DNA of 34,233 nucleotides from an uncultured Pelagibacteraceae bacterium (GTDB lineage Bacteria > Pseudomonadota > Alphaproteobacteria > Pelagibacterales > Pelagibacteraceae): assembly GCA_902547825.1 (NCBI GenBank), contig CACCPE010000001.1, forward strand, positions 92,501-126,733. Reading direction: 5' to 3'. Below are positions 1 through 34,233 of the stretch, piece after piece (positions within the stretch are counted from its first letter, which is position 1; each line of letters begins with the position of its first letter). The notes under the pieces were generated by a model. The model was given only the letters and a program-made list of their open reading frames with translations. It searched no databases and had not been told where the DNA came from. The translations under genes and the position numbers were made by a program.

Positions 1-136
1 CATCTAAGCGGGAAACCCACCTTAAAACTAGTTCTTCCCACAGAGCCGTAGTAGACCACTACGTTGATAGGCTGGATGTGGAAGCGCGGTAACGCGTGCA
101 GCTGACCAGTACTAATAGCTCAATTGGCTTGATTTA
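1..136 (+). rRNA. rrl: 23S ribosomal RNA, 3' end (partial)
   Basis: The opening 130 bases match the conserved 3' end of bacterial 23S rRNA: the block around GAGCCGTAGTAGACCACTAC, then GTTGATAGGCTGGATGTGGA and GACCAGTACTAATAGCTCAA, ending near GGCTTGA. The 5' part lies outside the window. The exact 3' terminus is uncertain by several bases. No 5S rRNA follows anywhere in the window, although 5S normally lies within a few hundred bases of 23S. This placement matches the SAR11 HVR2 island, which is known to separate 23S from 5S. Confidence 0.96.
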
Positions 137-214
137 TGCACTGAAAAAAATTTTTAAATAAAATTTACATAAAATAACCTAGTCAAATTAACATAATTCT
201 ATCGAAAATAACCC

Positions 215-243
215 TTTACTGTTCAATATTTGAACGTTAAAGT
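215..243 (+). promoter_or_regulatory. Predicted promoter of polysaccharide operon 1
   Basis: A TTTACT box (215-220) and a weaker TAAAGT box (238-243) are separated by 17 bases, and a perfect palindrome fills the spacer. The same CCTTTACT-GTTCAA arrangement recurs at the regulator promoter near 10795, where the -10 is a perfect TATAAT. Transcription would start near 250 and give a leader of about 80 bases before the first gene. The remainder of 137-328 holds no gene; it contains only A/T-rich spacer, this promoter and the leader. Read-through from the rRNA operon is also possible. Confidence 0.6.
221..235. promoter_or_regulatory. Palindromic operator GTTCAA-N3-TTGAAC, site 1
   Basis: The sequence GTTCAATATTTGAAC is a perfect 6-3-6 inverted repeat lying exactly between the -35 and -10 boxes of the operon 1 promoter. 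It matches, arm for arm, the two operators at 10801 and 10824 in front of the winged-helix regulator. All three are followed by GT. The obvious candidate binder is the regulator encoded at 10841. A protein bound here would block or remodel the promoter spacer. Confidence 0.8.
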
Positions 244-316
244 TACACATTAAATTGATTACACTGATCGTCTAAAAGTTGTATGATTAATTACAAGAAA
301 AAACTGTTATTTTTAG

Positions 317-327
317 AAGTGCGGAGC
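317..327 (+). promoter_or_regulatory. ops-like antitermination element, copy 1
   Basis: The 11-mer AAGTGCGGAGC ends one base before the ATG of the first gene of operon 1. It recurs exactly at 11703-11713 in the leader of the second long operon, with ATTTTTA shortly upstream in both copies. The core GCGGAGC resembles the core GCGGTAGC of the enterobacterial ops element recognised by RfaH, minus one T, and could form the same small GC/GC hairpin in the non-template strand. A NusG-family paralogue is encoded at 11160. A short A5/T5 inverted repeat (299-314) lies just upstream. The GGAG inside the element sits too close to the ATG to be a good ribosome binding site. Confidence 0.65.
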
Positions 328-328
328 T

Positions 329-1300
329 ATGTCAAGTTCTAGAAAAAAAATTATATTATTTAATAATAACACTTTCCCCCCCGGTTTTGTTTCTAAAATA
401 AAAAGAAATTTTAAAAATTTTAATTTTATAATATTAAAAGATCATGAATTTAAAAAACTAAACAATCAATTAGAAAGCTCAAATGCTTTGATCAACTGCC
501 CTCGTAAATATTTTAATGAAAAATTAGTAAAAAGATTTACAAATATGGATTGGGTACACACTTCAGCAGCAGGTGTAGATGCTTTCATTAATCCATTATT
601 TTCAAATTTAGAAGTTTGTTTTACTAATGGTAAAATCCTACAAGGTCCCGAAGTAGCTGACCATGCGATTGGGATTATATTATCTTTTTCAAGAAATATT
701 CATCATTATTATAAAAATTCAAATATAAAAAATATTAAGAGACCAATCGAACTTTTTAAAAAAAAAGCTTTGATAGTGGGTTTTGGAGGTATTGGCAGAT
801 GTATTTCAGAAAGATTAACAGGCTTCGGTATGGTAATAGATGTCATAGCGGAGGAGCTACCCGCATTAACAAATGAAGTAAATTCTTTTTTTTCAATCCA
901 AAGATTAAACAAAATTTCTAAAAATTATGACGTGATTATCTCAGCAGCACCGCTAACTTTAAAAACTAAAAAAATTTTTGATTATGAGTTTTTCAAATCA
1001 ATGAAAAAAAATAGCATATTTGTAAATATTTCTAGAGGAAAGCTAGTTGATACTAAGGCACTCCAAAAAAAAAATATTCATAAAAAATTTTTAGGTTTAG
1101 GTTTAGATGTTACATATCCTGAACCTTTACCAAAAAACCATTTTTTAAGAAAACTCCCAAATGTAATTTTAACAAATCACAGCGCAGGTCTATCAGACAA
1201 TAACCGGTTAAGAGCTTATGAGCTTATGTACGAAAATTTATCAAGATATTATAATAATCAAACTCTTTTAAACAGAGTTGATAAAATTGAAGGATATTAA
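329..1300 (+). CDS. D-2-hydroxyacid dehydrogenase family protein
   Basis: This 323-residue protein is a NAD(P)-dependent D-isomer-specific 2-hydroxyacid dehydrogenase, the family that interconverts 2-keto and D-2-hydroxy acids. The nucleotide-binding motif GFGGIGR is at residues 151-157. The catalytic triad typical of the family is visible: Arg236 in NISRG, Glu265 in YPEP and His284 in TNHSAG. Length is normal. It is the first gene of operon 1, directly behind the ops-like element, and overlaps nothing upstream. Its substrate is unknown; in this setting it probably makes or removes an acid precursor of a surface-glycan substituent. The ATG at 329 is the only reasonable start before the first beta strand. 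Confidence 0.85.
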   Translation: MSSSRKKIILFNNNTFPPGFVSKIKRNFKNFNFIILKDHEFKKLNNQLESSNALINCPRKYFNEKLVKRFTNMDWVHTSAAGVDAFINPLFSNLEVCFTNGKILQGPEVADHAIGIILSFSRNIHHYYKNSNIKNIKRPIELFKKKALIVGFGGIGRCISERLTGFGMVIDVIAEELPALTNEVNSFFSIQRLNKISKNYDVIISAAPLTLKTKKIFDYEFFKSMKKNSIFVNISRGKLVDTKALQKKNIHKKFLGLGLDVTYPEPLPKNHFLRKLPNVILTNHSAGLSDNNRLRAYELMYENLSRYYNNQTLLNRVDKIEGY

Positions 1301-1301
1301 A

Positions 1302-1979
1302 ATGGATGATTTTCCTTTAGTCCAAGAGTCTGCAATTTCTCAGTACGAAAAAGCTGCGAAAGGAGACGTAAAACTGTATCCATCACTAGAGCTTGTAAGA
1401 TTAATAAAGTGGTTTTTGAAATCAAATAAAGGAAAAATGTTAGAATACGGATTTGGTAGTGGCTGCAACACAATACATCTTCTTAAAAGCGGATATAATG
1501 TTTATGGTCTTGACGTTTCAACTAATTGGATAAAAAAAACAAATTTAAGAATAAAAAAAATTAAAAGCATAAAGAGAAAACCTAAACTTATTCGTCTTTT
1601 ACCAAATTCAAAAAAACTTCCTTTTCCAACAAATTATTTTAATTATATAATAGCTATGAGCGTCTTATCTCTTCTGGGAAATCGAAGGAAAGTTAAAAAC
1701 TTACTTGAGGAATTTAGAAGAATCTTAAAACCTAATGGAAAAATTATTTTAGATATTAACGATCAAAAATCAGTTTTCTCTGGAAAAGATAACAAAATAA
1801 AGAATAACATATATAAAGCAAAACCTGTTGATAGTTACATAAGCACGTATTGTTTGAGAACAGAAAAAGATTTTAAAAATCTAATCAAACCATATTTTAA
1901 AATAAAAGATACCGGTTTTTCTTCTCATAAATTAATGAATAGAACTATTACAGAGTTTATTATCTGTGCAACTAAATAA
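1302..1979 (+). CDS. Class I SAM-dependent methyltransferase
   Basis: The product is about 225 residues. Motif I of class I methyltransferases is clear (LEYGFGSGCNTIHLL, about residues 47-61 from the chosen start), followed by an acidic strand end (GLDVS) and a conserved block near FRRILKPNGKIILDI. This is a Methyltransf_11-type fold that probably methylates a sugar or small precursor; the substrate is not identifiable. The ATG at 1302 is preferred over an in-frame TTG at 1278 because AAGGA lies at 1289-1293 with good spacing and the TTG would force a 23-base overlap with the dehydrogenase. The pseC gene follows after nine bases. Confidence 0.82.
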   Translation: MDDFPLVQESAISQYEKAAKGDVKLYPSLELVRLIKWFLKSNKGKMLEYGFGSGCNTIHLLKSGYNVYGLDVSTNWIKKTNLRIKKIKSIKRKPKLIRLLPNSKKLPFPTNYFNYIIAMSVLSLLGNRRKVKNLLEEFRRILKPNGKIILDINDQKSVFSGKDNKIKNNIYKAKPVDSYISTYCLRTEKDFKNLIKPYFKIKDTGFSSHKLMNRTITEFIICATK

Positions 1980-1988
1980 ACTTAACAA

Positions 1989-3164
1989 ATGATTACTTAT
2001 AGTAAACAAACAATTATTAAAAAAGATATTGATGCCGTTTCAAAAGTTCTAAGATCAAATTTTTTAACACAAGGTCCTAAAGTTCCACAATTTGAAAATA
2101 AAGTTAAAAAATTTACAGGTTCAAAATATTGTTTGGCAGTAAATAGCGCATCTTCAGGTTTATATGTAGCATGCAAAGCATTAAATTTAAAAAAAAAGGA
2201 TATTGTATGGACGGTTACTAATTCATTTGTTGCTACAGCAAACTGTATAGTCCTCAATAATTATAAAATAGATTTTGTTGATATAGATAAAAGTACCTGG
2301 AATATATCTTTAGAAAATTTAAAAAATAAATTAATTAAAGCCAAAAAACAAAAAAAAACACCTAAAGCTTTAATCGTAGTACATTTAGCTGGATTACCAG
2401 TGGATCCAATAGAACTTAAAAGGTTATCTAATATTTATAAATTTAAGATAATCGAAGACGCTGCTCACTCAATCGGATCAACATATTATGGAAAAAAAGT
2501 TGGGTGTTGTAAATGGTCTGATATAACAGTTTTTAGCTTTCATCCAGTAAAAATTATAACAACCGCAGAAGGGGGATGTATCGCTACAAATAATAAAATT
2601 TTTTTTGAAAGAATGAAATTAACAAGAAACAATGGAATAACTAGAGAAAAAAAATTTTACAAAAATAAAAACTTGGGAGATTGGTATTATGAGCAACAAA
2701 GCTTAGGTTTTAACTTTAGAATGAATGATTTACAAGCAGCATTAGGTATCTCGCAATTAGGAAAAATTAATTATTTCATAAAAAAAAGAAATAAAATAGC
2801 AAATGTTTATAAAAAAAAATTGAAAAATTTACCACTTACATTTCAAAAAATTGGGAAAAATTTTTCAAGTTCTTATCATCTTTTTATAATAAAAATAAAT
2901 ATCGATGATAAACTTATACATAAAAGATTATTTGATTTAATGAGAAGAAACAATATTTTTGTCAATCTCCACTACCTCCCAATACATCTTCATCCTTACT
3001 ATCAAAAGCTAGGCTTTAGAAAAAATGATTTTCCTAACTCTGAAGATTATAGTAATAAATCAATGTCTATTCCGATTTATCCGAGTTTGAGCAAAAAGAA
3101 TATGCAAAAGGTGATAAATATATTAAAAAAATTTTTTAAAAAATTTAATGAAAAAAAAAACTAA
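1989..3164 (+). CDS. pseC: PseC: UDP-4-amino-4,6-dideoxy-N-acetyl-beta-L-altrosamine transaminase
   Basis: This PLP-dependent DegT/DnrJ/EryC1/StrS aminotransferase performs the second step of pseudaminic acid synthesis, transferring an amino group to the 4-keto sugar made by PseB. The PLP lysine is Lys188 in FSFHPVKIITTAEGG. Family blocks include SNFLTQGPKVPQFE near the N-terminus, EDAAHSIG (about 156-163), WYYEQQSLGFNFRMNDLQAA, and a C-terminal LHYLPIHLHPYY block that resembles PseC more than other DegT enzymes. Length, 391 residues, is normal. It overlaps the downstream PIG-L deacetylase gene by 17 bases. Its partner PseB is not in this operon but at 14578. Confidence 0.9.
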   Translation: MITYSKQTIIKKDIDAVSKVLRSNFLTQGPKVPQFENKVKKFTGSKYCLAVNSASSGLYVACKALNLKKKDIVWTVTNSFVATANCIVLNNYKIDFVDIDKSTWNISLENLKNKLIKAKKQKKTPKALIVVHLAGLPVDPIELKRLSNIYKFKIIEDAAHSIGSTYYGKKVGCCKWSDITVFSFHPVKIITTAEGGCIATNNKIFFERMKLTRNNGITREKKFYKNKNLGDWYYEQQSLGFNFRMNDLQAALGISQLGKINYFIKKRNKIANVYKKKLKNLPLTFQKIGKNFSSSYHLFIIKINIDDKLIHKRLFDLMRRNNIFVNLHYLPIHLHPYYQKLGFRKNDFPNSEDYSNKSMSIPIYPSLSKKNMQKVINILKKFFKKFNEKKN

Positions 3165-3852
3165 AAAAGTTTTGGTTATTGCTGCTCACCCAGATGATGA
3201 GGTGCTAGGCTGTGGCGCTACATTGTATAAATTAAGTAAAAAAAAATATAAAATAAAAGTTATTTTTTTAAGTGACGGTGAGTCCTCACGTAAAATCAAT
3301 AATAAAAAAATTATTAAAGACTTGATCAAAAAGCGAGAAAATCAAGCAATTAAATCTGCCAAAATTTTAGGTATTAAAAAGCTAAAATTTTTCCGACTTC
3401 CAGATAATAAATTAGACAGTTTTGATTTATTAAAAATTAATCAAATAATAGAAAATGAAATTAAACTTTTTAAACCAAATATTATATTTACTCACTCAAA
3501 TCACGATTTAAACGTTGATCACGTTGTTGCTCATAACGCTACAATTACTGCTTGCAGGGCTTATAAATTTAGATTTATTAATTCCATCTATGCTTTTGAA
3601 ATTTCATCAAATACAGAAAGTAACTTTAAAATATCGAAAAAAAAATTTTCACCAAATGTATTTATTGATATAAAAAATGAGATTACAAAAAAACTTGAAG
3701 CTCTTTCCCAATATAAAAATGAGCTAGAAAAATGGCCGCATCCAAGATCTTTAAAAGCCTTAAAAATTTTAGCGCATTACCGTGGGACACAATCAGGTTT
3801 AGATTCTGCCGAAGCTTTTCAGCTAATTAGAGAGAATAAGAAATTAATTTAA
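3148..3852 (+). CDS. PIG-L/LmbE family N-acetyl-sugar deacetylase
   Basis: This 234-residue protein has the hallmark zinc-binding motif AHPDDE at residues 13-18 and a second His/Asp cluster (HSNHDLNVDH, about 116-125) that supplies the third zinc ligand. The family removes N-acetyl groups from amino sugars such as GlcNAc-PI, mycothiol precursors and BshB substrates. It lies between pseC and the pseG-pseH fusion, overlapping both, so it may deacetylate a pseudaminic acid intermediate or finished sugar so that another acyl or amidine group can be installed. That role is inference; deacetylation is not part of the standard Pse pathway. Confidence 0.85.
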   Translation: MKKKTKKVLVIAAHPDDEVLGCGATLYKLSKKKYKIKVIFLSDGESSRKINNKKIIKDLIKKRENQAIKSAKILGIKKLKFFRLPDNKLDSFDLLKINQIIENEIKLFKPNIIFTHSNHDLNVDHVVAHNATITACRAYKFRFINSIYAFEISSNTESNFKISKKKFSPNVFIDIKNEITKKLEALSQYKNELEKWPHPRSLKALKILAHYRGTQSGLDSAEAFQLIRENKKLI

Positions 3853-5264
3853 TGAAAATTGCATTCAGAGTGGACAGTTCTAGTCACTTTGGGCTTGGTC
3901 ATGTTTCAAGATGTATAACATTGGCAAAAGAATTTAAGTTAAAAGGCTGTAAGGTAATATTTATTTGCAAGGAAATAGACGATACATCTAAAATTATTTT
4001 AAAAAATAACAATATATTATTAGTAAAAATAAATAAATATTTAAGTAATATACAAGACGGATTAACGACAAATAAAATAATTAAAAAAAATAAGATTAAT
4101 ATTATTTTTTTAGATAGCTATGTTCTCGGATTAAGTTGGGAAAAAATTGTTTCACAAGAGTGTAAGATTGCTTGGATTGATGATTACTACAAAAGGGAGA
4201 GCGTCGCTGATTTTTATATAAATTACCATTCATTTTTATATGGAAAAAAATTAAATAAATTAAAAAAAAATTGTAAAAAACTTATTGGATTAGAATACTT
4301 AATACTAAAAAAAAGACCAAAAAAAATTTTTAGAAAGAGACAAGTGTTTTGTTATTTTGGATCAGTTGATAGTAAATGTTTGACAGAAAAACTTATAAAC
4401 ACTCTTAAAAAAAATAACAAATTAAAATTTAAATATAATATTTTTGTAACTAAGAATTTTAATTCTAATTTTCATCTGAACAAAAAGAAAGTTAATATAA
4501 TAACCACTTTCAAAAAAAATATTACAAAACATATGCTTTCCTCTGAAAAAATTTTAATACAAGGAGGAGTTTCTTTTTATGAAGCTCTTTTCTTAGGAAA
4601 TGATGTCACAGCTTTTCCAATTAATCAGTTTCAGAAAAAAATCATGCGAAGTTTGAGATTTTTTTTGAAATTCAAAACGATTAATAATTTTAAAAATTTA
4701 GAAGGAAATATTTTTAATAACAAAGGATATTCAAAAGAGAATTTTAATAAAAATTTACTTGATGATTTTGGAAAAAGGAGAATAGTAGATTTTATAATCG
4801 GAAAAAACAAATATTCTTTAAGAAAATTTGAAAATAAAGATTTACTATCTCTTTATAATTTAAGAATGGATTACCTAACTAGAAAATATGCAATAAACCA
4901 GAACGTCTTTAATTTTAGACAACACCAAAAATTCTTTAAAATAAAACAAAACCCTAAGACAAAAATATATATTTACTATTCAAACCACAATTTTGTTGGT
5001 CAAGTAAGGCTAGATAAGTTAAAAAATTGTTTTGAAATAGATTATGGAATTAACAGCATATATCGAAATAAACGATTATCTTATAAAATGTTGAAATTAG
5101 TATTAGATAAAATAAAAAATTCTAAATTAAAGTTTATCGCAAAAGTAAAAAGAAATAATTTAGCATCAATAAGAATTTTTGAAAAATTAGGATTTAACTT
5201 AATTTCAAAACAAAACAAGGTAATTATTTTTGAAAAAAAATATGGAAAAAAGAAAAGTTTTTAA
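3852..5264 (+). CDS. pseG: PseG-PseH fusion: UDP-sugar hydrolase plus GNAT acetyltransferase
   Basis: The 470-residue product has two domains. Residues about 1-310 resemble PseG, a GT-B-like hydrolase that removes UDP from UDP-2,4-diacetamido-2,4,6-trideoxy-L-altrose; the signature FGLGHVSRC carries His17, the position of the catalytic histidine in Campylobacter PseG. Residues about 318-465 form a GNAT domain ending in NNLASIRIFEKLGF, expected to be PseH, the 4-amino N-acetyltransferase. PseH acts immediately before PseG, so the fusion joins consecutive steps. The acetyl-CoA loop (YRNKRLSYKML) departs from the usual R/Q-x-x-G-x-G/A. The start codon overlaps the upstream stop by one base. Confidence 0.85.
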   Translation: MKIAFRVDSSSHFGLGHVSRCITLAKEFKLKGCKVIFICKEIDDTSKIILKNNNILLVKINKYLSNIQDGLTTNKIIKKNKINIIFLDSYVLGLSWEKIVSQECKIAWIDDYYKRESVADFYINYHSFLYGKKLNKLKKNCKKLIGLEYLILKKRPKKIFRKRQVFCYFGSVDSKCLTEKLINTLKKNNKLKFKYNIFVTKNFNSNFHLNKKKVNIITTFKKNITKHMLSSEKILIQGGVSFYEALFLGNDVTAFPINQFQKKIMRSLRFFLKFKTINNFKNLEGNIFNNKGYSKENFNKNLLDDFGKRRIVDFIIGKNKYSLRKFENKDLLSLYNLRMDYLTRKYAINQNVFNFRQHQKFFKIKQNPKTKIYIYYSNHNFVGQVRLDKLKNCFEIDYGINSIYRNKRLSYKMLKLVLDKIKNSKLKFIAKVKRNNLASIRIFEKLGFNLISKQNKVIIFEKKYGKKKSF

Positions 5265-6261
5265 AATACAAAAAAAAATAATTAATCAAAAAAGCAAGAC
5301 ATTTGTGATTAGTGAAATTGGTATAAATCATGAGGGAAGTTTAAGTAAATGTATTAAAATGATTGAGCTTTCTAAGAAAGCTAAAGCTGATGCCGTTAAA
5401 TTACAAACAATTAATCCAGATTTAAGTTATGTTAAAAACTCTAAATCCTTTAAAGAATTTCAAAATTGTAATTTTAATGATGAGGAACTCTTTAAGATTA
5501 TAAACTATGCTAAAAAAATTGGAATTATATTTATTTCAACCCCGGGCTCATTTGAAGAAGTAGAAAAGTTGAAAAAGTTTAAAGCAGACGGTATTAAAAT
5601 TTCTTCAGGTTTGCTCACTAATTACCCACTTATTTCTCACGCGGCAAAAAATTTTAAATCAATAATTATTTCAACCGGAATGGCTTATTTAAGAGAGATT
5701 AAACAAGCAGTATCAGCATGTAAAAATAATAAAAATTTAGCAATTTTAAAATGCACTTCATTGTATCCATCAAAAGATAACGAAATTAATTTAAATTCAA
5801 TAGAGGATTTTCATAAACACTTTAAAAATATTATTGGCTTCTCAGATCATACAAAAGATGAACTTTCATGCTTAGCTGCAGTCTCTAAAGGTGCAAAAAT
5901 TATAGAAAAACATTTTACACTAAATACTAAAAGAAAAGGTAAAGACCATCACATATCATTAAATCCTAGTAACTTTAAGATCATGATTGAAAAAATAAGA
6001 AGAATTGACCTCATGCAGGGTAAGAGAAAAATTTACCCAGAAAAAAAAGAAATTTTAAACAGAAAATTATTTCATAGATATATTCTCGCTAAGAAAGATA
6101 TTTTTAAAGGAGAGAAATTTTCTTTACAAAACCTTTCAATAAAAAGGCAAATTATAAGTTCGAGAAAAGACTTGAAGCCATTATATCTAAATAGGTTAAT
6201 AGGAAAAAAATCTAAAAGACAAATTAAAAAAGATAAACCACTAATTATCAAAGATCTTTAA
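5242..6261 (+). CDS. Nonulosonic acid synthase (NeuB/PseI family), PseI candidate
   Basis: This is a sialic-acid-synthase family protein of about 339 residues that condenses a six-carbon sugar with phosphoenolpyruvate. The N-terminal TIM barrel begins with ISEIGINHEGS and contains KISSG, STGMAYLREI, GFSDHT and IEKHFTL; a C-terminal SAF (antifreeze-like) domain is expected at about 280-339. By operon context (PseC, PseG-PseH) it should be the pseudaminic acid synthase, but the KDHHISLNP block is not the typical PseI version, so specificity is uncertain. The ATG at 5242 is preferred over an in-frame TTG at 5230. A second, more canonical NeuB paralogue lies at 19040. Confidence 0.8.
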   Translation: MEKRKVFKIQKKIINQKSKTFVISEIGINHEGSLSKCIKMIELSKKAKADAVKLQTINPDLSYVKNSKSFKEFQNCNFNDEELFKIINYAKKIGIIFISTPGSFEEVEKLKKFKADGIKISSGLLTNYPLISHAAKNFKSIIISTGMAYLREIKQAVSACKNNKNLAILKCTSLYPSKDNEINLNSIEDFHKHFKNIIGFSDHTKDELSCLAAVSKGAKIIEKHFTLNTKRKGKDHHISLNPSNFKIMIEKIRRIDLMQGKRKIYPEKKEILNRKLFHRYILAKKDIFKGEKFSLQNLSIKRQIISSRKDLKPLYLNRLIGKKSKRQIKKDKPLIIKDL

Positions 6262-6273
6262 TGAAAATTTGAA

Positions 6274-8049
6274 ATGTGCGGCATAGTAGGAATATACAGT
6301 TTAAATAATCAAAAAATCCCTAATTTAGAATTTAGAATTAAAAAAATGATCAATATGATCAAATATAGAGGTCCTGATAACTCTGGTCACTTTTTTAATA
6401 AAAAAAAAACTTTTGGTATGGCAAATAATCAATTATCTATTGTTTCACCAAAAAAGAATATAAAATTACCTCTTACATATGATAACGAAAATTTTCTATC
6501 TTTTAATGGAGAAATTTATAATTATCTTGACTTAAAGTTAAAGTATAAAATCCCAAATAATAACTTTAGGTATAACACTGATACCGAAGTCCTTTACTAT
6601 TTTTTAAATCAAGAAAAAATAAATTTATCTGAAATAAATGGAATTTGGTCTTTCGCTCACTATAATGACAAAGAACACGTATTAAAGTTAGGTAGAGACA
6701 TTCTTGGAGAAAGAAACCTTTATTATTATGTAAATCAAAATGAACTGATTTTTTCTTCTGAAATTAGACCTATATTTGCTGCAAATAATTTATCTTACTC
6801 TATTAACAATATTGGAATTCAAGATATGTGGAAGTATTATAGTTGCAGAGATAATCTAACTGTAATTAAAGATTGCTTTAAATTAACTCCTGGAAGATAT
6901 TTAATATTCAAGAAAAATAGTGGATCAACACCATTTAAAGTTGATCTTCCTTTGTTAAGGCCAGAAAAATATTTTGATTTGATAAAAAGAAATAGTCAGC
7001 AAGAAATACAAAAAAAATTTAAGAAATTAATGAGTAGAGAGCTGGAGATAAGATATCCAAAAAATGTAAAATGTTTCTCTTCTTTAAGTGGCGGATTAGA
7101 TAGTACTTACCAAAACTTTTTATTAAGGAATTTAGAAAAAAAGATTAATACAATTTATGCAATAAGTAACGATTTTAATTTTATTAAAAGAAAAGGAATT
7201 AGTGAAATGGATTTATCGAAATTAATCTCTAAAAAAATAATCTCATCGCATACTTTTATTGATTTAAGGAAAGACTTTTTTCAAGAATCACTAAAATCTT
7301 CGCAAAATACTTTAGAGACTTTAGATCCTGCTATACTTAATTTTTCAATTTTTTCAAAATTTTTAAAGAATAGAGGCTCTAAAGTTTTATTGTGTTCAGA
7401 TGGACCAGACGAATTTTTATGCGGTTATTATAAAGATATAAATAATTTTTTTTATTCCAAAAAAAGATTTCTCAAAAATCCTTATCATAAGATTATTAAA
7501 AATAAAAAATTTTATGAATCAATATTTCAAAAGGTAGAGAAAGAGACAGATTTTTTTTCTACACCAGATCGTAGATATAAAAATGTTGAAAAGTATTTAG
7601 AAAAATCGCAATTAAAAGCATTAATATATGCAACAAAATCATTACCAGAATATATAAATATTAGAGCAGACAAAGGTTTTATGTTGAATTCTATTGAGGT
7701 ACGACAACCGTTCTTGTCAAAAAATTTGGTAGAGTTTCTTTGTGCTCTCCCATCTAAATTTCGTGTTTCTAAAAACCTTAAAGGTAAAATTTTTTTAAGG
7801 AACGAAGTAGCAAAAATATCTAAAATAGTTTCTCAATATAAGAAAATCGGATTTGGTAAAAATTTAATCTCAGATGATAAGATTTTTAAAAAGTTAGAGC
7901 CAATTATAAATGATACAATAAATGATAAAAAGATAATGCAGAAATTAAATTTTAAAAAAGGGGCAGAAAAGACTTTTTTAAAATCTAATAGGTCCCAAAA
8001 GTATATGGTTTTTTCATTAATAAGATCTTTAAAAAATTTAAAAAATTAG
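6274..8049 (+). CDS. asnB: Glutamine-hydrolysing asparagine synthetase-like amidotransferase
   Basis: The 591-residue protein starts MCGIVGIY; after loss of Met the exposed Cys is the glutaminase nucleophile, which fixes the start. The N-terminal class II glutaminase domain (about 1-200, with RGPDN and SFNGEIYN) is followed by an asparagine synthase ATP-pyrophosphatase domain with SGGLDS near residue 270 and a SDGPDEFLCGY block. In polysaccharide islands such enzymes often amidate sugar carboxylates or make amidines rather than asparagine. Here it sits after Pse genes and directly before an ATP-grasp ligase, with a TAG-ATG junction, so sugar-acid amidation is plausible. Housekeeping asparagine synthesis cannot be excluded. 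Confidence 0.85.
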   Translation: MCGIVGIYSLNNQKIPNLEFRIKKMINMIKYRGPDNSGHFFNKKKTFGMANNQLSIVSPKKNIKLPLTYDNENFLSFNGEIYNYLDLKLKYKIPNNNFRYNTDTEVLYYFLNQEKINLSEINGIWSFAHYNDKEHVLKLGRDILGERNLYYYVNQNELIFSSEIRPIFAANNLSYSINNIGIQDMWKYYSCRDNLTVIKDCFKLTPGRYLIFKKNSGSTPFKVDLPLLRPEKYFDLIKRNSQQEIQKKFKKLMSRELEIRYPKNVKCFSSLSGGLDSTYQNFLLRNLEKKINTIYAISNDFNFIKRKGISEMDLSKLISKKIISSHTFIDLRKDFFQESLKSSQNTLETLDPAILNFSIFSKFLKNRGSKVLLCSDGPDEFLCGYYKDINNFFYSKKRFLKNPYHKIIKNKKFYESIFQKVEKETDFFSTPDRRYKNVEKYLEKSQLKALIYATKSLPEYINIRADKGFMLNSIEVRQPFLSKNLVEFLCALPSKFRVSKNLKGKIFLRNEVAKISKIVSQYKKIGFGKNLISDDKIFKKLEPIINDTINDKKIMQKLNFKKGAEKTFLKSNRSQKYMVFSLIRSLKNLKN

Positions 8050-9054
8050 ATGAAAACAAAAAATTATAATATTTTATTGACATGTGCAGGCGGAGGTCTT
8101 TCAAAATTTAATTCTTATTACCTAAAAAAAAATCCTAATAAAAAGATTAAAGTAATTGGTGTAGATATAAAAAAGATCAACAATTCAAATAAATTTGACA
8201 AGTTCTATAAAGTTCCTAGACCTGAAAGTCCTTTATATTTACCTAAAATCAAATCAATAGTTAAAAAAGAGAAAATTTCACTAATTATACCAACAGCCGA
8301 TGAAGAAGTAATTAAGTTTTCTAAAGATAAAAAAAAATTTGAAAAAAAAGGAGTTAAAATAGCATGTGAAACTTTAAGAAATGTTAAAATATTTACTGAT
8401 AAATTTAAAACCTTAAAATTCTTAAAGAAAAATAAAATTGATAATCAAAATTTTTTTTTAGTAAAAAGCTTAAAAGAACTTAAAGAAAAATTTATAATTT
8501 TTGATGAATTTGTTTTAAAACCTGTAATTGGAAGAGGTGGAAGAGGAGTCTTTATTATTAAAAAAAAAATAAAGAAAACTCTTTTTTTGAATTACGGAAG
8601 AGAGATAAATACTGATATCGATAAATTTAAAAAATATTTTTTACAAAAAATAACTGAATTCCCGCTTATTATTACACCTAAATTGCAAGAACCAGTCTAT
8701 GATATAGATTTTCTGTCTTTCAAGGGAAATTTAAAAAAAATAGTAATGAGAAGAAGGGTGATTTCAGAAGAGCCAAACTCTGGACATATATTTTGTAAAG
8801 TTCCAGGCTATATAAAAAAAAAATTTTCAAAAATTTGCAAAAAACTATACCTCAATGGCCTTTATGACTCAGATTTGATGAAAGATAAAAAAGGTATTTT
8901 TAGAATTATTGAAATAAATTCAAGACCAAGCGGGAGTGTGAGTACAACTTGTGCGGCTGGAGTAAATCTTCTTTCTGATTTAATTGATCTGAAAATAAAT
9001 AAAAAAATCAATTTAAACAAAAAAATTAAAAGAAGAACTGTTAAGCTTTATTAA
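8050..9054 (+). CDS. ATP-grasp ligase (carbamoyl-phosphate synthase large-chain-like)
   Basis: This 334-residue ATP-grasp protein has an N-terminal preATP-grasp Rossmann-like part (ILLTCAGGG, then IPTADEEV near residue 81), the ATP-binding loop LKPVIGRGGRGVFII at 156-170, and the metal- and ATP-binding block IIEINSRPSGS near 288. The family joins a carboxylate to an amine or other nucleophile through an acyl phosphate. It starts immediately after the asnB-like stop codon and is the last gene of operon 1. It may attach an amino acid or acyl group to an amino sugar freed by the PIG-L deacetylase; this is inference. A hairpin terminator overlaps its stop codon. Confidence 0.82.
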   Translation: MKTKNYNILLTCAGGGLSKFNSYYLKKNPNKKIKVIGVDIKKINNSNKFDKFYKVPRPESPLYLPKIKSIVKKEKISLIIPTADEEVIKFSKDKKKFEKKGVKIACETLRNVKIFTDKFKTLKFLKKNKIDNQNFFLVKSLKELKEKFIIFDEFVLKPVIGRGGRGVFIIKKKIKKTLFLNYGREINTDIDKFKKYFLQKITEFPLIITPKLQEPVYDIDFLSFKGNLKKIVMRRRVISEEPNSGHIFCKVPGYIKKKFSKICKKLYLNGLYDSDLMKDKKGIFRIIEINSRPSGSVSTTCAAGVNLLSDLIDLKINKKINLNKKIKRRTVKLY

Positions 9055-9082
9055 TATTATAAATATTAATTTTTTATTTTTT
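9051..9082 (+). terminator. A/T hairpin terminator ending operon 1
   Basis: A perfect 8-bp inverted repeat TTAATATT-ATA-AATATTAA (9051-9069) is followed by two runs of six T (9070-9075 and 9077-9082). It overlaps the ATP-grasp stop codon on the plus strand and the stop of the convergent methyltransferase gene. The T-tract is on the plus strand only, so it should act mainly on operon 1. The stem has no G/C pairs, so its strength is uncertain. Confidence 0.6.
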
Positions 9083-9811
9083 GCTTATGATAAAATACCA
9101 ACTTTGTATCAACGGCCCGGTAATCAACACTTTTTTACCATTTAAATTTGAGGTGTATGAGCCCATTATTTTCTTATCTTTGAGCTTTAAATTTTTCATA
9201 AATTTGAGTTTTTTAACATAATTTTTTTTGTAACCTTTAGATTTCATATATTCTAAATATTTATAAATAGAGTATATGTTATAGTACCTTGATGTAACTA
9301 TTCCACCTTTATTTTTTTTTAAAAAATCAACTCTTATTTTAAAATCTAAATAACCATCCCAGAACAGAGAACTCACTGCTATAAATTTTGGATTAAATTT
9401 TATAGCTGAATTAATTACTTTCTTATAACCGTCCAAAATTGAAAGAACTTGAAGAATGGTAACTACATCTATTTTATTTTTTAATATATTTGCAGATTTA
9501 TTTAATTTTTCTATATTTCCTAAATAAAATCTTATATTCTTAATTTTCTTATTTTTCATCATTTTTTTAGCAAGCTTAATTAACGTTGGCTGATTGTCTA
9601 CTCCAAAAGAATCTGCAATTTTAAATTTTTTTTTAAGATAAAATAAATTGGCACCTGATCCAGAACCAAGGTCTAAAAAATTTTTGAATTTTAAATTTAT
9701 TTTTTTATTTAAAAAACTAGTTATTTGTTTAGTAGTTTCGTAAGGATTTCTATATTGCTTTATGTGATATTTTAAATCTATTTGACGGCTATTTTCTTTT
9801 CTAATTGTCAT
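9074..9811 (-). CDS. SAM-dependent methyltransferase
   Basis: This 245-residue protein has methyltransferase motif I, LDLGSGSGANLFYL, at about residues 46-59, followed by an acidic strand end (SFGVDNQPTLIKLAKKM) and IDVVTILQVLSIL as the motif IV region. It is the second gene of a two-gene minus-strand unit; its ATG overlaps the stop of the upstream oxidoreductase gene (ATGA), implying translational coupling. It converges on operon 1, with its stop inside the T-tract of the operon 1 terminator. The substrate is unknown; a surface-sugar or lipid methyl group fits the neighbourhood. It is not closely similar by eye to the methyltransferase at 1302. Confidence 0.8.
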   Translation of the reverse strand: MTIRKENSRQIDLKYHIKQYRNPYETTKQITSFLNKKINLKFKNFLDLGSGSGANLFYLKKKFKIADSFGVDNQPTLIKLAKKMMKNKKIKNIRFYLGNIEKLNKSANILKNKIDVVTILQVLSILDGYKKVINSAIKFNPKFIAVSSLFWDGYLDFKIRVDFLKKNKGGIVTSRYYNIYSIYKYLEYMKSKGYKKNYVKKLKFMKNLKLKDKKIMGSYTSNLNGKKVLITGPLIQSWYFIISKK

Positions 9812-10698
9812 AGTTCAAATTTCTTTTTAATGAAATTTTCAAGGATAAATTCAGTTATACTGTTAGTGTTTATATAGTTTATTCGTTTGCTTGTTTTCAA
9901 TTTATTTTTTAATTTCATAAAACTTTTTTCTGGAATTTTTTTTGAAACGTAATAAGCAAACTTCGCAGATACGATCTTTTTAATTCCAAATATTTTTTTT
10001 ATCTCCCTTATTATATCTGTCTTATTTCTTTTCTTCCAATTTAGTTTAACTCTTCCATTTATAATTTTCATATTTTTCTTTGAGCTATAAATTTGAAGCC
10101 TGTCTAATGGGCCAATACCATTTTCATTAAATACTATTTTGTTAAAATTTAGTTTATTACAAAGAAACCTTAAATGTTTACTTTTAATAACTTTGTCATA
10201 GTTACAAATAATTTTGGTGTCAAAATTTTTCTTACCCTTTATATTTATATATTTTACAAATACGTTTTTAGGATGAATAATATAATCAAATACAAGTTTA
10301 TTATTTATCTTTACAAATTTTTGATATTCCTTAATGTTTTTAACTTCATAGTTATAAACTATGTTAAGTTTTTTCCTAGAATTTTTAATTAAACTTCTGA
10401 AATCAGAGCTTTTGACTTTTATAATTCTTTTTGTAAACAAAGCTTTCTGATACTCTTTATTAAATTTTACACCGTATCCTTTTAAAAATTTAACAACTTT
10501 AGAAAAATTTTTAACCTCATTATTATTAATTGGTGCCACAATGTTAGAAAAAATTGAACCTTGATTATCTACTTGCCAAGCTCCACCAATTTTTGCTCCT
10601 TTTTCTAACAAAATAACTTTATGGCCTCTTTTTTTTAGGTAAATGCCTAAAATGCAGGAGGTAACACTTGCACCAATTATACAAACATTATTCTTCAT
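9808..10698 (-). CDS. FAD/NAD(P)-binding oxidoreductase, UDP-galactopyranose mutase-like N-terminus
   Basis: This 296-residue protein begins with a Rossmann dinucleotide-binding unit: CIIGASVTSCILGIYLKKRG, then an acidic residue ending strand 2 (LLEKGAKIGGAWQ), the arrangement of FAD-dependent amine oxidases and UDP-galactopyranose mutases. The usual GxGxxG is changed to G9-A-S11-V-T-S14, with two glycines replaced by serines, so cofactor binding may be weakened or altered. It is shorter than most family members, and no catalytic motif of Glf can be confirmed. It is the first gene of the minus-strand pair and is divergent from the regulator module. No confident promoter was found for it in 10699-10794. 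Confidence 0.65.
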   Translation of the reverse strand: MKNNVCIIGASVTSCILGIYLKKRGHKVILLEKGAKIGGAWQVDNQGSIFSNIVAPINNNEVKNFSKVVKFLKGYGVKFNKEYQKALFTKRIIKVKSSDFRSLIKNSRKKLNIVYNYEVKNIKEYQKFVKINNKLVFDYIIHPKNVFVKYINIKGKKNFDTKIICNYDKVIKSKHLRFLCNKLNFNKIVFNENGIGPLDRLQIYSSKKNMKIINGRVKLNWKKRNKTDIIREIKKIFGIKKIVSAKFAYYVSKKIPEKSFMKLKNKLKTSKRINYINTNSITEFILENFIKKKFEL

Positions 10699-10794
10699 TA
10701 TTGATAAATCGGACTCTTAGATTAATTTTGGCTATAATGCAAATTTTGTCCTATAAATAAGGTATAATTTTAAATATAATTTTTAAAAAAGACC

Positions 10795-10823
10795 TTTACT
10801 GTTCAAATCTTGAACGTTATAAT
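10795..10823 (+). promoter_or_regulatory. Autoregulated promoter of the regulator/NusG-like pair
   Basis: TTTACT (10795-10800) and a perfect TATAAT (10818-10823) are spaced by exactly 17 bases. The spacer is filled by operator 2, and operator 3 begins at the base after the -10. The start of transcription would fall near 10830, inside operator 3, giving a leader of only about 11 bases before the ATG at 10841 and no ribosome binding site. This geometry strongly suggests regulation by a protein that binds the palindromes. The rest of the intergenic region (10699-10794) is A/T-rich with no other clear element. Confidence 0.8.
10801..10815. promoter_or_regulatory. Palindromic operator GTTCAA-N3-TTGAAC, site 2
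   Basis: GTTCAAATCTTGAAC is a perfect 6-3-6 palindrome located in the spacer between the -35 and -10 boxes, exactly as site 1 is in the operon 1 promoter. The CCTTTACT in front and the GTTA behind are also shared with site 1. Confidence 0.85.
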
Positions 10824-10838
10824 GTTCAATTATTGAAC
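10824..10838. promoter_or_regulatory. Palindromic operator GTTCAA-N3-TTGAAC, site 3
   Basis: GTTCAATTATTGAAC is a third perfect palindrome. It starts directly after the TATAAT box and ends two bases before the regulator start codon. It lies 23 bases, about two helical turns, from site 2, so two dimers could bind the same face and occlude the whole promoter. Site 3 is unique to the regulator promoter; operon 1 has a single site. Confidence 0.85.
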
Positions 10839-10840
10839 GT

Positions 10841-11158
10841 ATGAAAGTTAAACCAGACCAAGATCATTTTGAAGTTCTTAGGAAAATTGATAAGACTCCT
10901 AATTATTCTCAAAGACAACTTGCAAAAGGCTTGGGTTTCAGTCTTGGTAAATTAAATTATTGTCTAAAAGCTTTACAAGCTAAAGGTTTTGTAAAAATTA
11001 AAAATTTTAAACAACAACCTAAGAAAATTACTTACATGAGATATGTATTAACTCCTAGAGGCATTGCCGAAAGGTCGAGATTAACTCTTAATTTTATGAA
11101 AAGAAAAATGCAAGAGTACGATGAGCTTAAAAAAGAATTAAAACAAAATAAAAAATAA
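10841..11158 (+). CDS. EPS-associated MarR-type winged-helix regulator
   Basis: This 105-residue DNA-binding protein is an almost pure winged helix-turn-helix: helix 2/turn/recognition helix at about 18-50 (SQRQLAKGLGFSLGKLNYCL), then KALQAKGFVKIKNF and a wing ending YVLTPRGIAERSRLT, followed by a charged C-terminal helix (about 80-105) likely used for dimerisation. It matches what I know of the small MarR-family EPS-associated transcriptional regulators found in exopolysaccharide loci. Its ATG lies two bases behind operator 3, so it very probably binds its own promoter and, through operator 1, controls operon 1. It is followed after one base by the NusG-like gene. Whether it represses or activates is not visible. 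Confidence 0.85.
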   Translation: MKVKPDQDHFEVLRKIDKTPNYSQRQLAKGLGFSLGKLNYCLKALQAKGFVKIKNFKQQPKKITYMRYVLTPRGIAERSRLTLNFMKRKMQEYDELKKELKQNKK

Positions 11159-11159
11159 A

Positions 11160-11657
11160 ATGTGGACGGTTGTCAAATATAAAAATAATTATTTTGGAAT
11201 ATTAAAAAAGAAACTAATAGAGACTCTAGGTGATGACACGAAGTTTTACACACCTACAATTAAAATAAGAAGATTTCAAAAAAATAAATTTGTTCAAAAA
11301 GACTTAAGTTTGTTAGGAGATTATTTTTTTTGTTACAGCAAAAAGTTTGAGAATGAAAATATAATTCAAAGTTTGAAATATCTCAAAGGATTAAAATATT
11401 TTTTATCAGGATTTAACCGATCACAATTAGATATTAAAAACTTTATATCAAAATGTAAAGAGTCAGAAGATAAAGACGGATATCTATCAAATAATTTTAT
11501 AAAGCTATGTATTGATGCAAAATATAAGTTTACCTCTGGGCCGTTTATAGAAATAATTTTTAAAATAATAGAGCTTCAAAGAAATTCCATGAAAATATTA
11601 CTTGGAAATTTTGAAACAACAATAAAAAAAAAAGAGTATTTTTTTACAAGAGTATAA
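11160..11657 (+). CDS. NusG paralogue, RfaH-like specialised antiterminator
   Basis: The 165-residue protein has the NusG architecture. The NGN domain starts with MWTVVKYKNNYFGILKKKL, equivalent to the WYVV start of NusG, and LSLLGDYFFCYS (about 49-60) corresponds to the PLFPGYVFV strand. A C-terminal KOW domain (about 119-165) carries KFTSGPFIEIIFKI and KILLGNFETTI, the ITSGPF and VLL-F blocks of NusG. It diverges strongly from housekeeping NusG and shares an operon with the EPS-associated regulator. An ops-like element follows 45 bases downstream and recurs in front of operon 1. The likely role is loading onto RNA polymerase at these elements to suppress termination and polarity in the two long sugar operons. 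Confidence 0.82.
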   Translation: MWTVVKYKNNYFGILKKKLIETLGDDTKFYTPTIKIRRFQKNKFVQKDLSLLGDYFFCYSKKFENENIIQSLKYLKGLKYFLSGFNRSQLDIKNFISKCKESEDKDGYLSNNFIKLCIDAKYKFTSGPFIEIIFKIIELQRNSMKILLGNFETTIKKKEYFFTRV

Positions 11658-11680
11658 TTTTTTTGTATATGCCTTACCTG

Positions 11681-11704
11681 TTTGTAGAAATTAATTTTTA
11701 CAAA
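11681..11704 (+). other. A/T-rich inverted repeat adjoining ops-like copy 2
   Basis: Bases 11681-11690 can pair with 11695-11704 (one G-T pair) around a TTAA loop, forming a 10-bp hairpin that runs into the start of the ops-like element. There is no T-run behind it, so it is not a standard terminator. A smaller A5/T5 repeat precedes copy 1 at 299-314. A pause or alternative-folding role at the loading site is possible but unproven. Confidence 0.4.
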
Positions 11705-11713
11705 GTGCGGAGC
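11703..11713 (+). promoter_or_regulatory. ops-like antitermination element, copy 2
   Basis: AAGTGCGGAGC is an exact repeat of 317-327, located 45 bases after the NusG-like stop codon and 22 bases before the first gene of the second operon. In this copy TGC-GGA-GCA can form a three-pair hairpin in the non-template strand, similar to the ops hairpin read by RfaH. I saw no other copy of the GCGGAGC core in the window. The following gene lacks a recognisable ribosome binding site, which is reminiscent of RfaH-controlled genes where the factor recruits the ribosome. Confidence 0.68.
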
Positions 11714-11735
11714 ATTGGTTAAATAGAATTTTCAA

Positions 11736-12851
11736 ATGTTTTTGTCTAAACTTTTAAAATTAATTAAAAGATCGAAATTTATTTTAGGAAGACCGAAAAA
11801 AAATAATCTTATAGTATTTGATTGTGAAACCTCCTTAGCTATAAAATTTTTAATTAAAAATAAAGATTATACTTTATTAAAAATTAGATCGGATAAAATT
11901 GATAAGATATATATTAACTTTGGAGTATTTTTTAAAATATTTATAAAATTTTTTCATCACAGTTTAAAAATAAACTATCTATCAGCTATCATAAGTCAAA
12001 TTGAGCCAAAAAAAATTGTAACGCAGTACGATAATTCTTTAGAATTTTATCAACTTAATAAAATTTTTAAACACTCGAATATAAAATTTATTGCTATTCA
12101 AGGGGGAATAAGAACTATTCATAATATGGGTCATTTAAAAAAGAATTTTTATATAGACCAATACTGTGGTTTTTCAAATTATGAAAAAATTTTTTTGGAA
12201 AAAAACAATTTTAAAACAAATAATTTTTTGCCGTTAGGGTCTATCAGCAGCGCAGCAGCTTTAGATTATTTTTATAATAACAAAATAAATCTAAAAAAAG
12301 AATATAATGTATGCTTAATATCGGAATTAATTACAAATCTAAGAAATGATGATGACAAAAAGTATTTCGAAATGTTAAAAGAATTATGTCTTTTAGTTAA
12401 AAAACTTAAAGAGAAAAAAAAATTTAGTTTGATTATATGTGGAGCAGGAAATAAGGACTCCCAAATAAGTAAAACAGAGATAAATTTTTATGAAAAAATT
12501 TTTGGCTCAAATAATTTTAAAATAGACCAATCAAATAGAAATCAATTTCCAAGTTATAAAAATATTTATAAAAGTAATTTAATAGTGGGTGTACATTCCA
12601 CGTTAATGAGAGAGGCGTTAGGATTAAAAAAAAAGATACTTATTTATAATTACTTAAGTAAAACAGAATATCTTTTTATGTTTAATGATTTTTTTGTTGT
12701 TAATCAAAGGTCTGCAGAAAAATTTAATCAAAAGTTTGAGTCAATTTTCCAGCTTACTGATGAGGAATATTTTTCAAAAATTGAAGATCCAAACTACTAT
12801 ATGGCAGACCCATACAAAACAAAGAAAATATTTCTCGAAAGATTAACTTAA
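11736..12851 (+). CDS. Putative surface-carbohydrate biosynthesis protein (GT-B/glycerophosphotransferase-like)
   Basis: The 371-residue soluble protein resembles poorly characterised O-antigen/surface polysaccharide proteins (LA_1612-like) with a GT-B-type fold. Supporting blocks are VTQYDNSLEFYQL (about 92-106), IAIQGGIRTIHNMGH (about 119-133), a second Rossmann half beginning NVCLISEL, and GVHSTLMREALGL near 284-296; the last resembles the donor-site HST-x-x-EA motif of CDP-glycerol glycerophosphotransferases and related transferases. It is the first gene after ops-like copy 2 and directly precedes the flippase. It may transfer a nucleotide-activated sugar or phosphoalditol. Family assignment is tentative. 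Confidence 0.55.
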   Translation: MFLSKLLKLIKRSKFILGRPKKNNLIVFDCETSLAIKFLIKNKDYTLLKIRSDKIDKIYINFGVFFKIFIKFFHHSLKINYLSAIISQIEPKKIVTQYDNSLEFYQLNKIFKHSNIKFIAIQGGIRTIHNMGHLKKNFYIDQYCGFSNYEKIFLEKNNFKTNNFLPLGSISSAAALDYFYNNKINLKKEYNVCLISELITNLRNDDDKKYFEMLKELCLLVKKLKEKKKFSLIICGAGNKDSQISKTEINFYEKIFGSNNFKIDQSNRNQFPSYKNIYKSNLIVGVHSTLMREALGLKKKILIYNYLSKTEYLFMFNDFFVVNQRSAEKFNQKFESIFQLTDEEYFSKIEDPNYYMADPYKTKKIFLERLT

Positions 12852-12854
12852 TAA

Positions 12855-14567
12855 ATGGGATTTTCACAATTTTTAAGTTTTTTTAACAAAAAAGAAAAAA
12901 ATAAGATTTTAATTTTATTTTTTTTCATGGTGATTGCCTCAGTTCTTGAGACTCTGGGAATAGGTCTTATATTTCCTATCACCGGCGCAATATTGGAGTC
13001 TATAAATGACGGTCAAACAAATTATTCTGATTTTTTTCAAAATATATTTAAGTTTCCTAAAAATAGTATAATTTTATATTGTCTAATTTTGTTAACACTA
13101 GTCTACTTTGTAAAAATTGTTTTCATGATATGGTTTTCATATTTTCAATTTAAGTTTATTTATTTTTTTAAAGAAAGTCTTTCCAGCGGCCTATTTAAGA
13201 GGTATTTGAATCAAAACTTTGATTTTTTTCTTGAAAAAAACAGTGCTGAAATTATTAGAAACATAACTACAGAAGTTAATCAGTTTTCAAATTACCTGTT
13301 CGCTTTTTTAAGACTTTGTTTAGAAATTCTTGTTGTTATTTTTATTGTTATGTTATTAATTTTTCTCAACACAAAAGTTGCTATTTCAATTATTTTGGTA
13401 TTTGGAACCATTTCATTGATATATTTTTATGCATTGAGAAAAAAAGTTATTTCCTGGGGAGAGGAAAGATTGATCAATTCAAAAGATATAATTCAATTTG
13501 CCCAAGAGGGTTTTGGTTCTCTTAATTATATTAAATTTACTGGTAGAGAAGATTTTTTTTTCAATAAATTTAAATTGAAAAACTTCGGTCTTGCTTTATT
13601 AAATATTAAATTTAATTTAGTAAAAGAACTGCCAAAATTTATATTTGAGTTTATAGGCATATTGTCTATTGTTTTCATATTTTATTTTTACTTTATATCT
13701 GGCAATAATATTTCAGATACAATACAAATTTTAACAGTTTATCTAGCAGCTAGTTTTAGAGTTCTTCCTTCTATAAACAAAATATTAAATAATGCACAGG
13801 TTATGAAATTTTGTAGCTCAGCTGTTATTAATCTATATAATGAGACAAAAAGTTTTAAATTTTCTCAAAAAAAAATTAGTGATGAAAAAATAAATTTTAA
13901 AGACTCAATCAATCTTAAAATTAAAGAATTTAATTATAAGGGTAACAGAGATTTTAAACTAAATAATGTCGATATGCAGATTAAAAAAAATCAAAAGATA
14001 GGCATAATGGGAAAGACAGGTTTTGGAAAAAGCACAATTATTCAAATAATACTTGGAATCATAAAAAGTGAACATGTGGATTTTAAAGTCGACAATAAGA
14101 GCATTAACACTCAATCAAGAGCGTGGCAGAATTTAATATGTTACGTTCCTCAAAGGATTTTCATTCTAGATGACTCTCTAAAACAAAATATTTTGTTTGG
14201 TAAAGATGATAACACACTGAATGAAAAAAGAATTAACGAATGTATTAAAATAACCTCTTTAGATAAACTTATTAGTCAACTACCTAATGGGATAAATTCA
14301 AGAATTGGTGAACAGGGTCATAATTTATCAGGAGGTGAGATACAAAGAATAGCTATTTGTAGAGCTATGTTAGATGATAAAGCAATTATAGTTTTAGATG
14401 AGGCTACAAGTTCTTTAGATCAAGCAACTTCTGATGAAATAGTAAAATATATTTTTAATTTAAAAGATAAAACAATTATTTTTGTTTCCCACAAAAAAGA
14501 TAATTTAAAAAATTGTGATTTGATATACTCCTTTCATCAAGGTAAGGTAGAGAAATATAGCAACTGA
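12855..14567 (+). CDS. ABC transporter, fused membrane and ATPase domains (PglK/MsbA-type flippase)
   Basis: This 570-residue half-transporter has an N-terminal type IV exporter membrane domain (about 1-330) with hydrophobic segments near 18-40, 70-95, 150-190 and 255-300. The ATPase domain shows Walker A GKTGFGKST (about 386-394), Q-loop VPQRIFILDD, signature LSGGEIQR (about 492-499), Walker B IIVLDEATSSLD (about 511-522) and switch VSHK. It probably works as a homodimer that flips a lipid-linked oligosaccharide across the inner membrane, as PglK does. Its position among nonulosonic acid genes supports this. Lipid A export (MsbA) is less likely given the context. Confidence 0.85.
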   Translation: MGFSQFLSFFNKKEKNKILILFFFMVIASVLETLGIGLIFPITGAILESINDGQTNYSDFFQNIFKFPKNSIILYCLILLTLVYFVKIVFMIWFSYFQFKFIYFFKESLSSGLFKRYLNQNFDFFLEKNSAEIIRNITTEVNQFSNYLFAFLRLCLEILVVIFIVMLLIFLNTKVAISIILVFGTISLIYFYALRKKVISWGEERLINSKDIIQFAQEGFGSLNYIKFTGREDFFFNKFKLKNFGLALLNIKFNLVKELPKFIFEFIGILSIVFIFYFYFISGNNISDTIQILTVYLAASFRVLPSINKILNNAQVMKFCSSAVINLYNETKSFKFSQKKISDEKINFKDSINLKIKEFNYKGNRDFKLNNVDMQIKKNQKIGIMGKTGFGKSTIIQIILGIIKSEHVDFKVDNKSINTQSRAWQNLICYVPQRIFILDDSLKQNILFGKDDNTLNEKRINECIKITSLDKLISQLPNGINSRIGEQGHNLSGGEIQRIAICRAMLDDKAIIVLDEATSSLDQATSDEIVKYIFNLKDKTIIFVSHKKDNLKNCDLIYSFHQGKVEKYSN

Positions 14568-14577
14568 TTTATTAAAA

Positions 14578-15579
14578 ATGAAACACTTAAAAAACAAGGT
14601 CTTACTAATCACTGGTGGAACAGGATCTTTTGGTCAAAAATGTGTTGAAACTTTAATTAAAACCGAGGTTAAGAAGATTATAATTTTTTCAAGGGACGAA
14701 CTTAAGCAATTTGAAATGAGAAATAAATTTCCGTCAAAAAAAATAAGATTTTTTATTGGCGATGTGAGAGATGGAGAAAGGTTAGAATTAGCCACTAAAA
14801 ACGTAGATTACATTATTCATGCAGCAGCTTTAAAACAAGTTCCCACTGCTGAATACAATCCGATGGAGTTTATTAAAACAAATGTTTATGGAGCCTACAA
14901 TATTATTAATGCAAGTATAAAAAATAATGTAAAAAAAGTTATTGCTCTTTCTACTGACAAGGCAGCTAACCCACTCAATTTATATGGAGCTACAAAATTG
15001 TGCTCGGATAAACTTATGATTAATGCAAATGTTTATGCAAACCAATTTGTGACAAAATTTTCAGTTGTGAGGTATGGAAATGTTATTGGATCTCGTGGCT
15101 CAGTTTTGCCTTTTTTTAAATCGCTTTTGAATAAAAAGTTTAATTATCTTCCAATAACAGATAAAAAAATGACTAGGTTTTGGATAAGTTTACAAGATGG
15201 AGTTAACTTTGTTATTAGCTCAATAAAAGAAATGAATGGAGGTGAACTTTTTGTTCCAAAATCTCCATCTATTAAAATTATAGATTTAGCAAAAGCATTA
15301 AACTCAAAAATAAAATTTAAAATAATTGGTATTAGACCTGGGGAAAAATTACATGAGGTTTTGTGCCCTTCAGATACATATAGGGAGACAATTGAATATA
15401 AAAAGTATTTTATAATCAAACCTTTAATAGATTTTAAAGCAGGACAGTCAAAAAAATATTATAAAAATTCGTTTGGTGAAAAAGGAAAAAATGTTTCTGA
15501 AAACTTTATTTATTCTTCAGATTTAAATCCACACTTCCTTTCTGTAAAAGAAATTAAAAAGATAATAATTAAGAATTAA
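14578..15579 (+). CDS. pseB: PseB: UDP-GlcNAc 4,6-dehydratase (inverting)
   Basis: This short-chain extended dehydratase commits UDP-GlcNAc to pseudaminic acid by 4,6-dehydration with C5 inversion. The NAD(P) motif TGGTGSFG is at 12-19. The catalytic block STDKAANPLNLYGATK supplies Asp127, Lys128 and Tyr136/Lys140, and AALKQVPTAEYNPMEFIKTN (84-102) is nearly the PseB family consensus. Length, 333 residues, is typical. Its product is the substrate of PseC, which is encoded 12 kb upstream in operon 1, so the pathway is split over two transcripts that share the ops-like element. Ten-base gaps on both sides support one transcript. Confidence 0.92.
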   Translation: MKHLKNKVLLITGGTGSFGQKCVETLIKTEVKKIIIFSRDELKQFEMRNKFPSKKIRFFIGDVRDGERLELATKNVDYIIHAAALKQVPTAEYNPMEFIKTNVYGAYNIINASIKNNVKKVIALSTDKAANPLNLYGATKLCSDKLMINANVYANQFVTKFSVVRYGNVIGSRGSVLPFFKSLLNKKFNYLPITDKKMTRFWISLQDGVNFVISSIKEMNGGELFVPKSPSIKIIDLAKALNSKIKFKIIGIRPGEKLHEVLCPSDTYRETIEYKKYFIIKPLIDFKAGQSKKYYKNSFGEKGKNVSENFIYSSDLNPHFLSVKEIKKIIIKN

Positions 15580-15589
15580 GTATAATTTA

Positions 15590-16555
15590 GTGAAAAAAAA
15601 GAAAAAGATATTAATCTTGGGTGGAGCAGGGTTTATAGGTTTTTATTTAGCCAAAGAATTGGAAAAAAAATATAATATAGTGCTAATAGATGACCTGTCA
15701 AAAAATCAAAAAAAAATTGATAATGATCTTAAAAAGTTAATTAAGAAAAAAAACATTAACTTTATTAATAAAGATATTACCAAGACTAATCTAAGTGAAT
15801 TCCCCAAAAATTTTGATTACATATTTGACTTAGCGGCAATTCTTGGCGTGAAGAAAGTCATTAAAGAGAGTTACATAACGTTAAAAAATAATTTAAAGTT
15901 GACAATAAAAGCAATCGAGATTGCTAAAAATCAAAAAAACTTAAAAAAAGTTTTTTTTGCCTCTTCTAGCGAAATTTATGACGGAGGAGGAAAAACATAT
16001 AAACTTAGATATCCTGCAAAAGAATTTTATCCAATTACGATTAATGATTTAAAACATGCTAGAACAGTTTATGTAACATCAAAACTGACAGCAGAAATAT
16101 TGTATATTAATTCTGGATTGCCGTATATCATTGGTAGATTACATAATATCTATGGGCCTAGAATGGGCTTGAGCCATGTAGTACCAGAGTTAATAAGTAA
16201 ATTTATATCTAAAAAAAAAATTGTTGAAGTTTTTTCCCCAAATCACTCTAGAACTTTTTGTTTTTACACTGATGCTATTGAAATAATTAAAAAATTAACA
16301 TTGAACTCAAAAATTCCTAAAGACATTTATAATATTGGAAATCCCAAAAATGAAACAAAAATAAGAAACTTATCGTTTAAAATATCGAATTTTTTGAAAA
16401 GTAAAAAAAAAATTAAGTTTGTTGAAGATAGTCATAATTCACCAAGTAGAAGATTACCAGATATGTCAAAAACAAATAAATTTATCAAAAAAACAAATTA
16501 TAAGAATATTGAATACGGTATAGAAAAAACTTATTTAAGTATAAAATTCAAATGA
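15590..16555 (+). CDS. NAD-dependent sugar-nucleotide epimerase/dehydratase
   Basis: This 321-residue extended SDR has a GGAGFIG motif at 11-17, SSSEIYD at 125-131 as the catalytic Ser region, Tyr161-x3-Lys165 (YVTSK), and GRLHNIYGPRMG as the substrate-loop region found in UDP-glucuronate decarboxylase/epimerase relatives. It acts on a UDP-, CDP- or GDP-sugar; 4-epimerisation, decarboxylation and 4,6-dehydration are all possible and cannot be separated by eye. It starts with GTG at 15590; no ATG lies before the Rossmann motif. The next gene, a nucleotide-sugar dehydrogenase, overlaps its stop by ATGA, so the two may act in sequence on a uronic acid. Confidence 0.78.
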   Translation: MKKKKKILILGGAGFIGFYLAKELEKKYNIVLIDDLSKNQKKIDNDLKKLIKKKNINFINKDITKTNLSEFPKNFDYIFDLAAILGVKKVIKESYITLKNNLKLTIKAIEIAKNQKNLKKVFFASSSEIYDGGGKTYKLRYPAKEFYPITINDLKHARTVYVTSKLTAEILYINSGLPYIIGRLHNIYGPRMGLSHVVPELISKFISKKKIVEVFSPNHSRTFCFYTDAIEIIKKLTLNSKIPKDIYNIGNPKNETKIRNLSFKISNFLKSKKKIKFVEDSHNSPSRRLPDMSKTNKFIKKTNYKNIEYGIEKTYLSIKFK

Positions 16556-17907
16556 AGATAGTTGTACAAGGTTTTGGTGTTGTTGGAGCAGCAACTGCTT
16601 TAAATATTGTTTCATCAAAAAACTTTAAAAATAATTATAAAGTACATTGTATTGAAAAAAAAAACCTTGCAGGTGTTAATAAAATTGAAAATGCAAGAAT
16701 GGGAAAATTTCCAATTGAAACTACAGATAAATCGATGTCAATCGCATTAAAAAAAGCACTAGAAAAAAAAAAAATAACATTCGGTTTTGATACCAATCAA
16801 TACTCTAAAGCAGATATTGTAATTGTCTCAATTAACTGTGATTTGAAAAGTAAAAATAAAATTAATTTAAAAGAATTTGTAAAAAGTTTTTCTGAAATCA
16901 TTAACAATATTTCCTCTAACACATTGATATTAATCGAGTCTACAGTGCCGCCTGGCACATGTGAGAAATTACTTTACCCGATAATGAAAAAAAACTTAAA
17001 AAAAAGAAAAATAAGTTTAAGTAAAGTTTTTTTAGCTCATTCATTTGAAAGGGTAACTCCTGGAAATAATTATTTAAATTCTTGTAAAAACACATTTAAA
17101 GTTTACTCTGGCATAAATAAATCCTCAGAAAAAAAATGTTATAATTTTTTAAAAACTATTGTTAACTTTAAAAAATACCCTTTAATTAAATTAAAAAATA
17201 TAACTTCTTCAGAAACATGTAAATTAATGGAAAATAGTTATAGAGCTTTAAATATTGCTTTTATAGATGAGTGGGTAAAATTTTCTGAAAATATAAACAT
17301 TGATCTACTTAGCGTAATTAAAAGCATTAAAATGAGAGATACTCATAAAAATATAATGCTACCGGGCATAGGTGTTGGAGGATATTGTTTAACCAAAGAT
17401 CCTCTTTTTACAAAAATTGCAAGTAAACAAATTTTTAAGTTAAAAAATATGGATTTTCCTCTAAGCACTAAAGCTGTCAAACTGAACAAAAAGATGCCTG
17501 ATACATCCTTAGAATTTATAAAAAAAAACGTTGGATTCTCTCTCAAAAAAAAGAAAATTTTATTTTATGGAATTACTTACAAAGAAAATATCGGTGATAT
17601 CAGGCATTCACCCACAGTAGATCTTGCTAAAAAATTAAGAAAACTTAAATGCGATGTTTTTTTTTATGATCCATTAATTAAAGTTATCAAAGACAAAAAC
17701 ATAAAATTTTACGATATTAAAACAAAAAAATTAAATTTTGATTTAAAAATTTTAACTGTAAAGCATAAAGAAACTCATTCTAAAACTTTTTTTAAAAAAT
17801 TTACTAGTGATAAAGGAATTATTTTCGACCTGAATAACGTATTGAGTTTTGATAAAATAGCACTTTTAAAAAAAAGAAATTCTCCAATTTTTATTTTAGG
17901 CAGATAA
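16552..17907 (+). CDS. UDP-glucose/GDP-mannose dehydrogenase family protein
   Basis: This 451-residue enzyme oxidises the C6 alcohol of a nucleotide sugar to a carboxylate using two NAD. The N-terminal NAD motif is VQGFGVVGAATA (about 5-16), ESTVPPGTCEKL lies at 129-140, and the thiohemiacetal cysteine is Cys279 in GVGGYCLTKDP. The C-terminal domain begins near FYGITYKENIGDIRHSP, also conserved in the family. Sugar specificity (UDP-Glc, UDP-GlcNAc or UDP-ManNAc) is not evident. An uninterrupted run of 12 A at 16763-16774 lies within the gene and is a candidate slippage site, but the frame is intact here. It overlaps the upstream epimerase gene. Confidence 0.85.
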   Translation: MKIVVQGFGVVGAATALNIVSSKNFKNNYKVHCIEKKNLAGVNKIENARMGKFPIETTDKSMSIALKKALEKKKITFGFDTNQYSKADIVIVSINCDLKSKNKINLKEFVKSFSEIINNISSNTLILIESTVPPGTCEKLLYPIMKKNLKKRKISLSKVFLAHSFERVTPGNNYLNSCKNTFKVYSGINKSSEKKCYNFLKTIVNFKKYPLIKLKNITSSETCKLMENSYRALNIAFIDEWVKFSENINIDLLSVIKSIKMRDTHKNIMLPGIGVGGYCLTKDPLFTKIASKQIFKLKNMDFPLSTKAVKLNKKMPDTSLEFIKKNVGFSLKKKKILFYGITYKENIGDIRHSPTVDLAKKLRKLKCDVFFYDPLIKVIKDKNIKFYDIKTKKLNFDLKILTVKHKETHSKTFFKKFTSDKGIIFDLNNVLSFDKIALLKKRNSPIFILGR

Positions 17908-17910
17908 TTT

Positions 17911-19053
17911 ATGAAAAAAATAACAGTATTTACAGGAAGTAGAGCTGATTATGGCTTACTTAAGAACTTAATTAAAAAAATAAATGATAGCAGATTTTAC
18001 AAATTAGAACTCATGGCTTCATCAATCCATTTCATGAAAGATTTTGGAAAATCTTCTAAAGAAATCAAGAATGATCATGTAAAAATTAATTTTATTGGAA
18101 AAACCAGGCTTGTAAAGAATAATTATAACTCTGTAATAAATTATTGTGGTAACTCTATGCAAGAGTTTGGAAATATTTTATCAAAATCAAAAACGGATAT
18201 AGTTATTTTATTAGGAGACAGATATGAAGTTTTTTCATTTTGTGTATCAGCTTTTTTTTTAAAAATTCCGATTGTTCATATACATGGAGGAGAAATTACT
18301 ACAGGAGCATTTGATGATACATTGAGGCATTGTATAACAAAAATGTCTAATTACCATTTTGTTTGTCATGATATTTATAAACAAAGAGTTAGCCAACTAG
18401 GGGAACCTAAAAAAAATATATTTAATTTTGGAGCACCCGGTATCGAAAATATCAAAAATACAAATTTTTTGAATAAAAAGGAAATCTTTAGTAAGTTTAA
18501 AATACCATTTAATAAAAAAAGAGTCGCTGTAGTAACATTTCACCCGGAGACGAATTCCAAAATGAGTCCAAAAAAACAAATTAACTCTTTACTTAAAGGT
18601 CTTTTATCATTAGAAAAAATACATTATATTTTTACTTACAGTAACTCCGACCCGTTTGGCAAATATTTTATAAAAAAGATTAATATGTTAAAGAATAAAA
18701 AAAATATTTCTTTATTCAAAACTTTGGGAACAAAAAATTACCATAATTTAATTAAAGTTTCAGACATAGTTATTGGAAATTCTTCAAGCGGGATATTTGA
18801 AGCACCGTCATTAAATACTCCCACATTAAATATTGGAGAAAGGCAAGAAGGAAGAGAAATGGGAAGAAGTATATTTTGTTGTAAAAATAATCCGCTATCA
18901 ATAAAAAATAATATTTTAAAAATTTTTAAAAAAAAAAAGATCAATTATCAAAATATTTTTTATAAAAAAAATACCTCATTAAATATATTCAAAAAGGTAA
19001 AACAAATTTTAAAAGACAAGATTTCACATAAAAAATTTCATGACATCAAATAA
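17911..19053 (+). CDS. legG: Hydrolysing UDP-sugar 2-epimerase (LegG/NeuC family)
   Basis: The 380-residue protein releases UDP while epimerising C2. NeuC makes ManNAc from UDP-GlcNAc; LegG makes 2,4-diacetamido-2,4,6-trideoxymannose from UDP-diacetamidobacillosamine. The start TVFTGSRADYGLL, GDRYE at 102-106, HGGEITTGAFDDTLRH at 125-140, GAPGIENI and GNSSSGIFEAPS (near 290) are all family hallmarks. The legI/neuB gene follows with a 14-base overlap. LegG is preferred because ptmE- and ptmA-like genes occur downstream, but no LegB, LegC or LegH equivalent dedicated to this route is visible, so NeuC is a real alternative. Confidence 0.85.
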   Translation: MKKITVFTGSRADYGLLKNLIKKINDSRFYKLELMASSIHFMKDFGKSSKEIKNDHVKINFIGKTRLVKNNYNSVINYCGNSMQEFGNILSKSKTDIVILLGDRYEVFSFCVSAFFLKIPIVHIHGGEITTGAFDDTLRHCITKMSNYHFVCHDIYKQRVSQLGEPKKNIFNFGAPGIENIKNTNFLNKKEIFSKFKIPFNKKRVAVVTFHPETNSKMSPKKQINSLLKGLLSLEKIHYIFTYSNSDPFGKYFIKKINMLKNKKNISLFKTLGTKNYHNLIKVSDIVIGNSSSGIFEAPSLNTPTLNIGERQEGREMGRSIFCCKNNPLSIKNNILKIFKKKKINYQNIFYKKNTSLNIFKKVKQILKDKISHKKFHDIK

Positions 19054-20113
19054 AAATAAAGTTTATATTATTGCAGAAATTGGCGTGAACCATAATGGAA
19101 GTATAAGTCTTGCTAAAAAAATGATTTTAGCTGCCAAAAAATCAGGCGCTGATGCTGTTAAATTTCAAAATTTTACAGCAAATTCACTAACTACTAAAAA
19201 TGCCAAAAAGGCTCCATATCAATTAAGGAATACTAAAAATTCACAATCACAGTACCGTATGCTAAAAAATCTAGAGTTAGAATTACCTCAATATTTCATT
19301 TTAAAAAAATTCGCTAAAAAAAATAAAATAGATTTTTTTACCTCTATTTTTGATAAGGAAAGTATATTTTTTTTGAGAAACAAACTAAAACAAAAAGTTA
19401 TAAAAATACCATCTGGCGAAATAAACAATCCTTTAATCATAGATAATTTAAACATACGGCATTATAAATTAATTGTTTCCACAGGTATGGCTAGCATGAA
19501 AGAAATTACAGACTCTCTTAATTCTATTCTTAAAAGAAGATTGTTTAAGATAAAAAATAATAGAGTAAAAATAACTAATATTAGTTTTCTAAATAAAATA
19601 AAAAAGAGGATTAGCTTACTACACTGTGTGACCGACTATCCGGTGCAAAAAAACTTTGCTAATTTAAAGTGTATTAAAACTTTAGCTGAAGAATTTAAAA
19701 TACCTGTGGGATATTCTGATCACACTAGAGGAGTTGTAGCACCAGTAATAGCAGTATCACTTGGTGCGCAAATTATTGAAAAACATTTTACTTTAAGCAA
19801 AAAAATGTCTGGTCCAGATCATAAAGCTTCCCTAGAACCAAAAGAGTTTTCAAGGATGGTAGATTTTATTCGAGATTTTGAAGTAATGTTAGGTGATGGT
19901 ATAAAAAAACTTCAAGCATGCGAAAAAAAAAATATTAAAATTGCTAGAAAAAGTATTGTTGCTAAAAAGTTTATTAAAAAAAGTGAAAAATTTAGTAATC
20001 TTAACCTTACTACAAAAAGACCAGGAGAAGGAATTAATCCAATCAAAATTAGAAGCTTAATTGGAAAAAAATCTAGATTTAATTTTAAACCTGATGATTT
20101 AATAAAAATTTAA
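19040..20113 (+). CDS. legI: Legionaminic/sialic acid synthase (LegI/NeuB)
   Basis: This 357-residue PEP-dependent synthase condenses the mannose-type product of the previous gene with PEP to give a nine-carbon acid. The TIM barrel starts YIIAEIGVNHNGS; it also has ADAVKFQNF, KIPSGEINN, STGMASMKEI, GYSDHTRG, IEKHFTL and GPDHKASLEPKEF (near 257-269). The C-terminal SAF domain contains RKSIVAKKFIKK and KRPGEGINP. These blocks are closer to NeuB/LegI consensus than those of the paralogue at 5242. The 14-base overlap with legG indicates coupled translation of consecutive enzymes. Confidence 0.88.
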   Translation: MTSNKNKVYIIAEIGVNHNGSISLAKKMILAAKKSGADAVKFQNFTANSLTTKNAKKAPYQLRNTKNSQSQYRMLKNLELELPQYFILKKFAKKNKIDFFTSIFDKESIFFLRNKLKQKVIKIPSGEINNPLIIDNLNIRHYKLIVSTGMASMKEITDSLNSILKRRLFKIKNNRVKITNISFLNKIKKRISLLHCVTDYPVQKNFANLKCIKTLAEEFKIPVGYSDHTRGVVAPVIAVSLGAQIIEKHFTLSKKMSGPDHKASLEPKEFSRMVDFIRDFEVMLGDGIKKLQACEKKNIKIARKSIVAKKFIKKSEKFSNLNLTTKRPGEGINPIKIRSLIGKKSRFNFKPDDLIKI

Positions 20114-20114
20114 A

Positions 20115-21809
20115 ATGAAAATACTCTCAATTTATCCATGGACTCATATTTCATCTTCAGCTTTAATGATTGATGGTAAGTTAATTTGTGCTTCGCCAGA
20201 GGAAAGATTTAATAGAAAAAAGTGGTCTGTTGATTTTCCTATTTTGTCTGCGAACTGGTGTTTAAAGCAAAGTAAACTTGATTGGAAAGATTTAGATATA
20301 ATCGTTATTCCATGGAATCCTTCTTATAACATTAATTCAGCATCATCGAGATGGGATAACAATATAAGATGGAGAGGAGAATTGCTTAGCAATATTCCTA
20401 CTAATATTATGAAAGCTTTAAAAAATAAACCAGCTGAGTCAATGGAGATAAGTTTTGGAAATACTAAAATTTTGTATTTAAATCATCATGAATGCCATGC
20501 TGCCTCAGCATTTTTTACCTCAGGTTTTGGGAAAAGTGATATTTTAACAATAGATGGACACGGAGAAACTGAGACTTGTGTTTCAGGATATTTTAGTAAT
20601 GAAAAATTTAAAAAAACAAATTCAATATTATATCCTCACTCCGTAGGTCTATTATATGGAACATTCACGGAATTTTTAGGATTTAAGCCTGATAGTGATG
20701 AATGGAAAACAATGGCATTAGCTTCATTTGCGATTAAAAAAAACTCATTTGATAAAAAGATTAAAAAACTTTATAAGTTAACTAAATCAGGTTTTGAATT
20801 AGACTTAAGTTTTTTTGATTACTATCAATTTGACAAAAAACCCCATTTTTTTAATAAAAAGTTTTGTGAGTTGTTTGGATCAATTAGAGAGAAAAATTCT
20901 AAAATTAACTCAAGACACCATCAAATTGCTGGTGCTCTACAAAGAGCTTTTGAAAGAATAGTTTATCATTTATTAAGTATTACTAAAAAAAATGGATGCG
21001 GAAGTGAGAATATTATTCTTGCAGGAGGTGCAGCTATGAATTGTGTGTTTAATGGTTTGCTAAACAAGAAGAGTATATATAAAAACAATTATATTCCACC
21101 TTGGCCAGATGATTCAGGTGTGAGTATTGGAGCTACTTATCTTGCTAACTTTATCAAAAAGAAAAAGAATAAGTCAAAAGCGCCTGCAAATGTATACTTA
21201 GGACCTTCATTTTCTAATAAGGAAATAATTGAAACAATAAAAAAATATAATTTAAAATATAGTAAGCCAAAAAATGTTTGTTCCTATACAGCAGAGAAAT
21301 TAAATAGAGGATATTTAATTGGTTGGTTTCAAGGTAATATGGAATTTAGCCATAGAGCGCTAGGGAACCGATCTATTATTGCTGATCCTAGAAAAAAAGT
21401 ATTTAAAGAAAAAGTAAATTCAGCAATTAAATACAGGGAAAGTTTCAGACCATTTGCTCCAGCAGTCCTTGAGAATCACGCTCACAAAATATTTGATTTA
21501 AGAAAATCAGAAAAAGTGTATTTTATGGAAAAAGCTATAAAAGTTAAAAAAAATTGGAAAGAAAAAATTCCAGCTGTTGTGCATGTTGACAATACTGCAA
21601 GAGTTCAAACTGTGAGCAAAAAGTTAAATCAGAAATTTTACAAATTAATTGAGGAATTTAATAAGATTACCAGCGTGCCAGTTATACTAAACACCTCTTT
21701 TAATTTGAACGGTGAACCAGTAGTATTGAGCCCGAGCGATGCAATAAGAACTTTTTATACTTGCGGTTTAGATTATTTAGTTTTAGGAGACTACGTAATA
21801 AAAAAATAA
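20115..21809 (+). CDS. NodU/CmcH-family carbamoyltransferase
   Basis: This 564-residue O-carbamoyltransferase uses carbamoyl phosphate and ATP to carbamoylate a hydroxyl group. The N-terminal Kae1-like domain includes EERFNRKKW and the metal site LNHHECHAASAFF (about 121-133), ILTIDGHGE and LAGGAAMNCVFNG. The C-terminal YrdC-like domain has FQGNMEFSHRALGNRSIIADPR, YRESFRPFAPAVL and NTSFNLNGEPVV. All key blocks are present and the length is typical. It lies between legI and the class III aminotransferase gene with one- to three-base gaps, so it probably carbamoylates the nonulosonic acid or a neighbouring sugar of the glycan. Confidence 0.88.
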   Translation: MKILSIYPWTHISSSALMIDGKLICASPEERFNRKKWSVDFPILSANWCLKQSKLDWKDLDIIVIPWNPSYNINSASSRWDNNIRWRGELLSNIPTNIMKALKNKPAESMEISFGNTKILYLNHHECHAASAFFTSGFGKSDILTIDGHGETETCVSGYFSNEKFKKTNSILYPHSVGLLYGTFTEFLGFKPDSDEWKTMALASFAIKKNSFDKKIKKLYKLTKSGFELDLSFFDYYQFDKKPHFFNKKFCELFGSIREKNSKINSRHHQIAGALQRAFERIVYHLLSITKKNGCGSENIILAGGAAMNCVFNGLLNKKSIYKNNYIPPWPDDSGVSIGATYLANFIKKKKNKSKAPANVYLGPSFSNKEIIETIKKYNLKYSKPKNVCSYTAEKLNRGYLIGWFQGNMEFSHRALGNRSIIADPRKKVFKEKVNSAIKYRESFRPFAPAVLENHAHKIFDLRKSEKVYFMEKAIKVKKNWKEKIPAVVHVDNTARVQTVSKKLNQKFYKLIEEFNKITSVPVILNTSFNLNGEPVVLSPSDAIRTFYTCGLDYLVLGDYVIKK

Positions 21810-21812
21810 TAA

Positions 21813-23165
21813 ATGAATAAGTTTACAAAAGCATTATTAAAAGTAATACCAGGAGGTTCACATACCTATAGTAGAGGGGCAGATCAGTATCCCTCTAACG
21901 CACCCCCTATTTTATCAAAAGGAAAAGGAGCCTATATTTTCGATACAAACAACAAAAAATATCTTGATTACGGAATGGGCTTAAGATCAGTCAATATAGG
22001 ATATGCAGAAAATTCTATTAATGCTGCAGCAATCCAACAAATAAATAAAGGCAACAACTTAACAAGACCATCTAATATAGAGTTGACTGCTGCAAATTTA
22101 CTGACGAAAAATATTGACAGTGCAGATATGGTAAAATTTACAAAGAACGGTTCAACTGCAGTAACCGCAGCTGTTAAATTAGCCAGGGCTTTCAATCAAA
22201 GAGATCTTGTAATAAGATGTTTTGATCATCCCTTCTTTTCTTTTGATGATTGGTTTATAGGATCAACAGTTGTTGATCGAGGTATTCCTGAACAAATAAA
22301 AAAACTTACTCTTACTTTCAAATATAATGATATTGAAACTTTAAAAAAATTAGTAAAGAAATATAAAAAAAGAATTTCTTGTGTAGTCCTAGAACCAGCA
22401 GCAACTGATTGTCCGAAAGTGGAAAAAAATGAGGGTTGTTGTGGAAGAAAAATTTGCGATAGAAACTTTCAAAAGAAACATTTCTTGAAAGAAGTTCAGG
22501 CAATTTGTAGAAATAATAATATTGTATTCATTCTTGATGAAACTATTACAGGTTTTAGGTGGCATCTTAAAGGAGCGCAATATCTTTATGATGTAAAACC
22601 AGATATAAGTATATTTGGTAAAGCTATGGCAAATGGTTTTTCCGTAGCTTGCGTTGCGGGAAAAAAAAAAATTATGGAACTTGGCTCAATAACTAATAAA
22701 AAACAAGAAAGAGTTTTTTTATTATCAACTACTCATGGAGCAGAAATGAGCAGTCTAGGTGCATTCGTTGAAACAATTAATTTTATAAAAAAAAACAACG
22801 TAGTAGATAAAAACTGGAATTATGGATATGAGTTAAAAAAAAATTGTAATCAAATATCTAAAGATCTTAAGTTAGATAAGCATTTTAAGTTTATGGGTCC
22901 TTCAGGCTCACCTTTTTATGTATGCCTAGATGATAATTTAAAACCAAGCTTGGAATTCAGAACATTATTTTTACAAGAAATGATTAAAAATGGGGTATTT
23001 ATGCCATGGGTTGCAATATGTTTCCGCCATAATAAAAAAGAATTAAATAAAACTGTAAGAGCTTTAGAAAAATCACTGCACTTATATAAAAAAGCTCTTA
23101 CCTCTGGTCCTAAGAGATTTATAAAAGGCCCAATTGTTAAGCCAGTATTTAGAAAATACAATTAA
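21813..23165 (+). CDS. Class III aminotransferase (glutamate-1-semialdehyde aminomutase-like) with Cys-rich insert
   Basis: This 450-residue PLP enzyme resembles glutamate-1-semialdehyde 2,1-aminomutase: IPGGSHTYSRG at the N-terminus, KFTKNGSTAVTAAVKLAR (108-125), LDETITGFRW (241-250) with Asp242, the PLP lysine Lys270 in FGKAMANGF, and TTHGAEMSSLGA. Housekeeping HemL is unlikely in this context; such paralogues in surface-glycan loci are usually sugar or substituent aminotransferases. An unusual stretch at 200-215 holds Cys200, Cys209, Cys210 and Cys215 just after the EPAA block, a possible metal-binding loop. An 11-A run (22661-22671) lies in the gene. The LegF/NeuA gene follows. Confidence 0.82.
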   Translation: MNKFTKALLKVIPGGSHTYSRGADQYPSNAPPILSKGKGAYIFDTNNKKYLDYGMGLRSVNIGYAENSINAAAIQQINKGNNLTRPSNIELTAANLLTKNIDSADMVKFTKNGSTAVTAAVKLARAFNQRDLVIRCFDHPFFSFDDWFIGSTVVDRGIPEQIKKLTLTFKYNDIETLKKLVKKYKKRISCVVLEPAATDCPKVEKNEGCCGRKICDRNFQKKHFLKEVQAICRNNNIVFILDETITGFRWHLKGAQYLYDVKPDISIFGKAMANGFSVACVAGKKKIMELGSITNKKQERVFLLSTTHGAEMSSLGAFVETINFIKKNNVVDKNWNYGYELKKNCNQISKDLKLDKHFKFMGPSGSPFYVCLDDNLKPSLEFRTLFLQEMIKNGVFMPWVAICFRHNKKELNKTVRALEKSLHLYKKALTSGPKRFIKGPIVKPVFRKYN

Positions 23166-23171
23166 ACCCAA

Positions 23172-23918
23172 ATGACCATTACAAAAACTAGCAGCAAAAA
23201 ATTTTTAGGAATTATTGTTGCAAGAGGAGGCTCAAAGGGCATTAAAAATAAAAACTTTACAAAATTTTTTAACAAACCCCTTATTTATTGGACAATTTCT
23301 GAGGCAAAAAAATCAAAATATTTGAATCATATAATTTTAAGCACCGATTCAAAAAAAATTGCAAATTTTGGAAAAAAATATAATCTTAATGTTCCATTTT
23401 TGAGACCTCCTCATCTATCTAATGATAAAGCAAAAGCGGTAGACGTTGTATTACATGCAATTAGTTTCCTTGAAAAAAAGGGAAATTTTTTCGATTATGT
23501 AGCTTTACTTGAACCTACTTCTCCGTTGAGAGACTCAAATGATATTGATAATTCAATAAAAAAAATTTTAAAATTAAAAGGAACCTCTCTAATAAGCGTT
23601 TCAAAGTGTAAAGCTTCTCATCCAAATTTTCAATTTAAAAAAGTTAGCCAAATTTTGAAACCTATTAATAATAAAAATAAATTAAAATCTTCAAGACAAG
23701 AGCTTAAAGATATTTTTTTTATCGATGGAAGTATTTATATTTCAAAAGTGAGCCATATACTCAATAAAAAAGAATTTTATAGTAAAAAAATGATTTCTTA
23801 TGAGGTGCCAAGTTGGAAATCTATTGAAATTGACAGTCAAACAGATTTAGTTATTGCAGAATGTATAAAAAAAAATCTACATAGATTTAAAAGATATGAT
23901 TCAAAAATTTTTGATTAA
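23172..23918 (+). CDS. legF: CMP-nonulosonic acid synthetase (LegF/PtmB/NeuA family)
   Basis: This 248-residue cytidylyltransferase activates a nonulosonic acid as its CMP derivative. The nucleotide-binding motif VARGGSKGIKNKN (17-28) is intact, followed by PLIYWTISEAKKS, STDSKKI, VPFLRPPHLSND and ALLEPTSPLR. It overlaps the ptmE-like gene, the same grouping as ptmB/ptmE in the Campylobacter legionaminic acid cluster, so CMP-legionaminic acid synthetase is the best guess; CMP-Neu5Ac synthetase is an alternative. Two more cytidylyltransferases of this superfamily occur at 25718 and 30345. Confidence 0.85.
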   Translation: MTITKTSSKKFLGIIVARGGSKGIKNKNFTKFFNKPLIYWTISEAKKSKYLNHIILSTDSKKIANFGKKYNLNVPFLRPPHLSNDKAKAVDVVLHAISFLEKKGNFFDYVALLEPTSPLRDSNDIDNSIKKILKLKGTSLISVSKCKASHPNFQFKKVSQILKPINNKNKLKSSRQELKDIFFIDGSIYISKVSHILNKKEFYSKKMISYEVPSWKSIEIDSQTDLVIAECIKKNLHRFKRYDSKIFD

Positions 23919-24933
23919 ACCAAATAATACAATAGAGGAAGCTTTAAAGCTTATTCAAAAAAATTCACGAAGATGCTTAGCAGTTGTTAATGATAAAAAA
24001 ATATTGTTGGGTACGCTAAGCGACGGAGATATAAGATCTGCTTTGCTAGAAAATAAAAATCTAAAACACAAAATTTCTCAAATTTATAATAAAAAAGCAA
24101 TGTTTATTTTCAACAATAATTTAAGTAAAGAAAAAGAAAAAGTGAACAGTTTATTAACTAAATTTGATATTATACCTGTCGTAAATCAATTTAAAATTGT
24201 TGTAGATATTATTTTTCCAGGAAAAGAAAAAAGTAAAATCGAAGATTTAAAAACATCGGTAATTATAATGGCAGGAGGCAAAGGTACCAGAATGCATCCT
24301 ATAAGCAAAATACTTCCAAAACCCCTAATTCCCCTTAACGAAAAACCAATAATATCCCATATAATCGAAAGTTTTACAAAATTTGGAATTAAAAACTTTA
24401 TCATATCTATCAATTATAAATCGGAAATAATAAAGGCATATTTTAAAGAAAACCAAGACAGACTCAATATAAAATTTTTAGAGGAAAAAATCCCGTTAGG
24501 AACTGTAGGACCACTTTCATTATTGAAAAATAAAATTAAAAATGACTTTTTTGTAATCAACTGCGATACAATATTAAAAATTAATTACTCAGATTTATTT
24601 GAATTTCATAAAAAAAATAAAAATTTTGTTACAATTGTTGCTTCTGCAAAAGAGTTTAAAATACCATATGGTGTATGTAATATTGATAAAAAAGGAAATT
24701 TAAAAAAAATAAACGAAAAACCAAATTATAATTTTCTTGTTAGTTCAGGAATTTATTTAATAAATCCTAAAATACTAAAATACTTACCCTCAAATAAAAA
24801 GTTTGACTTCAATGAATTTATAAAGATATTGATATTTAAAAAAATTAAAGTTGGTGTTTACCCAATCGATGATAACTTGTGGCTAGATGTTGGAAAACTA
24901 AGTGAATTTGAGAAAGCAAATAAGTTAATTTAA
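23896..24933 (+). CDS. ptmE: PtmE-like CBS-domain sugar-1-phosphate nucleotidyltransferase
   Basis: This 345-residue protein has an N-terminal CBS pair (about 1-110, with LLGTLSDGDIRSALL and VVNQFKIVVDII) fused to a nucleotidyltransferase domain starting VIIMAGGKGTRMHP (about 117-130), then LPKPLIPLNEKPI, NCDTI and LDVGKLSEFEKAN. The combination matches PtmE of Campylobacter, which makes GDP-glucosamine from glucosamine 1-phosphate for the GDP-linked legionaminic acid route. The CBS domains may sense a nucleotide. It overlaps legF by 23 bases. The actual nucleotide (GTP, CTP or UTP) cannot be judged from sequence. Confidence 0.85.
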   Translation: MIQKFLIKPNNTIEEALKLIQKNSRRCLAVVNDKKILLGTLSDGDIRSALLENKNLKHKISQIYNKKAMFIFNNNLSKEKEKVNSLLTKFDIIPVVNQFKIVVDIIFPGKEKSKIEDLKTSVIIMAGGKGTRMHPISKILPKPLIPLNEKPIISHIIESFTKFGIKNFIISINYKSEIIKAYFKENQDRLNIKFLEEKIPLGTVGPLSLLKNKIKNDFFVINCDTILKINYSDLFEFHKKNKNFVTIVASAKEFKIPYGVCNIDKKGNLKKINEKPNYNFLVSSGIYLINPKILKYLPSNKKFDFNEFIKILIFKKIKVGVYPIDDNLWLDVGKLSEFEKANKLI

Positions 24934-24935
24934 TT

Positions 24936-25706
24936 ATGAAATATTTAAAAAAGTTTCTTAATAAAAATAAAACTGCATTCATTGTAGGTGGTTCTGGTTT
25001 TATTGGAAAAGAGGTTGCTAAAGCTATAATGGAGTCCAAAGCTAAAGTTATCAACTTAGACATAGTAAATAATCTGAAAAAATTTAAATCAATTAAATTT
25101 GAAAAATTTGATTGTTCAAAAATTAATGAGTTAGAAAAATCTTTTGAGAGAATTTTAAAGAAATACGGAAGCCCAGACATTTTTGTGAACTGTAGTTATC
25201 CGAGATCCCATGATTGGTCTGATAATTCTTTTTCAAAAGTAAATCTACAAACATATAAAAAAAATGTAGATATACATCTAAACTCTTATGTTTGGCTTGC
25301 TAAATTTGTAGCTGAAAAAATGATGAAGAGAAAAAAAGGTGGAAGTATTATTCAGTTTAGTTCCACTTATGGATTAGTTGGGCAAACAATGAAAATTTAC
25401 AAAGGGACTAACATTAGAGAGAGTATGACTTACTCTGTTATTAAAGGAGGCATAAGTAATTTAACGAGGCAGATGGCCTCTTATTACGGTAAGTACAATG
25501 TAAGAGTAAACTCAATATGCCCAGGGGGTATTCAAGCTAAATATATGTCAGAAAAATTTGTAAAAAATTATAATTCTGTAGTACCTCTAGGAAGACTTGG
25601 TCAAACAAGCGATGTAGCTTCTGCAGTTTTATTTCTTTCGTCAGATGCCTCCTCTTATATTACAGGCACGGATTTTTTGATCGACGGCGGTTGGACCTCA
25701 ATATAA
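24936..25706 (+). CDS. ptmA: PtmA-like SDR oxidoreductase
   Basis: This 256-residue classical SDR has the cofactor motif GGSGFIG (18-24), NCSYPR (85-90) in place of the usual NNAG, catalytic Ser143 and Tyr166-x3-Lys170 (YSVIK), and a standard RVNSICPGGI and TGTDFLIDGGWTS C-terminus. The NCSYPR substitution and the order cytidylyltransferase-PtmE-SDR match PtmA, an enzyme linked to legionaminic acid formation in Campylobacter flagellar glycosylation. Its precise reaction remains uncertain. It starts two bases after the ptmE stop. Confidence 0.8.
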   Translation: MKYLKKFLNKNKTAFIVGGSGFIGKEVAKAIMESKAKVINLDIVNNLKKFKSIKFEKFDCSKINELEKSFERILKKYGSPDIFVNCSYPRSHDWSDNSFSKVNLQTYKKNVDIHLNSYVWLAKFVAEKMMKRKKGGSIIQFSSTYGLVGQTMKIYKGTNIRESMTYSVIKGGISNLTRQMASYYGKYNVRVNSICPGGIQAKYMSEKFVKNYNSVVPLGRLGQTSDVASAVLFLSSDASSYITGTDFLIDGGWTSI

Positions 25707-25717
25707 AGATTAAACTA

Positions 25718-26380
25718 GTGAATATAGCTCTTATTCTTGCCAGGTTAGGTAGTAAAAGAATAAAATATAAAAATATAAAAAATTTTTTTGGAAAACCTAT
25801 CATTTATTATCCAATTAGAGCTTGCAAAAAAAGTAAAATTTTTGACAAAATATATGTATCTACTGAGAGTAGAAAAATAAAATCGATAGTGATAAAATAT
25901 GGCGCCTCGGTACCTTTTTTAAGACCTAAAAAATTAGCTGACAACAATACATCTACAATTAAAGTAATAAAACATTTTATAGATAAGATGAAATTTCAGG
26001 GAGATACTAACATTTGTTGCTTGTATCCAGCTACACCATTACTTAAACCAAATATTTTAAAAAAATTTTATAAACAATTTTTAAAAGATAAAAAAAATTT
26101 TTTAATACCAGCAATAGTCGCTAAATCAAAAGAAAAGAAAAAATTTACTATTAATAAAAATAATAAAATAAAAATAATTAAAAATTCTAATAAATTCTAT
26201 AAAGACTCTGGACAGTTTTATTTCGGTACTGCAAAGTTATTTAAAGCAAAAAAATCAATCTTAATGAGTGAAAGTTGTAAAATAATAAAATTGTCAAATA
26301 ATTTTGCTGTAGATGTTAATACTATGCAAGACTGGAAGTTAGTAAAAAAAATTTACAAAAAAGACATCAGAAATGTATAA
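25718..26380 (+). CDS. pseF: PseF: pseudaminic acid cytidylyltransferase
   Basis: This 220-residue CMP-sugar synthetase makes CMP-pseudaminic acid. The start NIALILARLGSKRI carries the nucleotide-binding loop with Leu in place of the first Gly of the usual RGGSKR. Further PseF traits are GKPIIYYPIRACKKS, VSTESRKI, VPFLRPKKLADNNT, CLYPATPLL and KDSGQFYFG. GTG at 25718 is preferred because it aligns with the family start; an in-frame TTG at 25691 would overlap ptmA. The following LIC12162-type gene overlaps its stop, suggesting that the CMP-sugar made here is handed to that transferase. Confidence 0.83.
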   Translation: MNIALILARLGSKRIKYKNIKNFFGKPIIYYPIRACKKSKIFDKIYVSTESRKIKSIVIKYGASVPFLRPKKLADNNTSTIKVIKHFIDKMKFQGDTNICCLYPATPLLKPNILKKFYKQFLKDKKNFLIPAIVAKSKEKKKFTINKNNKIKIIKNSNKFYKDSGQFYFGTAKLFKAKKSILMSESCKIIKLSNNFAVDVNTMQDWKLVKKIYKKDIRNV

Positions 26381-28061
26381 TAATCAAAATTTTACTTATT
26401 TAAATTATTTCGATTGGAATTTAAATGAAAGTAACGTAAGTGAAAAAAAATTAAAATTTTTCTCTAAAAATTTTGACTTTCTTGTTTCAAGCTCAAGGAT
26501 TGAAAAAACAATTAAATTTTCATTTAAATTTGCTAAGCAAATAATAAAATCAAATATTTCTAATCTTAATAAAATTCACAATTTAAAATTGAACACTAAA
26601 ACATATGAATTTTTATTTCTTCCATGGTGTTACGAAGTTATTTCTCATTCTTATATATTATGGCAAATAGTTACGATTTATAAAAGTAGAAATTTAAAAA
26701 TAAACAAAATAAATTTGTCTACAATATTATCTTCCCAGGCTAATTTTAAATCTAGTTCTTTAAAGACAAATTATTGGCTCCTTTACAAAATTTTGAATTA
26801 TAAAAATATTAAATATAAAAAATTAAAAGAAATTGATTATGAGCCTAGACAAATTTTTCCAAGAGAAAATTTTAAATCTAAAATAAAAAGTCTCTTCAAT
26901 TTTTTAAGATTTGTTTTTAAACCAAGGTTAGTAATTTCAGATATAGGGATTCCTTTATTTCAAGAATTTTTATTAAATATAAAATTAGGCCAAGTCCCAA
27001 TTATATTTGAAACCTCAAATATAAAACTAAAAAAATATGATATTAAATTAAGAGATAAACTATCAAATTACAAAAAAATTAAAGGAAAAAAAAATTTTGT
27101 AAATTTCTTCAAAGAAATTTTTCCTTACATTATACCGATTGAATTCTTAGAGTCTTTTAAAGAGTTATACAACTATTCAAAAGATAAAAAATCTGCAGGT
27201 AACCAACAATATAAAATATTAACTCAAAATATTTATCCAAACATCAGAAGAGCAATAATGGCAAAGTATATCCAGAATAAATCCAAGTTATATATATTGC
27301 AGCATGGTGGTGGATATGGAACCGCAAAGTTAAATCACGGAGAAATTATCGAGGAATATTTGGCTGACCAATTTCTTTCATGGGGCTGGCTACAAAAAGG
27401 TAAAAAAGTGAAAAAATTTTTTAATGTACAATCAATTAGGTATAGAAAAATTAAGAAAAAAAAAAGTAATAAAATTGTAATATTTTTCAACACAGAAACA
27501 AATTTTTTCAATAAAGCTGGATATTGGCCTATATTTAATTTTCAAAGAATTTCAAAAAATTATGCTGTAAAAAAAATTATAAAAAATTTAGATCATGATA
27601 AAAAAAATATACTTACCTTAAGATATCATGAAAGAGGCTTTAGACGGAGCGGGATAAATATAAATAAGAAATTTTTTGGAAAATATTTAAATTATGATAA
27701 TGCAGTTTATCATTGGAGCGAAAGTATTTCACAGAATGATTTGACAATACATGAAAATATTAATGGAACTAGTTGGCTTGATACTTTTTCAAAAGGTGTG
27801 CCAACTTTAATTTTAGTTGATGAAAGAATATATAAAATCAGAAGAGAATTTAAAAAATATTATGAAAAATTAAAAGAGAAAAATATTATTTTCACCGACC
27901 CTAAAAAACTAGCAAATTTTATTAATGATAATTTTAAGAATATTAATCATTATTGGACATCAAGAGCAATAGATAGTCTTAGAAAAAAAATTGTAAAACA
28001 ATATTGCAATAAGGAAGACAAGCCGTTTGAAAAGTTAAAAAGACTTTTAAAGGATGATTAA
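26373..28061 (+). CDS. LIC12162-family putative surface-glycan transferase
   Basis: This 562-residue cytosolic protein matches the LIC12162 family of putative transferases known from Leptospira and other surface-polysaccharide loci. Visible signatures are the N-terminal tryptophan/tyrosine-rich part (FLFLPWCYEVISHSYILWQ, about 86-104), the QHGGGYGTAKLNHGE motif (about 310-324) followed by LADQFLSWGW, and a C-terminal HENINGTSWLDTFSKGVPT block like the donor-binding region of GT-B and CDP-glycerol transferases. No membrane segment is obvious. Overlap with pseF makes it a candidate CMP-nonulosonic acid glycosyltransferase; that function is inference. Confidence 0.7.
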   Translation: MYNNQNFTYLNYFDWNLNESNVSEKKLKFFSKNFDFLVSSSRIEKTIKFSFKFAKQIIKSNISNLNKIHNLKLNTKTYEFLFLPWCYEVISHSYILWQIVTIYKSRNLKINKINLSTILSSQANFKSSSLKTNYWLLYKILNYKNIKYKKLKEIDYEPRQIFPRENFKSKIKSLFNFLRFVFKPRLVISDIGIPLFQEFLLNIKLGQVPIIFETSNIKLKKYDIKLRDKLSNYKKIKGKKNFVNFFKEIFPYIIPIEFLESFKELYNYSKDKKSAGNQQYKILTQNIYPNIRRAIMAKYIQNKSKLYILQHGGGYGTAKLNHGEIIEEYLADQFLSWGWLQKGKKVKKFFNVQSIRYRKIKKKKSNKIVIFFNTETNFFNKAGYWPIFNFQRISKNYAVKKIIKNLDHDKKNILTLRYHERGFRRSGININKKFFGKYLNYDNAVYHWSESISQNDLTIHENINGTSWLDTFSKGVPTLILVDERIYKIRREFKKYYEKLKEKNIIFTDPKKLANFINDNFKNINHYWTSRAIDSLRKKIVKQYCNKEDKPFEKLKRLLKDD

Positions 28062-28692
28062 AAAAAATTATATAGTTTTTAAAAGAAAAAAAAAATATTT
28101 AGATTGTGCGAAATTTATTTTAAAAAAAATTTTTCAAAATAAACATAAAAAAATAATTCTTACAGGGGGTAAATCAGTAAAAAAAATTTATAAAAACCTT
28201 TTTGGATATCTTATTAAGGTTAAATTTAAATTAGATATTTTCCTTTCAGATGAACGATGCCTGAAATTTGGTAACAAAAATCTAAATGCTAATATTTTCA
28301 AAAATAAATTTAATAATTCATTAGTGAAATTTCATCCAATAATCAAAAAAAAAACAAGTTTTCTTAGTGCAGCCAAAGTTTACAACAAAGTTCTTCCAAA
28401 AAATCCAGCAATAATTTTGTTATCTGTAGGTGACGATGGACACATAGCATCAATTTTTAATAAATCGAAGGCAATTAAATCAAATAAAAATGTTTTATTT
28501 ATGAAAAAAAAATATAAAAAATATCAAAGAATTACAGCAACATTAAATTATCTTAAAAATAAAAAAAATATATTTTTATTATGTAAGGGAAGAAAAAGAT
28601 TAAGAATTTTTGAAAAGTCATTAAGAACTAAAAATGAAGTTTTATATCTTTTGAATAAAATAAACTCAAATATAAAACTAATTCTGGTTTGA
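28054..28692 (+). CDS. 6-phosphogluconolactonase/glucosamine-6-phosphate isomerase-like protein
   Basis: This 212-residue protein has the NagB/6-phosphogluconolactonase fold: LTGGKS (36-41) binds phosphate, SDERC (65-69) and VGDDGH (125-130) are the SDERW and G-x-DGHTASLF equivalents, and a late RIT block is also typical. It is a little shorter than the usual 230-250 residues. In this context it could hydrolyse a sugar lactone or isomerise an amino-sugar phosphate feeding the downstream module, rather than serve the pentose phosphate pathway. It overlaps the LIC12162-type gene by eight bases. Confidence 0.75.
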   Translation: MIKKNYIVFKRKKKYLDCAKFILKKIFQNKHKKIILTGGKSVKKIYKNLFGYLIKVKFKLDIFLSDERCLKFGNKNLNANIFKNKFNNSLVKFHPIIKKKTSFLSAAKVYNKVLPKNPAIILLSVGDDGHIASIFNKSKAIKSNKNVLFMKKKYKKYQRITATLNYLKNKKNIFLLCKGRKRLRIFEKSLRTKNEVLYLLNKINSNIKLILV

Positions 28693-28708
28693 AAAAAGGA
28701 ACATACTC

Positions 28709-29572
28709 ATGAAATGTCTTGTAACAGGTGGAAGTGGATTTTTAGGTTCACACGTAGCTGATGAATTATCGAATAATAATCACGAAGTTATAATTTATGA
28801 TAAAAAAAAATCACGCTGGATTAGAAAAGATCAAAAAATGATTATTGGAGACATAAACGACGTGAGAAAACTTAATTCAATTGTAAAAAAAAGTGATTAT
28901 GTATTTCATTTTGCTGGTTTGTCCGATTTGAATGATGCGATTAATAAGCCATCAGAGACTGCTACAAATAATATTTTAGCTACTATCAATTTACTAAAGA
29001 TGTGTAAAAAGTTTAAAATAAAAAGATTTATTTATGCTAGCTCAATTTATGTTCTTAGTGAGCAAGGCGGATTTTACAGAGTAAGTAAAAAGGCCTCTGA
29101 AGAGTACATAGAGGAATTTTCAAAAAGATTACAATTGAAGTTTACTGTTTTAAGGTACGGAACATTATTTGGGCCAAGGTCTAACAATCAAAACGGTGTA
29201 AGAAAGATTATATACAATGCTGTAAAAAGAAGAAAAGTTGTTTATGATGGTTCAAAGAAAAGTGAGAGAAAATATATAAATGTAAAAGATGCATCTAGAA
29301 TTACTGCCCAAGTACTTAAAAAAAAATATGAGAATAAATACCTAAATGTATTTGGTTCCAAAAAAATAAAAGTAAAAGATTTTCTACTTAAAATAAAAAA
29401 AGTTTTAGGAATAAATAGTAAAATTAAATTTAAAAACAAAAAAATCTTAGGTCATTATGTTTCTAACCCATCTACTTTTAAATTTAAAAAAGGTCAAAAT
29501 ATTTCTGCATCTAGTTACAAAAATTTTGAAAAAAATATTAAAGAAATTATTGAAGAAATTCAAAATTCATGA
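28709..29572 (+). CDS. NAD-dependent epimerase/dehydratase
   Basis: The 287-residue extended SDR has TGGSGFLGSH (6-15), the catalytic pair Tyr123-x3-Lys127 (YRVSK), SSIYV as the Ser region, and YGTLFGPRS (near 149-157) in the substrate loop. It is shorter than UDP-glucose 4-epimerases because the C-terminal domain is compact. It probably alters a nucleotide-activated sugar; exact activity is unknown. AAGGA at 28696-28700 gives a clear ribosome binding site, one of the few in the operon. Its stop overlaps the start of the kinase-nucleotidyltransferase gene (ATGA). Confidence 0.78.
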   Translation: MKCLVTGGSGFLGSHVADELSNNNHEVIIYDKKKSRWIRKDQKMIIGDINDVRKLNSIVKKSDYVFHFAGLSDLNDAINKPSETATNNILATINLLKMCKKFKIKRFIYASSIYVLSEQGGFYRVSKKASEEYIEEFSKRLQLKFTVLRYGTLFGPRSNNQNGVRKIIYNAVKRRKVVYDGSKKSERKYINVKDASRITAQVLKKKYENKYLNVFGSKKIKVKDFLLKIKKVLGINSKIKFKNKKILGHYVSNPSTFKFKKGQNISASSYKNFEKNIKEIIEEIQNS

Positions 29573-30348
29573 AAAAAAAGATATTAATTATGGGGCTTCC
29601 TGGCTCTGGAAAAACTTTTTTAGCTAAAAAGTTAGCTACTAAGTTAAAAGCCGATTGGTTTAACGCAGATCAGGTAAGAGCCAAATTTAATGATTGGGAC
29701 TTTACAAAAGATGGAATTATCCGTCAGGTAAAAAGAATGAAAATTTTGGCTGATAAGTCAAAGAAAAAATACGTAGTTTCAGACTTTGTATGTCCTTTAG
29801 AAGAGCAATTTAAAATTTTCAAGCCAAATATTATAATTTGGATGGATACAATTAAAAAAAGCAGATATTCAAAAATGAATAAAATTTTTCAAAAGCCTAA
29901 AAAATACGATTTTAGGATAACAAATAAAGATGCGAATTTTTGGTGCAAGATTATAATTGATAAACTCTTTCCTTATAAATGGGATAATAAAAAACCCACT
30001 TCTCTTCTCTTAGGTAGGTGGCAACCATTTCATTATGGCCACTATCAGCTTTTTCTTAAAGCTATGAAAAAAACAGATCAAGTAGTTTTTTATGTAAAAG
30101 ATGTAAATGGAATTGGTGATAATCCCTTTTCATTTAAAAAAATTAAAAAGATAATTAATAAAAAATTGGAAAAAATGTTCAAAGCTAGATACAAAATAAA
30201 CCTTGCACCTAATATAGATTATATTTTATATGGAAGGAAGGTTGGATATAAAATAAAAAAAATTAACTTAGAAAAAAAAATACAAAAAATTTCTGGTACA
30301 AATATTAGAAAATTGATGAGAAAAAAAGGGATTTTAAAAAAATTATGA
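29569..30348 (+). CDS. APS-kinase-like P-loop kinase fused to HxGH nucleotidyltransferase
   Basis: The 259-residue protein joins two catalytic domains. The N-terminal part (about 1-135) is an adenylylsulfate-kinase-like P-loop fold with GLPGSGKT at 9-16 and NADQVR at 32-37, where APS kinases have DGDNVR. The C-terminal part (about 143-259) is a cytidylyl/adenylyltransferase with GRWQPFHYGH at 149-158 (His155 and His158 forming HxGH) and SGTNIR at 242-247 as the second nucleotide-binding motif. A protein that phosphorylates a small molecule and then couples it to a nucleotide is suggested. True sulfate activation is less likely because the ATP sulfurylase fold is missing. Overlaps couple it to genes on both sides. 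Confidence 0.8.
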   Translation: MKKKILIMGLPGSGKTFLAKKLATKLKADWFNADQVRAKFNDWDFTKDGIIRQVKRMKILADKSKKKYVVSDFVCPLEEQFKIFKPNIIIWMDTIKKSRYSKMNKIFQKPKKYDFRITNKDANFWCKIIIDKLFPYKWDNKKPTSLLLGRWQPFHYGHYQLFLKAMKKTDQVVFYVKDVNGIGDNPFSFKKIKKIINKKLEKMFKARYKINLAPNIDYILYGRKVGYKIKKINLEKKIQKISGTNIRKLMRKKGILKKL

Positions 30349-31070
30349 TAGTTGCATTAATGATTGGTAGAAAAGGTAGCAGAGGATTCAAAGGCAAAAA
30401 TACTTTTAAAGTATTAAAAAAGGCAATGTGCGAATATCCAATTATGGCTGCAAAAAAATCAAAATATGTAAAAAAAATTTATGTCGCTACAGATTGCCCG
30501 AAAATAAAAAAAATTTGTAAAAAATATAACGTTAATTTTATAAATAGACCTAAATATTTAAATAACTCAAAAGCTTTGGGAGATCATGTATTCGAGTACT
30601 CATATTTTCAAATCAAGAAATTACTAAAGCCTAAAAAAGTAAAGATAATTGTTTTACTTTTTGCTAATGCACCAACTATTACTCATAAAATGATTGATAA
30701 AGGAATTCATATTCTAAAGAAAGATAGAAATTGTGACTCTGCCGTCTCAACTTCCGTGTACAATATGTGGAGTCCACTTAGAGCTAGAAAGCTTAATAAA
30801 AAAGGGTACTTAAGACCATTTGTTCCTTTCGAAACGTTTGGAAATCCAAAGACTCTAAATTGTGATAGAGACTCCCAAGGCAATGTTTATTTTGCTGATA
30901 TGTCGGTATCAGTAGTTAGGTCAAAATGTTTGGAGAGTCTTAAAAGTGGATTATTGCCACAAAAATGGATGGGAAAAAAGATTAAAGCAATATATTCTTC
31001 TGCTGGATGCGATGTTGATTACAAATGGCAAATACCATCGGTAGAATATTGGTTAAAAAAAAATAAATAA
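30345..31070 (+). CDS. Third CMP-sugar synthetase-like cytidylyltransferase
   Basis: This 241-residue protein belongs to the acylneuraminate cytidylyltransferase superfamily: LMIGRKGSRGFKGKN (5-19) replaces the usual ARGGSKGI-x-x-KN loop, and MCEYPIMAAKKSKY, VATDCPKI, LLFANAPTITHKMI and a late CDVDYKWQ block align in order. The changed loop (GRKGSRG) sets it apart from the LegF and PseF paralogues, and it is embedded in the unassigned module with the kinase fusion and radical SAM genes. It may activate a different acid sugar as its CMP (or another NMP) derivative. Its start overlaps the preceding stop (ATGA). Confidence 0.75.
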   Translation: MIVALMIGRKGSRGFKGKNTFKVLKKAMCEYPIMAAKKSKYVKKIYVATDCPKIKKICKKYNVNFINRPKYLNNSKALGDHVFEYSYFQIKKLLKPKKVKIIVLLFANAPTITHKMIDKGIHILKKDRNCDSAVSTSVYNMWSPLRARKLNKKGYLRPFVPFETFGNPKTLNCDRDSQGNVYFADMSVSVVRSKCLESLKSGLLPQKWMGKKIKAIYSSAGCDVDYKWQIPSVEYWLKKNK

Positions 31071-31071
31071 T

Positions 31072-32229
31072 ATGTCAATTTTTAAAGAATATAAGAAATT
31101 AAATAGTTTTAACGAATTTGTCTCAAAAAATATTGAAAATGATCAAAACTTAATTTTGAAAAAAATTAAAACGGCCCTTTCTAATAGTATTAATTACGAT
31201 TCTCTTTCAATAAAACAAAAAGAAATTTTAGCAATTGTTAAAAAAGATTTGTTTGAGGATAATTTAGGTAATGAAATTAAATTTAAACTTTCAAAACATG
31301 TAATTGAAGAAATAAAAAGACTTGAAGAAAAAAAAATTCCTTTATATCTAGTTCATAGATATAGGTATGAAGTTTATCCTGAAAAATTAATTTTAGATGA
31401 TTATCCCCCCTATTTACAAATAGAGCCAAGTTCAATTTGTAATTACAGATGTGTTTTTTGTTTTGAAACAGATAAAACTTTTACAGACAAAAAAGCGGGA
31501 TTTATGGGAACAATGAATTTTGATTTATTTAAAAAAATTATTGATCAAGCTGAGGGAAATATTGAATTTTTATCTCTAGCGTCCAGAGGTGAACCTTTAA
31601 TCTGTAAAGATATTGTAAAGATGTTTAATTATACAGAGGACAAGTTTTTAAACCTTAAAGTAAATACTAATGCTTCACTTTTAACCGAGGAAAAAATTCA
31701 TGCAATTCTAAGTGGAGGAGTGGGAACAATAGTTTTTTCAGCAGACGCAGCGGACGCAAAACTATACTCAAAACTTAGAGTAAATGGAAAACTTGATAGA
31801 GTTTTGAAAAATATTGAGATGTTTAAAGATATTAAAGAAAAAAAATATCCAAATAACAGAATTATTACTCGTGTATCTGGCGTAAGAGTAAACAATGAAC
31901 AGTCGATAGACTCAATGACTAAATTATGGGGCGAACTCGTCGACCAAGTTGCTTTTGTTGACTATAATCCTTGGGAAAATGTGTATGTTAGTAAAGAAAG
32001 TAATATAAAAAAACCATGTTCTGATTTATGGCGAAGAATGTTTGTTTGGTGGGATGGAAAAACAAATCCGTGCGATACAGATTATAAATCTATCTTGTCA
32101 CCAGGTGGTTTTGAACAAAATAGCCTAAAAGATTTATGGAAATCAAAAGCATATAGTAAACTCAGGGAACAGCACATTAAAAATGAGAGAAAAAAACTTT
32201 TCCCATGTAAGAATTGTTACGTAACTTAA
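31072..32229 (+). CDS. Radical SAM/SPASM-domain enzyme
   Basis: This 385-residue protein has the radical SAM cluster motif Cys123-x3-Cys127-x2-Cys130 in PSSICNYRCVFC, an extended N-terminal helical region (1-110), LASRGEPL as the SAM-binding strand, VNTNASLL, and a C-terminal SPASM-like region with PCSDLWRRMFVWWDG, NPCDTDYK and PCKNC, providing ligands for at least one auxiliary Fe-S cluster. Such enzymes perform radical dehydrogenation, epimerisation or peptide modification. In this sugar module it could oxidise or rearrange a sugar or a substituent; no precursor peptide gene was seen nearby. The function is undetermined. Confidence 0.82.
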   Translation: MSIFKEYKKLNSFNEFVSKNIENDQNLILKKIKTALSNSINYDSLSIKQKEILAIVKKDLFEDNLGNEIKFKLSKHVIEEIKRLEEKKIPLYLVHRYRYEVYPEKLILDDYPPYLQIEPSSICNYRCVFCFETDKTFTDKKAGFMGTMNFDLFKKIIDQAEGNIEFLSLASRGEPLICKDIVKMFNYTEDKFLNLKVNTNASLLTEEKIHAILSGGVGTIVFSADAADAKLYSKLRVNGKLDRVLKNIEMFKDIKEKKYPNNRIITRVSGVRVNNEQSIDSMTKLWGELVDQVAFVDYNPWENVYVSKESNIKKPCSDLWRRMFVWWDGKTNPCDTDYKSILSPGGFEQNSLKDLWKSKAYSKLREQHIKNERKKLFPCKNCYVT

Positions 32230-32230
32230 A

Positions 32231-32947
32231 ATGAGTTTGAAAAAAATATTAATATTGGGAGCAAGCTCAGATATAGGATTTAAAACTATTAATTTATTTT
32301 TAGAAGATGGATGGGAAGTTTTTGCACATTTTAATAAAAATGAAAAAAAACTTCAATATCTTAAAAATGATTTCGAGAAAATAAATCTTATTAAATATGA
32401 TTTCAAAAATACAAAAAATTTAGAATCTCAAATTAAAAAAAAATTTAATCACGGCTATCATTCAATAATCAATTTAATTGGATTTATAGATAATAAAAGT
32501 TATATGAAATCTAAAATGAAAGATACAATAACATCAATAACAATTAACGCCCTTGCACCTAATTTAGTTATAAGAAATAATTTACAATTTATGATTAAAA
32601 ATAAGTGGGGGAGAATTGTTAATGGCTCAGCATTAGGAATACCTTATGGAGGTGGTGAGTATTCTTACAACTATAACTTATCTAAACATTGTTTAGAATT
32701 CATTCCGGGAAAATTCAAATTACTAGCTAAAAATAATATTTTAATTAATAATCTTAGAATTGGTCATACAGATACAAAAATTCATAAAAGAATGAAAAAA
32801 ACTCTTTTTGGTAAAAAAAGAGTAAAATTAATACCATTAAATAGAATGGCGACGCCAGAGGAAATGGCAAACTATCTATTTTTTCTAGGGAGTGAAAAAA
32901 ACTCCTATATGACTAATCAAACAGTTTCTTCTACTGGAGGAGAGTAG
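32231..32947 (+). CDS. Short-chain dehydrogenase/reductase
   Basis: This 238-residue classical SDR has LGASSDIG at 9-16, NLIGF (81-85) in place of NNAG, catalytic Ser133, Tyr148-x3-Lys152 (YNLSK), and a C-terminal MTNQTVSSTGG block where most SDRs have ITGQ-x-x-x-x-DGG. It resembles FabG-type reductases in layout but lies with the radical SAM and TIM-barrel genes and so probably reduces or oxidises a sugar intermediate. GGAGG near its 3' end (32936-32940) appears to serve as the ribosome binding site of the next gene. Confidence 0.8.
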   Translation: MSLKKILILGASSDIGFKTINLFLEDGWEVFAHFNKNEKKLQYLKNDFEKINLIKYDFKNTKNLESQIKKKFNHGYHSIINLIGFIDNKSYMKSKMKDTITSITINALAPNLVIRNNLQFMIKNKWGRIVNGSALGIPYGGGEYSYNYNLSKHCLEFIPGKFKLLAKNNILINNLRIGHTDTKIHKRMKKTLFGKKRVKLIPLNRMATPEEMANYLFFLGSEKNSYMTNQTVSSTGGE

Positions 32948-32949
32948 TT

Positions 32950-33765
32950 CTGAAACTATCAGTTTCAAATATTGCTTGGGGAAAAGAAAATTTCGATGAT
33001 TTTCTAATTTTACTGAAGGAGGAAAATTGTGACGGAGTTGAACTGGCACCTAGTTTGATCTGGGATGAGCCAGAAGCGTCATCAAGTATAAGCAGATTAA
33101 AGATAAAAAAAAAAATTAACGAGAAAGGGCTTAAACTTGTCGGTTTTCACTCTCTTTTATACACAAGACCGGATTTACAATTTTTTAGGGATGAAAATTC
33201 AAGAAAAAAAACAATTGATTATTTAATTAATTTAATAAAAATTTGCGCTGAACTTGGAGGTAAAAACTTAATTTTAGGCTCACCTTCTAATCGTATGCTC
33301 CATGGAAAAAGTTACAAAAAGTGTTTTGATCAATCTATAGAAGACTTTAAAGAGCTAGGCAACAAGGCAAAAGAGTTTGACATAAATTTTTGTATTGAGC
33401 CACTTGCAAAAAACATTTCCGAATTTATATGTACGAATCAGGAGGGAGCATCTTTAGTAAAGTCTGTTGGTCATTCTAATTTTAAATTGCATCTTGACAC
33501 AAAAACTATCTATGAAAATAGTGATGACATTGAACTTTTTTTAGAAAAAAACATTAATATTTGCGAACATATTCATATTAGTGAGATTAACCTTGCTCCT
33601 CTGACTAATAAACTTTTTAATCATTCTAATTTTTCTAAAGCATTAAAAAAATATAAATACGATAAATTTTTGTCAATAGAGATGAGGAAAGATCAAAAAA
33701 ATAAAAAAGAAAATATTAAAAAAAGCATATTTTTTTTAAGAAAAAATTATTTGACGAATGAATAA
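32950..33765 (+). CDS. TIM-barrel sugar isomerase/epimerase with likely CTG start
   Basis: The product resembles the xylose-isomerase-like TIM-barrel family (sugar phosphate isomerase/epimerase): GVELAP early, KLVGFHSLLYTRPDL, GGKNLILGSP, INFCIEPLAKN, FKLHLDTKTIYEN, EHIHISEI and SIEMRK give the alternating strands and Glu/His/Asp metal ligands. The first ATG (33055) would delete the first strand. The frame stays open upstream, and the 35 codons from CTG at 32950 encode a typical start, M/L-KLSVSNIAWGKENFDDF. GGAGG at 32936-32940 is correctly spaced and no ATG, GTG or TTG exists between the previous stop and this CTG. A start of CTG, or an ATG changed by error, is inferred. About 271 residues. 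Confidence 0.75.
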   Translation: MKLSVSNIAWGKENFDDFLILLKEENCDGVELAPSLIWDEPEASSSISRLKIKKKINEKGLKLVGFHSLLYTRPDLQFFRDENSRKKTIDYLINLIKICAELGGKNLILGSPSNRMLHGKSYKKCFDQSIEDFKELGNKAKEFDINFCIEPLAKNISEFICTNQEGASLVKSVGHSNFKLHLDTKTIYENSDDIELFLEKNINICEHIHISEINLAPLTNKLFNHSNFSKALKKYKYDKFLSIEMRKDQKNKKENIKKSIFFLRKNYLTNE

Positions 33766-34233
33766 CAGAAATCATTTAGATAAACTAAAGGAGTGGAAAA
33801 AAACAAAAAATATTTACTTAGATTGGATTGCTGAAAATAAGTTAAAAAAATTATTTTCAAATCAAATTACTTTTGATGGACTTTCATTATGGTGGGTAAA
33901 TTCTCTAACTTTTAAAGAAAATATGATTGAAAAAAAATGGTATCGTGATTTGAACAACAAAATGAATTTTAATAAAGATGTTAAATCTGGGAATAAGTTT
34001 ACATTCAACATCACATTTCATTTAAGACTACTAAAAAATTTTTTTTTAATAACTTTATGGTCAATATTAATCAGGATTATATCAAAAACTAGAAATAAAA
34101 AATATAATCATAATAATGTATTCCATTGTTATAACTACAATTTTTTCAAAGATAAAAATTTTAGCGATAGATGTTATGGAGAAACACCAAAAGTTAATGG
34201 TAGAGATAATTTACTCTTGATCTCTATAATAAA
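33758..34233 (+). CDS. Partial hypothetical surface-carbohydrate protein, runs off the window
   Basis: An open frame begins with ATG at 33758, overlapping the stop of the TIM-barrel gene, and continues without a stop to the window end (158 codons). It starts MNNRNHLDKLKEWKKTK and has FDGLSLWWVN near residues 39-48, which resembles N-terminal motifs of uncharacterised surface carbohydrate biosynthesis proteins, and a hydrophobic stretch LKNFFLITLWSILIRII around 92-108. The overlapping start and shared strand make it a member of the same operon. Its function cannot be assigned from this fragment. Confidence 0.65.
   Translation, partial: MNNRNHLDKLKEWKKTKNIYLDWIAENKLKKLFSNQITFDGLSLWWVNSLTFKENMIEKKWYRDLNNKMNFNKDVKSGNKFTFNITFHLRLLKNFFLITLWSILIRIISKTRNKKYNHNNVFHCYNYNFFKDKNFSDRCYGETPKVNGRDNLLLISII

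Follow-up and report, generated by a model that had tools for sequence, protein, structure and literature searches.

The locus and its genomic setting

The window (the whole stretch of DNA analysed here, 34,233 nucleotides) belongs to an 894-kb, 71%-complete genome assembly and begins with the last 136 nt of a 23S rRNA gene (1–136, forward strand; Rfam RF02541, E 5e-28), which forms the left border of a genomic island. HVR2 of SAR11, which consists largely of genes for cell-surface sugars, is located between the 23S and 5S rRNA genes (PMC2217521), and since the window opens in the 3' end of the 23S rRNA, we identify the island as HVR2, the SAR11 O-chain cluster. Two long operons, delimited by open reading frames and Pfam matches, code for sugar and envelope enzymes. 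Operon 1 (329–9054, forward strand, about 8.7 kb) encodes among others a 2-hydroxyacid dehydrogenase, a methyltransferase, a DegT aminotransferase, an acetyltransferase and an asparagine synthase-like protein, while operon 2 (11736–33765, at least 22 kb, entirely on the forward strand to the contig end) encodes NeuB, a CMP-sugar cytidylyltransferase, an aminotransferase, epimerases, an ABC transporter, a carbamoyltransferase, a radical SAM protein and others. Operon 2 (window 11736–34233) runs off the contig, and the 5S border of the island lies outside the view. Between the operons lie two genes on the opposite strand, followed by a promoter, a gene for a MarR_EPS-family regulator and a gene for a NusG-like protein.

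For comparison we assembled the best 80 MarR_EPS loci from a scan of 84,980 species genomes, nearly all of them from Pelagibacteraceae, which together with the window give a set of 81 loci. Two contigs filed as Neomarinimicrobiota (L003, with a SAR11-type 23S end) and Woesearchaeota (L025) resemble SAR11 HVR2 and are probably mis-binned.

A MarR_EPS regulator with conserved operators

The regulator (10841–11158, forward strand) is a winged-helix protein of 105 aa that belongs to family TIGR04176 (E 1.2e-36; 124.9 bits, cut-off 88), in agreement with the original prediction of a MarR-type, EPS-associated regulator from the sequence alone. It is preceded by a sigma-70-like promoter, TTTACT-17-TATAAT (10795–10823, forward strand), which was detected in a scan with 10/12 matches and recurs in a logo over 67 loci. 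The palindromic operator GTTCAANNNTTGAAC occurs in three exact copies in the window, two at this promoter and one at that of operon 1, as had been proposed. Operator 1 (10801–10815, forward strand) lies in the spacer of the marR-nusG promoter, and operator 2 (10824–10838, forward strand) begins directly past the -10 box and covers the expected transcription start; both are conserved in relatives. The third copy, GTTCAATATTTGAAC (221–235, forward strand), sits inside the spacer of a putative operon 1 promoter (TTTACT, 17-nt spacer, TAAAGT; 215–243, forward strand) which we recognized by direct reading. It is weaker than the marR promoter and falls under the threshold of the scanner, and its spacing is identical.

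In 67 of the 81 loci an exact palindrome lies no more than 130 bp from the start of MarR, and 12 more have a version with one mismatch there (79/81), compared to a background of 35 exact palindromes elsewhere in 1.42 Mb; the co-occurrence of regulator and palindrome expected for related islands is thus seen. The palindrome accompanies the MarR gene with or without a NusG gene. The operator takes up the spacer of the promoter, which points to repression as the probable mode of action of MarR_EPS; the direction of regulation is equally a presumption. In five relatives (L026, L035, L063, L065, L079) TTTACT followed by the operator is also found at other operons, as secondary operators, which indicates that the MarR_EPS regulon probably extends past its own operon. 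The MarR gene stands directly after the 23S rRNA gene in many relatives, a slot that is filled by operon 1 in the window (100–262), and the operon 1 promoter can be aligned with the marR promoters that these relatives have behind the 23S gene. The operon 1 leader may be the remnant of a lost, excised or moved copy of the module.

A NusG paralogue encoded in tandem

The second gene of the regulatory operon (11160–11657, forward strand, 165 aa) starts 1 nt past the MarR_EPS stop codon on the same strand. It had been described as a divergent NusG-family gene, of which the family part holds at the level of fold, while the gene is divergent only in the sense of a diverged sequence, being arranged in tandem with the regulator. 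As a single sequence the protein lies under every NusG, RfaH and UpxY family cut-off: it has no match to Pfam NusG (PF02357; 2/52 relatives at E<0.01) and none up to E 1 to the RfaH profile TIGR01955, which weakly matches 6/52 relatives (best E 3e-5), and a single-sequence PDB search gave chance matches only. Its best profile is UpxY (NF033644), with 27.8 bits against a cut-off of 100, and UpxY is also matched by 28/52 relatives, others matching RfaH, LoaP or NusG. An AF2 model built from the 52 relatives (pLDDT 87) combines an NGN-like domain with a beta-barrel at the C-terminus, a prediction that would still leave room for an RfaH-type switch from an alpha-helical autoinhibited form. The best solved neighbours in Foldseek are NusG (E 1.3e-7) and the RfaH-ops complex (E 8.6e-7), and VIA-align gave Z 9.2 for RfaH and Z 8.7 for NusG. 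Because of the weak UpxY profile match, the confident AF2 model and these structural matches, we assign the protein to the NusG/Spt5 superfamily (NGN + KOW fold), an assignment that fails with Pfam on the single sequence and holds at the level of the family and of the modelled fold.

The SAR11 NusG-like proteins group in a single clade (100/100) that is distinct from both NusG and RfaH. A housekeeping NusG is encoded by a separate gene, in a separate clade, in 9/13 genomes of the genus and was not found in the window's own incomplete assembly; Rho was found in 13/13 genomes checked. Among 299 phylum-level genomes no member of the NusG-like family turned up outside Pelagibacteraceae, and a search of viral contigs returned nothing. 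In the literature searched we found no published work on NusG or antitermination in SAR11.

An element strictly linked to the NusG-like gene

An 11-base element, AAGTGCGGAGC, had been noted at the head of both sugar operons. Its two copies (317–327 and 11703–11713) are indeed the only exact ones in the 894-kb assembly, and within the window no further match exists at up to 2 mismatches. The statistics of the 11-mer are not significant in the window alone and are extreme across relatives. Over 67 distinct leaders the element extends beyond the originally noted 11 bases to GTGCGGAGCNWTG, with CGGAG invariant, T11 present in 60/67 and G12 in 59/67. Positions 2 and 8 are changed in one of the 67 elements only (L146), where G2 to A is accompanied by C8 to T, a compensatory change that keeps the pair. 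In the window the extended forms, which we consider candidate recruitment and pause elements, are AAGTGCGGAGCTATG (317–331, forward strand; predicted pause at T330/G331, from a match in the ops register, PMC5995543) and AAGTGCGGAGCATTG (11703–11717, forward strand; predicted pause at T11716/G11717), the latter conserved in relatives.

The NusG-like gene lies directly downstream of MarR in 52/81 loci, and 50 of these 52 carry an exact GTGCGGAG about 45 nt past its stop codon, the other 2 having one mismatch. The element is absent within the next 1.8 kb in 29/29 MarR loci without the NusG gene, a few of which are truncated by the end of their contig. A search of 247 Pelagibacteraceae genomes gave 65 matches to the pattern GTGCGGAGCNNTG, against 1 for the reversed control. 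The NusG-like gene is present in 70 of these genomes, and among 69 full-length copies 58 are followed 43–81 nt downstream by the exact pattern and 11 by close variants. The element is therefore found about 40–81 nt 3' of every full-length NusG-like gene examined (52/52 and 69/69, two sets that share genomes and are not independent), and in the related islands covered the regulator/NusG pair never occurs without it, which strengthens the idea, already raised for this DNA, of a dedicated antitermination and transcription switch. Orphan matches to the pattern (in 4/177 gene-less genomes, and at extra places in two gene-bearing ones) were discarded, as they lie inside coding genes or on a G+C-rich contaminant. 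One G+C-rich contig in a Pelagibacteraceae genome (L157; G048 contig C12) is probably such contamination. A second leader copy, that of operon 1, was found only in the window's genome.

The first gene 3' of the element varies by locus, the genes being unrelated and their ATG lying at a distance of 10–62 nt, and we conclude from this that the element does not belong to a coding gene. The GGAG upstream of the next ATG, which often stands 17–18 nt from the element start, could in principle serve the operon's first gene as a Shine-Dalgarno sequence. We nevertheless reject a translation signal as very improbable, given the spread of 10–62 nt, the additional conservation of GTGC, C8 and T11-G12, and the occurrence of the element only together with the NusG gene. 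The element stands where the conserved regulators give way to variable genes, and this position would also fit a mark for cassette exchange or recombination that flanks the variable sugar genes and hitch-hikes with the regulator pair. The element is however absent from MarR-only islands with similar variable genes and occurs in one copy per island everywhere except in the window, and such a mark leaves unexplained both the ops register and the covariation of the hairpin described below. The conservation of pause register and hairpin that we see in outgroups speaks against it directly; we regard this explanation as extremely improbable and have likewise set it aside.

A covarying hairpin precedes the element

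Directly 5' of the operon 2 element the RNA is predicted to fold into a hairpin, TTTGTAGAAA-loop-TTTTTACAAA (11681–11704, forward strand), whose arms covary among relatives. RNA folding also predicts a hairpin in the operon 1 leader (TCTAAAA.../...TTTTTAGA; 271–317, forward strand), with a long loop containing an inner stem and a 3' arm that ends right at the element. In relatives the hairpin is A+U-rich, typically TTGTAAAA...TTTTTACAA, and its 3' arm ends 1–4 nt short of the element. The arms change jointly across loci (GACTT/AAGTC, AACTAG/CTAGTT, AAGCT/AGCTT and others). When left arms were exchanged between loci, the score of the own stem was 15.9 versus 13.1 ± 0.3 for swapped partners, and for the 22 loci with divergent, non-canonical arms it was 13.8 versus 9.4 ± 0.6, with a maximum of 11.0 in 500 swaps; this is a custom test in which relatedness is not fully corrected. 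RNAalifold on a MAFFT alignment of the leaders gave no consensus stem because differing loop lengths put the arms out of register, and the evidence for covariation therefore rests on the swap test. In an Rfam search of the window only the 23S rRNA reached the gathering score, and the leader alone gave chance matches and no JUMPstart.

A hairpin standing before an operon might suggest that the NusG paralogue does nothing to promote expression and acts as a decoy, or as an attenuator stopping the operon at the hairpin. A scan for intrinsic terminators found no terminator-like site in either leader, for which reason we rejected a reading of the hairpin as a terminator, and NusG paralogues of known function promote long operons (PMC7593976), so that a decoy or attenuator appears highly improbable.

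A second question is which part of the leader is read by the protein. LoaP of Bacillus binds a leader RNA hairpin, aided by a downstream pause (PMC12691694), and the SAR11 leader, with its conserved and covarying hairpin, resembles this system in combining an RNA hairpin with a pause. The NusG paralogue could accordingly read the RNA hairpin and not the DNA, GTGCGGAGCNWTG being a mere pause that provides time for binding. However, sequence and loop of the hairpin vary widely in SAR11 while the CGGAG core is invariant, which is the reverse of the conserved UNCG hairpin of LoaP, and a mere pause would need just G-10 and TG and no invariant CGGAG. The inspected SAR11 leaders have no UNCG loop and no conserved hairpin sequence, and the target class differs from that of LoaP. 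We thus regard recognition of the RNA alone as unlikely, and favour loading of the NusG paralogue at the element itself.

Comparison with ops and RfaH

In Escherichia coli, RfaH is recruited at ops, G1G2C3G4G5T6A7G8C9G10T11G12, where RNA polymerase pauses at U11 and where, in the non-template strand, a C3:G8 pair closes a loop from which T6 is flipped into RfaH (PMC5995543). The window has no match to canonical ops (GGCGGTAGNNTG) at up to one mismatch. In an ungapped alignment with ops (GGCGGTAGCGTG), however, the SAR11 element keeps G2, C3, G4, G5, T11 and G12 and lacks the loop base T6. Its core, GC-GGA-GC, corresponds to the ops core GC-GGTA-GC minus T6, and as one base has been added before TG, the pause register is kept despite this loss. 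The RfaH-type pause register G2...T11 G12, together with a hairpin-forming core, was found by sequence match across the 67 elements. At 11707–11713 the non-template strand could form the mini-hairpin GC-GGA-GC, whose predicted stability as an isolated DNA hairpin is marginal (-0.8 or 0 kcal/mol with standard parameters).

Both cores fall into the GNA/GNNA class of mini-hairpins (PMC4686876). Known examples, d(GCGNAGC)/d(GCGNNAGC) and the promoter hairpins of phage N4 vRNAP, the latter likewise built on a loop of GNA type in which G and A form a sheared pair (PMC4496689), share with the possible SAR11 hairpin the GNA loop, at least 2 closing G-C pairs and extrusion from DNA (PMC4686876, PMC4496689), but serve as aptamers or phage promoters and not in the loading of an elongation factor.

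The SAR11 system is thus like RfaH-ops in that a factor with NusG fold is combined with a consensus-pause element heading long envelope-sugar operons and in that a short non-template hairpin is possible. A basic residue is also shared: R73 of RfaH, which became a contact to ops late (PMC7593976), has K or R as its counterpart in 50/52 SAR11 proteins. It differs in that the element lacks T6, the base read by RfaH, that the leader has no Rfam match comparable to JUMPstart, and that the factor is encoded inside its target operon, lies under the cut-off of the RfaH model and forms its own clade. UpxY of Bacteroides is a comparable case, a resident antiterminator heading a capsular operon. Its profile is the one that the SAR11 protein matches best, although the score stays far under the cut-off and no shared element is known.

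Counterparts outside SAR11

How operon-encoded NusG paralogues are recruited has been called unknown, E. coli RfaH being the sole member understood in detail, and one RfaH cluster, CL4, is HTH-associated (Wang et al., 2020, PMC7593976). The counterparts with canonical ops that we found outside SAR11, like the covarying hairpin, go beyond the original prediction. In locus L191 the regulator and an RfaH-like gene are succeeded by a perfectly paired TCCGGGTGA/TCACCCGGA hairpin and then by an exact GGCGGTAGCGTG. Among 34 alphaproteobacterial RfaH-like loci outside SAR11, a set that includes the four loci that first drew attention to the pattern, 13 have GCGG(T/C)AGC within 110 nt past the stop codon, mostly with a strong abutting hairpin, against a background of 7/888 windows (0.8% per window; p 4e-19). 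The other 21/34 are without the element, which is hence not universal in these loci. A hairpin abutting GCGG(T/C)AGC after HTH-RfaH-like pairs was seen at L191, L205, L206, L208, L213, L219, L221, L223, L225, L233, L234 and L236. At L208, which also has the canonical hairpin and ops downstream, a SAR11-type GTGCGGAGCAATG (2089–2101) overlaps the start codon of the RfaH-like gene and may be due to chance.

Like the SAR11 module, loci such as L191, L205, L213 and L221, which may belong to CL4, combine in this order a regulator, a NusG paralogue, a hairpin and an ops-type element, here 48–102 nt past the stop codon. They carry GCGG(T/C)AGC in place of the GCGGAGC of SAR11, and, apart from that of L191, most of their regulators exceed the 105 aa of MarR_EPS. 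The same order of gene, hairpin and ops outside SAR11 indicates that the SAR11 system is a diverged, A+T-rich version of a broader module, and an HTH-RfaH pair followed by hairpin and ops-type element apparently represents a general recruitment leader.

A model for the control of O-chain operons

We consider it probable that a resident NusG paralogue is loaded at a hairpin and ops-type pause heading the long O-chain operons, with MarR_EPS controlling initiation. The anatomy of the locus, its conservation and homology to known factors suggest the following course. MarR_EPS would bind GTTCAANNNTTGAAC and repress its own operon through two operators and operon 1 through one. Once transcription starts, the first part of this transcript would yield the NusG paralogue. 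Past the nusG gene, RNA polymerase would produce the hairpin and then meet GTGCGGAGCNWT^G, the G-10...T-1 G+1 form of the consensus pause, where the non-template strand in the bubble could fold as GC-GGA-GC, one base shorter than the ops hairpin GC-GGTA-GC. The NusG paralogue may load here, displace the housekeeping NusG and take the polymerase through the long A+T-rich sugar operon against Rho and pausing, acting on operon 2 in cis and on operon 1 in trans.

With somewhat less confidence, we lean towards a broader proposal, namely that in Alphaproteobacteria a combination of RNA hairpin and adjoining ops-type pause recruits the NusG paralogues encoded within operons, and that in SAR11 its non-template part has become a GNA triloop mini-hairpin (ops without T6), protein and element having co-evolved a new recognition code while the pause register was kept.

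The signal and its helper protein always occur together, and the element probably marks where operon-encoded helpers are recruited. It offers a concrete sequence with predictions down to the single base, dozens of variants found in nature, among them a compensatory pair, and control islands that lack both gene and element. As far as searched, a 2025 study of SAR11 O-chain islands (PMC11898729) mentions no such regulator, and the system described here is a first candidate for the switch that turns on the hypervariable O-chain islands in the ocean's most abundant bacteria.
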